A stretch of 64,000 nt of DNA from Petroclostridium xylanilyticum. GTDB taxonomy: Bacteria; Bacillota; Clostridia; SK-Y3. The notes beneath the pieces were generated by a model. The model was not told where the DNA came from. It did no database searches and was given only the letters and a program-made list of their open reading frames with translations. Position 1 is the first letter of the stretch, and every line of letters begins with the position of its first letter. A program made the position numbers and the translations under genes. The stretch lies in the NCBI RefSeq assembly GCF_002252565.1, contig NZ_NPML01000018.1, positions 1 to 64,000 of the forward strand. The letters run 5' to 3'. Below, one piece after another: positions 1-64,000 of the stretch.

Positions 1-213
1 CCCCTTTTTAAAATTTAATTTACATGGGTATCTTAGACTATTTTTTTGTCTCTTTTCAAATGAAATTCTTTCCTTGGAATATTATTCATCAACTAAATTA
101 AATGCACCCTTTATTTCCTCTGCTGCGTTAACAATCTCTGAGCCTTTCCACAATATTCATAAACCAGATTAAATGCACCCTTTAATACCGGTTCTTAGAT
201 TATCAATTAAAAT

Positions 214-246
214 GGCCCAATACTCCCGTAATTACCATATTGAGCC
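214..246 (-). terminator. Expression-platform terminator of riboswitch copy 1
   Basis: On the minus strand GGCTCAATA pairs with TATTGGGCC (nine pairs, one G-U) and is followed by a T-rich tract. It lies just downstream of the aptamer, the position expected for transcription control by ligand. Confidence 0.7.
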
Positions 247-263
247 TTAAAAACACTCTTTTC

Positions 264-337
264 GGCAACCTGGCAATCATAGTCAAAAACAACTTTAGAC
301 CCATAGCTTTGCGTCCTTACCTTTCGATAAGTTTGCC
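264..337 (-). promoter_or_regulatory. c-di-GMP-I (GEMM-I) riboswitch, copy 1
   Basis: Read on the minus strand, the conserved GEMM-I landmarks are present in order: GGCAA opening P1, a CTTATC-GAAA-GGTAAG hairpin with GAAA tetraloop, the signature GGACGCAAAGC, a CTAAAG tetraloop-receptor-like segment, a second hairpin arm ending GATTGCCAGG, and TTGCC closing P1. The assignment rests on motif recognition and hand folding. The family binds cyclic di-GMP and often controls surface or motility genes. No target gene is visible inside the window for this copy. Confidence 0.85.
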
Positions 338-394
338 TTTTTGCGAATTATTTTTAAATTTACCATCATTAATACATTTTACATTTCTTGTTAA

Positions 395-424
395 ATTATA
401 AACTATTTTGGCGAATTGTGTCAA
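395..424 (-). promoter_or_regulatory. sigma-A promoter of riboswitch copy 1
   Basis: Minus-strand TTGACA (419-424) and TATAAT (395-400) are separated by 18 bases, about 60 bases upstream of the aptamer. Confidence 0.8.
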
Positions 425-467
425 GACATATATTGTAAAAAAACAAATGTGACATGGGTGTGACATG

Positions 468-519
468 TGTGACATGGGGACGGTTCGTGTGTCACATGTG
501 ATTAAGGAACCGTCCCCAT
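468..519. repeat. GGGGACGGTTC hairpin element
   Basis: GGGGACGGTTC at 476-486 faces GAACCGTCCCC at 507-517, with TGTGACA/TGTCACA words around the left core. It is a member of the dispersed family discussed with the RAYT element at 52732-53583. Confidence 0.9.
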
Positions 520-549
520 TGTTCCGCACTAAGCACCTGGCACCGCTTC

Positions 550-1470
550 TTAGTTATTTAAGTATGGGTCCAAGTCTTCTGCCTTTTCAATATTAAATAT
601 ATTCAGTGCTATTTTTTTAAGCTGTTCTTCTCCTAATCGCTCAATCTTCTGCCTGTAATCCGATGGAATGTTTTTAATTCTTTGTTCCAGTTGCATCATG
701 ATTACTTGCTCTATTCCTTTTTCTATCCCTTTTTCTATTCCTTTTTCTATTCCTTTTTCTATCCCTTTTTCTATTCCTTTTTCTATTCCTTTTTTCTCCG
801 CAAATTTTATTACATTCAACATGCTTATCTCCTCCCATATCTCTTCATAATCATTCAAATTTAAAAACTTATCGGCCAACACAAGAACTGCCGATACTAT
901 GGCCTCATAATGGCTTTTCTTTAACTTTATTCTACTGCATAATTTTATTACTTCTTTGGTTCTCTCTTTTACAGTTTTTGTGCTTTTCATAATTGGTAGA
1001 AATATCAGGTTAAGCCAGTCGGGCTGTTGCCCACTGTTAATTTTTTGTACTTCCTGTTCATAAATTATGTCTCCATCATATTGCTTCATATGTATTATTT
1101 CAATTCTATAATTGATTGCACCCATCTCAAAACCCTGTTCCAGCTGCTCATTTTTGCCACTGTATATTACCACTGTCTTGACCGGCTTTTTATGCTGCAT
1201 TATCATTCTGGCATCGTACATGAATATTCTATAAAGAGTCTCCTGTGTAAAGTCCGATTGAAACTCCAGATGCAGTAAACTGCTGTCCTTTAGTTCAAAC
1301 ATGAAATCAGTGTGCATGGTATTGGCTTCTATCTTAGGAAGTTCTGTAGGGAATATCCTTTCTATTTGTGCACATTTTATTCCCAGAAATTCCAATATCC
1401 TTCCCTTGAATACACCTGCCGCCAATTTGAATATTAAATCATAATTCTTATCCGTTACTTTCTTTTGCAT
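550..1470 (-). CDS. Rpn family recombination-promoting nuclease/putative transposase, copy A
   Basis: A 306-residue protein of the Rpn/PD-(D/E)XK nuclease-transposase family, which in E. coli promotes RecA-independent recombination. The N-terminal half shows the family pattern: TDFMFEL supplies the acidic residue and HLEFQ the E-x-Q version of the E-x-K motif. The C-terminal region carries six GIEK blocks and a GIEQ block, typical of the low-complexity tails in this family, then a helical end. ATG at 1470 is chosen because GGAGG lies seven bases upstream; GTG at 1476 would overlap that site. Its stop codon abuts a small hairpin (AAGCG...TGCTT). Two near-identical copies follow in tandem. Confidence 0.85.
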   Translation of the reverse strand: MQKKVTDKNYDLIFKLAAGVFKGRILEFLGIKCAQIERIFPTELPKIEANTMHTDFMFELKDSSLLHLEFQSDFTQETLYRIFMYDARMIMQHKKPVKTVVIYSGKNEQLEQGFEMGAINYRIEIIHMKQYDGDIIYEQEVQKINSGQQPDWLNLIFLPIMKSTKTVKERTKEVIKLCSRIKLKKSHYEAIVSAVLVLADKFLNLNDYEEIWEEISMLNVIKFAEKKGIEKGIEKGIEKGIEKGIEKGIEKGIEQVIMMQLEQRIKNIPSDYRQKIERLGEEQLKKIALNIFNIEKAEDLDPYLNN

Positions 1471-1565
1471 CTTCACACCTCCAGTTTATCATATTTGCCA
1501 CCTATTGTAAATCCAGTATATATCAAACATATGTTCGTGTCAATGGTGAAAATATGTGACATGGG

Positions 1566-1629
1566 TGTGACATGGGGACGGTTCTCTGTCACATGCTCTT
1601 TTTATGTGTCAGAAGAACCGTCCCCATGG
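1566..1629. repeat. GGGGACGGTTC hairpin element
   Basis: GGGGACGGTTCT and AGAACCGTCCCC form the arms, with TGTCACAT and ATGTGTCA nested inside. It lies immediately downstream of the DUF2442 gene, between it and the nuclease gene. Confidence 0.9.
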
Positions 1630-1638
1630 TTTACTGGT

Positions 1639-1875
1639 TTACCATGGTTTACTATCCTCATAAAGAACTTCAGGGTCAATATCCGCTTGATTACTCCACT
1701 CTATGCTGTCAAAACTCACTCTAACTGACCTAAACAATTTTTCATCTTTTAATTCTTTAAAAATACCTTTGTTCAGATAAGGTTTCATATCAAATATTCT
1801 TTTTTCCCCATTTTCAAAAGTTAATAGCAATTGGTAGTCCCTTAAAGGTTCAACATCAATAATAGCTAAATACAT
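1639..1875 (-). CDS. DUF2442 domain protein, copy A
   Basis: A 78-residue protein matching the DUF2442 pattern (start YLAIIDVEPL, then LLLTFENGEKRIFDMKPYL and DIDPEVLYED). Members are small proteins often next to DUF4160 or toxin-antitoxin genes; the molecular function is not established. ATG at 1875 has GGAGG seven bases upstream; ATG at 1881 is too close to it. The last codons and the stop run into repeated TGGTAAACCA words that connect to the hairpin at 1566-1629, so the native C-terminus may have been replaced. No DUF4160 partner is present. Confidence 0.75.
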   Translation of the reverse strand: MYLAIIDVEPLRDYQLLLTFENGEKRIFDMKPYLNKGIFKELKDEKLFRSVRVSFDSIEWSNQADIDPEVLYEDSKPW

Positions 1876-1942
1876 AAACATACCTCCTTTACTTTAACGG
1901 TTCAATTTTAAAAGGAAGCTCGCCATTCATTGCTAGAATTCA

Positions 1943-2037
1943 TGTGACATGGGGACGGTTCGTCTGTCACCTGCGCTTTTTATGTGACTGAGGAACCGTC
2001 CCCATGTCACATTTTATGTGTCAGAAGAACCGTCCCC
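1943..2037. repeat. GGGGACGGTTC hairpin element plus an extra half-copy
   Basis: A full element (1943-2011) with outer TGTGACAT/ATGTCACA stems is followed by a second right half ending in AGAACCGTCCCC. It lies upstream of the DUF2442 gene. Confidence 0.9.
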
Positions 2038-2040
2038 TTG

Positions 2041-2197
2041 GTTTGTGTCTAAGGATTTCAAAAAGTTTTTTAATTCTAGCATCTTACTATTAAAATTAAT
2101 TCCTCTTGCAGAACAAAAGTTTTCAATCCACTTGTTAGTGCCGGCTTAAAAAATCCGCAAATCTATCAAATTTCCAATGTAAAATTACGTATTTGTG
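2041..2197 (-). pseudogene. Coding-like relic, frameshifted
   Basis: On the minus strand one frame reads KYVILHWKFDRFADFL before a stop; the next frame continues NKWIENFCSARGINFNSKM and LKNFLKSLDT. Amino-acid composition looks protein-like in both pieces, and they join across one frameshift, but I do not recognise the family. A second copy lies one unit to the right, around 4115-4271. Treat as a possible remnant only. Confidence 0.3.
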
Positions 2198-2272
2198 TGA
2201 AAAAATAAAAAGAAAAAAAGAAAACTACTCATAACAGAGTTATGAAGTAGCAACAACAAAATCTTATTTCAT

Positions 2273-2520
2273 ATGCTTTCCGGTCCATTTCCGCCAAATC
2301 ACCGAATAAGTCCGAAACCAAACACAGTAAGCCTTAGAACACTGGAAAGGTATTTAAAACTCTATTATGAAGGTGGTCTTGAGGCATTAAAGCCAAGTCA
2401 AAAGGAACGGGCCTCCAGAATACCAGTGGACTATCTGGAACAAGCTGCCCTATTAAGACGTGAAAATCCCAAGCGCAGTATTCTAACCATTATCTCTATG
2501 CTAGAAAAATCCGGACCGAC
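2273..2520 (+). pseudogene. Transposase N-terminal helix-turn-helix fragment, unit A
   Basis: The frame encodes VSLRTLERYLKLYYEGGLEA, then LKPSQKERASRIP and LRRENPKRSILTIISMLEKS. This resembles the DNA-binding N-terminus of Mu/IS481-type DDE transposases. No catalytic domain follows: the frame runs into a GACGGTTC hairpin at 2513 and stops. No ribosome site is visible. It is a decayed fragment interrupted or abutted by the hairpin. Confidence 0.65.
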
Positions 2521-2590
2521 GGTTCGTCTGTCACATGCGCTTTTTATGTGACTGAAGAACCGTCCCTATGTCACCCTAGAACCGTCCCCT
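2513..2590. repeat. GACGGTTC hairpin element, partly degenerate
   Basis: The left core reads GACGGTTC with a degraded 5' side, and the right core GAACCGTCCC. An extra right half (AGAACCGTCCCC) follows. It cuts off the transposase remnant and lies close to the junction between units A and B. Confidence 0.85.
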
Positions 2591-2635
2591 TGGTTCATAT
2601 TCGTTTTTCCATTACTAAGCGCCTGGCACCGCTTC

Positions 2636-3544
2636 TTAGTTATTTAAGTATGGGTCCAAGTCCTCTGCCTTTTCAATATTAAATATATTCAGTGCTATTT
2701 TTTTAAGCTGTTCTTCTCCTAATCGCTCAATCTTCTGCCTGTAATCCGATGGAATGTTTTTAATTCTTTGTTCCAGTTGCATCATGATTACTTGCTCTAT
2801 TCCTTTTTCTATCCCTTTTTCTATTCCTTTTTCTATCCCTTTTTCTATTCCTTTTTCTATTCCTTTTTTCTCCGCAAATTTTATTACATTCAACATGCTT
2901 ATCTCCTCCCATATCTCTTCATAATCATTCAAATTTAAAAACTTATCGGCCAACACAAGAACTGCCGATACTATGGCCTCATAATGGCTTTTCTTTAACT
3001 TTATTCTACTGCATAATTTTATTACTTCTTTGGTTCTCTCTTTTACAGTTTTTGTGCTTTTCATAATTGGTAGAAATATCAGGTTAAGCCAGTCGGGCTG
3101 TTGCCCACTGTTGATTTTTTGTACTTCCTGTTCATAAATTATGTCTCCATCATATTGCTTCATATGTATTATTTCAATTCTATAATTGATTGCACCCATC
3201 TCAAAACCCTGTTCCAGCTGCTCATTTTTGCCACTGTATATTACCACTGTCTTGACCGGCTTTTTATGCTGCATTATCATTCTGGCATCGTACATGAATA
3301 TTCTATAAAGAGTCTCCTGTGTAAAGTCCGATTGAAACTCCAGATGCAGTAAACTGCTGTCCTTTAGTTCAAACATGAAATCAGTGTGCATGGTATTGGC
3401 TTCTATCTTAGGAAGTTCTGTAGGGAATATCCTTTCTATTTGTGCACATTTTATTCCCAGAAATTCCAATATCCTTCCCTTGAATACACCTGCCGCCAAT
3501 TTGAATATTAAATCATAATTCTTATCCGTTACTTTCTTTTGCAT
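2636..3544 (-). CDS. Rpn family nuclease/putative transposase, copy B
   Basis: A 302-residue copy of the 550-1470 gene, with identical predicted protein except for one fewer GIEK block (five plus GIEQ). The same ATG with GGAGG seven bases upstream is used. Catalytic-type residues in TDFMFEL and HLEFQ are intact, so this copy is not visibly inactivated. Nucleotide differences from copy A are few, indicating recent duplication rather than independent arrival. Confidence 0.85.
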   Translation of the reverse strand: MQKKVTDKNYDLIFKLAAGVFKGRILEFLGIKCAQIERIFPTELPKIEANTMHTDFMFELKDSSLLHLEFQSDFTQETLYRIFMYDARMIMQHKKPVKTVVIYSGKNEQLEQGFEMGAINYRIEIIHMKQYDGDIIYEQEVQKINSGQQPDWLNLIFLPIMKSTKTVKERTKEVIKLCSRIKLKKSHYEAIVSAVLVLADKFLNLNDYEEIWEEISMLNVIKFAEKKGIEKGIEKGIEKGIEKGIEKGIEQVIMMQLEQRIKNIPSDYRQKIERLGEEQLKKIALNIFNIEKAEDLDPYLNN

Positions 3545-3639
3545 CTTCACACCTCCAGTTTATCATATTTGCCACCTATTGTAAATCCAGTATATATCAA
3601 ACATATGTTCGTGTCAATGGTGAAAATATGTGACATGGG

Positions 3640-3703
3640 TGTGACATGGGGACGGTTCTCTGTCACATGCTCTTTTTATGTGTCAGAAGAACCGTCCCCA
3701 TGG
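3640..3703. repeat. GGGGACGGTTC hairpin element, unit B copy
   Basis: Copy of the 1566-1629 element at the 2074-base tandem period. Confidence 0.9.
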
Positions 3704-3712
3704 TTTACTGGT

Positions 3713-3949
3713 TTACCATGGTTTACTATCCTCATAAAGAACTTCAGGGTCAATATCCGCTTGATTACTCCACTCTATGCTGTCAAAACTCACTCTAACT
3801 GACCTAAACAATTTTTCATCTTTTAATTCTTTAAAAATACCTTTGTTCAGATAAGGTTTCATATCAAATATTCTTTTTTCCCCATTTTCAAAAGTTAATA
3901 GCAATTGGTAGTCCCTTAAAGGTTCAACATCAATAATAGCTAAATACAT
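3713..3949 (-). CDS. DUF2442 domain protein, copy B
   Basis: Predicted protein identical to the 1639-1875 product, with the same GGAGG-spaced ATG and the same repeat-derived stop region. Function is unknown for the family. Confidence 0.75.
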   Translation of the reverse strand: MYLAIIDVEPLRDYQLLLTFENGEKRIFDMKPYLNKGIFKELKDEKLFRSVRVSFDSIEWSNQADIDPEVLYEDSKPW

Positions 3950-4016
3950 AAACATACCTCCTTTACTTTAACGGTTCAATTTTAAAAGGAAGCTCGCCAT
4001 TCATTGCTAGAATTCA

Positions 4017-4111
4017 TGTGACATGGGGACGGTTCGTCTGTCACCTGCGCTTTTTATGTGACTGAGGAACCGTCCCCATGTCACATTTTATGTGTCAGAA
4101 GAACCGTCCCC
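4017..4111. repeat. GGGGACGGTTC hairpin element, unit B copy
   Basis: Tandem-period copy of the 1943-2037 element with its extra half. Confidence 0.9.
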
Positions 4112-4346
4112 TTGGTTTGTGTCTAAGGATTTCAAAAAGTTTTTTAATTCTAGCATCTTACTATTAAAATTAATTCCTCTTGCAGAACAAAAGTTTTCAA
4201 TCCACTTGTTAGTGCCGGCTTAAAAAATCCGCAAATCTATCAAATTTCCAATGTAAAATTACGTATTTGTGTGAAAAAATAAAAAGAAAAAAAGAAAACT
4301 ACTCATAACAGAGTTATGAAGTAGCAACAACAAAATCTTATTTCAT

Positions 4347-4594
4347 ATGCTTTCCGGTCCATTTCCGCCAAATCACCGAATAAGTCCGAAACCAAACACA
4401 GTAAGCCTTAGAACACTGGAAAGGTATTTAAAACTCTATTATGAAGGTGGTCTTGAGGCATTAAAGCCAAGTCAAAAGGAACGGGCCTCCAGAATACCAG
4501 TGGACTATCTGGAACAAGCTGCCCTATTAAGACGTGAAAATCCCAAGCGCAGTATTCTAACCATTATCTCTATGCTAGAAAAATCCGGACCGAC
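4347..4594 (+). pseudogene. Transposase helix-turn-helix fragment, unit B
   Basis: Same sequence and same truncation as the fragment at 2273-2520. Confidence 0.65.
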
Positions 4595-4664
4595 GGTTCG
4601 TCTGTCACATGCGCTTTTTATGTGACTGAAGAACCGTCCCTATGTCACCCTAGAACCGTCCCCT
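4587..4664. repeat. GACGGTTC hairpin element, unit B copy
   Basis: Tandem-period copy of the element at 2513-2590, near the B/C unit junction. Confidence 0.85.
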
Positions 4665-4709
4665 TGGTTCATATTCGTTTTTCCATTACTAAGCGCCTGG
4701 CACCGCTTC

Positions 4710-5618
4710 TTAGTTATTTAAGTATGGGTCCAAGTCCTCTGCCTTTTCAATATTAAATATATTCAGTGCTATTTTTTTAAGCTGTTCTTCTCCTAATCGC
4801 TCAATCTTCTGCCTGTAATCCGATGGAATGTTTTTAATTCTTTGTTCCAGTTGCATCATGATTACTTGCTCTATTCCTTTTTCTATCCCTTTTTCTATTC
4901 CTTTTTCTATCCCTTTTTCTATTCCTTTTTCTATTCCTTTTTTCTCCGCAAATTTTATTACATTCAACATGCTTATCTCCTCCCATATCTCTTCATAATC
5001 ATTCAAATTTAAAAACTTATCGGCCAACACAAGAACTGCCGATACTATGGCCTCATAATGGCTTTTCTTTAACTTTATTCTACTGCATAATTTTATTACT
5101 TCTTTGGTTCTCTCTTTTACAGTTTTTGTGCTTTTCATAATTGGTAGAAATATCAGGTTAAGCCAGTCGGGCTGTTGCCCACTGTTGATTTTTTGTACTT
5201 CCTGTTCATAAATTATGTCTCCATCATATTGCTTCATATGTATTATTTCAATTCTATAATTGATTGCACCCATCTCAAAACCCTGTTCCAGCTGCTCATT
5301 TTTGCCACTGTATATTACCACTGTCTTGACCGGCTTTTTATGCTGCATTATCATTCTGGCATCGTACATGAATATTCTATAAAGAGTCTCCTGTGTAAAG
5401 TCCGATTGAAACTCCAGATGCAGTAAACTGCTGTCCTTTAGTTCAAACATGAAATCAGTGTGCATGGTATTGGCTTCTATCTTAGGAAGTTCTGTAGGGA
5501 ATATCCTTTCTATTTGTGCACATTTTATTCCCAGAAATTCCAATATCCTTCCCTTGAATACACCTGCCGCCAATTTGAATATTAAATCATAATTCTTATC
5601 CGTTACTTTCTTTTGCAT
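4710..5618 (-). CDS. Rpn family nuclease/putative transposase, copy C
   Basis: A third copy, 302 residues, with the same predicted protein as copy B. The tandem unit ends about 75 bases upstream of its start, so this copy has a different upstream region: a terminator-like hairpin at 5704-5735 instead of the DUF2442 gene. Its expression may therefore differ from copies A and B. Confidence 0.85.
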   Translation of the reverse strand: MQKKVTDKNYDLIFKLAAGVFKGRILEFLGIKCAQIERIFPTELPKIEANTMHTDFMFELKDSSLLHLEFQSDFTQETLYRIFMYDARMIMQHKKPVKTVVIYSGKNEQLEQGFEMGAINYRIEIIHMKQYDGDIIYEQEVQKINSGQQPDWLNLIFLPIMKSTKTVKERTKEVIKLCSRIKLKKSHYEAIVSAVLVLADKFLNLNDYEEIWEEISMLNVIKFAEKKGIEKGIEKGIEKGIEKGIEKGIEQVIMMQLEQRIKNIPSDYRQKIERLGEEQLKKIALNIFNIEKAEDLDPYLNN

Positions 5619-5703
5619 CTTCACACCTCCAGTTTATCATATTTGCCACCTATTGTAAATCCAGTATATATCAAACATATGTTCGTGTCAATGATGAAAA
5701 TAT

Positions 5704-5735
5704 AAGCCGCCTGCCCAATTTAAAACAGGTGGCTT
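5704..5735 (-). terminator. Intrinsic terminator-like hairpin downstream of truncated cpsD
   Basis: AAGCCACCTG pairs with CAGGCGGCTT on the minus strand (one G-U), followed by a TA-rich tail. It would end transcription coming from the wzz-cpsD remnant. Confidence 0.55.
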
Positions 5736-5783
5736 AACACTTGCATCCATGTCACACAATCTTCTCAACCACTCTGTGACATG

Positions 5784-5852
5784 TGTGACATGGGGACGGT
5801 TCGTCTGTCACATGCGCTTTTTATGTGACTAAGGAACCGTCCCCGTGTCACA
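5784..5852. repeat. GGGGACGGTTC hairpin element truncating cpsD
   Basis: A full element: TGTGACA, GGGGACGGTTC, TGTCACAT, spacer GCGCTTTTT, ATGTGACT, GGAACCGTCCCC, GTGTCACA. Its right edge supplies the TGA that ends the kinase fragment. Confidence 0.92.
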
Positions 5853-6186
5853 CAGCTGACTTCTGTATATGCTGCTTATAATCATCATGCTGCGCAAGGA
5901 CATTCGTCATCCCCTTTTGATTAGACAAATAAAATGTCCTATGTACCTTTGGCTTTCTTAAATCCGCATCAATCAATAAAGTCCTGCTTCCCGACTGTGC
6001 AAAAGTAATAGCAAGATTCGCTATGGTAGTCGTCTTACCCTCCCCTGGCCCGGCACTTGTCACCACAATTACCTTCAGAGGTTTATCAACACTGGAAAAC
6101 TGTATATTCGTCCTCAAAACTCTATAAGCCTCCGAGATAGGCGACTTAGGGTTGGTATGGGCAATTAACGATCTTTCACCTGACAT
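5848..6186 (-). pseudogene. CpsD/CapB-family tyrosine-protein kinase, C-terminally truncated
   Basis: The 112 residues match the N-terminal half of bacterial BY-kinases that pair with Wzz-type adaptors. Walker A GPGEGKTT and Walker A' LLIDADLRKP are present. Family members are about 220-240 residues, with a Walker B motif and a tyrosine-rich tail; both are missing here because the frame enters the hairpin element at 5784-5852, which provides the stop. ATG at 6186 has GGGAG about eight bases upstream. It lies downstream of wzz. A truncated product lacking Walker B is unlikely to phosphorylate. Confidence 0.85.
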
Positions 6187-6316
6187 CAAATAAACTCCCT
6201 TCTTAGAATTAACAATTCGACATACAATTCATAATCATTAATCATCAGTTATAATTCTTTCTGGTTATTTTAATAATTGCGCTTATCATATTCTTACACC
6301 CTTTGTTGTCAAAAGT

Positions 6317-6342
6317 AATTGACAATTGTCAATTGCCAATTA
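6317..6342. repeat. AATTGTCAATT palindromic repeat at the wzz stop
   Basis: AATTGACAATTGTCAATT is followed by a degenerate repeat; the wzz TAA is within it. Related repeats occur between the ribosomal genes (for example 34010-34100 and 43798-43825). Confidence 0.7.
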
Positions 6343-7002
6343 TTCCGGAAATACCGGAATAGTCCCGATAACTGGTAAACCAAGGTGTTTTTGCACGTCT
6401 TCCGGCGTCTTAATCGTATTATCCAGGTATTCTATCAAGAAAATGATTCCCAGTCCTGTCATCAACCCTACGAATGCGGCTATGGCAACATTGAGTTCTT
6501 TCTTTGGCTTAACAGGGGTAAGCGGTACTTCTGCCTTGTCTATTATCTGAACGTTCTCTACGTCCATCAGTTCTACAACTTTTTTCTTAAAAACTTCAGC
6601 TACTTTGTTGGCAATCTCTTTTGCCATTTCAGGATCTGTATCCTGTGCAGTTATCTCAATCAACCTTGTATCATTTTTTAAACTAACACCTAACTTGGCT
6701 GCCATCTGGCTGGTGGTCATGTCTTTGAGCCCTAATTCCTGTATAACTGTACTGGAAACCAGCCTGCTCTTTACCAGTTCACGGTAGTCTTTTACCAGCT
6801 GATTTCCTACCAGCAAATCGTTGTAGGCAATTCCCCCCTGGGTATCTATCTTTTTAAATACATATAACGTAGTATTAGACTGATAGATAGGTTTTAGTAC
6901 AAAAAAGCTAATCACTGCCGATGTGGTAGTAGAAAGTAATGTGATAAGAATGACAACCCATAATCTTTTTCTAATAATTTGCAAATACTCTCTTAACTCC
7001 AT
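6340..7002 (-). CDS. Wzz/YveK-type chain-length determinant (BY-kinase adaptor)
   Basis: A 220-residue membrane protein of the Wzz family, which sets polysaccharide chain length and, in Firmicutes, activates a separate CpsD kinase. Seen: the N-terminal MELREYLQIIRKRLW followed by a first membrane helix (about residues 17-38), an extracellular region, the proline-rich stretch before the second helix (PLTPVKPKKEL), and a C-terminal cytoplasmic tail. ATG at 7002 is preferred; an upstream GTG at 7014 is possible. It is separated by 153 bases from the broken cpsD. A promoter and c-di-GMP riboswitch lie 250-400 bases upstream on the same strand with no gene between, so it is the likely riboswitch target. 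Confidence 0.88.
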   Translation of the reverse strand: MELREYLQIIRKRLWVVILITLLSTTTSAVISFFVLKPIYQSNTTLYVFKKIDTQGGIAYNDLLVGNQLVKDYRELVKSRLVSSTVIQELGLKDMTTSQMAAKLGVSLKNDTRLIEITAQDTDPEMAKEIANKVAEVFKKKVVELMDVENVQIIDKAEVPLTPVKPKKELNVAIAAFVGLMTGLGIIFLIEYLDNTIKTPEDVQKHLGLPVIGTIPVFPE

Positions 7003-7205
7003 AATTAACCCCACTTCAATAAATTTTATAATATGTCGCTTTTTATGTATGATATAAACAAAATTATTATACCATTATAGCCTTTTCCCTTCAAATAAAA
7101 ATTTATTTCCTCTGCTGCGTTAACAATCTCTGAGCCTTTCCACAATATTCATAAACCAGATTAAATGCACCCTTTAATACCGGTTCTTAGATTATCAATT
7201 AAAAT

Positions 7206-7238
7206 GGCCCAATACTCCCGTAATTACCATATTGAGCC
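7206..7238 (-). terminator. Expression-platform terminator of riboswitch copy 2
   Basis: Same GGCTCAATA/TATTGGGCC hairpin and T-rich tail as copy 1, between the aptamer and wzz. Confidence 0.7.
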
Positions 7239-7255
7239 TTAAAAACACTCTTTTC

Positions 7256-7329
7256 GGCAACCTGGCAATCATAGTCAAAAACAACTTTAGACCCATAGCT
7301 TTGCGTCCTTACCTTTCGATAAGTTTGCC
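7256..7329 (-). promoter_or_regulatory. c-di-GMP-I (GEMM-I) riboswitch upstream of wzz
   Basis: Carries GGACGCAAAGC, the GAAA-capped P2 hairpin and the GGCAA/TTGCC P1 closure on the minus strand. Its position between a good promoter and the wzz-cpsD remnant suggests that cyclic di-GMP controls polysaccharide chain-length machinery. Whether the ligand turns expression on or off cannot be decided by reading; the terminator downstream indicates control of transcription. Confidence 0.87.
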
Positions 7330-7386
7330 TTTTTGCGAATTATTTTTAAATTTACCATCATTAATACATTTTACATTTCTTGTTAA

Positions 7387-7416
7387 ATTATAAACTATTT
7401 TGGCGAATTGTGTCAA
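7387..7416 (-). promoter_or_regulatory. sigma-A promoter for the riboswitch-wzz transcript
   Basis: TTGACA at 7411-7416 and TATAAT at 7387-7392 with an 18-base spacer. Confidence 0.82.
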
Positions 7417-7439
7417 GACATATATTGTAAAAAAACAAA

Positions 7440-7541
7440 TGTGACATGGGGACGGTTCTCTGTCACATGCTCTTTTTATGTGTCAGAAGAACCGTCCCCA
7501 TGGTTTAAGAACCGTCCCCATGGTTTAGTCCCCATGGTTTA
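7440..7541. repeat. GGGGACGGTTC hairpin element with two extra partial right halves
   Basis: The full hairpin is followed by two further fragments of decreasing length, each ending CCCCATGGTTTA. This suggests stepwise growth by slippage or repeated partial insertion. It starts at the outer edge of the 349-bp repeat. Confidence 0.85.
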
Positions 7542-7573
7542 TGTTTGATTATTTCAAAACTTTAAAATATAAT

Positions 7574-7591
7574 GGGTGGCCTTTGCCACCC
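7574..7591. other. Short perfect hairpin GGGTGGC-CTTT-GCCACCC
   Basis: A seven-base perfect stem with a four-base loop, in gene-free DNA between the riboswitch cassette and the MazF-like gene. There is no T tract on either side, so terminator activity is doubtful. Nothing else stands out in 7542-7684. Confidence 0.5.
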
Positions 7592-7684
7592 TAAGAAATA
7601 TAATGTGCTCAACCTTAATGCTGAGCTAAATACTTTCTTATTATATAATATTCCCCAGAATTATAAAAATAACCAAAAAAGATG

Positions 7685-7710
7685 AAAAGGACAATACAAA
7701 TTGTCCTTTT
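7685..7710 (-). terminator. Intrinsic terminator of the MazF-like gene
   Basis: AAAAGGACAAT pairs perfectly with ATTGTCCTTTT across an ACAA/TTGT loop. The A/T-rich flanks make it usable in both directions. It lies about 80 bases past the gene's stop. Confidence 0.75.
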
Positions 7711-7791
7711 CTAAAAAACGCTATTTTATAGCCACGTGCTTGACCATATATCAAGCTAAATAATTATCTTAATTTAATTATATGGGACTAG

Positions 7792-8499
7792 TTATGCCAT
7801 GTCAAGGTTTTTCTTTAATCTATCGCAAATTCGTTTTACTGCTTCAGGTTCTAGTTCTGCAACTTTGTGTATAAGACGCGCTTTATCTAAATAATGAATT
7901 TGCTCTGTTTTTGCCTTTGAAGGAATTTTATCTAACCTACCACTTTTTATATCTTTTAATTCTATTTTTTCATGTGGTGGATATAATTTTCCGCTACTTG
8001 ATATTGGTATGCAAACTACTGTATTGCCATATAAATTTCCTTTATTGTTTTGCACAATTAAAACAAGATGCTTATTATTTATTTCTTTTCCAATATTTTC
8101 CCCTAATTGGGCTAAATAAATATCTCCTCTTCTAGGTCTAATGGGATGAAATTTTTTCTTATCTTTATTCCTAATTTCCTCCTGCTCAGATGCTAATAAA
8201 TTAATATCTAATTTTTCATTTAACCAGTTACAATATCTTATACTATCACTGTGCTTTCTTTTGTTAATCCCTTGTTTTAATTTCATTATACAAGATTCTA
8301 GTATTTTGATTTCTTCTAATGATAAATCATTTAAACTTGGCGAAAGGTAATACTTTAAAACATTTATTAATTCATTAAAATCATTATCACAAGCCCTTTT
8401 TTTTATTTCAGAAAAGATACTATCTAATATAGAATTCTTCTCTTTTGTTAGTTCATTAATGCCATCTTTTTCTTCAAATGTTTCAAAATTAAATTCCAA
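7792..8499 (-). CDS. PemK/MazF-family toxin-like protein with long N-terminal extension
   Basis: A 235-residue protein. From about residue 118 it matches MazF/PemK endoribonuclease toxins: RPRRGDIYLAQLG, then KHLVLIVQNN and GNTVVCIPIS. MazF proteins are usually about 110-120 residues; the extra ~115 residues here are charged, probably helical, and not recognised. TTG at 8499 is chosen because GGGGGG lies about ten bases upstream. No classical MazE-like gene is adjacent; a 41-codon frame immediately upstream (8503-8628) overlaps the ribosome-site region and could be a partner. The extension might act as a built-in control domain, which is inference. Confidence 0.75.
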   Translation of the reverse strand: MEFNFETFEEKDGINELTKEKNSILDSIFSEIKKRACDNDFNELINVLKYYLSPSLNDLSLEEIKILESCIMKLKQGINKRKHSDSIRYCNWLNEKLDINLLASEQEEIRNKDKKKFHPIRPRRGDIYLAQLGENIGKEINNKHLVLIVQNNKGNLYGNTVVCIPISSSGKLYPPHEKIELKDIKSGRLDKIPSKAKTEQIHYLDKARLIHKVAELEPEAVKRICDRLKKNLDMA

Positions 8500-8502
8500 T
8501 TC

Positions 8503-8628
8503 TTATGTTCCCCCCTTTCTTACTAAAACCGATACCCTTGTCTTTGTTTTTAATAATAGAACAACGCTATTACTCTCTAACGTATAAAGCTCTGTGAGGT
8601 ATTCTCTCCAGAGCCTATATTCTTCCAC
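8503..8628 (-). CDS. Small 41-residue ORF upstream of the MazF-like gene (candidate partner)
   Basis: An open frame from GTG reads VEEYRLWREYLTELYTLE, then SVVLLLKTKTRVSVLVRKGG, ending in TAA four bases before the MazF-like start. The ribosome site of the downstream gene lies inside its last codons, an arrangement that often means translational coupling. No ribosome site is seen for its own start, and a hairpin element sits 27 bases upstream, so its 5' end may have been removed. It is not recognised as a known antitoxin. Confidence 0.35.
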   Translation of the reverse strand: MEEYRLWREYLTELYTLESNSVVLLLKTKTRVSVLVRKGGT

Positions 8629-8654
8629 ATTTTATACTATATCATTTTTCTTTA

Positions 8655-8754
8655 CATGACATGGGGACGGTTCGTCTGTCACATGCGCTTTTTATGTGAC
8701 TAAGGAACCGTCCCCGTGTCACATATGTGACTAAGGAACCGTCCCCGTGTCACA
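8655..8754. repeat. GGGGACGGTTC hairpin element with duplicated right half, overlapping hepT stop
   Basis: A complete hairpin is followed by a second ATGTGACTAAGGAACCG... half. The final GTGTCACAT provides the TGA of the HepT gene. Confidence 0.9.
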
Positions 8755-9160
8755 TATCAAGTTTTAAAACAATCTCTGCAAACGTTAATAAATCATCCAA
8801 ATGCAACGCAATAATTTTCTCAATGATTTTAATATTAATAGATTGATAATCATGCACTGCAATATTACGAAATCCTACCATAGCTTTTAATTTCGCAGCT
8901 AAATCATTATCAATAATATGATGCTCATAAAGAAAATCAAACGCATCCCTGCTATTCTGCGGCAAACCTAATGCCTTTTCAGACACAATATGCATCGCAA
9001 TGTCTATTGCCGCTTCACATGCTCTCTGAATATTTAGAATAATGGCATCCTGCTTTGTAAAATTGTTTAAGTTCTCAAGGTTGTTATCATATTCCTCGTG
9101 TATTCTCTTTATACAGCGCCGGATTATACTAACTTTGTTTAAAATAATATCAGTTGGCAT
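8750..9160 (-). CDS. hepT: HepT-like ribonuclease toxin (DUF86/HEPN)
   Basis: A 136-residue HEPN-domain protein of the HepT family, the RNase toxin of MntA-HepT systems. The catalytic R-X4-H-X-Y motif is seen as RNIAVHDY with R98, H103 and Y105. The start overlaps the end of the upstream nucleotidyltransferase gene by 11 bases, as usual for this operon. The last codons (LKLDM) and TGA are supplied by a GGGACGGTTC hairpin, so the native C-terminus may have been trimmed by a few residues; length is still normal. In known systems MntA adds AMP groups to the tyrosine of this motif to silence the toxin. Confidence 0.9.
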   Translation of the reverse strand: MPTDIILNKVSIIRRCIKRIHEEYDNNLENLNNFTKQDAIILNIQRACEAAIDIAMHIVSEKALGLPQNSRDAFDFLYEHHIIDNDLAAKLKAMVGFRNIAVHDYQSINIKIIEKIIALHLDDLLTFAEIVLKLDM

Positions 9161-9569
9161 AATCTACACCTCGTCCCTTTATCCTATCAATGACACACTG
9201 CCGTTCTTCATTCAATAAAGCATATTCCTTCAATGCCTTCATTTGAAATATCATTCTCTTATAAGGTTCTTTATCATAAATTACTTTTCCATTGGCAACA
9301 ATTTGTGCTTTAAAAACCGTAGACGCTTTATTTAGATCAATCAGATCTACTTCCCTACCTAATGTATCCGCAAGCTCCTGAGCAATCATAAAAACGTGAT
9401 ATTCATCACAGCTACAATTGCTCATAAACGCAATGTCAACATCACTATCATCCCTTAGTTTACCTTTTGCTGCAGAACCAAATAGGATGGTAAAATCCGG
9501 CGACAGCTTATCTTTTAATAAATCATTAATTTTCTCTATATCGGTTGATTCTAAACTTCTATTTTTCAT
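9150..9569 (-). CDS. mntA: MntA-type minimal nucleotidyltransferase antitoxin
   Basis: About 139 residues of the Pol-beta-like minimal nucleotidyltransferase family. The GS-X10-D-X-D motif is complete (GSAAKGKLRDDSDVD), with a third acidic residue in VDLIDL. It is the antitoxin of the HepT pair: it AMPylates the HEPN toxin. ATG at 9569 is about ten bases from GGGA; GTG at 9578 is an alternative. It overlaps hepT by 11 bases. The pair lies between murJ and wzz, separated from murJ by a hairpin element. Confidence 0.9.
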   Translation of the reverse strand: MKNRSLESTDIEKINDLLKDKLSPDFTILFGSAAKGKLRDDSDVDIAFMSNCSCDEYHVFMIAQELADTLGREVDLIDLNKASTVFKAQIVANGKVIYDKEPYKRMIFQMKALKEYALLNEERQCVIDRIKGRGVDYAN

Positions 9570-9599
9570 CCTAATCACATCCCGATTCCTGTTATTCTG

Positions 9600-9668
9600 T
9601 GTGTCATGGGGACGGTTCGTCTGTCACCTGCGCTTTTTATGTGACTGAGGAACCGTCCCCATGACACA
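9600..9668. repeat. GGGGACGGTTC hairpin element with variant closing stem
   Basis: The core arms are standard, but the outer stem is TGTGTCAT/ATGACACA, not the more common TGTGACAT/ATGTCACA. Both strands of the stem change together. A further right half-copy (AAGAACCGTCCCC) lies at 9752-9764. Confidence 0.9.
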
Positions 9669-9784
9669 TCTCCACTCTCGCTGTCCTTGGCATTTCTTCC
9701 ACCCCATTTACCTCCTCTCAATTTATCTTATCATAGTATTAAATTCAATTCAAGAACCGTCCCCAAATTCACCCCCAATGCGCT

Positions 9785-11308
9785 TTAAACTGCAGCACCT
9801 TTCAACTTTCTCTTAAGTACGTTTACCATTGTGTCAACTTCTTCTATATTCATAAAGTAAATAATTATAAAATAGGTTAATGTACCTATTCCTATTGAAA
9901 TGATTAAAGATAAATTAGCGTTTATACTGTTAAGCAATGCATTATAAGAAACCTTTGCTATTATCCCCATCACCAATGAAGCACACAGGATTTTTACAAA
10001 GGAAATGGTTATGTTCTTCATGCCATATGGACCAATCTTTTTTCTTAAGCTGATAAATAATAATACGGTACAAAATATAGCCGATATACTTGTTGCTAAA
10101 GCAAGCCCTCCTATACCTAAAAATTTAGATAGAATGATGTTTAAAATAATATTCATACCCATGGCTATAGCAGCATTCATCATAGGTGTCCTGGTGTCGT
10201 GCAGGGAATAAAATGCTCTTGATAGCACTTCCCTTAAACCAAAACCAATCATACCCATGGAGTAAAAGAATAAAGCATAAGAAGTCATAAATATGGCATT
10301 GGTATCAAACGCCCCTCTGCCAAATAAAAGTCTAACCACTGGTCCTGCAAAAATCATAGCTCCAACAGTAGTGGGTATGACTAACAAATTAATAGAGCTT
10401 ACAGCTTCTGACAGAGATTTTTTAAGCCCGGTCATATTGTTTTCCGCTGCCATTTTGGAGATCATAGGATACATGACAGTAGCAATTGATGAGACAAATA
10501 TCCCCTGCACGAACCCATTAAGCCTGTTGGCATAGTTAAGAGCAGATATCCCACCTTCAGCTATTTGAGAAGCCAAGGTCCTGTCCACCAAAGTATTGAT
10601 TTGATTGACCGATACCCCTATTATTACCGGAAGGGCTATACAGGCCATAGTCTTTATATGTTCATCTCTTATGTTTAAAACAAACTTATATCTATATCCT
10701 TTTTTATATACATATGGTAATACAAAAAATAATTGAGATGCAATTGCTGTCACGCTGCCTATGGCTAATACGAATATATTCGTCTTAGCACTTAAAAATA
10801 TAAATAGTATTACCAAAAAATTAAAAGGGAATCCCACAAGTGCAGGAATAGTATAGTTCCCTTTTATTTGAAGAAATCCATTAAATACATATGCAAGTCC
10901 TGTAAAGTATATCCCAAATAAACTTATTCTTGTCAACTTAACAGCTAATGCTAAAGTTTCTCCTTCAAAACCTGATGCAAAAACTTTTACTATTGGATTA
11001 GTAAATAAAAGTCCTAGAATCACTATGATAGTACAAATTACTATTAATACATTTACAAGATTATTAGTATATCTATTGGCCTCTTTTATCCCATTACTAT
11101 TTTCTATTTTGCTGTACATGGGAATATAACCTGTAGTTATACCTGTCCCTATAAAAGCAAATATCACCATCGGTATAGTAGTAGATATTAAATAGGCATC
11201 ACTAATATTAGATGCTCCGTAAAAGTATGATAGCGTAATATCTCTAGCAAAACCAAATATTTTCGAAAGTATTGTGATTAACATTAAAAGCATTGCCATT
11301 TTTTTCAT
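9785..11308 (-). CDS. murJ: MurJ/MviN-family lipid-linked oligosaccharide flippase
   Basis: A 507-residue polytopic membrane protein of the MurJ/MviN family in the MATE/MOP superfamily, with about 14 hydrophobic segments. The start (SKIFGFARDITLSYFYGAS) and the internal NQINTLVDRTLAS segment are characteristic. Canonical MurJ flips lipid II; as the last gene of a polysaccharide operon that otherwise lacks a Wzx, it more likely flips the undecaprenyl-linked repeat unit, but this is inference from context. ATG at 11308 has GAGGT about eight bases upstream. It follows rfbD after 89 bases. Confidence 0.88.
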   Translation of the reverse strand: MKKMAMLLMLITILSKIFGFARDITLSYFYGASNISDAYLISTTIPMVIFAFIGTGITTGYIPMYSKIENSNGIKEANRYTNNLVNVLIVICTIIVILGLLFTNPIVKVFASGFEGETLALAVKLTRISLFGIYFTGLAYVFNGFLQIKGNYTIPALVGFPFNFLVILFIFLSAKTNIFVLAIGSVTAIASQLFFVLPYVYKKGYRYKFVLNIRDEHIKTMACIALPVIIGVSVNQINTLVDRTLASQIAEGGISALNYANRLNGFVQGIFVSSIATVMYPMISKMAAENNMTGLKKSLSEAVSSINLLVIPTTVGAMIFAGPVVRLLFGRGAFDTNAIFMTSYALFFYSMGMIGFGLREVLSRAFYSLHDTRTPMMNAAIAMGMNIILNIILSKFLGIGGLALATSISAIFCTVLLFISLRKKIGPYGMKNITISFVKILCASLVMGIIAKVSYNALLNSINANLSLIISIGIGTLTYFIIIYFMNIEEVDTMVNVLKRKLKGAAV

Positions 11309-11397
11309 GTGTTTTACCTCTATTACTTTAACGGTGTTTTCAAATATTTTATATTAAAATCACTCTAACTCAAATAGTAATATCCCAGTGCCTATCA

Positions 11398-12255
11398 CTA
11401 TTTTTCGTTTACTAAATCCAATTCGTCTAAATACCTTTTTAAAGCATCCTTCCATTCAGGAAGCCTTGTAAACAAAGACCTATCAAGACTCTTTTTTGAC
11501 ATTCGTGAATTTTTCGGCCTTATTGCTTTTGTTGGATACTCTTCTGTACTTATAGGATTAACACACACATCAAGTCCAGTTAAATTAAATATTTCTTTGG
11601 CAAACTCGTGCCAGCTGCAATAACCTTCATTTGTGGCATGATACGTCCCATATTTGTTTGTAACAGACATATCTGTTATAAGACGTGCAACGTCAAAAGT
11701 ATATGTTGGAGAGCCTATTTGGTCACAGACAACATTCAGTTGTTTTCTTTCTTTTCCTAGTGTCAGCATAGTCTTTACAAAATTATTTCCGTTCTTTCCG
11801 AACACCCATGAAATTCTGATTATAAATGCTTTATCGACCAGTCTCTTAACTTCGAGCTCACCTTCATATTTAGTTTGACCATAGTAGTTTATAGGGGCAG
11901 GCATATCAGTTACTTCATATGGCACTTCTCCTTTACCATCAAAAACGTAGTCAGTGCTAATATATACCATCTTTGCTCCTACCTCCGAACAAGCCTGAGC
12001 AACATATCTGGTTCCAAGTACATTTACGGCATAACACACAGCTCTGTCTTCTTCTGCTCTATCAACTGCGGTATATGCAGCACAGTGAACAACTATATCA
12101 GGTCTATAGTTTCTAATAAAGTCCATAGTCTGTCTTTCATCGGTAAGATCAAATTTTTCTTTATCTACCCCAAGGCATTCAACATTTAAACTCTTAAACC
12201 TTTTTACAACATCATATCCAAGCTGACCTTTAACCCCTGTCACAAGAACTTTCAA
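11398..12255 (-). CDS. rfbD: dTDP-4-dehydrorhamnose reductase
   Basis: A 285-residue short-chain reductase that makes dTDP-L-rhamnose from dTDP-4-keto-rhamnose, the last step of the pathway. Seen: the N-terminal nucleotide-binding GVKGQLG (residues 7-13), the STDYVFDGKG segment with the active serine region, and YYGQTKYEGE containing the catalytic Y-X3-K. The start is TTG, chosen because AGGTG lies correctly upstream. It follows rfbB after 62 bases and completes a contiguous rfbA-C-B-D set. Confidence 0.95.
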   Translation of the reverse strand: MKVLVTGVKGQLGYDVVKRFKSLNVECLGVDKEKFDLTDERQTMDFIRNYRPDIVVHCAAYTAVDRAEEDRAVCYAVNVLGTRYVAQACSEVGAKMVYISTDYVFDGKGEVPYEVTDMPAPINYYGQTKYEGELEVKRLVDKAFIIRISWVFGKNGNNFVKTMLTLGKERKQLNVVCDQIGSPTYTFDVARLITDMSVTNKYGTYHATNEGYCSWHEFAKEIFNLTGLDVCVNPISTEEYPTKAIRPKNSRMSKKSLDRSLFTRLPEWKDALKRYLDELDLVNEK

Positions 12256-12317
12256 ATAGCATCACCTTTATTCCTTTATTTTTGTAAATCTGTTAACCAG
12301 TCTGATTATAAACACAA

Positions 12318-13352
12318 TTAACCGGCAATTACCTGCCTGTTGCCATACATCTTTTCATAATAGCTGCTGTACTCACCGTTAATAATATTTTTCCACCATT
12401 TACTATTTTGAAGATACCATTTTATGGTCATCCTTATTCCTTCATCAAATTTAACTTGTGGCTTCCATCCAAGTTCCCTTTGGATTTTCGATGAATCGAT
12501 GGCATATCTAAGATCATGACCTGGCCTGTCAGTAACAAAGGTAATAAGAGAGTCTGGTTTTCCAAGTTCCTTTAAAATTGTCTTTACAACCTCAAGGTTA
12601 GTCCTCTCGTTATGTCCTCCTACATTATATACCTCACCTTCGGTACCTTTATGTATAATGAGGTCAATTGCACTACAATGATCTTCGACATAGAGCCAAT
12701 CTCTTACATTTTCACCTTTACCATAAACCGGTAGGGGTTGATCATTAAGAGCCCGTGAAATCATAAGTGGAATAAGTTTTTCCGGGAAATGATATGGACC
12801 ATAGTTGTTGGAACATCTGGATATTGTTACAGGAAGTTTGAAAGTCCTATAGTATGATAGTACCAGCAAGTCAGCAGAAGCCTTTGAAGCAGAATAGGGT
12901 GAGGATGTATGTATCGGACTTTCTTCAGTAAAGAACAGGTCAGGTCTATCAAGAGGAAGATCGCCATAAACTTCATCTGTCGAAACTTGATGATATCTTT
13001 TTATCCCGTATTTACGACAAGCATCCATAAGTACCTGTGTCCCAAAGACATTAGTTCTCAGGAATATGCCAGGGTTCTCAATAGACCTGTCAACATGAGA
13101 TTCAGCTGCAAAATTAACTACAATATCAAATTTTTCTTCTTCAAATAAATCAAATATAAACTCCCTATCAGCAATATCTCCTTTTACAAATTTAAAATTA
13201 GGGTTGTCCAACACAGGTTCTAATGTAAATAAATTACCTGCATATGTAAGTAAATCTAAACATACAATTCTATAATTTGGATACTTCTTTAACATATAAA
13301 ATATAAAATTGCTACCAATAAAACCAGCTCCACCAGTAACTAATAAATTCAT
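12318..13352 (-). CDS. rfbB: dTDP-glucose 4,6-dehydratase
   Basis: A 344-residue extended SDR enzyme that converts dTDP-glucose to dTDP-4-keto-6-deoxyglucose. GGAGFIG (7-13) binds NAD, STDEVYG (124-130) carries the family Thr-Asp-Glu catalytic group, and Y153/K157 form the Y-X3-K pair. ATG has GGGGG about nine bases upstream. It lies 12 bases after rfbC. Confidence 0.96.
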   Translation of the reverse strand: MNLLVTGGAGFIGSNFIFYMLKKYPNYRIVCLDLLTYAGNLFTLEPVLDNPNFKFVKGDIADREFIFDLFEEEKFDIVVNFAAESHVDRSIENPGIFLRTNVFGTQVLMDACRKYGIKRYHQVSTDEVYGDLPLDRPDLFFTEESPIHTSSPYSASKASADLLVLSYYRTFKLPVTISRCSNNYGPYHFPEKLIPLMISRALNDQPLPVYGKGENVRDWLYVEDHCSAIDLIIHKGTEGEVYNVGGHNERTNLEVVKTILKELGKPDSLITFVTDRPGHDLRYAIDSSKIQRELGWKPQVKFDEGIRMTIKWYLQNSKWWKNIINGEYSSYYEKMYGNRQVIAG

Positions 13353-13364
13353 TGAACTGTCCCC

Positions 13365-13922
13365 CTATTCATTATATTCAAAATTATGATCACTATCTTT
13401 AAGTAAAGGTGCTTTTAAATCTTTTTCTGAAAGAATAGGATTATCAATTCCCCAATCTATTCCTATATCAGGATCATCATATCTAATACTGCGATCATGC
13501 TCTTGAGAATAATATTCGTCTACTTTATATTGTACTTCCACATTATCTGTTAATGTAAGAAATCCGTGTGCAAAACCCTTTGGAATTAATAGCTGCTTTT
13601 TGTTTTCCTCTGAAAGCTCAACAGATATCCATTGTTTATATGTTGGTGAACCTTTTCTTATATCTACAGCCACATCTAAAATTCTACCCTTTGTACAACG
13701 AACAAGCTTTGTTTGAGCTATAGGATTAATTTGAAAATGTAATCCTCTTATAGTTCCTTTTTTAGCCGATAACGAATGATTATCTTGAACAAAATCTATA
13801 TCTATTCCATTTTTTTTAAATTTAATTTTAGAGTAACTTTCCATAAACCAACCACGATGATCTCCAAAAACTTTAGGTTCTATAATGTATACTCCTTCTA
13901 ACTTAGTTTTTATTATTCTCAA
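13365..13922 (-). CDS. rfbC: dTDP-4-dehydrorhamnose 3,5-epimerase
   Basis: A 185-residue cupin epimerase, third enzyme of dTDP-rhamnose synthesis. GTIRGLHFQ holds the catalytic base H62; DNHSLS and RCTKGRILDVAVDIR are family motifs, and VQYKVDEYYS holds the catalytic tyrosine. The start is TTG with GAGGTGAT just upstream. It lies between rfbA and rfbB with short gaps. Confidence 0.96.
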   Translation of the reverse strand: MRIIKTKLEGVYIIEPKVFGDHRGWFMESYSKIKFKKNGIDIDFVQDNHSLSAKKGTIRGLHFQINPIAQTKLVRCTKGRILDVAVDIRKGSPTYKQWISVELSEENKKQLLIPKGFAHGFLTLTDNVEVQYKVDEYYSQEHDRSIRYDDPDIGIDWGIDNPILSEKDLKAPLLKDSDHNFEYNE

Positions 13923-13956
13923 AATATCACCTCAATTTCTAAGTCAACCTTATAGT

Positions 13957-14847
13957 TTAATATCTAATTTTTCCTTCAGCTACCTTTGTAAGGTGTTGAC
14001 CATAAGGAGACTTGCCATATCTGTTTGCTGATTCTAATAGTTGTGCTTTTGAAATCCACTTATTTATATATGCAATTTCTTCAAGAGCAGCTATTTTTAT
14101 TCCCTGTCTTTTCTCAATCATTCTTACAAACTCAGCTGCCTCAACAAGGGTATCCATAGTACCAGTATCAAGCCAGGCAAAACCTCTTCCAAGAAGTTTT
14201 ACATCCAAATCCCCTTGTTCTAAATATAACTTATTTAAATCAGTTATCTCCAGCTCTCCTCTTGCACTGGGTTTTAATGTTTTTGCATATTCAACCACAC
14301 GATTGTCATAAAAGTATAAACCTGTAACTGCGTAGTTTGACTTTGGATTTTTAGGCTTTTCTTCTATTGAAATAACTTTGCCATCATCATCAAATTCAAC
14401 AACTCCAAATCGTTCGGGGTCATCAACATAATAACCGAAAACAGTCGCCCTCCCTTTATTTTCAACTGCTTCTTTTAAAATCTTTCCAAAGTTATTGCCA
14501 TAAAAGATGTTATCTCCAAGAATTAAAGCGCAGTCATCATTGCCAATAAACTCTTCGCCAATAATAAATGCTTGAGCAAGTCCGTCTGGTGACGGCTGTT
14601 CTGCATAAGATAAATTAATGCCAAATTGACTACCATCCCCTAATAGTCTTTTAAAGTTTGGTAAATCAACAGGAGTTGATATTATTAAAATATCTCTAAT
14701 ACCAGCTAACATCAATATAGATAATGGATAATAAATCATAGGTTTATCGTAAACAGGTAGAAGCTGTTTACTTGTTACCATTGTTAAAGGATAAAGTCGG
14801 GTTCCTGAGCCACCAGCTAGGATTATCCCTTTTGTTTTTTTTATCAT
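13957..14847 (-). CDS. rfbA: Glucose-1-phosphate thymidylyltransferase
   Basis: A 296-residue nucleotidyltransferase that makes dTDP-glucose. [16 protein letters not shown] is the signature loop, followed by the uridylyl-transferase-like [11 protein letters not shown] and [19 protein letters not shown]. The ATG at 14847 is preferred over ATG at 14853 because AGGAGG is nine bases from it and only three from the other. It opens the rhamnose gene block, 47 bases after the glycosyltransferase gene. Confidence 0.95.
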
Positions 14848-14894
14848 TAACATCTACCTCCTAAATCAAATCGTCAATAATCTATAGAAATGTC

Positions 14895-15947
14895 TTAATC
14901 TATTATTGCATTTTCAACAAATTTTACATATCTTTTACCCCATACTTGATATGAATAGTTTTTTTCTATCCTGTCTCTTCCTTTAGAGCCTAGCCTAATG
15001 CGCATATCTTTGTCTTCTAATAATGTTTTTAGATACTCATACCAATCTTCATGGTCCTTTGCAATAAATCCCGTTTCTCCGTGTATAATAATTTCTTCAT
15101 TGGCTGGTGAAGATGATGCTACTACTGGTAAAAAAGATGCCATATATTGAATACATTTAAAACCACATTTACCACGTTCCCATAATGTGTCCTCTAGTGG
15201 CATTATTCCTATATCACTGGAATATAAATATTCAAATTCCTTATCTTCAAACCACTGTAAACACTCTATATTGACTCCTTTGATATCTATAACACTACCT
15301 ATTACTCTTAATTTAAAATTAAACTCTTTGCTCAGCTCAATTAATACTTGTTGTACAGTATATAAATATTTAACTGTAGATGGAGAACCTATCCAAACAA
15401 TAATTGGTATATCATTAATCCTCTTTCGAATGTTTTGGATTGAGTACTTTTCCATATCAACTACTGTTGGTAAGTATTTTAACTTGCCTTGGGTTATTTC
15501 CTGCCAGTACCACTTATTACCCACTGTTGTTAATATAGCACTTCTAGATAATTTATTTATCTTATTACCTAGCAATATTCTTTTTATAAAATTGACTTTA
15601 TATCTAGTACTTATAGCATCATCAAAATCTAACGTATATCTACTACCCACCAAAAGCATTCTTTCTATAAAATATGGAAAATATGGGAATAATTCTTTTT
15701 CGATTATTAATACATCATATTTAGCCTTATATAGTAAAAGATATTTAACTCGATTTAAAATATCTGTTAGTATTTTTATATAATTTTTAGATTTTTTCTT
15801 ATATAAATTACTAACATATCCATCATGAAAGAGAGGCTTTATTGTTATCTCATATCCCGCATTTTTAAAGTATTTTATATAGTTGTGTGTTCTATATCTA
15901 GAACTAGGTCCTTCTTTGTGGTATTTAGGAAGAAAAAGTATTCTCAT
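14895..15947 (-). CDS. Glycosyltransferase, GT4-like (group 1)
   Basis: 350 residues with a GT-B fold pattern: N-terminal MRILFLPKYH, a central ...PIIVWIGSPSTVKYL that begins the C-terminal domain, and the donor-binding segment GIMPLEDTLWERGKCGFK with a downstream SSSPANEEIIIHGETGFIA. It probably adds one sugar to the lipid-linked repeat unit; donor and acceptor cannot be assigned. Its start overlaps the stop of the preceding GT2 gene by ATGA, so the two are translationally coupled. Confidence 0.85.
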   Translation of the reverse strand: MRILFLPKYHKEGPSSRYRTHNYIKYFKNAGYEITIKPLFHDGYVSNLYKKKSKNYIKILTDILNRVKYLLLYKAKYDVLIIEKELFPYFPYFIERMLLVGSRYTLDFDDAISTRYKVNFIKRILLGNKINKLSRSAILTTVGNKWYWQEITQGKLKYLPTVVDMEKYSIQNIRKRINDIPIIVWIGSPSTVKYLYTVQQVLIELSKEFNFKLRVIGSVIDIKGVNIECLQWFEDKEFEYLYSSDIGIMPLEDTLWERGKCGFKCIQYMASFLPVVASSSPANEEIIIHGETGFIAKDHEDWYEYLKTLLEDKDMRIRLGSKGRDRIEKNYSYQVWGKRYVKFVENAIID

Positions 15948-16879
15948 ATTATCATCCTTACTATATTAGGAATATCTTTAATTAACATTCTATACGCTTT
16001 TATAACCTCTCTAATATCTTTTAAAGATAATCTCATTATGCCTAATCCTATTCTTGACATTGGCTCGATAAATAAAGTAGCCAAAAATAATATTATAGCA
16101 GACCCTAAACTAAAATGTTTAAATCCATATAGAATCCTGCTTCTAATTGAATAAAATAAACGTGTAGCTTTTACTTGCTCAGAAGTCCCTCCACCTTTAT
16201 GAAAAGCTTGAACATTTGCTAAATACATGCTTTTGAATCCTATTTCTTTTACGCGATACGATAAATCTACTTCTTCAAAATATACAAAAAATCGTTCATC
16301 GAAACCACCCAATATTTCAAATAAACTTCTTCTAATCAGAAAAAATGCACCTATAACTTGATCAACTTCTAAATTTTTCTTATGATCCCATTCTAACATG
16401 TGATGGTTTAAGTTAGGAAATAGCTTATTAATTAGAAACATCTTTGAAATAAAGTATTTTGTTCTAGGAAAACGAGAACATGTACGTGTAACTTTTCCGA
16501 ATTCGTCTATAAGCTGAATACCGCATATTCCAACATCTGTATTCTTATCATCTTGCATAAATTTCATAGGAATATTTAAAGATTCCTCATATAATATAGT
16601 ATCCGGATTTAAAAACAATATGAAATCTGAATTACTTAATTTTGCTCCCTGATTGCATGCTGTTGCAAATCCTAGATTTGATTTGTTGCGAATGATTTCT
16701 AACGGAATATCTAATTTTAATAAATTTTTCAGAGAATCATCAGTTGAAGCATTATCGACTACAATTACCTTGTTCAGCTTAAAAGATTCTTTATTAGTAT
16801 TTTGTATAGATTCTAGACAATCATAAAGTTGTTTTCCTGCATTCCAATTAACAATAATAATATCTAATGTCTTTTTCAT
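15944..16879 (-). CDS. Glycosyltransferase family 2, rhamnosyltransferase-like
   Basis: 311 residues. The GT-A domain begins LDIIIVNWNAG and continues VIVVDNASTDDS, SNLGFATACNQG and LFLNPDT (DXD-type site), then GGFDERFFVYFEEVDLSYR. This pattern matches WbbL-like transferases, which often use dTDP-rhamnose; the adjacent rfb genes support that. A C-terminal hydrophobic stretch (IILFLATLFIEP) probably anchors it to the membrane. An IS element has inserted about 120 bases upstream. Confidence 0.87.
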   Translation of the reverse strand: MKKTLDIIIVNWNAGKQLYDCLESIQNTNKESFKLNKVIVVDNASTDDSLKNLLKLDIPLEIIRNKSNLGFATACNQGAKLSNSDFILFLNPDTILYEESLNIPMKFMQDDKNTDVGICGIQLIDEFGKVTRTCSRFPRTKYFISKMFLINKLFPNLNHHMLEWDHKKNLEVDQVIGAFFLIRRSLFEILGGFDERFFVYFEEVDLSYRVKEIGFKSMYLANVQAFHKGGGTSEQVKATRLFYSIRSRILYGFKHFSLGSAIILFLATLFIEPMSRIGLGIMRLSLKDIREVIKAYRMLIKDIPNIVRMII

Positions 16880-17002
16880 TCTAATCCCTCAATTATTTAT
16901 TAGTTTTTGTTTGATAACTAAGTAATACTATAACTACAAGAAACCTTTATTTTACTGGTTTATAGATTAGGATTTTATTTTCTTTTAAAAAACATTTAAA
17001 TC

Positions 17003-18511
17003 AATTGAGGATATTTCATAATTCAAAAATCAAGAATGTGGATAACATTTGCTAAAATAACTGAAAATGTGCAAAAAAAGGGTAGACTATCCCTGCAATA
17101 GATAGTTATCCACAATTATGAAGTTTCTAAATTAATGAAATATCATCTCCTGTTCTTTGATAATTAAATTATTAAGCTGCAATATTTTTTGATTGTTCTG
17201 CTTTTGCAATTCTTGCAGCAATAATTGCAATGCAGGTCAAGTCCACAAATACTTTTGCTTTTTTTAATCCTGCTACTCGTAGATTATTCAAAGCATAGTT
17301 TTCTTTTCCATTACCAAAGAAACGTTCAACAGATGTTCTTTCGTCATATAGATTATCCCATGCTTCTGTTCCTCGTAATGGATAAGAAATAAACCTTGGA
17401 TTGTCTTTGATTTTAACCTTGCCAACATACCCTGATTTTGCAGTGGTACACCAATTTGAACCCATAGGACAATTAGCTTTTCCGCAAGTATGAGGACATA
17501 ATAACCGAATGGTTCCATTATCATTGCCGCCATTCACATATGGAAAATTCATGGTGCAAACAAGTTGACCTTCCCAGTTGATGCCTTCAGGCGGAATTTT
17601 TGTATTTCTCCAATTAATGGATATGATGGCTTGAGCACCAAGCAATATGGCATGCTGATAGATGGCTGGTGTATCATAGCCTGTATCCATAATGTAATAT
17701 GATGGTTTGAATAAGTTTTCATAATCTTCTTTAAGCTTATTCATGAGTGGTATTGCCATTACCATATCTGCTATATTTGCAGGGGTTATGATATACCCTA
17801 ATGGTATACCGCTTGTTGTATCAACTACGGCGTGCATCTTCCAGCCAAACCATTTTATCATATTACCGTTGGTATCTTGCTTGGCACCCCAGTGAGGAAA
17901 CTCAGGATTGTTTTCTGGTATCCTCGATTTTGGTATAGCATGCTCAAAAGCATCAATTTTTGATGCATCAATAGAAACGTGAGTACCATCAATAAGTCCC
18001 AAGGTTTTAGCTCTACGTACCATTCGGTGAAAAGTCTTTTCAAGCACATTTGTTTTAGAAAGCTTTTCAATAAATCTTGAAAAAGTTGCTGCACTGGGTG
18101 TTTTACCAACAGCATCAAAACCACAGGTTACTCTTAAAACAGGGTCGGTTTTTAACCTTTTAACCAATGCCTTAACGGTAGGAAGTTGTTCAATCTGCAT
18201 TGCAAGCAAGGCATTGAGCAAGCTGGAATATGAAAAACCTTTAGGACCTCGCTTGCTGGCATCAATTTTAAAAGCTTCAAGCATAATTGAATAATCAACA
18301 AATGTTAAAATAGCTTGTAATTTTGTTAATGGTTGAATTTCTAAAATTTGATCTAAAGTAAATAATGTTGTTTGCCGATACATAATTCGTAGTTTACTCC
18401 TTTCTGTGGATTATTTGGACGAATTATTTATCGGATTGGGGTAAACTATTTTTTATACCCTTTTCTAATCCTTTGATTTCAAGGGTTAGAAATTATGAAA
18501 TTAACTCAATT
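17003..18511 (-). mobile_element. IS element with DUF772/DDE transposase (IS1182/IS4-like), about 1.51 kb
   Basis: Inverted ends at 17003-17023 and 18491-18511 share AATTGAG and TTTCATAATT, 18 of 21 bases matching. One intact transposase gene lies between them. A clear target duplication was not identified, so the outer limits could shift by a few bases. It sits between the polymerase gene and the GT2 gene and may break the polysaccharide operon or drive its distal part. Confidence 0.8.
17172..18383 (-). CDS. DDE transposase (DUF772 N-terminal domain)
   Basis: 403 residues. The N-terminal DUF772-like helical region (GFSYSSLLNALLAMQIEQLP, SAATFSRFIEKL) is followed by an RNase-H-like DDE domain: LIDGTHVSIDAS, YYIMDTGYDTPAIYQ and the late YDERTSVERFFG. 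A cysteine cluster (CPHTCGKANCPMG) is also present. The frame is complete, so the element may be active. IS1182 or a related IS4/IS5 group is likely; the exact family needs comparison. Confidence 0.9.
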   Translation of the reverse strand: MYRQTTLFTLDQILEIQPLTKLQAILTFVDYSIMLEAFKIDASKRGPKGFSYSSLLNALLAMQIEQLPTVKALVKRLKTDPVLRVTCGFDAVGKTPSAATFSRFIEKLSKTNVLEKTFHRMVRRAKTLGLIDGTHVSIDASKIDAFEHAIPKSRIPENNPEFPHWGAKQDTNGNMIKWFGWKMHAVVDTTSGIPLGYIITPANIADMVMAIPLMNKLKEDYENLFKPSYYIMDTGYDTPAIYQHAILLGAQAIISINWRNTKIPPEGINWEGQLVCTMNFPYVNGGNDNGTIRLLCPHTCGKANCPMGSNWCTTAKSGYVGKVKIKDNPRFISYPLRGTEAWDNLYDERTSVERFFGNGKENYALNNLRVAGLKKAKVFVDLTCIAIIAARIAKAEQSKNIAA

Positions 18512-18555
18512 AATATAAACATATATAATAGAAAAATGATAGAAAAATGCCTATT

Positions 18556-19788
18556 TTATATTTTGATTTCTCTTAGTTTTTTCTTTTGATAATATATCTC
18601 TGAAAATATCTTTAAAATGATAATAATAAATGCATAATATATCCAACTTAAATACTTAAACGTATATTCAAAAAAAGATATTATTAAAGGAAATAATAGA
18701 AGACTATAATAAACACTTATCAAGAGATTAGCCTTTCTCACTTGAATATAAAGTAGCTTATAAAAAATTCCTAAAAATAGTGGGATAAAAAACACTCCAA
18801 TAATACCAAAATCTAAGTATGGATCGCTTATTACAGTAAATACATTAAAAGCGTTTCGTTCTAAGAAAATAATCTCAGCTTTTGGCACAATTCTCTCATT
18901 AGTAAAGATATTAAAAATCTTTATTATTGGATAAAATACATTTTTTCCTTTTCCATGTCCTGCATAACTTAAAATATATTTGTCAAAAGCTATTATTGGA
19001 TATCCCAAATAACTCATAAATGTTGATATAAAATTCTCTTGAATTTTTCCTGTTGCAATACCGAATATCCAAAAACTGATTATTAAAAAAATACTTACTA
19101 ATATAAACGGTTTGGATTTTATTTTCGATTTTTTCTCAAAATATCTGTAACGAATGAAATAACTTGCTAAAATACTAATTATAGCGGCAAACAAACTCGT
19201 TCTTGCCATTGTAAATATACTAGAAAAACACCATATCATAACTAATAAGACTAATTTGTTTCTTTTTATATTCCAAGATTGATTATTTATAATTGCTAGT
19301 AAAGTAGCCACATGAAAGAATAAAAATAAATGCTGCCCATAAAGAATTTTCCCCTCTACAGTATTAGCATATCTTAGATTAAAAAAATAACTTCCTGGAC
19401 CAGTTATCGCGTATCTAAATGCAAAAAAAAGATCTATGAAAAAACCTATTAAACCAATAATAAAAAATAGTTTTATAACTGTTATATATATATTGTTATT
19501 ATGGATTGCGTTTTGTTTGCTATAGTCACTTCTTTTAATAAATATTAATGACAAATAGAAATAACCTATCATAAATGATAGTATAGCTAACAGATATAAA
19601 AGATACGTCTGATTGTTCAAAACAGGTATTGATTTATATTTGTAATAGTAGAAGAAATAACTCAAGTAACCAATGCTTAAGGATAGTACATATATATGCA
19701 CAGGATTTAAAAAATCCCTAATTCTAATAGAATATATAACAGTTAATATATAAATAATTAAAATTAATACTAATGTTATTTCCGCCAT
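18556..19788 (-). CDS. Wzy-like oligosaccharide repeat-unit polymerase
   Basis: A 410-residue, very hydrophobic protein with about 11-12 predicted membrane helices, strongly A/T-biased codons and a basic C-terminus. It resembles O-antigen/capsule polymerases annotated as oligosaccharide repeat unit polymerase: a long outer loop near the C-terminal half (SYAGHGKGKNVFYPI) is followed by DPYLDFGIIGVFFIPLFLG. Such proteins join lipid-linked repeat units at the outer face of the membrane. No clean ribosome site was seen at its ATG. It lies between two gene relics and the IS element. Confidence 0.78.
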   Translation of the reverse strand: MAEITLVLILIIYILTVIYSIRIRDFLNPVHIYVLSLSIGYLSYFFYYYKYKSIPVLNNQTYLLYLLAILSFMIGYFYLSLIFIKRSDYSKQNAIHNNNIYITVIKLFFIIGLIGFFIDLFFAFRYAITGPGSYFFNLRYANTVEGKILYGQHLFLFFHVATLLAIINNQSWNIKRNKLVLLVMIWCFSSIFTMARTSLFAAIISILASYFIRYRYFEKKSKIKSKPFILVSIFLIISFWIFGIATGKIQENFISTFMSYLGYPIIAFDKYILSYAGHGKGKNVFYPIIKIFNIFTNERIVPKAEIIFLERNAFNVFTVISDPYLDFGIIGVFFIPLFLGIFYKLLYIQVRKANLLISVYYSLLLFPLIISFFEYTFKYLSWIYYAFIIIILKIFSEIYYQKKKLREIKI

Positions 19789-19900
19789 TTAACAACATAC
19801 CTCTACTTTTCTAATTTAGTTAAAAAATCTACTTAATATATTTTTAACTTAAATTTTTAGCTAATATTGAGAGCCTATCTATTTTCACAATTACTAGACA

Positions 19901-19960
19901 TTACATTTTACTGTAATATTCTCTATACCAACTAATAAATTTATCTATCCCATCGATAAG
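19901..19960 (-). pseudogene. C-terminal relic of a nucleotide-sugar epimerase/dehydratase
   Basis: The minus strand encodes LIDGIDKFISWYREYYSKM followed by TAA, which closely resembles the ends of SDR nucleotide-sugar epimerases (…EGIxKFVEWYKEYY). The upstream part of the gene is missing and replaced by repeat-like DNA beginning AAGGGGACTGTC. Confidence 0.6.
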
Positions 19961-20063
19961 ATGAACCAAGGGGACTGTCTCTGAAACTGCTAAAAAAGTA
20001 CTTGTTTTGAAAAAATACTAACGAAGTTATGCGAGTTTCAGGCCTCAATTTTCAGAAAAACAT

Positions 20064-20083
20064 GACTTTTTCAGTGGTTTCGG
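20064..20083. repeat. GACTTTTTCAGTGGTTTCGG repeat, degenerate copy
   Basis: Shares its core with 26346-26388 and 53976-54013. It lies between the two gene relics and may mark the deletion or insertion joint. Confidence 0.7.
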
Positions 20084-20112
20084 CTTGTTTCGCTGGTTTT
20101 CTGCGATATTAT

Positions 20113-20190
20113 TCATAGTGGTAAAGATTTTTCTATTAATTTTTCAGCTCCTCCAGAATCTAAATTGTTTATAATATGAAGTACTTTCAA
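20113..20190 (-). pseudogene. N-terminal relic of a GT4 glycosyltransferase
   Basis: TTG with AGGGTGAT upstream starts the frame MKVLHIINNLDSGGAEKLIE, the classic beginning of group 1 glycosyltransferases, but a TGA comes after 25 codons and no homologous continuation follows. The ribosome site and start survive, so a short useless peptide could still be made. Confidence 0.7.
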
Positions 20191-20263
20191 ATATATCACC
20201 CTTTAAGTTTACTTAGCTTTAAAATTTGAACTTCGTCATTTAATAAAGTAGCTTTAATCTATT

Positions 20264-21238
20264 TTAAATCTTATCCATATACCACTTAACAGCCTCAGTA
20301 AACCCTTTAATAAAATCCCAATCTGGTTTATATCCTAATAGTTTTTCTGCCTTTGATATATCCGCCAAGCTATGTTTAATATCCCCTGCACGTGGTGCTA
20401 CATACTTAGGTTTCAAATTAGCGCCTAAATGCTTACACATTAAATTATACATCTGATTTACAGTAAATCTTTCACCATAGGCAATGTTATAAGCTTGTCC
20501 ACAAGCTATTTTTTGTGCTAAACAAGATTTTAGATTTGCTTCAATGACATTTTCTATATATGTAAAATCTCGTGATTGTTCACCATCCCCATATATTTCA
20601 ACTTGTTCTCCATTTTTCAATGCTTTAATGAACTTTGGGATTACTGCAGCATATTGTGAGTATGGATCTTGCCTACGTCCAAATACATTGAAATATCTTA
20701 ATCCTATACATCCTAAACCATAGACTTCTGTATAAAGCTTACCGTACTGTTCATTTACCTTTTTTGTTAGAGCGTAAGGCGATAATATATTTCCTTCCTC
20801 ACCTTCTACTTTGGGAAGTTTTTTTGAATCTCCATAAACTGACGAAGATGAAGCATAGACAAACCGTTTTATTCCTAATTGTCTAGCTGCTTCCATCATA
20901 TTAGAAGTACCTTTAATGTTATTATCCTCATAAATTAATGGCTCTTTCATCGAACGTGGAACTGATCCTAAAGCAGCTTGATGGAGTACATAATCAATTC
21001 CATCGCATGCCCTTAAACAAATTTCAAAATTCCGAATATCTCCTTCAATAAATTCATAGTTAGGATTATTAAGAAACTCTTCTACGTTTTCTTTTTTGCC
21101 TGTTGAAAAATTATCGAGGCCACGAACTTGATAACCCATATTAAGTAATGCTTCAACAAGATTAGAACCAATAAATCCTGCAGCGCCTGTTACTAAAAAC
21201 TTTGTTTCCTTAGGAAAAATAACATTTTCATATCCCAT
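20264..21238 (-). CDS. UDP-N-acetylglucosamine/-uronate C4-epimerase (WbpP/TviC-like)
   Basis: A 324-residue extended SDR enzyme: GAAGFIG at 18-24 binds NAD, and Y155/K159 form the catalytic pair in SPYALTK. The early NFSTGKKEN, ALGSVPRS and NVFGRRQDPYSQYAAVIPKF segments match the WbpP/TviC group that epimerises UDP-GlcNAc or UDP-GlcNAcA. With the TviB-like dehydrogenase immediately upstream (one-base gap), the predicted output is UDP-GalNAcA, as in Vi-antigen synthesis; the substrate order is inferred. ATG has GGAGG seven bases upstream. Confidence 0.88.
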   Translation of the reverse strand: MGYENVIFPKETKFLVTGAAGFIGSNLVEALLNMGYQVRGLDNFSTGKKENVEEFLNNPNYEFIEGDIRNFEICLRACDGIDYVLHQAALGSVPRSMKEPLIYEDNNIKGTSNMMEAARQLGIKRFVYASSSSVYGDSKKLPKVEGEEGNILSPYALTKKVNEQYGKLYTEVYGLGCIGLRYFNVFGRRQDPYSQYAAVIPKFIKALKNGEQVEIYGDGEQSRDFTYIENVIEANLKSCLAQKIACGQAYNIAYGERFTVNQMYNLMCKHLGANLKPKYVAPRAGDIKHSLADISKAEKLLGYKPDWDFIKGFTEAVKWYMDKI

Positions 21239-21239
21239 C

Positions 21240-22616
21240 TTACAGCCTCCAGTATAAGTAGTTCATATCCTCTGCTTCCTTGCGATCAAAAATTCCTTTT
21301 ACATCAATTAAAACTTGTTTGCCATTATCACAATTATTATCTAATATTGCTGCTACTTCTTCTAATACTTCATTATTTTGTTCATAATAATCTTTATACA
21401 ACTCTTTTAAATCTTCTAATTTAATGTTTGTAAATTCTTCATGGGCTACAGCAACAACTACTGCATCAACATCTTTAATTTCTTCTATGTTGTATAACTC
21501 TATTCCATATTCTTCTTTTACTTCTTTTTGATCTGCTACAGGGTCTACTACTTGAACTTCAACCCCATATTCTTTTAGTTCTTGTATAATATCTACAACC
21601 TTAGTATTACGACTATCAGGGCAGTTTTCCTTGAAGGTAATGCCCAGTATTGCTACTTTAGCTCCTTTTATTTGTTTATTGGCTTGTATCATTTTTTTTA
21701 CTGTATTTTCTGCTACATATTTACCCATATCATCATTAATCTTTCTTCCAGCAAGTATTATCTGTGAATGATATCCTATCTGCTCTGCTTTATATGTAAG
21801 ATAATATGGGTCAACACCTATACAATGTCCTCCAACAAGACCCGGGCTAAACTTTAAGAAATTCCACTTGGTTCCTGCAGCCTCTAATACTGCCTTTGTA
21901 TCGATTCCCATTTTATTGAATATAATGGAAAGTTCATTCATAAATGCAATGTTGATATCTCTTTGAGAGTTTTCGATTACCTTTGCTGCTTCGGCTACCT
22001 TTATACTTTCTGCTCTGTGCACTCCAGCTTCAACTACCATTTCATAAACTTTAGCTATTTCCTCTAATGATTCATCATCCATTCCGGATACAACTTTAAC
22101 TATGGTTTCAAGTCTATGAGCCTTATCACCCGGATTAATTCTTTCAGGAGAATAGCCTACTTTGAAGTCCAAACCACATTTTAATCCTGATTCTTCTTCT
22201 AATATAGATACGCATATATCCTCTGTAACTCCTGGAAATACTGTAGATTCATATACTACTATAGAACCTTTAGTAAGATTTCTTCCGACAGTCCTACTAG
22301 CCCCTATTACAGGTCTTAAATCAGGAGTTTTATCAGGATTTATTGGCGTTGGTACTGCCACAATATGAAATTTAGCCTCTTTTAAATATTTTTCTTCCCA
22401 AGTAAAAAATGCAGTAGTTTCTTTTAAAGCTTTATTTCCAACTTCATTTGTTACATCTATTGCTTTTAAATATTGCTCTACTTTTTCTTTATTTATGTCA
22501 AATCCTATAACAGATGCTTTTTTTGCAAATGCTATGGCTAAAGGCATACCTACATAGCCTAGACCTATTACTGAAATTTTTTCTTTTCTGCTTTTTATTT
22601 GCTCATATAAATTCAT
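21240..22616 (-). CDS. UDP-GlcNAc/GalNAc 6-dehydrogenase (TviB/WbpO-like)
   Basis: About 458 residues of the UDP-sugar dehydrogenase family, which oxidises C6 twice to a uronic acid. Seen: NAD-binding VIGLGYVGMPLA near residue 17, the middle-domain STVFPGVTE, and GGHCIGVDPYY with catalytic cysteine C265. GYSPERINPGDKAHR marks the WbpO/TviB subgroup. ATG at 22616 is preferred over GTG at 22625: it has GAGGT seven bases upstream and forms an ATGA overlap with the preceding glycosyltransferase stop. Confidence 0.9.
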   Translation of the reverse strand: MNLYEQIKSRKEKISVIGLGYVGMPLAIAFAKKASVIGFDINKEKVEQYLKAIDVTNEVGNKALKETTAFFTWEEKYLKEAKFHIVAVPTPINPDKTPDLRPVIGASRTVGRNLTKGSIVVYESTVFPGVTEDICVSILEEESGLKCGLDFKVGYSPERINPGDKAHRLETIVKVVSGMDDESLEEIAKVYEMVVEAGVHRAESIKVAEAAKVIENSQRDINIAFMNELSIIFNKMGIDTKAVLEAAGTKWNFLKFSPGLVGGHCIGVDPYYLTYKAEQIGYHSQIILAGRKINDDMGKYVAENTVKKMIQANKQIKGAKVAILGITFKENCPDSRNTKVVDIIQELKEYGVEVQVVDPVADQKEVKEEYGIELYNIEEIKDVDAVVVAVAHEEFTNIKLEDLKELYKDYYEQNNEVLEEVAAILDNNCDNGKQVLIDVKGIFDRKEAEDMNYLYWRL

Positions 22617-23731
22617 TTTTGACACCTCTTGTTCAAGATATCGTTTATAACTTTCATATATTCATTTATAACTATATTTCTATCAAATTCAGCTTCAACT
22701 TTTTTTCTAGAATTTATACCCATAAGGTCTTTTTCTTTACTATCTAATCCTATAAATTGAATAAGCTTATTTTCTAATGATACTGCTGACCTAGCTTCAA
22801 ACAAATAGCCATTATATCCATCTTCTATAATTTCTTTACATCCTGGTATATTAGAAGCTATAAGGGGTTTGCCCATAGCTGCTCCTTCTAATAGGACATT
22901 TGACATCCCCTCATGATATGAAGGATTTACTATACAATCTGCTTCCCTAATTTCGTTTCTTACATCATTGGATATTCCGAGATATTTTATTCTGGAATTT
23001 TTATTGTTTAAAATAATATCTTTGTATTTTTCTTCCTCAAATGAACCTAATATTTGAAATTCAATATTCGGATATTTTTTAGTTAAAATTTCTGCTACTT
23101 CAAGATATTCTTCTATTCCTTTTTCTTTCATTATTCTTCCTATGAATAAAAATCTGATTATTCCATCTTGATTTTCTTTTTCCATAGGCTTGAATTTATC
23201 AATATTAACTCCTGAACCTGGTATTATTTTTGTTTTATCGTGGTCTACCATTTTATTTGAAACAAATAATGAATAGTTGCTTTCATTTTGGAAAAATACA
23301 AATTTTGCTTTTTTACAAGCATATTTATATAATCTAATAACTATATGTCTTAAATTTGCATCAGTCAGGGATGTTCCTATTCCAGTTATATTCATCATTA
23401 CAGGCTTTTTTTGTCTACTCGCTGCATATGTACCATATATATTAGGTTTGATTGTATATGTTAAAACAACATCCGGATTTACCTCTTTAAGTATTTTTTT
23501 ATATTCTTTAATTAACTTTAAATCTTCAAAAGGGTTTATTCCTCTTCTATTAATGTGGGTGTGTATATATTTAGCTCCCGATTCTATAATTAACTTTACT
23601 TTTTTATCTTCTATTGTTTCAGGTAGTGAAAAGAAAACTTCATTACCTCTATTTATTAATTCTTTTATCAATTCAAATCTAAAATTATATAAACCTACTG
23701 CATTATTAGCTAATATTAAAATCTTCTTCAT
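22613..23731 (-). CDS. PglA-like GT4 glycosyltransferase
   Basis: 372 residues with a GT-B fold: MKKILILANNAVGLYNFRFE, VVLTYTIKPNIYG, VMMNITGIGT, then FLFIGRIMKEKGIEEYL and NPSYHEGMSNVLLEGAAMGK. It resembles PglA/GalNAc transferases that add HexNAc to undecaprenyl-linked bacillosamine. The surrounding PglC/D/E/F-type genes support this. It has ATGA overlaps with both neighbours, indicating tight coupling. Confidence 0.87.
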   Translation of the reverse strand: MKKILILANNAVGLYNFRFELIKELINRGNEVFFSLPETIEDKKVKLIIESGAKYIHTHINRRGINPFEDLKLIKEYKKILKEVNPDVVLTYTIKPNIYGTYAASRQKKPVMMNITGIGTSLTDANLRHIVIRLYKYACKKAKFVFFQNESNYSLFVSNKMVDHDKTKIIPGSGVNIDKFKPMEKENQDGIIRFLFIGRIMKEKGIEEYLEVAEILTKKYPNIEFQILGSFEEEKYKDIILNNKNSRIKYLGISNDVRNEIREADCIVNPSYHEGMSNVLLEGAAMGKPLIASNIPGCKEIIEDGYNGYLFEARSAVSLENKLIQFIGLDSKEKDLMGINSRKKVEAEFDRNIVINEYMKVINDILNKRCQK

Positions 23732-24909
23732 CTTACCACTCTATTCTTGTATATTCTTAACCTCTCTACCACTATCTCCACATCTTCATCTGCTAAATTA
23801 CTACTACAAGGCACATTTATCAAATTCTTTTCATAATAATACGCCTTTTCAATCTTATAAGCCTGATTCTCCATATACGGCTTTTGCTTATGTATTAATC
23901 CCCAAAGAGGTCTTGTTTGAATATGGTTATCATTTAACTTTCTTAATAGTTCATCCCTATCCATTCCATATTTCTCTTTATCTACTATCACCGAATAAAA
24001 CCAGTGGTTTGCCCTTGTGTCCGACCTAAAAGATAATAAAGTTAGACCTTCTATGTTTTCTATGGCTTCTTTATACAACTTATAATTTCTAATCTTGGTT
24101 TCAATAAAACCTTCTAATCTATCTATCTGGTCTACTCCAAAGGCAGCCTGTATATTGGTCATACGGTAATTATATCCCACTTCATCATGGATGAAGTATA
24201 GTGGGTCTGTTTTGGCTTGGACAGATAAAAAAGCTACCTTATCAAGTAACTCTTTATCATTAGAAACTACCATTCCACCGCCACCGGTGGTAATAATCTT
24301 ATTGGCATTGAAGGAATATACGCCTATATCTCCAATAGTCCCACAATACCTTTCTGCATATTTACCCTCAAGATAATATGACCCAATGGCTTCTGTAGCA
24401 TCTTCTATTACTCTTAAATTGTATTTTTCCTTAATCTCCATTAGTTTTTCTATATTTGCCGGGTTACCGAAAACATGAACAACTATAACTGCTTTTATTA
24501 CTTTATTAGTTTTTTTATTCATCAATTTTCCATCAATATAATAACACTCATTTTCTAAAAATTCTTCCAGCTTGTCCATATCCATATTGAGGGTATCGTC
24601 ACAATCCATAAATACGGGTTCTGCTCCCACATATCTTACAGGGTTTACTGCTGCTATAAATGTTACTGTAGGAACAACGACTTCATCACCCGACCCTATT
24701 CCAAGGACTCTTAATGCAAGATGTAGTCCTGCTGTACCGCTCTGGCAGGATACTGCCTTTTCTACTCCTACATATTTGGCTGTCTTTTCTTCAAATTCTT
24801 TTATAAATCTTCCTCCGGTAGATACCCAACCTGTTTCTATAGTTTCTTTGATGTTTTTTAGGATGTCTAGTGAAAGGTTTGGAACTGAAAGAGGTATGAC
24901 TTTATTCAT
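23728..24909 (-). CDS. DegT/DnrJ/EryC1/StrS aminotransferase (PglE/LegC-like)
   Basis: 393 residues of the PLP sugar aminotransferase family that aminates a 4-keto sugar nucleotide. WVSTGGRFIKEFE, CQSGTAGLHLALR and the PLP lysine K204 in FNANKIITTGGGG are visible, with a C-terminal RPLWGLIHKQKPY. The extended insertion around CYYIDGKLMNKKTNKV resembles the LegC/PglE group. ATG at 24909 is chosen from the GGAGTG spacing; GTG at 24918 would overlap the upstream stop. Its likely substrate is the 4-keto product of the PglF-type dehydratase. Confidence 0.9.
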   Translation of the reverse strand: MNKVIPLSVPNLSLDILKNIKETIETGWVSTGGRFIKEFEEKTAKYVGVEKAVSCQSGTAGLHLALRVLGIGSGDEVVVPTVTFIAAVNPVRYVGAEPVFMDCDDTLNMDMDKLEEFLENECYYIDGKLMNKKTNKVIKAVIVVHVFGNPANIEKLMEIKEKYNLRVIEDATEAIGSYYLEGKYAERYCGTIGDIGVYSFNANKIITTGGGGMVVSNDKELLDKVAFLSVQAKTDPLYFIHDEVGYNYRMTNIQAAFGVDQIDRLEGFIETKIRNYKLYKEAIENIEGLTLLSFRSDTRANHWFYSVIVDKEKYGMDRDELLRKLNDNHIQTRPLWGLIHKQKPYMENQAYKIEKAYYYEKNLINVPCSSNLADEDVEIVVERLRIYKNRVVR

Positions 24910-24914
24910 TTTGA

Positions 24915-25544
24915 TCACTCCATACGTTTTTTAAAAACTGCCGGTACTCCTGCAAACATAACATTGTCAGGAATATTTTTAGTAACTGCTGCTCCAGCTG
25001 CAATAATTACGTTTTTGCCAATTGTAGTATTATTTGCAACACTTGATCCAATACAAACCCAAGTACATTTACCTATATTTACTGTACCTCCTATATGTAC
25101 ACCTGGAGATATATGTACACCATCCTCTAAAGTACAATCATGGTCGATGCTGGCTGAAGTGTTTATAATACATCCTCTTCCAATATTCGTGTTGGCATTA
25201 ATTACTGCCCCTGCCATAACAACTGTGCCTTCATCAATATTGCTTGTTTTACTAACAAAACTAAAAGGATGAATAATAACTGGTATAATAAATCCTGCTT
25301 TAGATAATCGTTCAATCCACTCTAGCCTTAATTTGTTATTTCCAATGGCTACAAAAATATGTTGAAATTCTTCTCTAAAAGACGTATAGCTATTTAATTT
25401 TCCAACAATAGGTATTCCTGCCACTTCTTCAAGTTCTTTTCTATCATCTAAAAATGCTATTTGTTCCCATTGTCCAGTCGCCAACGCTGTTTCAGCAATA
25501 ACTTTCCCGTGACCGCCTGCACCTAAAATTAATAGTTTAGACAT
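24915..25544 (-). CDS. PglD-like sugar O/N-acetyltransferase (NeuD/PglD family)
   Basis: 209 residues. A Rossmann-like start (MSKLLILGAGGHGKVIAE) is followed by a left-handed beta-helix of hexapeptide repeats (INANTNIGRGCIINTSASI, GVHISPGVHIGG). H135 in SIDHDCTLED is the expected catalytic histidine. The family acetylates the 4-amino group of UDP-4-amino sugars in bacillosamine synthesis. ATG at 25544 has GGTGGT upstream; the frame extends to 25562 and overlaps the PglC-type gene by 4 bases if the longer start is used. Confidence 0.9.
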   Translation of the reverse strand: MSKLLILGAGGHGKVIAETALATGQWEQIAFLDDRKELEEVAGIPIVGKLNSYTSFREEFQHIFVAIGNNKLRLEWIERLSKAGFIIPVIIHPFSFVSKTSNIDEGTVVMAGAVINANTNIGRGCIINTSASIDHDCTLEDGVHISPGVHIGGTVNIGKCTWVCIGSSVANNTTIGKNVIIAAGAAVTKNIPDNVMFAGVPAVFKKRME

Positions 25545-25558
25545 TTCATTACCACCAA

Positions 25559-26194
25559 TCAAAAATTCACCTGATTTGCTTCTTTATTAAGACTTCCCAC
25601 AAACAAAGGCATCGTATCCCTTTGAGAATTATTTATGCCTTTTCTACTTAGAACATTGTATATTGTCATAAATAATATTTTGAAATCCACCAAAAAAGAT
25701 TGATTATCCACATACCAAATATCAAGCTTAAACTTTTCTTCCCAGCTTATTGCATTTCGCCCATTAACTTGAGCCCACCCGGATATCCCTGGTGTTACTT
25801 CATGGCGTCTCATCTGTTCTGGAGTATAAAATTCAAGATACTGAACTAACAAAGGCCTCGGCCCTATAAAGCTCATCTCTCCACGAATAATATTAAAGAG
25901 TTGCGGAAGTTCGTCTATACTTGTTTTTCTTAAAAATGAACCTACTTTTGTCATCCTTTCCATATCAGTAAGGGGTTTACCATCCTTTTCAGTTTCAACT
26001 CTCATGGTTCTGAATTTATAAACTGTAAAGATTTTAGCATTCTTTCCTGGGCGTTTCTGCTTAAATAGCACAGGTCCCTTTGGATCTTCCAACTTTATAG
26101 CTATTGCTGCTAAAAGCATAATAGGAGATGTTATTATTAGCAAAATCACTGCAAACACAAAATCCAACACTCTTTTTACGTATTTTCTATACAT
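25559..26194 (-). CDS. PglC-like monotopic phosphoglycosyltransferase
   Basis: 211 residues of the small bacterial sugar-transferase family that moves a sugar-1-phosphate to undecaprenyl phosphate and so starts the glycan. A reentrant hydrophobic segment lies at about residues 10-35, LFKQKRPGKN and YKFRTM follow, and the catalytic Asp-Glu pair is D94/E95 in SIDELPQL; IGPRPLL and VTPGISGWAQVNGR are also present. Length fits PglC, not the long WcaJ type. GGGGG lies upstream of the ATG. Confidence 0.92.
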   Translation of the reverse strand: MYRKYVKRVLDFVFAVILLIITSPIMLLAAIAIKLEDPKGPVLFKQKRPGKNAKIFTVYKFRTMRVETEKDGKPLTDMERMTKVGSFLRKTSIDELPQLFNIIRGEMSFIGPRPLLVQYLEFYTPEQMRRHEVTPGISGWAQVNGRNAISWEEKFKLDIWYVDNQSFLVDFKILFMTIYNVLSRKGINNSQRDTMPLFVGSLNKEANQVNF

Positions 26195-26253
26195 TGCTTT
26201 TTAACCCCCAAGTGGTACTCATCTGTGTCTGTTTTATTTTGAATAATCGTTCA

Positions 26254-26412
26254 GGCGAGACATGGGGACATCGTGCAGCACGGGGACGGAGCTACAGCTT
26301 CCCCAAAACCAGGCGCAGCAGTATCTCCATCCCCATGCTGCATTCCTTCTTCCTGCTGAACCGGACTTTTTCAGTGGTTTCGGACAGTTCCTCAGTTGCA
26401 TGAAAAACACCT
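26254..26412. repeat. Composite repeat region between the pglC- and pglF-type genes
   Basis: GACATGGGGACA and CACGGGGACGGA words at 26257-26290 are followed by the CCTTCTTCCTGCT-RAAY-CGGACTTTTTCAGTGGTTTCG repeat (26345-26387), shared with 53976-54013, and an ACAGTTCCTCAGTTGCAT word also found, slightly changed, at about 55980. No gene is credible here: small open frames cross it on the minus strand but are repeat-derived. Confidence 0.65.
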
Positions 26413-26457
26413 GAGACAGACCAACCGTCGCCATGCCGCATATTTACCCATCCCTGC

Positions 26458-28314
26458 TTATCCAACCTTACTATACGTCGGCACCAATCGCTCAATATAA
26501 TCAGAGATGTCCTCTCCACTTCCAAATATCAATCCTCTTAAGGAATTGATCTCCTGCATCAGCTTTTTATGATCTATATGTACCGGTTTGCCGATAAATA
26601 TCTTCTCGTGCTTTGTTGCGGTAAGCCCTTCTTCTGCCATAAGCAGCTCTTCATACAACTTTTCTCCGGGTCTTAACCCTGTAAACCGTATCTCTATATC
26701 TATATCGGGTTCCAGTCCCGATAACCTTATAAGATCTTTTGCAAGATCCACTATTTTGACAGGTTGTCCCATATCCAGGATGAAGATTTCCCCGCCTTTT
26801 GCCATGGCTCCTGCCTGGATTACCAATTGTGCTGCTTCGGGTATGGTCATGAAGTACCTTGTAATCTCGGGATGGGTGACGGTAACCGGGCCGCCCTGGG
26901 CAATCTGCTTTTTAAACAAAGGAATGACGCTTCCGTTGCTTCCTAATACATTACCGAATCTAACTGCCGCAAATTCTGTCCTGCTGTGCCTGCTCATATT
27001 CTGTATAATCATTTCTGCTATTCTTTTAGTTGCACCCATGACATTGGTAGGATTTACAGCTTTATCGGTAGAGATGAGTACAAATTTCTTCACTCCGTAT
27101 TCATCTGCACATTCTGCAGTATTGAGCGTGCCGAATACATTATTTTTAATTGCTTCTGTGGGGCTTCCCTCCATTAACGGCACGTGCTTGTGTGCTGCTG
27201 CATGGAATACCACCCCGGGTTTATATGTACCAAACACGTACTCCAATCTTTTTTTATCCTGTACCGAGCCTATCAATACTTCCAAGTCCAACTGCTCTTT
27301 ATATATGAATTTAAGCTCATTTTCAAGGTCATAGGCATTGTTTTCATATATATCAAATATGATAAGTTTCCTGGGTTCGAATCGGGCGATCTGCCGGCAT
27401 AATTCGGAACCAATTGAACCGCCGCCCCCGGTAACCAACACTACTTCATCTTTTAGATATCCGGATATTTCTTGGGTATTCAGCGTTATTGGCTCTCTTC
27501 CTAACAGGTCTTCTATATTTACATCTCTTATCTGGTTGATGTCTACTTGTCCATTTATCAGTTCATGTAATGCAGGCAACGTTTTTAGCTTGCATCTTGT
27601 TTTTTTACATTCATCCAGTATTTCCTTAAGCTGGCTTCTGGTTGCTGATGGAATTGCAATAATAATCTCATCTATTCGATATTGTTCTGCTATTTCTTGT
27701 ATTTTTCTTTTATCCCCTTTTACAGTAAGTCCGTGTATGTGAGAACCATGCTTCTTTTCATCATCATCTATTATGACAACAGGGGTACTTTTCAGTTCTG
27801 GACGTTTTTTTAATTCCTTAATGACCATGGAACCGGTGTAGCCTGCTCCCACTACCATCACTCTTTTTTTAGCAGTCCCATTAATGAAGGGTGCATTTTT
27901 TAATTTTCTTATTATTCTATAACTCAGGCGGCTGGCACCGATTAATAAAAAGGTTAGCATCCATGAGATTGCATAGACTGTTCTGGGTAATGTAAGATGT
28001 GTAACTACTCCAAAGGCAACTGACCCTACGGCTCCTGTAAGTGTTGCAAAAAATATCTGAAGTAGTTCTTCAATACTGGCATATTTCCACAGGCTTGTGT
28101 AAAGGCGAAAGATATAATATACAGAAATCTTAATAAGGGTAAGCCATATGAAAGTATTCATGTAAATATTTATGTATTGGACAGGTATTTTGCCATCGAA
28201 TCTGAAAAATAAAGCAATATAAGTGGCAAGATTTATTAAGATAATATCGGTTGTTAACAGAAAAAGCTTATAAACACTAAACCTCAATATTGTCCTGCTT
28301 GAACAATTTAACAT
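26458..28314 (-). CDS. PglF/CapD/FlaA1-type membrane UDP-HexNAc 4,6-dehydratase
   Basis: 618 residues, the long membrane-bound type. The N-terminal ~130 residues hold about four hydrophobic helices; GAGYTGS at 156-162 marks a first nucleotide-binding domain, TGGGGSIG at 295-302 the catalytic SDR domain, then STDKA at 415 and VMGATK at 425-430, where Met replaces the usual catalytic Tyr as in PglF. It makes UDP-4-keto-6-deoxy-HexNAc, the first step to bacillosamine. A run of eight G bases precedes the ATG as ribosome site. It is the first gene of the polysaccharide operon, about 165 bases from a promoter. Confidence 0.93.
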   Translation of the reverse strand: MLNCSSRTILRFSVYKLFLLTTDIILINLATYIALFFRFDGKIPVQYINIYMNTFIWLTLIKISVYYIFRLYTSLWKYASIEELLQIFFATLTGAVGSVAFGVVTHLTLPRTVYAISWMLTFLLIGASRLSYRIIRKLKNAPFINGTAKKRVMVVGAGYTGSMVIKELKKRPELKSTPVVIIDDDEKKHGSHIHGLTVKGDKRKIQEIAEQYRIDEIIIAIPSATRSQLKEILDECKKTRCKLKTLPALHELINGQVDINQIRDVNIEDLLGREPITLNTQEISGYLKDEVVLVTGGGGSIGSELCRQIARFEPRKLIIFDIYENNAYDLENELKFIYKEQLDLEVLIGSVQDKKRLEYVFGTYKPGVVFHAAAHKHVPLMEGSPTEAIKNNVFGTLNTAECADEYGVKKFVLISTDKAVNPTNVMGATKRIAEMIIQNMSRHSRTEFAAVRFGNVLGSNGSVIPLFKKQIAQGGPVTVTHPEITRYFMTIPEAAQLVIQAGAMAKGGEIFILDMGQPVKIVDLAKDLIRLSGLEPDIDIEIRFTGLRPGEKLYEELLMAEEGLTATKHEKIFIGKPVHIDHKKLMQEINSLRGLIFGSGEDISDYIERLVPTYSKVG

Positions 28315-28477
28315 ATTGCCCCCCCCTTAAAATGTGCCATTCTAAAATTATATCATGCGGCATTAGTTCTATTATATATGTCTGCATAATATATTAATTA
28401 TTCATTTGTTAACCTATATTACTGCACTAAAATAGTACTTTTGGCATAGGCTGTAGGCCTTAAGTCTTACTCAGATA

Positions 28478-28507
28478 ATTATACCACCAAAGAATACATA
28501 ATGTAAA
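28478..28507 (-). promoter_or_regulatory. sigma-A promoter of the polysaccharide operon
   Basis: TTTACA (28502-28507) and TATAAT (28478-28483) with 18 bases between, reading toward the pglF-type gene. Immediately upstream, 28532-28538 reads TGTCGAA on the minus strand, matching the Spo0A box TGNCGAA. The remainder of 28315-28690 holds a TTGATAAAAA/TTTTTATCAA hairpin (28561-28586) and a GGGCGAAACATGGGGACA word, no gene. Confidence 0.7.
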
Positions 28508-28692
28508 CATTTTTTTGGTAAATTAACAGTATTCGACATTTTTCAACAATTCTTATTTTCTTTGATAAAAAATGCTATTTTTATCAACCCACACCATGGG
28601 CACACCCGGCATAAATAATGATGAAAATATGCTTGATTGTTCGGGCGAAACATGGGGACACACCACTACATCGATAGCCCTAAAATAACAAA

Positions 28693-28716
28693 AACGCACC
28701 TTTTACAAGATGCGTT
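28693..28716 (-). terminator. Intrinsic terminator of tuf
   Basis: AACGCATCTT pairs with AAGGTGCGTT (one G-U) and is followed by a T run, 14 bases past the tuf stop. Confidence 0.88.
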
Positions 28717-28730
28717 TTTTGATAAGTATA

Positions 28731-29933
28731 TTATTTTTCGATAGCAGTTACAACGCCGGATCCTACAGTTCTTCCACCTTCACGGATAGCGAATCTTAAT
28801 CCTTCTTCGATAGCGATAGGAGTGATTAATTCTACTTCCATGCTGATGTTATCACCAGGCATGCACATTTCCACGCCTTCCGGCAAGTGAACTACGCCGG
28901 TAACGTCAGTTGTTCTGAAATAGAACTGAGGTCTGTAGTTGTTGAAGAAAGGAGTATGTCTTCCACCTTCTTCTTTGGTCAATACGTAAACTTCACCTTT
29001 GAATTTAGTGTGAGGTTTGATTGAACCTGGTTTAGCCAATACCTGTCCTCTTTCGATTTCGTTTCTTTGTACACCTCTTAAAAGAGCACCGATGTTGTCA
29101 CCAGCTTGAGCTAGGTCAAGAAGCTTTCTGAACATTTCGATACCGGTTACAACAACTTTTCTTGGGGCATCTGCGAAACCAACAATTTCAACTTCATCAG
29201 AAAGTTTTAATGTTCCTCTTTCTACTCTACCAGTAGCAACAGTACCACGTCCGGTGATGGAGAATACGTCTTCTACAGGCATTAAGAAAGGCATATCGGT
29301 TTTTCTTTCTGGAGTTGGGATGTATCTGTCTACTTCTGCCATTAATTGAAGTATTGGTTGATATTCTGGAGCGTTAGGATCGTTTGAAGTAGATTCAAGC
29401 GCTTTTAAAGCTGAACCCTTAACGATTGGAATCTCATCTCCAGGGAATTCGTATTCATTTAATAATTCTCTAACTTCCATTTCAACTAATTCTAATAATT
29501 CTTCGTCGTCAACCATGTCAGCTTTGTTCATGAATACAACGATGTATGGAACGCCAACCTGTCTGGACAGAAGAATGTGTTCTCTTGTCTGAGGCATTGG
29601 ACCGTCAGCAGCAGATACAACAAGGATAGCGCCGTCCATCTGAGCTGCTCCGGTGATCATGTTTTTAACGTAGTCAGCGTGCCCAGGGCAATCAACGTGT
29701 GCATAGTGTCTTGCATCTGTCTCGTATTCAACGTGAGCAGTAGAGATTGTGATACCTCTTTCTCTTTCTTCCGGAGCCTTATCGATTTGGTCATAAGCAG
29801 TATATTGTGCTTTACCTTGTAAACCTAATACTTTAGTAATAGCAGCTGTTAATGAAGTTTTGCCGTGGTCAACGTGACCGATTGTACCAATGTTAACGTG
29901 GGGTTTTGTTCTTTCGTATTTAGCTTTTGCCAT
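28731..29933 (-). CDS. tuf: Elongation factor Tu
   Basis: 400 residues, full length. GTPase motifs: GHVDHGKT near the start, DCPGHADY and NKADMVD; the [13 protein letters not shown] effector region and the C-terminal [15 protein letters not shown] are intact. It carries aminoacyl-tRNA to the ribosome. AAGGAGG lies upstream of ATG. It is last in the str block, with its own promoter-like sequence in the fusA-tuf gap and a terminator downstream. Confidence 0.98.
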
Positions 29934-29956
29934 TTTAAAAATCCTCCTTCTTTTCT

Positions 29957-29983
29957 AGTGGGGAGTGAGGAGTGGGGAGTGAG
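29957..29983. repeat. GGGGAGTG-GAGGAGTG repeat, in tuf leader
   Basis: A direct run of GGGGAGTGA/GGAGTG words lies just upstream of the tuf ribosome site. An inverted relative is at 30149-30172, and others are at 44369-44383 and 54761-54786. Confidence 0.85.
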
Positions 29984-30059
29984 AAAGTAATTATTCCCTC
30001 TTTCCACACACTCCTGTACCCTCACACCGTTCATTTATTTATTATTAATGTTTTAAACT

Positions 30060-30088
30060 ATTTTATTACTTTTGTTTCCAATTTTCAA
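30060..30088 (-). promoter_or_regulatory. Probable promoter for tuf
   Basis: Minus-strand TTGAAA (30083-30088), 17 bases, TAAAAT (30060-30065), between fusA and tuf. Confidence 0.6.
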
Positions 30089-30148
30089 GAGAAAACTGAT
30101 AAGTGACTACTAGTTTAGAGTCAACAGCATATTGTTTACAGGGGTTTT

Positions 30149-30172
30149 ACTCCCCACTGTCCACTCCTCACT
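30149..30172. repeat. GGGGAGTG-family repeat at the fusA stop
   Basis: Inverted relative of 29957-29983. The fusA TAG is the first part of TAGTGAGGAGTGG, so the repeat begins on the stop codon. Confidence 0.8.
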
Positions 30173-32255
30173 ATTCAGATTTCTTCGCTCTTGCACTAAT
30201 AATTGTTTCCTGGATGCTCTTTGGTACTTCTTCAAAGTGGCTTGGTTCCATACTGAAGGTACCTCTACCCTGCGTCCTTGAACGCAGCGTAGTAGCATAA
30301 CCAAACATTTCAGCAAGAGGAACAAATGCTGTTATTTGTTGTGCTCCAGGTCTTGCTTCCATTCCCTGAATCTGGCCTCTTCTGGAGTTAAGGTCACCCA
30401 TAACGTCTCCCATGTAGTCTTCAGGAACAACGACTACTACTTTCATAATTGGTTCCAACAGCACAGGGTCTGCCTTCTTCATACCTTCTTTGAAGGCCAT
30501 GGAAGCGGCAATCTTAAACGCCATTTCCGAAGAGTCAACTTCGTGATAAGAACCATCGTATAAGGTTACTTTGACGTCAACTACATTGAAGCCTGCAAGT
30601 ACACCGGACTGCATTGCGCCCTGCACACCGGCGTCAACAGCCGGGATGTATTCCTTCGGAATAACACCACCAACAATCTTGTTAACAAATTCGTAGCCTT
30701 TTCCTGGTTCTTGAGGCTCAAGCTCAAGGAATACGTGTCCGTATTGACCTTTACCACCCGACTGTCTGGCATATTTATGTTCAATCTTAACAGCTTTTCG
30801 AATAGTTTCTTTGTAGGAAACCTGAGGCTTGCCTACATTGGCTTCAACCTTGAATTCTCTTAAGAGACGGTCAACAATAATTTCAAGGTGCAATTCACCC
30901 ATTCCGGCGATGATTGTCTGGCCGGTTTCTTCATCGGTATATGTCTTAAAGGTTGGGTCTTCTTCTGCAAGCTTGGATAATGCAATGCCCATTTTTTCCT
31001 GACCGGCTTTTGTCTTTGGCTCGATAGCAACCTTGATAACCGGTTCCGGGAATTCCATGGATTCAAGGATAATTGGATGAGCTTCATCACAAAGTGTATC
31101 CCCGGTGGTTGTATCTTTCAAACCAACTGCTGCAGCAATATCCCCGGCATATACCTTTGAAATATCTTCTCTGTGGTTTGCATGCATCTGCAGTATACGT
31201 CCTATACGTTCTCTCTTACCCTTTGTAGAGTTAAGGACATAGGATCCGGAATCAAGTGTACCGGAATATACTCTGAAGAAGCACAGCTTACCTACATATG
31301 GGTCAGTCATGATCTTAAAAGCCAGTGCTGCAAATGGTTCCTCATCGCTTGAAGGACGTTCACCTTCTTCTCCACTGTCAGGAATAACACCTTTAATTGG
31401 AGGTATATCCAAAGGTGATGGCATGTAATCAACCACAGCATCAAGCAGTTTTTGTACACCTTTATTTCTATAGGATGTACCGCATAAAACAGGAATCATC
31501 TTAACAGCTATAGTAGCCATTCGGATACCTTGCTTGATTTCGTCAATGGTTAATTCTTCGCCTTCAAGATATTTCATCATGAGTTCTTCATCTTGTTCAG
31601 CAACAGCTTCAACAAGCGCTGCATGGTATTCTTCCGCCTTATCTTTCATATCAGCAGGAATTTCTTCTTCTCTGATATCTTTTCCCAAATCATCATAATA
31701 CATATATGCTTTCATTGTTACCAGGTCGATGATACCTTTGAAGGTATCTTCACTTCCTATTGGAAGTTGAATTGGAACAGCATTACATTTTAATCTGTCC
31801 TTCATCATGGCAACAACATTATAGAAGTCTGCTCCCATGATGTCCATTTTATTTACATATGCCATACGAGGAACCCCGTATTTATCCGCCTGACGCCATA
31901 CGGTTTCTGACTGAGGCTCAACTCCTCCTTTAGCACAGAACACTGTTACAGATCCGTCAAGTACTCTAAGAGATCTTTCAACTTCAACTGTAAAGTCAAC
32001 GTGCCCTGGTGTATCTATAATGTTAATTCTATGACCTTTCCATTGCGCTGTAGTAGCAGCAGAAGTAATGGTTATACCTCTTTCCTGCTCCTGTTCCATC
32101 CAGTCCATGGTAGCAGCACCTTCGTGAACTTCACCAATTTTGTGAACCCTACCGGTATAGAAAAGTATTCTTTCGGTAGTGGTAGTTTTACCAGCGTCAA
32201 TGTGAGCCATTATTCCTATATTTCTGGTTTTTTCTAATGGAAACTCTCTTGGCAC
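30171..32255 (-). CDS. fusA: Elongation factor G
   Basis: 694 residues, the normal length. It begins [20 protein letters not shown] with GTG as start: AAGGAGG lies six bases upstream, and the longer frame from 32291 would add 12 residues unlike the family. GTPase motifs [16 protein letters not shown] and NKMD are intact, as are the domain II-V sequences. It drives ribosomal translocation. It follows rpsG by 126 bases that contain AGTTCACTGTTCACAG-type repeats. Confidence 0.97.
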
Positions 32256-32381
32256 AGAATGCCTCCTTTCCTCAATTAGTTCATAGTTCACTGTTCACAG
32301 TTCACTGACCATAGTTTAGACAGCTTTAATATGTTTAATACAAAGATTCTGTGAACTGTTAACTGTAAACTGTTAACTATC

Positions 32382-32894
<513 letters not shown>

Positions 32895-33027
32895 TCAGCA
32901 ATTGCTTTAAGCGATTGCTGTCAGTGCTGACTACTGCAATTTATACAAATATTTTAAATATATATATAAACTCCGTACGTCGCACTTTGAATTTTTCGTG
33001 CATGCGCACGAATGGATTTAGGTCTTA

Positions 33028-33465
33028 TTATTTCTTTGCTGCACCGGCTGCGCCCGGTTTAGGTCTCTTAGCTCCGTATTTTGACCTTCCCTGCATTCTC
33101 TTAGCAACTCCGGCAGTATCCAGAGTTCCTCTGATGATGTGATATCTCACACCAGGAAGGTCCTTAACTCTACCACCTCTGATGAGAACAACGCTGTGCT
33201 CCTGAAGGTTATGCCCTATTCCAGGAATATAAGCTGTTACTTCAACACCATTGGTAAGTCTTACTCTGGCAATTTTTCTTAATGCAGAGTTAGGCTTTTT
33301 AGGAGTCATGGTTTTAACTGAAGTACATACTCCTCTCTTTTGGGGTGAGCTCTGGTCAGTTGGTCTTTTCTTCAATGAGTTGAATCCTCTTTGAAGCGCA
33401 GGAGCAGTAGATTTCTTTTCAACTGTCTCTCTTCCCTTCCTAACAAGCTGGTTAAATGTTGGCAT
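33028..33465 (-). CDS. rpsL: 30S ribosomal protein S12
   Basis: 145 residues from ATG at 33465 ([13 protein letters not shown]), with GGAGG seven bases upstream. The decoding-centre segments [11 protein letters not shown] and [16 protein letters not shown] are wild-type-like. The C-terminal tail ([14 protein letters not shown]) is slightly longer than usual. The 175-base gap to rpsG holds a TTCGTGCATGCGCACGAA hairpin at 32995-33012 of unclear role. Confidence 0.97.
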
Positions 33466-33669
33466 CCGTACACCTCCCTTCACAAGTATCAATTAATAAT
33501 TAATAAGCTAACTATTAATTTAAAGCTATTTAAAATTAGTTTTGAACCTCCCACAACTAAAGGCGCAGGATTCCTAATTCATCGACTGCTTTGCAGTCTC
33601 CAAAGGATTAACGATGAATTGCTGCAACTATTTTGTATTTTAAAGCAATTACTCATTGTTAATTGTTAA

Positions 33670-33915
33670 TTATTCATTAACAATTACTGCTACTGCAGCG
33701 CCTACATCAATGCCGCAAGCTTTTCCTAGTTCTTTCATGGAATCTACGTATTCAATTTCGATAGAATTGCTTGAACAAATCTGTTTAAAAGAGCCTACCA
33801 CTTTTTCTTCTGCGTCCTTTGCAATAAAAGCTTTTCTTACATTGCCATTTTGCGCTGCTTTTACAGCCTGCTTAATTCCTACGATTTTCTTTGCATTCTT
33901 GAGTTCATCTAACAT
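33670..33915 (-). CDS. L7Ae-like ribosomal protein (YbxF/RplGB type)
   Basis: 81 residues, of the L7Ae/L30e/S12e/Gadd45 fold; in Firmicutes this gene lies between rpoC and rpsL and the protein binds kink-turn RNA. KNAKKIVGIKQAVKAAQNG and YVDSMKELGKACGIDVGAA are recognisable. ATG at 33915 is about ten bases from GGGGG; an adjacent TTG at 33918 is also possible. The stop codon merges into TTAACAATTAACAATGAG-type repeats. Confidence 0.9.
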   Translation of the reverse strand: MLDELKNAKKIVGIKQAVKAAQNGNVRKAFIAKDAEEKVVGSFKQICSSNSIEIEYVDSMKELGKACGIDVGAAVAVIVNE

Positions 33916-34014
33916 CAAGTATTATCCCCCTGGAAAGCATATTATGAAAATGTATAACTTCACACACTGCAATATTCTATCATTGAAGTACAGAGGTGTC
34001 AAGAAAAAAATTGA

Positions 34015-34105
34015 CAATTGACAATTAATCAATTGACAATTTGACTGTATATTTACTGAATTTTGATTTAATGTCAATTGCCAATTGTTAATTGTCAATT
34101 AAAAT
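34015..34105. repeat. AATTGACAATT/AATTGTCAATT repeat cluster
   Basis: Several overlapping palindromic AATTGNCAATT words fill the space between rpoC and the L7Ae-like gene. Similar words occur at 6317-6342, 43798-43825 and 44436-44462. They could form alternative hairpins in the transcript. Confidence 0.7.
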
Positions 34106-34114
34106 TATTCACCA

Positions 34115-37100
34115 TTAAATATTCGCTGGCTGTCCTTCCACTACTTCTACACTTATATCCCTGTATCGTGCCATGCCTGTTCCAGCTGGAACAAGTTTAC
34201 CGATAATTACATTTTCCTTCAGGCCAACCAATGGGTCCACTTTTCCTTTAATGGCGGCTTCTGTAAGCACTCTTGTTGTTTCCTGGAAGGATGCTGCCGA
34301 CAGGAACGAATCCGTCGCCAGGGATGCTTTGGTAATCCCCAGGAGCACCCTTTTGCCGTCTGCCGGTTGTAATCCCTGTTCGATTGCCTTTTTATTTGCT
34401 TCTTCATATTCAAACATATCTACCAAACTGCCAAGTAACAGGTCGGTATCTCCCGGGTCTTCAATCTTCACCTTTCGCATCATTTGTCTTACAATCACTT
34501 CAATATGCTTATCGTTGATATCAACACCCTGTAACCTGTAAACTCTCTGTACTTCCTGTATCATGTACGCCTGTACGGCAGCACTTCCTTTAATCTTCAG
34601 GATATCATGAGGATTTACAGAACCTTCTGTTAATTCATCCGCAGCTTCTACTACATCGCCATCAAATACCTTGATTCTTGAACCGTAAGGTATGAGGTAG
34701 GTTTTGGATTCCCCGGTTTCTTCATTTGTAATAATAACTTCTCTTTTCTTTTTGGTTTCATTTACTTTTACGGTACCGGAAATTTCCGCAACAATTGCCA
34801 ATCCTTTCGGTTTTCTTGCTTCGAATAGTTCTTCTACTCTGGGAAGACCCTGTGTGATATCGTCTCCGGCAACGCCACCGGTGTGGAAAGTTCTCATTGT
34901 AAGCTGGGTACCAGGTTCCCCGATGGATTGGGCTGCAATAATACCTACGGCTTCTCCTACATTTACTTCCTCTCCACTTGCAAGATTAGAGCCATAACAC
35001 TTCGCACATACTCCGAACCTAGAACGGCAGGTCAGTACAGAGCGGATCTTTACTTTCTTAACTCCGGCTTTTACAATTTTTGCCGCATCATCATCACTCA
35101 TCATATGCCCATTTGGAACAATGATCTGACCGGTTTCAGGGTGGATAACATCTTCCATGGTATAACGGCCCAGTAATCTATCCTGCAAGCCTTCTATTAT
35201 TTCATTGCCGTCTCTGATATCTGTAACCACTATTCCTTCGGTTGTTCCGCAGTCAATCTCTCTTACGATAACATCCTGACTGACGTCAACCAATCTTCGG
35301 GTGAGATATCCGGAGTCAGCAGTTCTTAGTGCTGTGTCTGCAAGCCCTTTTCTTGCACCATGGGTAGATATAAAATACTCCAATACATTTAAACCCTCAC
35401 GGAAATTTGCTCTTATGGGTATTTCGATAGTACGTCCGGAAGTATTCGCCATCAAACCTCTCATGCCGGCTAACTGGCGGATCTGGTTAATACTACCTCT
35501 TGCTCCCGAATGAGCCATCATGTATATTGGGTTAAATCTATCCAGATGGTCCATCAGAGCGTTGGTAACATTGTCAACCGTCTGATTCCATGTAGAGATA
35601 ACCAGGTTATATCTTTCATCATCGGAGATAAGCCCTCTTTTATATTGTTTGGTTATCTTATCGATTCTCTCTTCCGCTTGTGCCAGGAATTCCTTCTTAG
35701 CTGCCGGAATTTCCATATCGGATACACTAATCGTGATAGCTCCTCTAGTGGAGTATTTAAACCCCAATGCTTTAATTTTATCTAACACAATAGCAGTCTT
35801 GGTTGTCCCATGAATCCTGATGCACCTATCTACAATTTTTCCTAGTGGTTTCTTATCAACCAGGAAGTTTATCTCCAAATCAAACATTTTTTCAGGATCA
35901 GTCCTGTCCACATATCCTAAATCCTGAGGAATCGCTTCATTAAATATTATTCTTCCTACTGTAGCATCGATAATTTTGCTCTTTATTTCTCCATCTATTG
36001 CTCTTGTAACTTTGACCTTAATAGGTGCATGTAAGGTTACGTCACCATTGTCATAGGCTAATAGAGCCTCATTAAAGCTGCTAAATATCTTACCTTCACC
36101 CTTGTCACCTTTTTTCTCAAGTGTCAGGTAATAGCTTCCTAATACCATATCCTGGGTTGGAACGGTAACCGGGCGTCCATCCTGAGGCTTGAGCAAGTTA
36201 TTGGCGGAAAGCATCAAAAATCTTGCTTCTGCCTGTGCCTCTGCAGAAAGGGGTACGTGTACAGCCATCTGGTCTCCATCGAAGTCTGCATTATAAGCTG
36301 TACATACTAATGGGTGCAGTTTTATTGCCCTACCTTCTACCAGTATTGGCTCGAACGCCTGTATACCTAATCTATGCAGCGTAGGAGCACGGTTCAACAG
36401 TACAGGGTGTTCCTTGATTACCTGTTCTAATACATCCCATACTTCATTTTTTACCCTTTCTACCATTCTCTTTGCACTTTTTATGTTATGGGCAAGGCCG
36501 TCATTTACCAGCTTCTTCATTACGAACGGCTTAAATAACTCAAGCGCCATTTCCTTTGGAAGACCACACTGGAATATCTTAAGCTCAGGACCTACGACAA
36601 TAACTGAACGTCCTGAATAGTCAACACGCTTACCCAAAAGGTTCTGTCTGAAACGTCCCTGCTTTCCTTTCAGCATATCAGATAAGGACTTGAGAGGCCT
36701 GTTACCAGGTCCGGTAACCGGCCGGCCCCTTCTACCATTATCAATAAGCGCATCTACGGCTTCCTGCAGCATCCTCTTTTCATTTCTTACAATAATATCA
36801 GGAGCACCTAAATCCAGAAGCCTTTTTAAACGGTTGTTTCTATTGATTACTCTTCTATATAAATCGTTCAGGTCAGAGGTAGCAAACCTTCCACCGTCTA
36901 ATTGGACCATCGGCCGCAATTCCGGCGGAATTACCGGTACAACATCCATTATCATCCACTCCGGTCTGTTGCCGGAATTTCTAAAAGCTTCAACAACTTC
37001 AAGCCGTTTAATTGTTCTTACCTTTTTCTGCCCGGAAGCATCTTTTAGCTCTCTCCGCAGTTCTTTTGAAAGGGCCTCAAGGTCAATTTCCTGCAGGAGT

Positions 37101-37630
37101 ACCTTTATTGCTTCTGCTCCCATTCCTGCAACAAACTTATTGTCGTATTTTTCTACTGCATCTCTATATTCCTTTTCAGAAAGCAGCTGTTTCTTCATGA
37201 GTGGAGTTTTTCCCGGATCAATGACTACATAAGAAGCAAAGTATAGGATTTTTTCCAATGCCCTTGGAGACATATCCAGGATTAACCCCATCCGACTTGG
37301 TATACCTTTAAAATACCAGATATGGGATACCGGAGCAGCCAACTCGATGTGCCCCATACGTTCACGTCGAACCTTTGAACGCGTTACTTCAACACCACAG
37401 CGGTCACAAACAATTCCTTTATATCTAATTCTTTTGTATTTACCACAGTGGCATTCCCAGTCCTTCTGGGGGCCAAATATCCTTTCGCAAAACAATCCGT
37501 CTCTTTCAGGCTTTAAAGTCCTGTAGTTGATTGTTTCGGGCTTTTTCACTTCCCCTCTGGACCATTCTCTTATTTTTTCCGGAGAAGCCAGTCCTATCTT
37601 TATTGCTTGAAAATTATTAAACTCAAACAC
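34115..37630 (-). CDS. rpoC: RNA polymerase beta' subunit
   Basis: 1171 residues. The N-terminal zinc site is C60, C62, C75 and C78; the catalytic magnesium motif is in [16 protein letters not shown]; the C-terminal cysteines [13 protein letters not shown] form the second zinc site, and the trigger loop region ([15 protein letters not shown]) is intact. GTG start with AGGGAG upstream, 17 bases after rpoB, so the two are co-transcribed. Confidence 0.98.
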
Positions 37631-37647
37631 GGCTTCATCTCCCTTCC

Positions 37648-40600
37648 TTAAAATTCATCATCTAGATCATCAAAATCATCAGAAGATTCATCAAAAAGAT
37701 CATCCGGAAGGTCCTCATTGAGATTATTTACGCTATCCAGGTCATCTATATCCAGGTCATCAATGAGTACTTCATCTTCGTTGTAAGCATCCACATCATC
37801 ATAATCGGTTAGAGGTTCTTCATCTTCTCTGCCTTCAATATTGACATTCAGGTCATCCAGGTCGTCATCCACTGATTCTTTAATTTCTATTTCTTCGTTT
37901 TCTTCACTGAGCACCTTAATATCCAAGCCCAGGCTTTGAAGTTCTTTAATCAATACTTTGAAGGACTCCGGTACGCCCGGTTCGGGAACATTTTCACCTT
38001 TTACGATAGCTTCATAAGTTTTTACACGTCCTACTACATCATCGGATTTAACAGTGAGTATTTCCTGCAGCGTATATGCAGCTCCATAGGCTTCCAGAGC
38101 CCAAACTTCCATCTCACCAAAACGCTGTCCGCCAAACTGTGCCTTACCTCCCAGCGGCTGTTGGGTAACCAGCGAATAGGGACCGGTAGAACGGGCATGA
38201 ATCTTATCGTCAACAAGGTGAGCCAGTTTGAGGATATACATATATCCTACGGTAACCCGGTTATCAAAGGGCTCTCCTGTTCTTCCATCATACAATATTG
38301 ACTTACCATCCGGGTCTTTTCCTGCTTTTATTAATGTTTCCATAATGTCTTCTTCTGTTGCACCATCAAATACCGGGGTAGCTATTTTCCATCCTAGCGC
38401 TTTTGCAGCATAACCCAGGTGGACCTCTAAAACCTGACCGATATTCATACGTGAGGGTACGCCCAGAGGATTAAGAACAATTTCCAATGGTGTGCCGTCG
38501 GGAAGGAACGGCATATCCTCTTCCGGCAGAATTCGGGAGATAACACCTTTGTTTCCATGACGTCCTGCCATCTTATCTCCTACGGAGATTTTTCTCTTTT
38601 GGGCAATATAAACTCTTACCAGTTGATTTACTCCTGGCGGCAATTCATCACCATTTTCCCTGGTAAATACTTTAACATCGACAATAATACCCGCTTCGCC
38701 ATGAGGTACTCTTAAAGATGTATCCCTTACTTCTCTTGCCTTTTCACCAAATATTGCCCTGAGAAGCCTTTCTTCTGCTGTCAGTTCAGTTTCCCCTTTT
38801 GGAGTTACTTTACCTACCAGAATATCCCCTGATCTTACTTCGGCTCCTATACGGATAATCCCTCTTTCGTCAAGGTCTTTTAATGCATCTTCTCCTACAT
38901 TCGGAATATCCCGGGTGATTTCTTCCGGACCCAGCTTGGTATCTCTGGCTTCTGCTTCATATTCTTCTATGTGTATGGAAGTAAATACATCTTCTCTTAC
39001 GAGCTTTTCACTAATGAGAATAGCATCTTCGTAATTGTAACCTTCCCAGGTCATAAAACCTATCAGTATATTTCTGCCCAAAGCAATTTCACCATTATCG
39101 GTTGAAGGGCCGTCAGCTATAACCATGCCTTTGATAACTTTATCTCCCCTTGACACAATAGGTCTCTGGTTAATACAGGTTCCCTGGTTGGAACGCATAA
39201 ACTTAAGAAGTTTATAGACGTCTCTTTTTCCACTTTCTGTTCTGATTACAATTTCATTGGCCGAAACCTTTTCGACAATACCATTTTCCCGTGCCAGTAC
39301 AACAACTCCGGAATCCTTTGCAGCCTTATATTCCATACCGGTTCCTACAATAGGTGAATCGGTTCTTAATAGCGGAACAGCCTGACGCTGCATGTTGGAT
39401 CCCATTAATGCACGGTTTGCGTCGTCATTTTCCAGGAACGGTATCATCGCTGTAGCTACAGATACTACCTGCTTAGGCGAAACGTCCATAAAATCCACTT
39501 TTTCGGACTCTACTTCGAGAATCTCTTCTTTGAATCTTGCAGTAACCTTTTTGCTGATGAATCTTCCTTCCTCATCCAATGGCTCGTTTGCCTGTGCTAT
39601 GATATACTCATCTTCTACATCTGCAGTCATGTAGATGATCTCGTCAGTAACTACGCCGCTCTCTTTGTCAACACGTCTGTAAGGTGCTTCAATAAATCCA
39701 TATTCATTGATCCTTGCATATGTACTTAGAGAGCTGATAAGACCAATGTTAGGCCCTTCAGGCGTTTCAATAGGACACATACGGCCATAGTGGGAATGGT
39801 GAACGTCACGTACTTCGAAACCGGCTCTTTCTCTGCTCAAACCACCAGGTCCAAGAGCACTTAGCCTTCTCTTGTGGGTTAATTCTGCCAATGGGTTGGT
39901 CTGATCCATAAACTGAGAAAGCTGGCTGCTTCCAAAGAATTCCTTAATCGCTGCAGCAACCGGCCGTATATTAATAAGGGCTTGAGGAGTAACAATATCA
40001 AGGTCTTGAATTGTCATTCTCTCTCTTACTACCCTCTCCATTCTCGCCAAACCGATTCTAAATTGATTCTGCAGTAATTCACCTACTGAACGCAATCTTC
40101 TATTTCCAAGGTGGTCAATATCATCTGTTGTACCAATTCCATAGGAAAGATTGTTATTATAGTTAATAGATGCTATAATATCTTCAATGGTAATATGTTT
40201 TGGAATGAGCTCATCAATCTTTTCTTTAATTGCAGCTTTAATATCTTTTTCATTTGTGTTTTCTTCCAGTATCTTCTTCAGGACATCATATTTAACCTGT
40301 TCTGTAACACCAACTTCTGCAGGATCAAAATTAACATGTACCTGCATGTTAACCATTCCGTTACCTATTACTTTTACCCTTTTTCCCTCAACATCGAGAT
40401 ATACAGTGTTAATTCCGGCATTTTGTATTCTCTCTGCCATTACCCTGTCAATTCGGTTGCCTGCTTCAACCAATATTTCTCCTGTTTCAGGGTCAACAAT
40501 ATCATCTGCTGCTCTATGGTTGTTAATTCTTGCAGAGAGAGCCATTTTCTTATTGAATTTGAACCTTCCTACTTTCGCCAGGTCATATCTTTTTGCGTCG

Positions 40601-41376
40601 AAAAACAAACCATACAATAAGGATTTCGCACTTTCAACAGTAGGAGGTTCGCCGGGTCTCAACCTCTTATAAATTTCTAATAACCCTTCTTCTTCTGATT
40701 TGGTATTATCCTTTTCAATCGTTGCTAATATTCTTTCATCTTCCCCAAGGATATCTATAATCTGAGCATCCGTGCCAAACCCAAGGGCACGGATTAATAC
40801 AGTAATCGGCAATTTTCTGGTTCTATCTATTCTTACAGAGAAAATATCATTGGAATCAGTTTCATATTCAAGCCATGCACCCCTATTGGGAATAACTGTA
40901 GAAGAGAACAACTTCTTTCCTGTTTTATCAAATTGCATTGCATAATAAATGCCAGGCGACCTTACTAACTGGCTGACAATAACTCTTTCAGCCCCGTTAA
41001 TAATAAATGTCCCCTGGTCCGTCATAAGCGGAAAATCCCCCATAAATATTTCCTGCTCTTTAACCTCTCCGGTTTCCTTATTAATCAGCCTCACCTTTAC
41101 TTTAAGCGGTGCAGCATATGTAGCATCTCTTTCTTTACACTCTTCAACAGAGTACTTGGGGTTGTCATCAAGAGAATAATCTATGAACTCAAGAATTAGA
41201 TTTCCGGTATAGTCAGTGATGGGTGATACATCTCTGAACACCTCTCTTAGGCCTTCCTCCAGAAACCACTTATAGGAGTTCTTTTGAACCTCTATAAGAT
41301 TTGGCATGTCCAATACTTCGTCAATTTTCGAATAACTCATTCTGACATTCTTTCCAAGTTGCACGGGATGTACCAT
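37648..41376 (-). CDS. rpoB: RNA polymerase beta subunit, with acidic C-terminal tail
   Basis: 1242 residues. The rifampicin region ([20 protein letters not shown]) is wild-type-like; [12 protein letters not shown] and the [20 protein letters not shown]-type segment are standard. The last 75 residues are very acidic: 36 Asp/Glu and one basic residue, built on [17 protein letters not shown] repeats, well past the usual end of the conserved protein ([14 protein letters not shown]). ATG has GAGGTGATC upstream. It has its own promoter at 41603-41631. Confidence 0.98.
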
Positions 41377-41602
41377 AGTTTGATCACCTCATTTTATTTT
41401 ATAGGGGGAATTTTATATATGATATTGTATATTTTTTTATAAAACTACATAAATTATAAATAAGTATAATATAGTAAACACACTAAAATATTATTAACAA
41501 ATATTGCCTTGGTTATTCATATATGCTATAATTTATGTAGTAGAATAGATAAATTATCTTTACAAAACGCACATTAAACATTTGTTCACAATGCAATTAA
41601 TA

Positions 41603-41631
41603 ATTTTAACATATCAACAATAAATAGTCAA
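41603..41631 (-). promoter_or_regulatory. sigma-A promoter of rpoBC
   Basis: TTGACT (41626-41631), 17 bases, TAAAAT (41603-41608), leaving a 5' leader of about 220 bases with no gene. It lies directly after the rplL terminator. Confidence 0.75.
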
Positions 41632-41661
41632 CAATTATTTTTGACTGTTTTTTTATGAAAT

Positions 41662-41689
41662 AAAAAACACCTCGTGCGAGGTGTTTTTT
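41662..41689 (-). terminator. Intrinsic terminator of rplJL
   Basis: AAAAAACACCTC / GAGGTGTTTTTT is a perfect 12-base stem with a four-base loop, 15 bases past the rplL stop. It probably reduces, but does not abolish, reading into rpoBC. Confidence 0.88.
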
Positions 41690-41703
41690 ATTATAGAAAT
41701 GAA

Positions 41704-42093
41704 TTATTTAAGTTCAACAGTTGCTCCAACTTCAGCAAGTTTAGCTTTCATTGATTCAGCTTCTTCTTTAGAAACATTTTCTTTAATGGTCTTTGGAGCG
41801 CCATCTACTAAATCTTTAGCTTCTTTTAAGCCTAAACCGGTTAATTCTCTTACTACTTTAATAACTTTGATCTTTTCTGCCCCAGCATTTGCAAGAACTA
41901 CTGTAAATTCAGTCTTTTCTTCAGCTGCAGGAGCTGCTGCTGCACCACCTGCTGCAGGAGCTGCTGCTACTGCTACAGGAGCTGCTGCAGATACTCCAAA
42001 TTCTTCTTCAAGAGCTTTTACTAATTCAGATAATTCTAATACAGTTAACGCTTTAACATCTTCAATTAATTTAGTAACTTTTTCACTTGCCAT
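41704..42093 (-). CDS. rplL: 50S ribosomal protein L7/L12
   Basis: 129 residues. N-terminal dimerisation part ([20 protein letters not shown]), alanine-rich hinge ([15 protein letters not shown]) and the C-terminal factor-binding domain ([20 protein letters not shown]) are in order. It forms the stalk that recruits EF-Tu and EF-G. It follows rplJ by 86 bases containing TTAATAATTAATAATTAAC repeats. Confidence 0.98.
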
Positions 42094-42179
42094 TGTTTTA
42101 TACCTCCACTTATTTTTTATTAATAATTAATAATTAACAATGAATAATTATTGTTAGTTTTTCTGCTAAAATAATTAAA

Positions 42180-42722
42180 TCACGCCTGTCCTTCCGCCGC
42201 TTTCTTTTCAGCGATTGCATTCAAGGCTACTGCAAGACCTCTGAGGTTTGCATTAAGAACATTTACGAAACCAGATATTGGAGCGTTGAATCCACCCAGT
42301 ACTTTTGCAATAAGTACTTCTCTTGGTGGCAAATCAGCCAATGCTTTGATTCCATTAATATCGATTACTTTACCATCAACAAAACCAACTTTGATTTCGA
42401 GTTTTTCATTTTTCTTTGCAAATTCAGTTAATACTTTAGCTGCGGCTACAGGATCTTCATAGGTTAAAGCCAATGAAGTAGGACCATGCAAAAATGGATC
42501 TAAACCTTCATATCCTGTTTCCTTTGCTGCAAATCTTGTTAGAGTATTTTTTACAACTTTATACTCAACTCCAGCTTTTCTTAACTGATTTCTTAACTCA
42601 GTATCCTGTTCAACTGTTAACCCTCTGTAGTCAACTAAAATACCAGAACTAGCTTTTTTTAATTTCTCAACCAGTTCTTGCACAACTTCCTTTTTTTGTT
42701 CAAGTATTTTTTGGCTTGGCAT
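42180..42722 (-). CDS. rplJ: 50S ribosomal protein L10
   Basis: 180 residues (MPSQKILEQKKEVVQELVEK). It anchors L12 dimers to the ribosome and, in bacteria, the L10-L12 complex represses its own leader. GGGAGGTG lies upstream of the ATG. The long leader with attenuator and its own promoter lies directly upstream. Confidence 0.97.
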   Translation of the reverse strand: MPSQKILEQKKEVVQELVEKLKKASSGILVDYRGLTVEQDTELRNQLRKAGVEYKVVKNTLTRFAAKETGYEGLDPFLHGPTSLALTYEDPVAAAKVLTEFAKKNEKLEIKVGFVDGKVIDINGIKALADLPPREVLIAKVLGGFNAPISGFVNVLNANLRGLAVALNAIAEKKAAEGQA

Positions 42723-42818
42723 CTAAACACCTCCCGTCGAATGAATTAAGAATTGAGAATGCAGTTCGAGTCCTTAACTCTACCGAAGTCACAAGTATGC
42801 GGACACTATTCATCAAAA

Positions 42819-42850
42819 AAGGTTCTCTACCCGTAGACGCAGAGAACCTT
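42819..42850 (-). terminator. Attenuator terminator in the rplJ leader
   Basis: AAGGTTCTCTGC folds back on TAGAGAACCTT, followed by six T. Its loop GTCTACGG is exactly complementary to CCGTAGAC near the start of the leader (42956-42963), giving a possible antiterminator pairing. Confidence 0.85.
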
Positions 42851-42965
42851 ATAATATAAAATTGAACAGCATTTAGAACTTAATCTAAATCTGAACCTTA
42901 ATCTTATACATTTCTCCTCGGTAGGATGTTAATCTATTAAGCATACGCACCTACTGTCTACGGAA
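42851..42965 (-). promoter_or_regulatory. Ribosomal protein L10 leader RNA
   Basis: The stretch between the promoter and the attenuator has the Firmicute L10-leader arrangement: CCGTAGACAGTAGGTG, then CATCCTACCGAGGAGA, with GTAGG/CCTAC pairing. In known examples the L10(L12)4 complex binds this RNA and promotes termination. Identification is by layout and hand pairing. Confidence 0.75.
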
Positions 42966-42990
42966 TTCGTATTCATTTTTTACTTTTAAG

Positions 42991-43019
42991 ATAATACCAT
43001 TTAAATATTATCTTGTCAA
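42991..43019 (-). promoter_or_regulatory. sigma-A promoter of rplJL
   Basis: Perfect TTGACA (43014-43019), 17 bases, TATTAT (42991-42996), located 18 bases from the rplA stop. Confidence 0.85.
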
Positions 43020-43036
43020 GGATTTTTAATAACCAA

Positions 43037-43732
43037 TTATTCACTAACTCTTGCCGGATTGATTTTAATCCCCGGTCCCATGGTAGAAGCTACAACAACA
43101 CTTCTCAGGTATTGCCCTTTTGCCGCTGCTGGCTTAGCTTTTATAACGGCATCCATAAGGGTATGGAAGTTATCAGCAAGCTTATCTGGACCGAAGGATA
43201 CCTTACCGATAGGACAGTGAATAATGTTTGTCTTATCCAATCTATATTCAATCTTACCGGCTTTGATATCTTTAATTGCTTTCGCTACATCCATAGTAAC
43301 AGTACCGGCTTTTGGGTTAGGCATTAATCCTTTAGGACCCAACACTCTCCCCAATCTACCAACTACGCCCATCATATCAGGAGTAGCAACCACAACATCG
43401 AAATCAAACCAGTTTTCATTCTGAATTTTTGCAACAAGATCTTCAGCACCCACATAATCAGCGCCATTTTCTTCAGCTTCTTTTGCTTTATCGCCTTTTG
43501 CAAACACAAGCACTTTTACAGTTTTACCTGTTCCATGTGGCAGAACAACTGCACCTCTTACCTGTTGATCAGCATGCCTGGAGTCAACACCCAGTTTTAT
43601 ATGAGCTTCAACAGTTTCATCGAACTTAGCTTTTGAAGCTTGTTGTACCAAGCTAAAAGCTTCTTTAGGATCATAAAGCTTAGTTCTATCTATTAGCTTT
43701 GCACTCTCTAAATATTTCTTTCCTCTCTTCAC
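43037..43732 (-). CDS. rplA: 50S ribosomal protein L1
   Basis: 231 residues ([20 protein letters not shown]). [20 protein letters not shown] and [13 protein letters not shown] are L1 signatures. It binds 23S rRNA at the mobile stalk. It lies 133 bases after rplK, in a gap with AATTGACAATT words. Confidence 0.98.
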
Positions 43733-43865
43733 TACAAAATCCTCCTTCTGTGGTTACTTACGGAATTTTTATTCCTCCCACGCTTTAAAGAATTGATAAT
43801 TGACAATTGAGAATTGACAATTACCAATTTTAGCAATACCCATTTAAAACTAATTTCCTAAAATA

Positions 43866-44291
43866 TTAGTCTTCAACAACGATGCCCATGCTTCTTGCAG
43901 TTCCTGCAATCATGCTCATTGCAGCTTCAATGCTTGCAGCATTTAAATCAGGCATTTTTTGTTCAGCAATTTTTCTAAGCTCTGCTTTGGAAATCTTTGC
44001 AACCTTTGTTTTATTCGGCACTCCAGAACCGCTTTCAATCTTGCATGCTTTTTTGAGTAATACTGCTGCCGGAGGAGTCTTAGTAATAAAGGTAAAAGAC
44101 CTGTCCTGATATACAGTAATTACAACAGGAATGATAAGTCCAGCATCTTTAGCTGTCCTTTCATTAAATTCTTTACAGAATGCCATGATGTTAACCCCAT
44201 GCTGACCAAGAGCCGGTCCAACTGGTGGTGCCGGTGTTGCTTTACCTGCAGGAATTTGTAATTTGATAAAACCTGTAACTTTTTTAGCCAT
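43866..44291 (-). CDS. rplK: 50S ribosomal protein L11
   Basis: 141 residues from ATG at 44291 ([20 protein letters not shown]), chosen for the AAGGAGGTG upstream and the family length; the longer frame is spurious. It forms the GTPase-associated centre. The gap to nusG holds a CAGTGGGGAGTGGAG repeat at 44369-44383. Confidence 0.98.
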
Positions 44292-44483
44292 TGCTTGCAC
44301 CTCCTTATAACACAATGTGGTATGGCGGGTTGTTAGCCCTCCCACTTACGGCAATTTCGCTGCCGCTCCAGTGGGGAGTGGAGATCATTCTCAACTTCCC
44401 ACAACAAATAATTATATAATAAGCAAGATATTCTTGCAAATTACCAATTGTAAACAATTGAGAAGTTTCATACTAATTCTCAA

Positions 44484-45020
44484 TTAAAGAATTCCTTCCA
44501 CTTGTCCAAATTCTAATTCAACTGGAGTTTCGCGCCCAAACATGGATACCGCAACTCGCACTTTTTTCTTTTCAAGGTTTATTTCTTCTATTACTCCAAT
44601 GAAGTTTTCAAGAGGTCCGGAGACAACTTTTACACTATCACCAACTTCAAACTCAAACGGAGGAAGCCCAATTTCAACACCCATCGCCTTTACTTCCTCT
44701 TCTGAAAGTGGAACAGGTTTAGAACCGGGTCCGACAAAACCAGTTACTCCACGTGTATTGCGTACTACATACCAGGTTTCATCTGTCATTATCATCTTTA
44801 TCAGGACATACCCCGGGAAAACTTTTCTCATTACAGCTTTTTTCTTGTTATCTTTTGTTTCAATAACCTCTTCCATCGGTACCTGGACCTCAAGGATTTG
44901 GTCACCCAAGCCACGGTTTTCTACCATTTTTTCTATGTTAGCCTTTACCTTGTTCTCATACCCGGAGTATGTATGCACAACATACCATTTAGCATTATCC
45001 GTCATAAGTCTAAGAAGCAA
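44484..45020 (-). CDS. nusG: Transcription antitermination factor NusG
   Basis: 178 residues. The NGN domain (WYVVHTYSGYENKVKANIEK) and the C-terminal KOW domain (VGDSVKVVSGPLENFIGVIE) are complete. NusG binds RNA polymerase and links it to Rho or the ribosome. Two starts are possible: TTG at 45020 has AGGAAG seven bases upstream; ATG at 45005 has none at a proper distance. The TTG start adds MLLRL. It lies 23 bases after secE. Confidence 0.96.
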   Translation of the reverse strand: MLLRLMTDNAKWYVVHTYSGYENKVKANIEKMVENRGLGDQILEVQVPMEEVIETKDNKKKAVMRKVFPGYVLIKMIMTDETWYVVRNTRGVTGFVGPGSKPVPLSEEEVKAMGVEIGLPPFEFEVGDSVKVVSGPLENFIGVIEEINLEKKKVRVAVSMFGRETPVELEFGQVEGIL

Positions 45021-45043
45021 ATATGAGCTTCCTTTCCTCCTTT

Positions 45044-45265
45044 TTATTTAATGAGATAGTTCAAAGCCCCACCAAAAATAAAATCGAGAGTCCATATTAC
45101 AATACCCACCACAATAATTGAAATCATAACAACTATTGTATTATTTCTAACCTGTTTCCATGTTGGCCATACAACTTTTTTCATTTCTGCTTTAACTTCT
45201 CTAAAATATTTCGCTACTTTAGAAAAGGAAACATTTTTCTTTGTCTGCTTTGCAGCTTCAGCCAT
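45044..45265 (-). CDS. secE: Protein translocase subunit SecE
   Basis: 73 residues, single-span form. A cytoplasmic amphipathic stretch (YFREVKAEMKKVVWPTWKQV) precedes one membrane helix (TIVVMISIIVVGIVIWTLDF). It is part of the SecYEG channel. GAGGAAG lies upstream of the ATG; it is the normal neighbour of nusG. Confidence 0.96.
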   Translation of the reverse strand: MAEAAKQTKKNVSFSKVAKYFREVKAEMKKVVWPTWKQVRNNTIVVMISIIVVGIVIWTLDFIFGGALNYLIK

Positions 45266-45302
45266 GGTACTTCACTTCCTCTTTTTAAGTTGGTATTGAT
45301 AA

Positions 45303-45452
45303 TTATTTTGTTTCTTTATGAACAGTATGTTTTCTACAGAACTTGCAGTATTTATTCATTTCCAATCTGTCAGGATCATTTTTCTTATTCTTCATAGTGT
45401 TATAATTTCTCTGCTTGCATTCAGTACAAGCTAAAGTAATTCTTGTTCTCAT
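45303..45452 (-). CDS. rpmG: 50S ribosomal protein L33
   Basis: 49 residues: it starts [19 protein letters not shown] and ends [15 protein letters not shown]. Two CXXC pairs (CTEC, CKFC) give the zinc-binding C+ form. AGGAGG lies eight bases before ATG. It is the first gene of the block, downstream of a good promoter. Confidence 0.95.
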
Positions 45453-45580
45453 ATTGGCACCTCCTACAAATTAATAGACAATTTTTAAAAAATAAGAATA
45501 TTAAAAATAATTGCTTTATATAATGTTCATGTACTATTTATTTTGAGCATAAAAAAAAAGACCTATAGAAAGCAATACTC

Positions 45581-45609
45581 AATATATCATATTTAATTGT
45601 ATTAGTCAA
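45581..45609 (-). promoter_or_regulatory. sigma-A promoter of rpmG-secE-nusG-rplKA
   Basis: TTGACT (45604-45609), 17 bases, TATATT (45581-45586) on the minus strand. The gap 45453-45736 separates this block from the divergent glgP; no clear glgP promoter could be picked. Confidence 0.75.
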
Positions 45610-45736
45610 GTTTTTTAAGCAAGTTTTTGCATACAATTTATAAAAGTTGGTTAATTATAAAAATAAGTTTATAGTTCTTAAATTCAGCATAACGTCCTTA
45701 TATATTAAAATAAAGCGTAAAAACGGAGGTTCAACT

Positions 45737-48328
45737 ATGTATGCATACGAAAAAATTACCGTAGTTCCTAAACTGCCTGAGAGAATCAATAAGCTAAATG
45801 AATTGGCATATAATCTCTGGTGGTCCTGGAATACCCATGCAGTAAGCGTTTTTGAAAGTATCGACCAGGAGTTATGGATAGAATGTGAGGAAAATCCTGT
45901 ACGCTTTCTACAGCAGGTCAGCAGTAAAAAGCTAGAGGCTGCTGCTGATAATCATGAATATTTGCTGATATATGATAATATTATAAACCAATTTAATACT
46001 TATATGAATGCAGATGATACATGGTTCATTAGAAACTTCCCGGATAAGAAAGATAATATCATCGCTTATTTTTCCGCCGAATATGGATTGCATGAAACTC
46101 TCCCTATGTATTCGGGAGGTTTGGGTATTCTCTCTGGAGACCACTGCAAGTCCGCCAGCGATTTAGGCCTGCCTTTTGTTGCAGTTGGTTTGCTTTACAA
46201 GCAGGGATATTTTAGGCAGCAGCTCAACCAAGAGGGATGGCAGGAAGCTAAGTTTATAAAGCAAAATATCTCCGAATTACCCATTCAAGCGACAAAAGAC
46301 CAAAATGGCAATGACGTAATTATATCTACTGATTTCCCGGGTAGAACAGTGCATGCAAAGGTGTGGGAAATACATGTAGGGCGAATTAAAATTTATATGA
46401 TGGATACTGATATTCCAGAAAACAACTTCGACGACAGGCATATTACATCCATACTTTATGGTGGAGAGCAGGAAATGCGAATCTCCCAGGAAATCATTCT
46501 GGGAATCGGTGGAATAAAGACGCTGGACGCTCTGGGAATTAAACCATCCGTCTATCATTTGAATGAAGGACATTCCGCTTTTTGTACTTTAGAAATAATG
46601 CGCAAGTTAATTCAATACGAAGGCCTGTCCTTCCATAATGCCCGGGAAGTAGTTGCTGCCTCTACAGTTTTTACCACTCATACCCCGGTACCAGCGGGAA
46701 GTGACCGTTTCCCTCTTTATTTAATGGACAAATACTTTAGCAATGTATGGACTTCCCTGGGTATTAACCGCCATCAGTTTATGGAGATGGGCTCAAGCAC
46801 TCACCCCGATTCCCGCGATGTATTTAATATGACTATTCTAGCCCTGAAAACTGCCGGTCAAAGAAATGGTGTGAGCAAGTTACATGGAATGGTATCCAGA
46901 AACATATTTAATCACGTATGGGAACGTATCCCTGAAGAAGAAGTACCTATCGGTTCCATCACCAACGGAATTCATACCGCAACATGGCTGAATCCATCCC
47001 TGAAGGATTTATATGGAAAGTATCTGGGACAAAATTGGGAGGAAAATATCCATGATACAAAAATGTGGCGTAATATAGATAACATTCCTGATGAAGCTTT
47101 ATGGGATGCTCATATGGCAAATAAACAAAAAATGATCGACTTCATCAGGGATAGAGTGAAAACTCAAAAAATAAGAAACGGGGAAGCCCCGGAAGAAATT
47201 GAAAGTATCGATAAAATGCTGGATCCCAATGCACTCACCATCGGTTTTGCCCGCAGATTTGCTACTTATAAAAGAGCTACACTGATTTTTCGCAATCTGT
47301 CAAGACTGCAGAGAATACTCAATAACCCTGCAATGCCTGTGCAGATCATTTTTGCCGGTAAAGCACACCCTGCCGATTATCCCGGCCAGGAATTAATCAA
47401 GCATATTCATGACCTGGCACATCAGGAAGGTTTTAAAGGTAAAGTATTCCTGGTGGAAAACTATGATATGAAACTTGCCCGTCATCTCCTTTCAGGAGTT
47501 GATGTATGGCTTAACAATCCTAGAAGACCCCTGGAAGCTAGCGGCACCAGCGGCCAGAAAGCGGCTCTAAATGGGATTATCAATTTTAGTGTTTTGGACG
47601 GTTGGTGGGTTGAAGGGTATAATGGGCATAACGGTTGGGCAATTGGTGATGAGACCTATTATTCAAATACCGAACAGCAGGATAATGTAGATGCCCAATC
47701 CCTATATGCCACTTTGGAAGAGCAGATCGTCCCGCTATATTACGAGAGAAATGAGAAAGGTATACCCGTTAATTGGGTAAGGACCATGAAAGCATCTATT
47801 AAAACCTGTGCCCCTGTTTTTAGTACTGCAAGAATGGTACAGGATTATGTAAAAGACTATTATGTGACAGCTATGAGAAGGAAGGATGAGATCACTAAAA
47901 ATCACTATGCCCTGGCTCAAGAACTATCACAGTGGAAGTCACATGTAAGTAACGAGTGGAGCCAGGTAAGAATTATTCCTGACAGGAAGCTAAATTACTA
48001 TTCAGATCAGAAAATTTTTGCCGGCCGTCCCGTGGAGTTAAGCACCATCGTATACCTCGGCAATATTAACCCAAACAATGCCCGGGTAGAAGTATATTAT
48101 GGAAAGATCGGTCAGGACGGTATGATTGAACAACCGGAAATAGCCGCCATGGAACTACAGGGGCAGGGCGAAGGTAATAACTATCACTATAAAGGGACTA
48201 TTCATCTTGATACTGGAGGAGAATATGGATATACCTTTAGAGTACTTCCATATCACTCTGGACTCATTAATGAGTACGACCTTGGGCTTATTAAGTGGGT
48301 CGAAACCAGTGAATACAATATTCAGTGA
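45737..48328 (+). CDS. glgP: Alpha-glucan (glycogen/maltodextrin) phosphorylase
   Basis: 863 residues of GT35, the alpha-glucan phosphorylase type with an N-terminal DUF3417 domain (LNELAYNLWWSWNTHAVSVF). It releases glucose-1-phosphate from alpha-1,4-glucans. GILSGDHCKSASDLGLPFV, HLNEGHSAF and the PLP site GTSGQKAALNG with the cofactor lysine are visible; YKRATLIFRNL is conserved. ATG at 45737 has CGGAGG eight bases upstream; the frame extends 30 codons further without a ribosome site. A structured inverted repeat lies just past its stop. Confidence 0.95.
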   Translation: MYAYEKITVVPKLPERINKLNELAYNLWWSWNTHAVSVFESIDQELWIECEENPVRFLQQVSSKKLEAAADNHEYLLIYDNIINQFNTYMNADDTWFIRNFPDKKDNIIAYFSAEYGLHETLPMYSGGLGILSGDHCKSASDLGLPFVAVGLLYKQGYFRQQLNQEGWQEAKFIKQNISELPIQATKDQNGNDVIISTDFPGRTVHAKVWEIHVGRIKIYMMDTDIPENNFDDRHITSILYGGEQEMRISQEIILGIGGIKTLDALGIKPSVYHLNEGHSAFCTLEIMRKLIQYEGLSFHNAREVVAASTVFTTHTPVPAGSDRFPLYLMDKYFSNVWTSLGINRHQFMEMGSSTHPDSRDVFNMTILALKTAGQRNGVSKLHGMVSRNIFNHVWERIPEEEVPIGSITNGIHTATWLNPSLKDLYGKYLGQNWEENIHDTKMWRNIDNIPDEALWDAHMANKQKMIDFIRDRVKTQKIRNGEAPEEIESIDKMLDPNALTIGFARRFATYKRATLIFRNLSRLQRILNNPAMPVQIIFAGKAHPADYPGQELIKHIHDLAHQEGFKGKVFLVENYDMKLARHLLSGVDVWLNNPRRPLEASGTSGQKAALNGIINFSVLDGWWVEGYNGHNGWAIGDETYYSNTEQQDNVDAQSLYATLEEQIVPLYYERNEKGIPVNWVRTMKASIKTCAPVFSTARMVQDYVKDYYVTAMRRKDEITKNHYALAQELSQWKSHVSNEWSQVRIIPDRKLNYYSDQKIFAGRPVELSTIVYLGNINPNNARVEVYYGKIGQDGMIEQPEIAAMELQGQGEGNNYHYKGTIHLDTGGEYGYTFRVLPYHSGLINEYDLGLIKWVETSEYNIQ

Positions 48329-48344
48329 TGAAAATACATTCACC

Positions 48345-48475
48345 CGGCTGGGTACCATCATATACTCCATGTTTTGCCGTCGGCTTATACCAGCATCCGT
48401 GCCGGGATAAGCCTAAAATCACCCTCCATGGTGATTTTCCGGCTGCAACATTCCATATATGATGGTACCCAGCCG
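48345..48475. repeat. 131-bp cloverleaf-like inverted repeat between glgP and manA
   Basis: A perfect 20-base outer stem (48345-48364 with 48456-48475) encloses two inner hairpins: GGCTTAT/ATAAGCC (48382-48413) and AAAATCACC/GGTGATTTT (48416-48439). A partial second-layer pairing (TGTT..GCCG with CGGC..AACA) lies between. It sits between converging genes, so it could end transcription from both sides or be a small non-autonomous mobile element. A CAACATGGGGACAG word follows at 48492. Confidence 0.85.
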
Positions 48476-48513
48476 TATCGGTCCTATTGTGCAACATGGG
48501 GACAGTGCTATTT

Positions 48514-49572
48514 TCATACTATCCCTCCGATTTTCTTCAGTTCTTCATCACTTATCCCCTTCTCCTTTAATGGCTGGATAATATCTTCAGAAATATCAGG
48601 GACATAACTTTTAATTACAGTACACTCGCCAGCTATGATGTAATTCCCCATATTAGCAGGGATGAGGAAAGAATCTCCGGCTTTAAAGGCTTCTGCTCCA
48701 CCGTTATATTCTATCTTGCCTTCTCCTTCGATAGCCATAATAATGTCAAACTTTTCACCATTTAGTTTCTCATGACTAACCTGCTTAATTTGGACTTTTT
48801 CTGTAATAAAATACTTACAGGCAACCAGATAAGTTCTTATGTTCTCTCCTTCACAAACTGAAAGACCTTCTACTTTTTCTCTACCGGTTACGTCAGACAG
48901 GTTGGTTACCTCCAGCGCCTTATCTATATGTAACTGCCTGGGTTTACCGTCATCCCCTATCCTGTTCCAGTCGTATACCCTATATGTAGTATCCGAATTT
49001 TGCTGTATCTCTGCAATAAGCAGTCCTGCTCCAATGGCATGTAAAGTGGTAGCCGGAATAAAAAACACATCTCCAGCCTTAACATCAACAAAATTCAAAA
49101 GTTTTTCCAGGGAACCGTTAATAATCCCTTGCTTAAACTGTTCCTTTGAAACTCCCGGCTTAACACCGTATACCAGCTGTGCTCCGGGCTCAGCATCGAT
49201 GACATACCACATCTCTGTTTTGCCCAGTTCGCCGTTTTCATTTTTAAAAGCATATTCATCCTCCGGGTGAACCTGAACCGACAGTCTATCCGATGCATCC
49301 AGTATTTTTACCAGTAAAGGGAATTTTTTAATTCCTTCTTCTCCTGTACGAGTCCCTAATAAATCCATCCCATACATTTCTATTACTTCTTTTAAAGATT
49401 TACCTTTCAGGCTGCCATTTGCAATAGTACTTGTCCCATTGTCGTGACATGCGATTTCCCAACTTTCGCCTGTACTGTCAGAAGGGATATCTTTCCCAAA
49501 CTTTTCCCTAAGTTTTTTACCGCCCCATATAGGTTCTTTATATACTGGCTGTAATTTTAACGGATATAACAT
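48514..49572 (-). CDS. manA: Mannose-6-phosphate isomerase, class I
   Basis: 352 residues, the Firmicute ManA cupin enzyme interconverting mannose-6-P and fructose-6-P. PVYKEPIWGGKKLREKFGKD, LSVQVHPED and GKTEMWYVID hold the zinc ligands (His and Glu), and FFIPATTLHAIGAG a further histidine. AAGGAG lies upstream of ATG. A TATAAT-like -10 lies about 45 bases upstream, without a good -35. It may feed mannose for glycans, but no GDP-mannose gene is seen here. Confidence 0.93.
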   Translation of the reverse strand: MLYPLKLQPVYKEPIWGGKKLREKFGKDIPSDSTGESWEIACHDNGTSTIANGSLKGKSLKEVIEMYGMDLLGTRTGEEGIKKFPLLVKILDASDRLSVQVHPEDEYAFKNENGELGKTEMWYVIDAEPGAQLVYGVKPGVSKEQFKQGIINGSLEKLLNFVDVKAGDVFFIPATTLHAIGAGLLIAEIQQNSDTTYRVYDWNRIGDDGKPRQLHIDKALEVTNLSDVTGREKVEGLSVCEGENIRTYLVACKYFITEKVQIKQVSHEKLNGEKFDIIMAIEGEGKIEYNGGAEAFKAGDSFLIPANMGNYIIAGECTVIKSYVPDISEDIIQPLKEKGISDEELKKIGGIV

Positions 49573-49796
49573 TATTGATCACTCCTTTTTATACCAACCG
49601 ATGATATTATATCACATATAATAAAAAAATTAATAGTAACATAATGTTAATAGGGCACATATTTAATATTTGAAGAAAATAATTCCAATGCAACTGATAC
49701 AATGTAGTTTGGGAGAAAGGTTGGTGAGGGTTGTATGGATAAATTTTCATAAATCGGACCATACGGAAAATATGTACTCATGTTAATAAATTAACA

Positions 49797-49825
49797 TTGA
49801 CAACTATATCGTAATATTGTAATAT
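49797..49825 (+). promoter_or_regulatory. sigma-A promoter of the CoA-disulfide-reductase-like gene
   Basis: TTGACA (49797-49802), 17 bases, TAATAT (49820-49825). The spacer and -10 region carry repeated TAATAT words in an imperfect dyad, a plausible but unproven operator for the ArsR-type protein encoded downstream. Confidence 0.8.
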
Positions 49826-49863
49826 GATAATATATAGAACGTATATGAAAGGAGTCTAAATAT

Positions 49864-52329
49864 ATGAAAGTACTGATTATTGGAGGCGTGGCCGGTGGAG
49901 CCAGTGCAGCCGCGCGGTTAAGACGTCTTGATGAAAAATGTGAAATCATACTTTTCGAAAGAGGAGAACATATTTCATTTGCTAACTGCGGCTTACCCTA
50001 TTATATAGGGGAAGTGATCAAAGAAAAAGAAAAACTTTTGGTCCAAACGCCCCAGGCAATGAAGCAAAGGTTCAATATAGATGTAAGAGTATTCAGTGAG
50101 GTTGTATCCATTGATCCACAGAAAAAAGAAGTTAAAGTCCATGACCTTAAAAACGGCAAAAGCTATACCGAAACATATGATAAATTAGTGTTATCTCCCG
50201 GTGCTGCTCCTATTAAACCGAACATTGAAGGAATTAATGCCCCCAATGTATTTACACTGAGAAATATTCCGGATACTTATGCAATAAAAGATTTTGTAGA
50301 CAATCACAAGCCTAAAAGGGCGGTTGTTGTAGGCGGTGGATTTATAGGGCTTGAAATTGCCGAAAATCTTCACGAAAGAGGAATTGTTGTAACTGTAGTA
50401 GAGCTGGCAAACCAGGTAATCGGCCCAATTGACTATGAAATGGCTGCCCTGGTGCATGCACATCTGAAAGAAAAGGGTGTTGAATTCTATCTGGAAGATG
50501 GTGTGAAAGCCCTGCAGCATAATTCAAAATATTCGGTAGTAGAGCTGAACAGCGGTAAGGAAATCAAAACCGATATGATTGTCTTAGGTATTGGTGTCCG
50601 CCCTGAAACTGAACTTGCAAAGAAGGCAGGGCTGGCTTTGGGTGAACGCGGAGGAATCAAGGTCAATAAGACATTACAAACTTCCAACCCGGACATCTAT
50701 GCTGTTGGGGACGCCATTGAAGTCATAGATTATGTAAATGGTAATCCTGCACTGATTCCTCTTGCAGGACCGGCTAACAAACAAGGTAGAATTGTAGCAA
50801 ACAATATCTGCGGCATCAAAGAAGAGTATGAAGGTACCCAGGGTACTTCCGTATTAAAGGTATTTGATATGACTGTTGCCTCTACAGGAAACAACGAAAA
50901 GATCCTCAAGAGGTTTAACATTCCATACCAGAAATCCTTTACCCATTCAGCTTCCCATGCCGGATACTATCCTGGAGCTATGCCCATATCCTTAAAACTC
51001 CTGTTCTCTCCTAAAGATGGGAAGATATTAGGCGCACAGGCTGTGGGTTATGAAGGTGTTGAAAAAAGAATAGATGTTATTGCTACGGCAATCCGGGCAG
51101 GAATGACGGTGTATGACCTTGAAAAACTGGAACTGTCTTATGCTCCTCCTTATTCTTCTGCAAAAGATCCGGTTAACATGGCGGGATATGTTGCTTCCAA
51201 TATTCTAAAAGGTGATGTGGCAGTTATTCACTGGGATGAAATCGCCAACCTGGACAAAAACAAATCCATATTGGTGGATGTTAGAACTCCGATGGAATTT
51301 AGCATGGGTACCATACAAGGTGCAGTAAACATTCCTGTAGATGAATTAAGAAACAGAATGAATGAAATTCCGAAGGATAAAGAAGTAATTATCTTCTGTC
51401 AGGTAGGCTTAAGAGGATACCTTGCCTGCAGAATACTCATGCAAAACGGCTATAAGAATGTTAAGAACCTCAGCGGCGGATACAAGACTTATTTCCCTGC
51501 TGTTCAAAAACAGGGTAACCAGGACATCTATGACTATGAAAGAATTGATAATTCCGATTTAATCCATGCATCATCTCCGGATCCTGAAAATTGCGATGCA
51601 GTGGTGGATATTAGGCTGGATGCTTGCGGTCTCCAGTGTCCCGGCCCAATTATGCAGGTAAATAATGCAATCAATTCAATGAATGTAGGGGAAGTGCTGG
51701 AAGTAACGGCTAGTGACCCTGCTTTCGGTACAGACATCAAGGCATGGTGTGAACGCACCGGTCACCAGTTAATTAAGGTAGGTAAAGAAGGCAAGAATAT
51801 AAAAGCATGCATTAAGAAAGGGAATGGAAGGATGAGCCAGCATAATGTAACCAGTTCGGGAAATGATAAAACTATGATTGTATTTAGCGGAGACCTTGAC
51901 AAGGCGATTGCTTCCTTTATTATAGCAAACGGTGCTGCAGCAATGGGAAGAAAAGTAACCATGTTCTTTACCTTCTGGGGACTAAATATTTTAAGAAAAC
52001 ATAACAAGGTTAAGGTTAAAAAAAGTCTGCTTGAATCTATGTTTGGCATGATGATGCCCAGAGGTTCCAGAAGGCTCGGCCTTTCCAAGATGAATATGGG
52101 CGGTATGGGCGGCAAAATGATTAGATATATCATGAATAAAAAGAATGTATCTTCCCTTGAAGATTTAATTGAGCAGGCAAAAGCCCAGGGTGTCCGAATT
52201 GTTGCATGCAGCATGTCCATGGATGTAATGGGCATCAAGGAAGAAGAACTGATTGATGGTATTGAAATAGGTGGCGTTGCAACCTTCCTTGGAGCCGCTG
52301 AATCGGCAGATACGAACCTATTTATATAA
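49864..52329 (+). CDS. CoA-disulfide reductase fused to rhodanese, TusA and DsrE domains
   Basis: 821 residues, four modules in one chain. Residues 1-440: FAD/NAD(P) disulfide reductase with GGVAGGASAAARLR and the redox cysteine C42 in SFANCGLPYY. About 455-550: rhodanese with active C512 in FCQVGLRGY. About 580-650: TusA/SirA sulfur carrier with C588 and C592 (CGLQCPGP). About 660-821: DsrE/DsrF-like domain. The set suggests persulfide or sulfane-sulfur reduction and transfer. AAAGGAG lies upstream of ATG. An ArsR-family gene follows after 71 bases. Confidence 0.93.
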   Translation: MKVLIIGGVAGGASAAARLRRLDEKCEIILFERGEHISFANCGLPYYIGEVIKEKEKLLVQTPQAMKQRFNIDVRVFSEVVSIDPQKKEVKVHDLKNGKSYTETYDKLVLSPGAAPIKPNIEGINAPNVFTLRNIPDTYAIKDFVDNHKPKRAVVVGGGFIGLEIAENLHERGIVVTVVELANQVIGPIDYEMAALVHAHLKEKGVEFYLEDGVKALQHNSKYSVVELNSGKEIKTDMIVLGIGVRPETELAKKAGLALGERGGIKVNKTLQTSNPDIYAVGDAIEVIDYVNGNPALIPLAGPANKQGRIVANNICGIKEEYEGTQGTSVLKVFDMTVASTGNNEKILKRFNIPYQKSFTHSASHAGYYPGAMPISLKLLFSPKDGKILGAQAVGYEGVEKRIDVIATAIRAGMTVYDLEKLELSYAPPYSSAKDPVNMAGYVASNILKGDVAVIHWDEIANLDKNKSILVDVRTPMEFSMGTIQGAVNIPVDELRNRMNEIPKDKEVIIFCQVGLRGYLACRILMQNGYKNVKNLSGGYKTYFPAVQKQGNQDIYDYERIDNSDLIHASSPDPENCDAVVDIRLDACGLQCPGPIMQVNNAINSMNVGEVLEVTASDPAFGTDIKAWCERTGHQLIKVGKEGKNIKACIKKGNGRMSQHNVTSSGNDKTMIVFSGDLDKAIASFIIANGAAAMGRKVTMFFTFWGLNILRKHNKVKVKKSLLESMFGMMMPRGSRRLGLSKMNMGGMGGKMIRYIMNKKNVSSLEDLIEQAKAQGVRIVACSMSMDVMGIKEEELIDGIEIGGVATFLGAAESADTNLFI

Positions 52330-52400
52330 TCTATTTATATAATCTATTTATATAATTGAGAATTTTATTCTGACAATGTTTGAAGGATTGAATTAAAGAA

Positions 52401-52679
52401 ATGAAAAATATTAACATTAAAGACTACGATCAAAAAAGTGAAATCCTGAAGGCACTGGCTCATCCTGTCCGGCTTTGCATTGTCAAAGGGCTGATTGAAA
52501 ACCAGTGCAATGTCACCCACATGCAGGAATGCTTGAATCTGCCCCAATCCACCGTCTCACAGCATCTGTCAAAATTAAAAGCTGCGGGAATTATTGAAGG
52601 GGACCGGAATGGGCTGGAAATCTGCTATAAAGTTGTAAATGAAGATGTAAAAAAAATAATAGAGGTACTGTTCGGATAG
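52401..52679 (+). CDS. ArsR/SmtB-family transcriptional regulator
   Basis: 92 residues with a winged helix (LNLPQSTVSQHLSKLKAAGI recognition region). Cysteines at 26, 36, 44 and 75 are candidates for metal or persulfide sensing; C36 and C44 flank the helix before the recognition helix. It probably controls the upstream sulfur-handling gene by binding near its promoter (inference). Only a weak AAGAA ribosome site is seen, so it may be translated at a low level from the same transcript. Confidence 0.88.
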   Translation: MKNINIKDYDQKSEILKALAHPVRLCIVKGLIENQCNVTHMQECLNLPQSTVSQHLSKLKAAGIIEGDRNGLEICYKVVNEDVKKIIEVLFG

Positions 52680-52689
52680 CAGTACCTCT
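52661..52689. terminator. Palindrome overlapping the arsR-type stop
   Basis: AGAGGTACTG and CAGTACCTCT form a perfect ten-base stem across the stop codon. On the plus strand no T run follows; on the minus strand a T run does. It may protect the transcript end more than terminate it. Confidence 0.5.
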
Positions 52690-52731
52690 ATTGAAAAAAT
52701 ATTTAAACTTTATTCAGACAATAGTCTCAGA

Positions 52732-53583
52732 CAATAGGGACGGTTCTTATTGACAAATCACCTAGAGCTATTATAAAATTAGTTTGAGGTGATTTATGTG
52801 CCAAGAATAGCAAGAGAGAAAAGCAGTTCGGGGATATATCATATTATGGTAAGAGGAATCAATCAACAAGACATTTTTGAAGATGATGAAGATAGACAAA
52901 GATATATAGAAACATTAGAGAGATTTAAAAAGGAAACTAATTTTGAAATTTATGCGTATTGCTTAATGAATAATCATGTCCATTTGCTCATAAGAGAAAA
53001 AGAAGTGGAAATATCAAAAATATTGAAAAAGATCGGTACAAGTTATGCCTACTATTTTAATTGGAAGTATGAAAGGAACGGACATTTATTTCAAGATAGG
53101 TATAAGAGCGAAACGGTGGAAAGTAATAGCTATTTTTGTATGGTAATAAGGTATATACACCAAAACCCTGTAAAAGCCGGATTATCGAGTATGGAAGATT
53201 ATAAATGGAGTAGCTACAATAGTTATATACATAGAGATAGACAAACAATGATTGATGCGGAATTTTTTCTAGGAATGCTATCAGAGAATAAAGACCTGGC
53301 AATAAAAAGGTATATTGATTACATGAACGAGCCTAACAATGATAAATGCTTAGAAATAGAAAATAAAGTTAAATTAACCGATGAGAAAGCAAGAGATATT
53401 ATAAAAAAAATAGGTAATTTAAAAAACATATCGGATATACAAAGATTAGATATCGAAAAAAGAAATAGTATTTTGAAAAAAGCCAAGGAAATAGAGGGCA
53501 TGTCTGTTCTGCAGATATCAAGAGTAACGGGTATTAATAGAACTGCTATTAGTAAAGCTTGACAGCAAGAACCGTCCCTGTTG
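52732..53583 (+). mobile_element. RAYT element bounded by GGGACGGTTC inverted repeats
   Basis: Ends at 52732-52756 and 53559-53583 are inverted 25-base repeats with 21 matches, both centred on GGGACGGTTCTT. The transposase gene fills the space and its TGA lies inside the right repeat. The same core forms the hairpins scattered through the window, so this is the likely source of the activity that spread them. Confidence 0.85.
52798..53562 (+). CDS. REP-associated tyrosine transposase (RAYT, Y1_Tnp family)
   Basis: 254 residues beginning VPRIAREKSSSGIYHIMVRG. The Y1/HUH transposase motif is seen as CLMNNHVHLLI (histidine pair), with DRYKSETVE and VIRYIHQNPVKAGL downstream, and a C-terminal helix-turn-helix-like end (ISRVTGINRTAISKA). 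GTG at 52798 is the start because GAGGTGAT is six bases upstream. The RAYT group handles single-stranded REP hairpins. The gene is intact. Confidence 0.92.
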   Translation: MPRIAREKSSSGIYHIMVRGINQQDIFEDDEDRQRYIETLERFKKETNFEIYAYCLMNNHVHLLIREKEVEISKILKKIGTSYAYYFNWKYERNGHLFQDRYKSETVESNSYFCMVIRYIHQNPVKAGLSSMEDYKWSSYNSYIHRDRQTMIDAEFFLGMLSENKDLAIKRYIDYMNEPNNDKCLEIENKVKLTDEKARDIIKKIGNLKNISDIQRLDIEKRNSILKKAKEIEGMSVLQISRVTGINRTAISKA

Positions 53584-53695
53584 ATCGTTTGTTGATCTGT
53601 TGTAAAAATATTTTCAAATGACCCCGTTTTTTATAAATGTCTTTTCGAATTATTTTATTATTAACTATATCTAATAAATATAACGAGGGTCTGCT

Positions 53696-53890
53696 ATGTA
53701 TGGTACAGATATTAACGTATTAAATTCACAGATTTATTTATTAAAAGTGAAGCTATGCAATCTTTTCCATAACCCGGATGTCCCATATGAAACTAAAGTA
53801 TTAGTAAGCCAAAAACTGGATGTTTTAATTGAAGAATATTATAAACTTCAAAATAATATAGAAAATAATTCTAAAAAGTATTATGGTTGA
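53696..53890 (+). CDS. Spo0E-family aspartyl-phosphate phosphatase
   Basis: 64 residues with the signature SQKLDVLIEEYYKL, variant of SQELD; two short helices form a hairpin. The family removes phosphate from Spo0A-P and delays sporulation. GAGGG lies about six bases before ATG. Its presence supports a spore-forming host. Confidence 0.88.
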   Translation: MYGTDINVLNSQIYLLKVKLCNLFHNPDVPYETKVLVSQKLDVLIEEYYKLQNNIENNSKKYYG

Positions 53891-53918
53891 TTCCTTAAAG
53901 GGGCAACATACGGTGATA

Positions 53919-53958
53919 GGTCCTCTGTCTTGTAAAAACCGCACAAGACAGGAGGTCC
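53919..53958. terminator. Hairpin downstream of the Spo0E-like gene
   Basis: GGTCCTCTGTCTTGT pairs, with one bulge, with ACAAGACAGGAGGTCC. There is no T run, so terminator function is uncertain; it adjoins a GGACTTTTTCAGTGG repeat. Confidence 0.5.
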
Positions 53959-53970
53959 AGTCCCCGAGCC

Positions 53971-55323
53971 TTACCCCTTCTTCCTGCTAAATCGGACTTT
54001 TTCAGTGGTTTCGAACCGTCCCCTGTCGCAAATCATTCCGCAGTATAAGAAAAAGATAATTGAAATAAGTTGAAAATGCATGTCTACATCTATCAATGAA
54101 TGGGACAAGATTGTTAATATAACTATCAAGTAGTACCAGTCCTTTTGTTTTGCTCTTGCAAATCTCACTAAAGTACTAATAATAAATACCATGAGAGAAG
54201 CAAAACCGGTCAGTCCTACATCGGTTAATACCTGTAAGAAATAGTTGTGTACGTATTTTACATAATCTGCCGCATATTGCTCGCATAGCACTGCCCATCC
54301 CATCGCCCCTGCACCAAAAAGGGGATAGTCGGCTATAAGCCTTAGAGCCCCTTTATAATAAGCCATTCTCGCTGCCCATTCAGTAACATCAAAACCGATA
54401 TCTGTTATTCTACTGTAAACCGGATTTCTCACAAGGTTAATAGCTGCAAGCCCGATAACCATTAATACTTTTAATGAATTCATATAAAACGGCATACCCA
54501 GGTATTCAGGAAGTATGGCCGTGATTGCTCCAATTAACAGTACTACTGTAAACCGTATTTCTCCAGAGTTAGATACTAAGAATAGAGAAACAATCGCTGA
54601 TAGTGCTAATAAAAACAAATATCTTATTTTACTATCTTTATCCAGTAACCTCCCGGACAATAATATAAATAAGCTAAAAAGAGAGAATATTATCCACATT
54701 CCACGGGAATAAGTCAGGACCAATCCACAGGTAAGGATATATATGCACAGGTTTAGCACCACTCTCCACTCCCCACTCCTCACTTGACTCAGATACTTTA
54801 AACATAATATAATCCCTATCATAAAATATACAGCTGCAGTATTTGCATAGTGAAAAGTCGATTGTACTCTTTCATCAAATACCGCTCCTTCAATAGGAAA
54901 TATACCTGATAACGCCATCAATCCTAATAGGCTTACAATGACACCTGAAATTATAATGCCCTTATCTATCCATTGTTTATGATGGTTGTGGCACAATGAA
55001 CCAATCATAAAGACAGGTGTAAATGCGATTACTCTTAACGCTTCCCGCAGTGCTCCTTCTTTGTTTACTCCATATAGAACTGATACAATATACAGGACTG
55101 AAAATACAAAAAGAGATATAACTGTCCTGTTAAGAAACAGTTTATCTCTTTTTTGATATATAATATAACCCGCATATATCATAATGACGATATTTGCTAT
55201 AAGGTATTGATGAAAAAAGTATAATCCCTGAAAAATAGACGCAATAATAAAAAATAGAATTACTGCGGTTTTCTCAATACATGTTTTTATTCTGCTATTC
55301 TGCCCGTTTGTCTTAGCTACCAT
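53971..55323 (-). CDS. O-antigen ligase-like membrane protein
   Basis: 450 residues with about 12 predicted membrane helices. A large loop near the C-terminal third (ADYPLFGAGAMGWAVLCEQY, then YVHNYFLQVLTDVGLTGFA) is the Wzy_C/WaaL signature; such enzymes transfer or polymerise lipid-linked glycans. Two odd parts come from repeats: residues about 180-188 (QVRSGEWRV) are encoded by the GGGGAGTG repeat in frame, and the last ~14 residues (FETTEKVRFSRKKG) by the GGACTTTTTCAGTGGTTTCG repeat, which also gives the stop region. No polysaccharide genes adjoin it. Confidence 0.82.
   Translation of the reverse strand: MVAKTNGQNSRIKTCIEKTAVILFFIIASIFQGLYFFHQYLIANIVIMIYAGYIIYQKRDKLFLNRTVISLFVFSVLYIVSVLYGVNKEGALREALRVIAFTPVFMIGSLCHNHHKQWIDKGIIISGVIVSLLGLMALSGIFPIEGAVFDERVQSTFHYANTAAVYFMIGIILCLKYLSQVRSGEWRVVLNLCIYILTCGLVLTYSRGMWIIFSLFSLFILLSGRLLDKDSKIRYLFLLALSAIVSLFLVSNSGEIRFTVVLLIGAITAILPEYLGMPFYMNSLKVLMVIGLAAINLVRNPVYSRITDIGFDVTEWAARMAYYKGALRLIADYPLFGAGAMGWAVLCEQYAADYVKYVHNYFLQVLTDVGLTGFASLMVFIISTLVRFARAKQKDWYYLIVILTILSHSLIDVDMHFQLISIIFFLYCGMICDRGRFETTEKVRFSRKKG
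53976..54013. repeat. GGACTTTTTCAGTGGTTTCG repeat fused to GAACCGTCCCC
   Basis: Shares about 38 bases with 26345-26387. It is followed directly by a GAACCGTCCCC half of the hairpin family, so two repeat families meet here, inside the 3' end of the ligase gene. Confidence 0.8.
54761..54786. repeat. GGGGAGTG-family repeat inside a coding sequence
   Basis: AGTGAGGAGTGGGGAGTGG on the minus strand matches the intergenic repeats at 29957 and 30149 but here is translated in frame. Confidence 0.85.
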
Positions 55324-55385
55324 CTTCTATCCCGCTTATCTTAAAAATACTTATTGTTACAAAAATTAACTCACTTGCATCAAAA

Positions 55386-55829
55386 CTATTGGGCTTTTTG
55401 GTATATATCCTTTTGCACATCTGATTGTTTATTTGGTTCTGAAGGCTGAGGGGATTGCTGCTTTGATTTGGTTTCTTTGGGAAGCTCGTTTAGTTCTTCA
55501 GCAATCATCTTTGAATATTGTTCTTTATCTTTCAAATCTGCTATAATACCCTCGTACTTTTCAATTCGCAGCTTTAAATTTTCAATTTCTTCGTCTTTAG
55601 CACTCAGCTGATTTTTTAGTTCATTGATTTGTACAGCCTGTTCTTTTATTGTTTCATTTGCATTTTTGCTAAGCTTCCGGTCAGCAGAAATCTTATTATA
55701 GGATATAGAAAATGAAAGAAAAAATATAATGGATAATGCTGCAACAGCACCTGTAATTAAAAGGATGAGTTTATGCGGCTTCATCTTCTTGTCTCCCGGC
55801 ACTCTTCTGGAATATGCATACTCGTTCAT
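55386..55829 (-). CDS. Small membrane-anchored coiled-coil protein
   Basis: 147 residues, not recognised. A basic N-terminus is followed by one membrane helix (LILLITGAVAALSIIFFLSF, about 20-39), a coiled coil with heptads (AVQINELKNQLSAKDEEIEN, about 62-105) and a Gln/Pro/Ser-rich tail. The domain after the helix is probably outside the cell. CGGAGG lies upstream of ATG. It lies 62 bases upstream of the ligase-like gene and may be co-transcribed with it. Confidence 0.75.
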   Translation of the reverse strand: MNEYAYSRRVPGDKKMKPHKLILLITGAVAALSIIFFLSFSISYNKISADRKLSKNANETIKEQAVQINELKNQLSAKDEEIENLKLRIEKYEGIIADLKDKEQYSKMIAEELNELPKETKSKQQSPQPSEPNKQSDVQKDIYQKAQ

Positions 55830-56033
55830 CTTAAACCTCCGTATTACTATTAAATACTTTTTTAATTATATCATATATAGAAAAATTTTAAATATGATTT
55901 ATTTGTTTTTATAAATGCTGCATGAGAACCATACGATAACACTGAAAAGGTACTTAATCGGCCAGGGTTTCGACATAAAGACAGTTCCTTAGTCGCATTG
56001 AAGAACATCGGCAAGCGAATCATCTTCCTAGAA

Positions 56034-56064
56034 CGTGACAGTGAGAACCGTCCCCACTGTCACG
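56034..56064. repeat. GGGACGGTTC hairpin at the sbcC stop, with its own stem
   Basis: CGTGACAGTG (56034-56043) and CACTGTCACG (56055-56064) close over the conserved loop AGAACCGTCCC. The sbcC TGA is inside the right stem. The stem sequence differs from other family members but is perfectly complementary. Degenerate repeat words at 55970-56010 adjoin it. Confidence 0.88.
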
Positions 56065-59000
56065 CTTTTTCTATTCTCACCTGGCTGCCCTTTCCATCGG
56101 AAGATGGTGGCTCGACGATAAGGCGGCGGGTTATCCTGCTCTTTAGTTCTGGCACATGGCTGATAAGGCCGATGACTCTTTTTGTGGTACTTAATCTCTC
56201 CAGCGAATCTATTACGGTATCCAGAAGATTCGTATCCAGCGTCCCAAAACCTTCATCCAGGAAGAAAAATTCCAGAGGACTCTGGCCTTTTAGCTGGATT
56301 TGCGATGACAGAGCCAATGCGAGCGATAGAGATGTTAAGAAGGTTTCGCCTCCGGATAAAGATGATACAGGCCTGTGTACGCCCCCATTGGCATTATCCC
56401 TGATTACAAATCCGTTTTCGGTATCCAGTTCCAACGTGTATCTGTACCTTGTCAGTACTCCTAAAAGTTCAGAAGCTTCTTTTGCGATATACCTTAATCT
56501 CTCCTCGGATATAAACTCTATAAAGCTGTTCCCTTTAAGCAGCTTTTGTATCTGGTCCAGCATTTCCTTCTTTTTACTATATTTTTGCCATTCTTTGTTC
56601 AGTTCAACCCATTGATCAAAATTCTTTTTGATATTGTTGTAAATGCTTTTTGCATTTTCATACCGTGAGATGCTGTCTTCCTTCTGCTGCTTCTTTAATA
56701 GATAGTTCTCACTGATTGTCTGCCATTGCTCTTCCGTTATCCTTCTCCCGTTCAGCTTTTTATTCAATAGATCTTTTTGAGTTTCCAATTTCTTTTGAAT
56801 ATCTTCATACTGTTTTATCTCTTCATGCAGGCATTTCTGCTGTTCACCGGACAATAAGCAGTTTTCAACCTCGTCTACGCTTGCAAAGCCCCTTTGTTCA
56901 AGTGCTGTATGCAATCTTTGCATTTCATCATGCAAATTTGTGACATAAATTGTTTTTTGATTCTCCAAAGTGCTTTTCTGCGTGCTGATATTATTAAACT
57001 GTTCCCTTATTTCTTTCAGATACTCCGTAAGCCGCTGTTTTTCTTTCTGCAATAGTGCGATTTTCATATCTATTTCTTTGAGTCCTTCTTCTATATCTTT
57101 ATCCCCCGTGAGTTCCTTCAACTTCTGAATTTTTTCCTCCTGCTGTTCTCTTAGACTCCTCCCTTCCGTTTGGACATCGGCAGCTTTACTTTCCCATGCC
57201 TGCTTATCGGCTATCAATTGTTCAATCTCTTTTTTTATAGTTTCTGAGGACTTTTGCAGCTGCTCCATTTGCTGCTGTCGTTTTTCTATCTTCCTGTCAT
57301 TTTGTTCAATCCTGTCCAGTTCACTGCTGATACTTTGAATACCCAGTTTCTTAATAAATATATTGTAGGATTCAAATATATGCTTGAAATGATGAATGCA
57401 TTCATTAAGTACCTTCTCCTGCTGGAGCAAATTATCTTTATTTATTTCCAGCTCAGCTCTTCTAACACTTTCTTCAATTTTCTGCCCGGATAATGCATCT
57501 TCTAGTTTTGATATGCTTTTCTTTATCTCTTCCAGTTTTGTTTCCCATTGCTCTATTGCTTTCAGCTTCTTCTCGTTTGTTTCTCTGACATGATCTAAAA
57601 CTGTCTCCAGTTGTTCCAGTGCCAAGTCCTGCATATGCCGAGGAAGTGTGTTAACCAGCCGGACATATTCATCCTGCTTTAGCGCTAGATCTTTTGCTGT
57701 CTGAACGGACTGGCTTTCCAACACTTTAAGCTGTTCATGAAGTTTTATGCAATTATTCTCCGCTAACCTATAGCTCTTTTCAGTTTCGGCCAGCTGCTCT
57801 TCAGCCTGTTTTAGCTGCTGTTCTATTTCATGCATTTTTTGCTGCTCTACTGCATTTGCAGGGTTAGGGTGGTGTAAAGATCCGCAGACCGGACATGGAA
57901 GTCCTTCACTTAAATTTTTTGCCAAAGCATAGGCCGTATTTTTGTCATATAGTGTTTTAAATTTTTCAACCCTTTCACGACCGGTGTTAAGTAAAGCCTC
58001 CAGACTGGTTTTATGCAGTTCAGCTTCTTTGCATTTCTCCCCTTGCTGTTGGATGTGGGCATGAATACTGTCCAGGCGCGCACTAATGGCATCTATATCT
58101 GCTTTTTTGGACCTTAGTGCTTCCCATTTTAATTTTATATCATGGTAGCTTCTTTCATCCGCCATGAGTTCATTCCGGTCACCCGGTTTTGTGCTCTCAT
58201 GCTTTACCTGCTGGGATTTTAACTCTTCCAATTTGGCCTGCAGCAGCTGTGTCTGCTTGGAAGCCTCCTCAAGTTTGATCTCCAGTTCACAGATTTTAGA
58301 AGACAGGTCATTATACTCCCGCTGGTGTTTATCCCTGTCCTGCCTGGCTTTATTTAATTCTTCCTCCAGCTTTATTCCTGCCTGTACTTGTTTTCTATCG
58401 TCAACATCTACTTTTAACTTTTCAATATCCTGCCTGCATTCCATGATGCTTTTCTCTAATGCCTCAAGCTCCTGCTTCTTTTTGATAACCTCCTGGTCTT
58501 TCGCCCTAATCTTCTCATTATGGCTTCTATAGCTGTCGCGAAGCATTTGCAGTTTTGTTTCAATTGCACATATTTCCTGTTTTACCTCTAATGCATTATT
58601 AAATTTTGCTTTAAGTTCTACCAGCATGGGAATTTCTATTTCTGCCTTTTCAAGGATTCTGTCATATTCGGCCTGCGCCTTATTCATTTGCGTCTCCAGA
58701 TCAGGCAGCAGCTTGTATATTGATTCCAACTGATGCCGGGTATCCGCTAAATTCTTTTCAGCCTCCCTGTATTTGCTGATGACATCCACCAAGCCATCGG
58801 CCTTGACAGCCTTTTCATAGAGCTTCCTTTTATTGTTTATTTCCTCTAAGCCTGATAAATGTTCCTTTTCTTTATCGGTGATATCCTTTAATTCATTGAC
58901 AAGCTCCCATACTTCTTTTGCTTCATTATATTCTATCTCAGCCATTTTAAGTTCATCATCCGAATTCTCTTTATCCTGCCACGCCGTTTTCATCTTTCCT

Positions 59001-59668
59001 TCAGCTTCTATCAATGCTTTTTCCGAGGCATCCCCTAAAGAAGACATGGCACCTTCTATATGGGACAGCTTATTTCTTATATCTGATAGTTTTTTGCCAA
59101 CTTTTTCGGTCAACCCTCTCCCATATTCCTCAAGGTAGAATATGCGCTCCATCATATCCCTTTTTTTGGCCTTATCCAACAGAAGGAATTCCTGGAACTT
59201 GTTCTGCGGAAGTACTACGGAACGGGTGAAATCATCCGGATCAAGCCCTACAAGGTCTATCACCTTTGCTGTAACCTCCCGCTCCTTGTCTGCCATGACA
59301 ATATCTCCATCACCGGCAATCTCAAAAAGTCTTACCAGTCTGGCCTCAATAAAACTGTCCGAACCTTTTTTTCTTTTATATACTCTTTCTACCTTATAGG
59401 TCTTCCGCGTATTTTCCTTTAACAGGTCAAAGGTGAAGGATACCCGGACATTGCTCATGTCGGTATTAATAATACCCTGAGTACCACGGTTTGCACGCTG
59501 CACATTTCCATATAGCGCTAAAGTAATGGCATCCAGTATGGTAGACTTTCCGCTGCCGGTAGGACCAAAAATGCCGAACAGCCCTGTTTCCCCCAGCTTG
59601 TCAAAATCTATTTTTTGAGTTTCTTTAAAGCTCTGCAAGCCTTCTATCTCTAAATATCTTGGTCTCAT
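56060..59668 (-). CDS. sbcC: Exonuclease SbcC (Rad50-like ATPase)
   Basis: 1202 residues. Walker A GPTGSGKS is at 35-42, long coiled coils follow, and the zinc hook is CPVC at C592/C595; a second coiled coil leads to the ABC signature LSGGETF and Walker B FFFLDEGFGTLD. With SbcD it opens hairpins and trims DNA ends, a function of note in a genome with so many palindromes. The start overlaps the sbcD stop by one base (TAATG). The last codons run into a GGGACGGTTC hairpin. Confidence 0.96.
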   Translation of the reverse strand: MRPRYLEIEGLQSFKETQKIDFDKLGETGLFGIFGPTGSGKSTILDAITLALYGNVQRANRGTQGIINTDMSNVRVSFTFDLLKENTRKTYKVERVYKRKKGSDSFIEARLVRLFEIAGDGDIVMADKEREVTAKVIDLVGLDPDDFTRSVVLPQNKFQEFLLLDKAKKRDMMERIFYLEEYGRGLTEKVGKKLSDIRNKLSHIEGAMSSLGDASEKALIEAEGKMKTAWQDKENSDDELKMAEIEYNEAKEVWELVNELKDITDKEKEHLSGLEEINNKRKLYEKAVKADGLVDVISKYREAEKNLADTRHQLESIYKLLPDLETQMNKAQAEYDRILEKAEIEIPMLVELKAKFNNALEVKQEICAIETKLQMLRDSYRSHNEKIRAKDQEVIKKKQELEALEKSIMECRQDIEKLKVDVDDRKQVQAGIKLEEELNKARQDRDKHQREYNDLSSKICELEIKLEEASKQTQLLQAKLEELKSQQVKHESTKPGDRNELMADERSYHDIKLKWEALRSKKADIDAISARLDSIHAHIQQQGEKCKEAELHKTSLEALLNTGRERVEKFKTLYDKNTAYALAKNLSEGLPCPVCGSLHHPNPANAVEQQKMHEIEQQLKQAEEQLAETEKSYRLAENNCIKLHEQLKVLESQSVQTAKDLALKQDEYVRLVNTLPRHMQDLALEQLETVLDHVRETNEKKLKAIEQWETKLEEIKKSISKLEDALSGQKIEESVRRAELEINKDNLLQQEKVLNECIHHFKHIFESYNIFIKKLGIQSISSELDRIEQNDRKIEKRQQQMEQLQKSSETIKKEIEQLIADKQAWESKAADVQTEGRSLREQQEEKIQKLKELTGDKDIEEGLKEIDMKIALLQKEKQRLTEYLKEIREQFNNISTQKSTLENQKTIYVTNLHDEMQRLHTALEQRGFASVDEVENCLLSGEQQKCLHEEIKQYEDIQKKLETQKDLLNKKLNGRRITEEQWQTISENYLLKKQQKEDSISRYENAKSIYNNIKKNFDQWVELNKEWQKYSKKKEMLDQIQKLLKGNSFIEFISEERLRYIAKEASELLGVLTRYRYTLELDTENGFVIRDNANGGVHRPVSSLSGGETFLTSLSLALALSSQIQLKGQSPLEFFFLDEGFGTLDTNLLDTVIDSLERLSTTKRVIGLISHVPELKSRITRRLIVEPPSSDGKGSQVRIEKA

Positions 59669-60924
59669 TATATCACCTCCTCCATCATCATTTCTTCATC
59701 TTCCTCACTATCATTTAACACATCAAGAAAAGTATTGATAAGCTCTTCGGATACTTCTACTCCCACTTTATATTTATAAAATTCTTTAAATAATTCATCA
59801 ATCTTCTTTGTTTCCCTGCTTTGATATCCCTCTGCTTCCCTGTCCGCCGTCTTTATGATTGGTCTTATATTGATAATTCCAGGGTTTAGTTCTCTAAGCT
59901 TTTTTTGTTCTTCCATTGTTAATACCCTGTCGGTGTGAACCTCAAGGTCTATCCAGGCATTGGCATCCCTGCCCTGTTCGCACCATTCGAGGGCTTCTTC
60001 CATGCCGTTTTTTGCTACCCATTTTACCAGGGGCCTTCCACAATTTAATGTGATTTCATGAATCACTGATTCACTTCCTGGAACCGCATCTACGATGTAT
60101 ACTACTTTGCTGTATCCTGCTTCTGAAAAGCTGTATGCAAGGGGAGAGCCGGAATAGCACGTAGGAGACGGAGCACTTTTTATTCTCTGGGGTCTGTGCA
60201 AATGTCCCAGTGCAATATAATGGGCATTCCCCGGTAAAACTTGCGGGTCTACCGTCATCGCCCCTCCGACCTGCAGCGTCCTTTCAGACTCTGACTGTTT
60301 TCCTCCTCTTAAAAAAATATGACTCACTACAAGGTTAACCGTATCATCCCTGAATTTTTCGCCAAGCTTTGCAAATATACTCCCTATCTTATCCGAATAG
60401 GCCTGCTGAAGCTTTTCTTCATCCGCTTCCCGGGACAATACCTGTTCCAGCCTTGACTCCGAGGGATAGGGCAGGGCAATGATTACAGCATGGTGTTCAC
60501 AACTGCCTATATGAAGTTCCAGCCATCCCGGCCCCGAATCAACAATTTTTACATTTTTACCGGCAATGGGATATGTACCTGCATCACTATCAGGATAACC
60601 CAACAGTATTACGCCATTTTTATATGCCAGAGGGCTTGCCGCACAAAGTCTTTCGGGACTGTCATGATTCCCGGCTATAACAACAACTGCCCTTCTTCCT
60701 TTACCATTGAGCCTGTCCACCGCTTCATAAAAAAGCTCCTCTGCTGCCGATGATGGCGTATATGTATCAAATATATCGCCTGCAATAAGGACGATATCAA
60801 CGTTCTCCCGCTCTACGATATCACAAAGTTCATTAATAAACTCTCTTTGTTCATCTATCCTGTTTATATTCTCAAGACATTTTCCCAGATGCCAATCGGA
60901 CGTATGAAGGATTCTCACTGTCAT
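59668..60924 (-). CDS. sbcD: Exonuclease SbcD (Mre11-like nuclease)
   Basis: 418 residues. Metallophosphoesterase motifs in order: HTSDWHLGK, AGDIFDTYTPS, IAGNHDSPERL, VSHIFLRGG and GHLHRPQ. A C-terminal capping domain follows, with an acidic end (DSEEDEEMMMEEVI). It is the nuclease partner of SbcC. ATG at 60924 has AAGGAG only four bases upstream; GTG at 60915 is a possible start with longer spacing. It lies 14 bases after addA. Confidence 0.95.
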   Translation of the reverse strand: MTVRILHTSDWHLGKCLENINRIDEQREFINELCDIVERENVDIVLIAGDIFDTYTPSSAAEELFYEAVDRLNGKGRRAVVVIAGNHDSPERLCAASPLAYKNGVILLGYPDSDAGTYPIAGKNVKIVDSGPGWLELHIGSCEHHAVIIALPYPSESRLEQVLSREADEEKLQQAYSDKIGSIFAKLGEKFRDDTVNLVVSHIFLRGGKQSESERTLQVGGAMTVDPQVLPGNAHYIALGHLHRPQRIKSAPSPTCYSGSPLAYSFSEAGYSKVVYIVDAVPGSESVIHEITLNCGRPLVKWVAKNGMEEALEWCEQGRDANAWIDLEVHTDRVLTMEEQKKLRELNPGIINIRPIIKTADREAEGYQSRETKKIDELFKEFYKYKVGVEVSEELINTFLDVLNDSEEDEEMMMEEVI

Positions 60925-60938
60925 CACGCTCCTTGGTG

Positions 60939-63900
60939 TTAGTATGCTATGATTTCTCCATTCCCAAACAAATATATGTACTTTTCTTTTACCCTCTTAC
61001 CTGTGATGCTTTCTAATGCTTTTGCATAGTAATCAATTTGTACCCTGTACTTCTCCTTGATGATACCTGTATTCCCATCCGTGATATAATCGGTCTTGTA
61101 GTCCAGTAGTACCAGTTCACCCTGCTCTTCGAAATAACAGTCAATAATTCCCTGCAGCAGAATGGTTTCGCCTCCATAGGTGTTTTCGTCCAGGTCCTTA
61201 TATAATTCTGTACTCTTGAGTTCGATATTAAAGGGAATTTCTCTGCTTACCCTGTCGGACTGCAGCATCCTTTTTCCCAGCGGCGAGTCAAAAAACTTTT
61301 TAATCCTATGCAGATTTACAGCGTTCGCCTGCTGTTCGGTCAACAGCTCCCTCAACATCATTTCGACAACCTGGAATTCTATTTCTCTAAGGGTAGAGAC
61401 TTTGTTTAAATCCAGATGCTGCATTACAAAGTGCATGATGGTGCCTTTCTCTGCTGCGGTCAACCCCTTGCTTTCTTCTAAAAACATAGGCCTTTTTACA
61501 AGAGGAGGTATAAAAATAGATACTGTATACTCATCAGAAAATTCAGCATTAAAATGTCTTTTTAACTCGGTTACCGATATTTTGCTCGGAAGCCTTCCAC
61601 ATATATGGTAAGGATATTGCCAGCTTAATCTTCTATGAACGTCCTCGCCGTATTGGCTGCATATACCCTGGTTGCCCAGTTCTTCAAGTTTTCGCAAAAA
61701 ATCCTGTTCCTTTTGCTCCATCTCTGACTTTCCGGTTAGTACATCTTTTTTATTCCACAATTTCACCTGCCATAGGGAAGCATCTTCAAGCAATGTACCG
61801 GGATATTCCTGCTCCAGGCCGCCAATTTGCCTGAGCGGCCTGCAATCTTTATGACGCACAAGTGCACTGCCTATCCAGTCCAGATAGCTTTTTGCCCTCA
61901 GCATCTCATATTCCGGCAGCTTGGTATCTTCTACCCCGATACTACTGCACCATCGTCCGGCGGCCTTTTCAATATCCTTTACCGCTCCCGTAATAATTAA
62001 TTTTTCTTTTGCCCGGGTGAAGGCGACATATAAAACCCTCATTTCTTCTGAGAGGCTTTCCAGTTTAGCCTTGTATTTTATCGCCTGTTTAGGAACAGTA
62101 GGATATGAAATCCTCCTTTTATAGTCTACAAAATCCGGGCCAAAACCCAAATCCTGGTGAAGCAGTATGCTTTTGTTCATGTCCTGCAGATTAAAGCCCT
62201 TACCGGTCCCTGATACAAAAACTACCGGGAACTCTAACCCTTTACTCTTGTGAATGCTCATAATTCTGACTACATTTTCATTTTCTCCCAGTATTTTAGC
62301 GCTGCCCATATCTCCTCTGCTGCTTTTTAACTTGTTGATAAAATTAATAAAGTTAAATAACCCTTTATAGCTCGTCTCTTCGTACTGCCGTGCCCTTTCA
62401 AAAAGGATTCTCAGGTTTGCCTGGCGCTGTACGCCTCCCGGCATGGCCCCTACAAAGCTAAAATAGCCTGTGTCGGTATATAAATACCAGATCAGCTCAT
62501 CGGTAGACATATGGGCTGCATTTTTTCTCCATTGATGAAGGCGCTGTAAAAAAGCCGCCGACTTATTGGCGGTTTCACCACTGCCTTCAAGAACCATTTT
62601 TTTCATAGCCTCGTAGAAAGAACTTTCCCGGTCCGCCAAGCGGATATCAATCAATTCCTCCGGCGTAAAAGAAGCAATGGGTGAACGCAGCACTGAGAGA
62701 AGTGGAATATCCTGCATCGGATTGTCAATTACCTGCAAAAGGGACATCACTGTTTGTATTTCTATTGTGTTAAAATATCCTGTCCCGGTATCGGCATAGG
62801 CAGGAATGCCCTGTGCTCCCAGTTCTTCTACAAATATTTCAGCCCAATTCCGAGTTGCACGGAGTAAGATAACAATATCTTTATATTCTACAGGCCTATA
62901 GGACTTTAACTGTTTATCATATACTTTAAAAATTCTTCCTTCTTCATCGGGCAGCATTAGCTCCTTGATTCTCTTTACCACTATCCTTGCTTCAGCCTGA
63001 ATGTTATCCAGTTCCTCTTCCTCTTCTGTGGTCAGTCCATCGGCTTCCTCATCATCGATTAACTCTTGTGTCCAATCATCTATCCTATCTTCGCCGTCTT
63101 TCATATCAATGATATGAAGCTCTACCGTCCCCCCTGCCGTCCCTTCCGGATCTTCCAGCACATCATATTTCGCACCTAAATTTAAAGCTTCTTCATCGGT
63201 GTAATCAAGTTCTCCTATGTTTTCCGACATAATCTGCTTAAATAGGTAGTTAACACTTTTTATGACTTCTTCCCGGCTTCTGAAGTTTTTATAAAGCTGT
63301 ATTTTTTTCTCTTTTGCCTCTTCCTGGTCTGAATACCTGTTATACTTGTCAAGGAAAAGCTCCGGTCTCGCCTGTCTAAAACGGTAAATGCTTTGTTTTA
63401 CATCCCCTACCATAAAAATGTTAGGTGTGCCGGTATCTTGTCTGGAGATCATGCTCATAATTACTTCCTGGACCATATTGCTGTCCTGGTACTCATCTAT
63501 GAGAATTTCTTCAAACCGCTCCTGGAATCCAAGAGCTACTTTTGAAGGTTTCATATTCCCTTCTGTATCTGTCTCAGTTAAAATTTCAAGACAAAAATGC
63601 TCCAGGTCATTAAAATCCAATAGTGATTTTTCCTTTTTCTTATTAGAATATTTATCATCAAATTCAATAACAAGCTGTGCCAGGCAGTTCATTAAAGGAT
63701 ACAACTGTTTTAAATTAGCAGTTATTTCACGGGAAATAGACACAAAAATATCCTCTTTAATTTTTTTTAACCTTTTTTTTACTTCTTCCCTTATAGCTTT
63801 TACCTGTTCCTGCTTCTCCTTATCTGCATCTTTTGCGCAGCGTGGCAATTTGCCAAATTCAAATGCAGCAAATGCTTCATAAAGCTCATCCCATGTGGCA

Positions 63901-64000
63901 TCACATTTTTTTAACAATATCCTTATATTCGACATATCTTCCTGAAAATTTTCGAGATAAGGGCTAAGGCCTTCCGCATACTTTATAACGTTTACTGCCC
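60939..64000 (-). CDS. addA: ATP-dependent helicase/nuclease AddA (5' part outside window)
   Basis: 1020 residues are visible; the frame stays open to the window edge (codons before the internal ATG at 63935 read AEGLSPYLENFQED), so the N-terminal ~200 residues with Walker A are missing only because of the cut. Helicase motifs seen: ILIDEYQDSN (II), GDVKQSIYRFRQARPELFL (III), MSIHKSKGLEFPVVF (V), LYVAFTRAKEKL (VI). The C-terminal RecB-type nuclease has LVLLDYKTDYITD. With AddB it processes double-strand breaks. It is transcribed with sbcD and sbcC. Confidence 0.95.
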   Translation of the reverse strand, partial: AVNVIKYAEGLSPYLENFQEDMSNIRILLKKCDATWDELYEAFAAFEFGKLPRCAKDADKEKQEQVKAIREEVKKRLKKIKEDIFVSISREITANLKQLYPLMNCLAQLVIEFDDKYSNKKKEKSLLDFNDLEHFCLEILTETDTEGNMKPSKVALGFQERFEEILIDEYQDSNMVQEVIMSMISRQDTGTPNIFMVGDVKQSIYRFRQARPELFLDKYNRYSDQEEAKEKKIQLYKNFRSREEVIKSVNYLFKQIMSENIGELDYTDEEALNLGAKYDVLEDPEGTAGGTVELHIIDMKDGEDRIDDWTQELIDDEEADGLTTEEEEELDNIQAEARIVVKRIKELMLPDEEGRIFKVYDKQLKSYRPVEYKDIVILLRATRNWAEIFVEELGAQGIPAYADTGTGYFNTIEIQTVMSLLQVIDNPMQDIPLLSVLRSPIASFTPEELIDIRLADRESSFYEAMKKMVLEGSGETANKSAAFLQRLHQWRKNAAHMSTDELIWYLYTDTGYFSFVGAMPGGVQRQANLRILFERARQYEETSYKGLFNFINFINKLKSSRGDMGSAKILGENENVVRIMSIHKSKGLEFPVVFVSGTGKGFNLQDMNKSILLHQDLGFGPDFVDYKRRISYPTVPKQAIKYKAKLESLSEEMRVLYVAFTRAKEKLIITGAVKDIEKAAGRWCSSIGVEDTKLPEYEMLRAKSYLDWIGSALVRHKDCRPLRQIGGLEQEYPGTLLEDASLWQVKLWNKKDVLTGKSEMEQKEQDFLRKLEELGNQGICSQYGEDVHRRLSWQYPYHICGRLPSKISVTELKRHFNAEFSDEYTVSIFIPPLVKRPMFLEESKGLTAAEKGTIMHFVMQHLDLNKVSTLREIEFQVVEMMLRELLTEQQANAVNLHRIKKFFDSPLGKRMLQSDRVSREIPFNIELKSTELYKDLDENTYGGETILLQGIIDCYFEEQGELVLLDYKTDYITDGNTGIIKEKYRVQIDYYAKALESITGKRVKEKYIYLFGNGEIIAY

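Follow-up and report, generated by a model that had tools for sequence, protein, structure and literature searches.

Dispersed hairpins with a constant loop and covarying stems in Petroclostridium xylanilyticum, probable ends and offspring of a REP-associated Y1 HUH transposase

The 64,000-nucleotide stretch of Petroclostridium xylanilyticum DNA analysed here (contig NZ_NPML01000018.1, positions 1 to 64,000, hereafter the window) carries 31 exact matches to the core GGGACGGTTC, or 33 when one mismatch is allowed, against a chance expectation of 0.96 that none of 100 shuffles raised to the observed number. Although ORFs cover 83% of the window, 30 of the 31 cores lie outside them. In the 3.86-Mb genome the core is present in 217 copies (3 for the reversed pattern used as control), with the sequence context read for 185 of them, window included, and a sample of the phylum contained many genomes with tens to about 200 core copies. 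The cores are arranged in two architectures, namely single hairpins that hold the core in their loop (52732, 53563 and 56034) and double hairpins of 50-70 bp. The latter are built of a core, an inner hairpin and an inverted core, with about 41 bp from core to core, and their two cores also pair mutually; 45 such inverted core pairs were found in the genome stretches read. The hairpins and the transposase gene of the window are the following.

468..520: shorter double hairpin, its 5' foot tandemly repeated as GTGACATGG GTGTGACATG TGTGACATGGGG
1566..1629: double hairpin, core pair 1575/1615
1943..2040: double hairpin (core pair 1952/1993) with an extra core at 2027
2518..2592: partly decayed hairpins, cores 2557 and 2579
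3640..3703: double hairpin, copy of 1566-1629 in a repeated segment of ~2.1 kb
4017..4114: double hairpin, copy of 1943-2040, in the ~2.1-kb repeated segment shared with 3640..3703
5784..5852: double hairpin, feet TGTGACAT / (G)TGTCACA, direct foot repeat just upstream (TGTGACATG followed by TGTGACATGGGG)
7440..7541: double hairpin with an array of 3'-truncated 5'-arm copies; minus-strand reading TAAACCATGGGGAC, then TAAACCATGGGGACGGTTCT, then the full copy
8656..8754: double hairpin with one half duplicated in tandem, cores 8664, 8705 and 8736
9600..9668: double (REPIN/BIME-like) hairpin; foot TGTGTCAT, core GGGACGGTTC at 9609-9618, inner hairpin, inverted core at 9650-9659, foot ATGACACA
9744..9770, minus strand: single hairpin, stem AATT/AATT, core 9754
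52732..52752, plus strand: left-end single hairpin of the transposase element, CAATA-GGGACGGTTCT-TATTG
52789..53562, plus strand: Y1/HUH transposase gene (tnpA), 257 aa, HVH at 63-65, Tyr122 in YIHQNP
53563..53583, minus strand: right-end single hairpin, CAACA-GGGACGGTTCT-TGCTG with one wobble, abutting the end of the transposase gene
54005..54025, minus strand: single core without a good stem in the 3' end of an O-antigen-ligase-like ORF, the sole window core within a plausible ORF
56034..56064, minus strand: single hairpin CGTGACAGTG-GGGACGGTTCT-CACTGTCACG at the 3' end of an SbcC-like gene

The preliminary description of this DNA, which merged the two architectures, had proposed a constant loop closed by changing but paired stems, and this is borne out by the copies counted above. 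The stems TGTGACA/TGTCACA (5784), CAATA/TATTG (52732) and CGTGACAGTG/CACTGTCACG (56034) form true single hairpins with the letters given there; 5784 also figures in the list above as a double hairpin (5784..5852). The hairpin CAGCA/TGTTG, placed at 53562, is real, with its true position at 53563-53583 and one G.T pair. At 9600 the changed, paired arms are also present, although not as the stem of a single hairpin: TGTGTCAT and ATGACACA are separated by 60 bp and form the closing arms of the 69-nt double hairpin, which folds with -30.2 kcal/mol (z -10), and in the hairpin formed locally about the first core the changed position gives a T-T mismatch. Relative to the copy at 1943 the interior is identical and both feet differ, which means that two mirrored changes took place there.

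Some neighbours of the hairpins deserve mention. Two equal-scoring c-di-GMP-I riboswitches, 261-347 and 7253-7339 (-), belong to a segment that is present twice (roughly 60-480 and 7081-7500) and terminates at hairpins, and between 550 and 5640 hairpin arrays are found near the ends of the ~2.1-kb repeated segment, which carries with its hairpins a DUF4351-family ORF present three times (550-1476, 2636-3550 and 4710-5624). A HepT-like ribonuclease and nucleotidyltransferase pair of toxin-antitoxin type (8750-9578, minus strand) lies beside the 9600 double hairpin, and a MazF/PemK-like protein is encoded at 7792-8499. Directly beside the 56034 hairpin are SbcC- and SbcD-like genes (56060-60927, minus strand); SbcC/SbcD is a known hairpin nuclease.

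Covariation of the stems, the test proposed in the preliminary description, was assessed in 86-90 nonredundant hairpins from genomes G000, G021, G027 and G113 and from the transposase loci of other genomes, with pairwise differences at no fewer than 5-6 of 18 flank positions. The Watson-Crick pairing of every left-right column pair was compared with column permutation. Excess pairing appeared solely in the register -d:+(d+1), where the pairs -3:+4 to -8:+9 reached z 3-9 (in one set 4.3 for -3:+4, 5.3 for -4:+5, 7.0 for -5:+6, 4.8 for -6:+7, 3.7 for -7:+8 and 3.4 for -8:+9), with 15-29 both-side changes per stem pair in the 86-copy set; the 99 off-register column pairs gave no excess (sd 1.04, maximum z 2.9). 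Five to six of the six pairs are formed in 28 of the 86 hairpins, a state attained by 0-2 hairpins when the register was slid. Since these slid-register controls keep the relatedness of the copies, kinship cannot explain the covariation, and the copying of one ancestor with random decay, raised earlier as the opposing account, is refuted by it. There is a suggestion that the core may itself extend as a small hairpin in the same register, with G.T, G-C, G.T and A-T around CGG; in the variant GGGACGGTCC of genomes G025 and G104 one G.T of this putative inner hairpin becomes G-C.

Paired changes could also come about without any selection for recognition, if one arm were repaired against its partner by template switching so that both sides change at once. 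The mirrored changes in double hairpins (9600 versus 1943) would fit such a correction, as would most of 10 palindromes of genome G027, with their matching foot variants and matching inner variants. Nevertheless, unmatched feet are kept in many 51-bp double hairpins of the window genome, and the constant loop, the coupling to tnpA and the paired stems of single hairpins across genomes are left unexplained, making this a highly unlikely origin of the pairing. It was likewise considered whether the hairpins act at the RNA level, as terminators, stabilisers of mRNA or some unnamed structured RNA under selection on transcripts, in keeping with their being stable, intergenic and often located just after genes, 56034 and the SbcC-like gene being an example. 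This we regard as very improbable: at gathering score no Rfam family matches the hairpins of the window (matches elsewhere in it are the two c-di-GMP-I riboswitches and an L10 leader), the GGGAC strand shows no G.U bias, stem mismatches being about equally often G.T (42) and A.C (53), and the hairpins are found on either strand and face inward in a symmetric arrangement around tnpA. A strand asymmetry of hairpin stability was dropped as a candidate feature, the two strands folding with similar energies; given these energies and the equally common G.T and A.C mismatches, the stems give no sign of strand-specific recognition.

The window transposase matches Pfam Y1_Tnp (E 4.7e-19) and the NCBIfam model of REP-associated tyrosine transposases (REP_Tyr_transpos, NF047646), where it scores exactly at the 80-bit cut-off and which is matched by 36/36 TnpAs; with the NCBIfam IS200/IS605 model it stays far below threshold (25.3 versus a cut-off of 55). 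Its AlphaFold2 model has a mean pLDDT of 91, and both the sequence profile and the fold single out 4er8 (TnpAREP bound to a REP hairpin) as the best solved structure, with the IS608 and ISDra2 transposases next by fold. The C-terminus is predicted with high confidence to be helical, and Pfam HTH models match some of the 36 relatives and not the window protein. With an HUH motif, a single Tyr in Y---NP and a predicted TnpAREP fold, the protein can be assigned to the RAYT/TnpAREP type on the strength of its sequence and structural model. Relatives were found in 44 of 148 genomes of the class at E<=1e-20.

The gene is flanked on both sides by inward-pointing hairpin copies (52732 and 53563), and the same is seen for its relatives, where hairpins with the same loop and other stems point inward at tnpA: TATATCA/TGATATA (G135), AGACA/TGTCT (G139), AAGCA/TGCTT (G060), ATGAGTA/TACTCAT (G104) and GAAGCAA/TTGCTTC (G026). 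When GGGAC and a stem of at least 5 bp were required, an inward hairpin was present at 33 of 51 tnpA loci, on both sides at 17, the corresponding outward controls being 3 and 0; the remaining 18 loci had no inward GGGAC hairpin with such a stem. Both stems and loops differ among flanked TnpA relatives of 30-50% identity, most flanking loops starting with GGGAC and varying by lineage in their second half. In a comparison for which the flanking loops were entered by hand, the 4 nt after GGGAC were common to the nearest TnpA relative in 18 of 32 cases (7.5 by shuffle, p 0.0005), and the overall relation between TnpA identity and loop similarity was weak and not significant (Mantel r 0.12, p 0.13). 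Moreover, in genome G144 tnpA is flanked by GGGACGTTTC hairpins, and the genome holds 87 dispersed copies of GGGACGTTTC and none of GGGACGGTTC. Selection on structure and recognition of a constant loop, as first proposed, are thus supported by the covariation, by the tnpA-flanking loops with different stems and by this joint change of the loop in G144.

Dispersed copies form homogeneous families in which the same foot is found between different flanks (G144 TGTCCAATTG, G027 TGTCAAG, G000 CGACATG). Many copies of TGTCCAATTG-GGGACGTTTC-TGTTTGGGACA have unrelated flanks in G144, indicating that the stem travels with the element, palindromes of 54-57 bp that are 91-100% identical occupy many sites in G027, and derivatives of ~120 bp in G000 join the left end to the 3' end of tnpA. 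The stems might instead be supplied by the target, the element consisting of the loop only and inserting at the tip of pre-existing inverted repeats, in line with feet that vary freely around the unchanged interior of some derivatives, such as the left ends whose feet gatgacag, gacagag and acaatg all precede TTGTTGATAGATTAC; because the G144, G027 and G000 families keep their foot while the flanks differ, this is extremely improbable. The mobilisation mechanism first envisaged, recognising the loop and copying the stem, is supported as to the loop and not as to the stem, which within a subfamily simply accompanies the copies. Comparison of the congeneric genomes G113 and G086 (about 86% identical) revealed no clean empty site; one hairpin is shared at an orthologous site, and at another site an insertion of ~50 bp containing a hairpin is only roughly clean. 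A ~135-bp repeat family in G027 (L105:4546-4680; some 30 copies, 74-88% identity) is unrelated to the hairpins.

The hairpins are also associated with tandem duplications of their 5' arm. Direct foot repeats occur upstream of the left-end hairpin 52732 (CAGACAATA, ~52715-52724) and on the outer side of the right-end hairpin 53563..53583 (GATCAACA), and an exact 7-nt foot repeat is present within 60 nt upstream of 56 of 309 copies (control 2.8). A search without preset boundaries recovered 54 tandem duplications touching the 5' side, whose unit starts at -7..-12, that is, at the 5' base of the stem, in 53, and has a variable end, anywhere between the base of the loop and a point past the hairpin. 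The start of the shortest units is restricted by the minimum length that the search demanded, but longer units (at least 5 core bases) are equally anchored. Exact duplications concern the 5' arm in 47 cases versus 8 for the 3' arm; an apparent excess of 3'-arm repeats consisted mostly of the other halves of double hairpins and for the most part disappeared after their exclusion. These arrays hint at a fixed nick at the 5' base followed by re-joining after variable extension, a pattern that HUH enzymes could produce. Replication slippage at the hairpins, rather than nicking by TnpA, is a possible if somewhat doubtful source of the arrays, one that concerns their mechanism only and is compatible with the rest of the interpretation below: duplication ends cluster at the base, the tip and the start of the 3' arm, as expected if the polymerase paused at these points, against which stand the start fixed at the 5' base in 53/54 while the other end varies, the 47 versus 8 arm polarity and junctions that show no excess microhomology. 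A bolder view of nicking by TnpA is that the enzyme edits its own hairpins, the 3' end freed at the 5' base being extended along the arm and rejoined, so that arms would be duplicated and eventually both rewritten; an enzyme that reads only the GGGAC loop would then make, not merely tolerate, stem diversity. We hold this to be unlikely. As for the stem copying first envisaged, what is observed is polar 5'-arm duplication, which copies one arm and alone does not rewrite its partner.

Altogether, the hairpins probably serve as the ends recognised by a REP-associated (RAYT/TIRYT-type) Y1 HUH transposase and, where dispersed, represent its non-autonomous offspring. Stem covariation, linkage to tnpA, matching loops within one genome, multiplicity and polar duplications are the observations from which we infer loop binding, cleavage at a defined nick position and transposition by TnpA. 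The enzyme would recognise a folded single-strand hairpin through a loop starting with (A/G)GGGAC, and the stem would need only be paired, allowing its letters to drift while pairing is kept. In this scheme single hairpins face inward on both sides of tnpA, and deletion derivatives (~120 bp) and inverted pairs (50-70-bp REPIN-like palindromes) would have spread in many copies between the genes. The probable site of nicking by TnpA lies immediately 5' of the hairpin base, and rounds that fail or recur may leave tandem 5'-arm copies that all start at that base.

Among known systems, the best reading, judged from published features, is that the window system is closest to the TIRtrons, whose TIRYT tyrosine transposases are Y1 HUH enzymes with flanking inverted G-rich repeats and a GGGGWSAS motif (Di Nocera 2013, PMC3733652). 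Shared features are the Y---NP motif, inverted G-rich flanks and repeats found singly, in dimers and in groups; the predicted helical C-terminus may correspond to the C-terminal helix-turn-helix-like extension of that group. The GGGGWSAS motif is present in relatives (L102 GGGGTCAG; L109 and L083 GGGGACAG), and the window core GGGGACGG, itself within inverted repeats, differs from it at position 7 only; the TnpA relative at L102 (G085) has flanking GGGGTCAGGCTTGAA repeats that fit the published TIR motif. Whereas TIRtrons were described as having terminal inverted repeats, the G-rich motif is here a hairpin loop with covarying stems, in Clostridia and related genomes, an indication that the GGGGWSAS repeats of the literature are loops of hairpins. 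TIRYT probably corresponds to TnpAY1 subclass 2.1, which takes in almost every RAYT group 1 sequence sampled (Quentin 2018, PMC6006769), occurs in 14.9% of strains and yielded REP-like sequences in neither automatic nor manual searches (PMC6006769). We suggest that such structures escaped notice since conservation is limited to the loop.

The REP/BIME/REPIN sequences of RAYT groups 2 and 3 (E. coli TnpAREP, PDB 4er8) are similarly extragenic, present in more than 100 copies, often as inverted pairs, and flank a TnpAREP-type gene, and in group 3 REPs, too, the bases of the loop matter (PMC8266576). In those REPs a GTAG foot tag is kept while stem and loop vary, whereas here there is no tag, the 10-nt loop is conserved across the phylum and the stems are free. 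The tetranucleotide GT[AG]G stands at the hairpin foot in 7 of 328 copies (2.1% versus a background of 2.7%), and the window repeat is not a GTAG REP. IS200/IS605 elements (IS608, ISDra2) have the same HUH fold (2xma, 2vjv, 2a6o) and hairpin ends; known members lack terminal inverted repeats (PMC2817692), while the end hairpins here are inverted copies pointing inward. No published description of the GGGACGGTTC repeat was found in the open-access literature; among the matches listed for the motif and its complement, which look like primers or probes, none was a paper on a bacterial repeat.

Under the proposed assignment the large transposase group of subclass 2.1, reported to have no hairpin repeat, would acquire a cognate one, with a mode of recognition, by a fixed loop on a stem that is paired but free in sequence, that many Clostridia-related genomes conserve. 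Natural variants of stem and loop, including the genome whose transposase-flanking and dispersed copies share a different loop, make DNA-hairpin recognition by HUH enzymes directly testable. That same genome, G144, encodes a second TnpA paralogue (L157), whose flanking hairpins, GTCGCATA-GAGTTCGTTTGTC-TATGCGAC, have a loop without GGGAC.

Follow-up and report, generated by a model that had tools for sequence, protein, structure and literature searches.

The window, by which we mean the whole 64-kb stretch of Petroclostridium xylanilyticum DNA that was analysed, contains a RAYT transposase gene. As the initial annotation had described, its open reading frame lies between two GGGACGGTTCTT cores in inverted orientation, one on the plus strand at 52737 and one on the minus strand at 53578. 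In profile searches the NCBIfam model REP_Tyr_transpos gave 80 bits with the protein, a score at the cut-off of that model. The HUH and YIHQNP motifs are kept, and H61, H63 and Y120 are invariant across the 14 RAYTs compared. Residues 223-254 match the helix-turn-helix (HTH) profiles HTH_23 and HTH_19 weakly, below the cut-off, and the AlphaFold2 model (mean pLDDT 88, pTM 0.71) places helices at 238-245 and 249-254. The closest fold to this model is that of the E. coli TnpAREP with a bound REP hairpin (4er8, E 1e-7), followed by structures of the IS200/IS608/ISDra2 group (2vjv, 2xm3). The E. coli enzyme, with 165 aa, is too short to contain the HTH of the window RAYT.

By its architecture the gene belongs with the RAYTs that have a C-terminal HTH (TIRYT, subclass 2.1 or group 1) and not with those of GTAG REPs. 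Judged from its sequence, the locus is most simply described as a TIRtron, a single-gene element in which a Y1 (HUH) transposase with a C-terminal helix-turn-helix is flanked on either side by inverted TIRs. The TIRYT architecture and TIRtrons were described in the corresponding parts of Di Nocera 2013 (PMC3733652). Quentin 2018 (PMC6006769), in the passages on this group, equates TIRYT with TnpAREP subclass 2.1 and places 291 of 292 Bertels RAYT group 1 sequences there; according to the same passages, REP-like sequences were not found in the vicinity of subclass 2.1 genes, and the role of the HTH is left open. The window element shares with the TIRYTs and TIRtrons of these passages the HUH-Y1 domain with C-terminal HTH, inverted TIRs with a GGGG-W-S motif, and dispersed TIR families that are often dimers. 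The full motif, GGGGWSAS, is reported in the relevant part of Di Nocera 2013 for the TIRs of some TIRYTs, not all. Its GGGGAC part fits the window core, in which base seven is G (GGGGACGG), and the AGG-type cores of relatives match it in full.

The arms of the window TIRs are CAAT/ATTG-like and the outer arms have drifted (Table 1). Single-strand folding of the two TIR hairpins is weak, with z about 0.

Table 1. Positions of the RAYT element and of the dispersed hairpins in the window.
Feature	Position	Strand	Remarks
Truncated direct repeat of left outer arm (CAGACAATAG), outside the TIR	52716..52725	+	
Left TIR	52730..52756	+	outer arm GACAAT, core GGGACGGTTC 52737-52746, inner arm ATTGAC
RAYT/TIRYT transposase gene	52798..53562	+	likely start GTG 52798; stop 53562; Pfam Y1_Tnp 4.6e-19
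HUH (H61-V-H63) and YIHQNP catalytic-tyrosine motif (Y120)	window RAYT		numbering from codon 52795
C-terminal HTH	about residues 223-254 of window RAYT		numbering from codon 52795
HTH codons 238 (V), 249 (R), 253 (S)	53506..53553	+	covary with stem bases -5/-6 in relatives
Right TIR	53559..53586	-	outer arm GATCAACA, core GGGACGGTTC 53569-53578, inner arm decayed
Head-to-head hairpin pair	468..530	.	GTGACA-type stem, unlike that of the window RAYT
Head-to-head pair	1558..1629	.	GTGACA type; inside 2,074-bp tandem unit
Head-to-head pair with extra half	1945..2040	.	GTGACA type; in tandem unit
Head-to-head pair with extra half	2515..2593	.	left core degenerate; in tandem unit
Second copies of the three preceding elements	3632..4667	.	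2,074 bp downstream
Head-to-head pair	5780..5855	.	GTGACA type; one long hairpin, -31.1 kcal/mol, z -10.2 (folded stretch 5781-5857)
Head-to-head pair with extra half	7440..7523	.	
Head-to-head pair with repeated right half	8656..8753	.	
Head-to-head pair	9600..9668	.	GTGACA type
Single hairpin	56028..56071	-	perfect stem GTGACAGTG/CACTGTCAC, folding z -4.6

Dispersed hairpins in the window and the genome

The exact core GGGACGGTTC occurs 31 times in the window, where 0.03 copies are expected. A genome-wide count, which had been proposed as a check, gave 217 copies in 3.86 Mb (41 contigs) against 3 for the reversed-pattern control. Most window copies form head-to-head pairs with a GCGCTTTTT-like spacer, in agreement with the element body first described. 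Hairpins are present at all twelve places listed initially. Six of them (1566/1943/2513 and 3640/4017/4587) are copies within a 2,074-bp tandem duplication, so that the list represents about nine events, not twelve. The likeness between these hairpins and the RAYT ends is confined to the core: the stem is GTGACA/TGTCAC in the first 10 kb but CAAT/ATTG at the window RAYT. The initial annotation saw in the window RAYT the enzyme that had spread the listed hairpins. This is probably incorrect, as their GTGACA stem matches that of degraded RAYTs in the same genome (L039-L041, G000:C18:368-386 kb). The genome has 10 RAYT-model matches, some of them fragments; its elements were sampled from stretches of the genome, giving about 145 distinct contexts. 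An Rfam search at the hairpins gave no match. Among the literature matches listed for the core, which resemble primers or unrelated sequences, none places it within a repeat.

As a set of RAYT-linked dispersed hairpins in Clostridia, the system is REP-like in kind, as was suggested from the start. It resembles GTAG REP/BIME/REPIN systems (RAYT groups 2 and 3) in its small dispersed palindromes, their head-to-head pairing and the presence of a RAYT in the genome. The difference from GTAG REPs that had been pointed out also holds: those carry a GTAG tetranucleotide at the foot of the hairpin, whereas here no GTAG tag was seen, the stem varies, and the constant motif, GGGAC plus 5 nt, lies in the loop. 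The HUH-Y1 fold is shared with IS200/IS605 elements such as IS608 and ISDra2. Those have subterminal imperfect hairpins and guide tetranucleotides, in contrast to the symmetric inverted TIRs, with core and stem in common, and the additional HTH found here.

Several other features were noticed in the window. The 2,074-bp unit is present in three partial tandem copies (window 528-5618), each with an ORF of ~304-308 aa (MKMQKKVTDKNYDLIFK...) that ends in an expanded EKGIEKGIEKG repeat of a length varying between copies. Two c-di-GMP-I riboswitches of equal score (261-347 and 7253-7339, minus strand) sit in a duplicated identical 300-bp segment (110-409 and 7102-7401). A short ORF at 5848-6189 (-), similar to the N-terminal half of a polysaccharide tyrosine kinase, ends beside the hairpin pair at 5780-5855 and was possibly truncated by it. 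A ribosomal protein L10 leader (Rfam RF00557, 74.8 bits) is found at 42806-42981 (-). Half of another repeat family (GGGACGGTTCGAAACCACTGAAAAAGTCCG), at 54013 (53971-54022), supplies the 3' end, in frame, of an ORF for a membrane protein; this family is also present at two other loci (L086 and L100).

Constant core and variable stem

The flanks of RAYTs in Clostridia and other Bacillota follow one end plan, with hosts including Pelosinus, Syntrophomonas, Desulforamulus and Thermoanaerobacter. Across about 145 RAYTs it consists of a constant loop of GGGAC plus 5 nt and a 6-bp stem that varies in sequence yet remains complementary. The half after GGGAC (5-6 nt) is lineage-specific: GGTTC(T) is commonest, and GTTCT, GTTTC, GGGGT, AGGTT, AGGTA, GGTCC and others occur, GGGACGGTTC being just one among several such cores. 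Stems of at least 5 bp are formed in 152 of 249 TIRs, compared with 27 (maximum 42) when partners are shuffled. In the 118 GGTTC TIRs, aligned in a fixed register, the six pairs from -3:+9 to -8:+14 are paired in 61-88% of cases against 29-58% with shuffled partners, and pairing drops sharply beyond pair 6, to 29% at the seventh position. The GTGCC-core lineage (genome G005) has a different pairing and was excluded from these GGTTC-core statistics. A formal count on 51 TIRs gave six pairs with 83.7% of cells as standard pairs and a stem covariation of 0.748, whereas shuffling gave 0.188 +/- 0.029 (exceeding it in 0/500 shuffles) and slid registers at most 0.161. The loop-adjacent pairs are mostly CA/TG; the distal pairs show all four Watson-Crick types.

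Arms differ at 1.07 of 6 positions between the two ends of the same element and at 3.51 between elements. Stems are usually kept between RAYTs of 65-80% identity, and below 55% identity they are unrelated, with the core still kept. A tree of 116 RAYT proteins requires 16 changes of core type, where shuffling gives 38 (minimum 30), and 29 changes of the variable stem part, where shuffling gives 42 (minimum 37); stems track RAYT subclades and loops track deeper clades. The thresholds of 5 bp, 20 cores and 90% identity used here and below were set by the author, and several screens preceded the final one. The results to rely on are the covariation count, the phylogenetic simulation and the held-out test.

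HTH residues and stem bases

When protein columns were screened against stem bases with control for sequence identity, residues 249, 253 and 238, all within the HTH, came out on top. In excess mutual information these were the first three of about 210 columns for both base -5 and base -6, the two bases beside the closing CA/TG pairs. The reference row of the screen is a sister of the window protein (L119) that carries R253; the window protein itself has V238, R249 and S253. Base -6 is G with K249 (23/23) and with E253 (13/13), and C with F249 (9/10) and R253 (11/15). Base -5 is mostly A with I, L or V at 238 and mostly G, C or T with Q, H, T or N. The same pairings occur on different cores: the AGACA stem accompanies K249/E253 on AGGGA, AGGCA, GGTTC and GCTTC cores, and the AAGCA stem accompanies P/A249 with F/W253 on GGTTC, GGTCC, GTTCT and GGGGT cores. 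In the window, the left inner arm TTGACA may correspond to a TGTCA stem, as R249 predicts, which is a reading of one sequence.

For a phylogenetic null, stem bases were simulated (400 runs, 222 columns) on a tree built from residues 1-215, which leaves out the HTH. For base -5, residues 238 and 249 reached z values of 8.4 and 8.0, the largest simulated family-wise value being 6.7. For base -6, residue 249 reached 9.6 against 7.8, and for base -7 no column exceeded the family-wise null. Training and held-out proteins both entered this simulation, so it does not count as a further independent test. In a test on disjoint closest pairs residue 249 was not the top column; its power was low, with just 7-8 of 40 pairs differing.

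The held-out set comprised other RAYTs from 398 genomes of the phylum, after removal of proteins at least 90% identical to training proteins. Because the register is anchored on CA/TG and training stems had at least 5 bp, about half of the new RAYTs could not be scored (34/65 scorable); 28 scorable cases made up the held-out test. The rule, a naive Bayes classifier on residues 238, 249 and 253, was set after the training associations had been seen and was run once. Base -5 was predicted correctly in 82% of cases, against 64% for the nearest training protein, 39% for the majority base, and a mean of 41% (maximum 75%) for 200 random column triples; for held-out proteins below 55% identity to training the value was 55% (n=11). 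For base -6 the rule was right in 93% (majority 46%; random triples mean 56%, maximum 86%), and as the nearest training protein did equally well (93%), the gain over relatedness rests on base -5. Base -7 was not predicted by these residues (50%, no better than the majority; n=28).

Mobility and derivatives

A ~130-bp deletion derivative, in which the left and right TIRs enclose the final stretch of a window-type RAYT gene, is present at at least 13 places in the source genome with 91-99% identity, some copies being partial, and with unrelated flanks. The window RAYT itself is 81% identical to it. The window RAYT type thus appears to have spread at least 13 copies of this derivative, at loci other than the listed hairpins. 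A search of five other genomes of the family found no copy of the derivative in four, and the fifth (G005) gave distant matches only, of 71-73%. The derivative is like a MITE in retaining both ends, here with the last part of the gene, and unlike a MITE in that its parent is a transposase of the single-strand type and not a DDE element.

Copies at unrelated sites keep both outer arms together with variants of the body: four derivatives share TGACAG on the left and TATTGCC on the right. Genome G005 has RAYT copies (core GGGACGTGCC) at seven different sites; the seven are nearly identical and all have a GTATAT left outer arm. As subfamilies have both outer arms in common, the arms travel with the element. 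In the derivatives L411-L414 of the source genome the left outer arm TGACAG fits the stem of another RAYT and not their own inner arm; cross-mobilisation or recombination are possible causes.

Distribution and turnover

That cores follow RAYT presence, as had been predicted, was borne out in part by a class-wide survey of 293 genomes. At least 20 cores were found in 28 of the 80 genomes that gave a strong RAYT hit, compared with 10 of the 213 others (Fisher p 1.6e-10, with kinship ignored). Against this, three genomes with 24-83 cores (G150, with 83 copies, G189 and G043) gave no RAYT even by profile, and two others with many cores (G117 and G092) have RAYT fragments only. Cores without a RAYT would fit loss of the RAYT after spread, or a gap in draft assemblies. 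One genome (G273; L208, L220) combines 458 cores with only a weak RAYT hit. Paired hairpins there are heterodimers whose arms are nearly complementary, and longer arrays also occur. RAYT relatives were found on viral contigs (four). The relatives in 16 plasmid records and one phage record are all below 60% identity, so these give no strain-level empty sites.

Orthologous intergenic sites in species of genus g67 carry hairpins with the same core and different stems, sometimes inverted, and others are empty. At about 82% identity this comparison shows turnover and is too diverged for base-exact element boundaries. In genome G137 (L350-L369) and its relatives, single GGGACAA-type hairpins lie between A- and T-runs and are conserved at gene ends, as if co-opted for transcription termination.

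Possible mechanisms of TIR recognition

In view of the above we consider it probable that the window element is a TIRtron with a two-part TIR, of which the HTH reads the variable stem and the HUH domain processes the constant core. The recognition helix of the HTH would read the stem as an address, after which the HUH domain would cut and join at the core on single-stranded DNA. Each transposase would mobilise its own TIRs, and from these miniature derivatives, paired hairpins and solo hairpins would arise. What the sequences show is that the stem is complementary, is inherited along with the transposase and covaries with residues 238, 249 and 253, and that deletion derivatives occur in many copies at unrelated sites.

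Instead of a hairpin stem, the arms could be two inverted half-sites in duplex DNA, read by an HTH dimer or by two copies of the HTH, an alternative that we regard as possible but rather unlikely. HTH domains usually have duplex DNA as their substrate. Complementarity of the arms would follow from the same HTH reading both, the centres of the arms are 21 bp apart, which is two helical turns, and each arm covaries with residue 249 by itself: taken one at a time, all four arms rank this residue first or second among the columns for bases -5 and -6. Some TIRs fold weakly as DNA, those of the window among them, and the weak single-strand folding of the window TIRs is also in line with duplex half-sites. 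However, the Y1 transposases studied, TnpAREP included, act on folded single-stranded DNA (PMC8266576). Moreover, G3, G2 and G1 of the core face a pyrimidine in 87, 73 and 87% of 30 distinct cores; the core thus tends to self-complementarity and the palindrome continues inward. Pair -8:+14, outside the HTH-link tests, is still paired in 61% against 33%. It has also to be considered that the inner arm serves as a guide by pairing with the target, as in IS608, and that insertion beside a match creates the stem. Guide-target complementarity sets the insertion sites of IS200/IS605 elements (PMC8266576), and truncated direct repeats of the outer arm stand just outside 104 of 310 cores, compared with 7% in a control. 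Many of these repeats end after G/GG or after GGGGAC, and repeated nicking near the core is one option for their origin. Outer arms taken from the target lost ground once derivative subfamilies at unrelated sites were found to have both arms in common, as do the seven G005 copies, and the outer arms covary with the HTH, which makes this origin improbable.

There are two further explanations. The hairpins might be mainly host transcription terminators or RNA structures under selection, with an incidental link to the RAYT. Many single hairpins of genus g67 do have the order A-run, stem, T-run, and two terminator-like ones are kept at orthologous gene ends there, one with a compensatory change. 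The TIRs on both sides of RAYTs, the co-inheritance of stem and core with clades, the covariation with the HTH and the multi-copy derivatives make this very improbable as the main explanation, and co-option as terminators can coexist with mobility. That the link between HTH and stem is a by-product of shared ancestry is suggested by the co-inheritance of stems with RAYT subclades. Yet the family-wise phylogenetic simulation was exceeded, the same residue-stem pairings converge on different core types, and there are held-out cases in which the nearest relative was wrong and the HTH residues were right; we give this explanation hardly any weight.

The two-part TIR reading has a further implication, towards which we lean only slightly: the address may be modular, with HUH and core for catalysis and an exchangeable HTH and stem for identity, linked by a short code from residues 238, 249 and 253 to two stem base pairs that evolves convergently. 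If this is true, changing the recognition code could direct a single-strand transposase to new targets. The passages of the TIRYT/TIRtron and subclass 2.1 papers on these elements contain no rule of a constant loop and covarying stem, no covariation of HTH and stem and no link to deletion derivatives, and relative to the TIRtron passages the first two of these are new. The covarying-stem rule gives these RAYTs a defined end structure and accounts for TIRs that seem mutually unrelated. The HTH would gain a specific function with named residues and bases. For genomes with several RAYTs it suggests a way to avoid mobilising one another's copies, and the family as a whole offers a natural set of specificity variants for a single-strand transposase.
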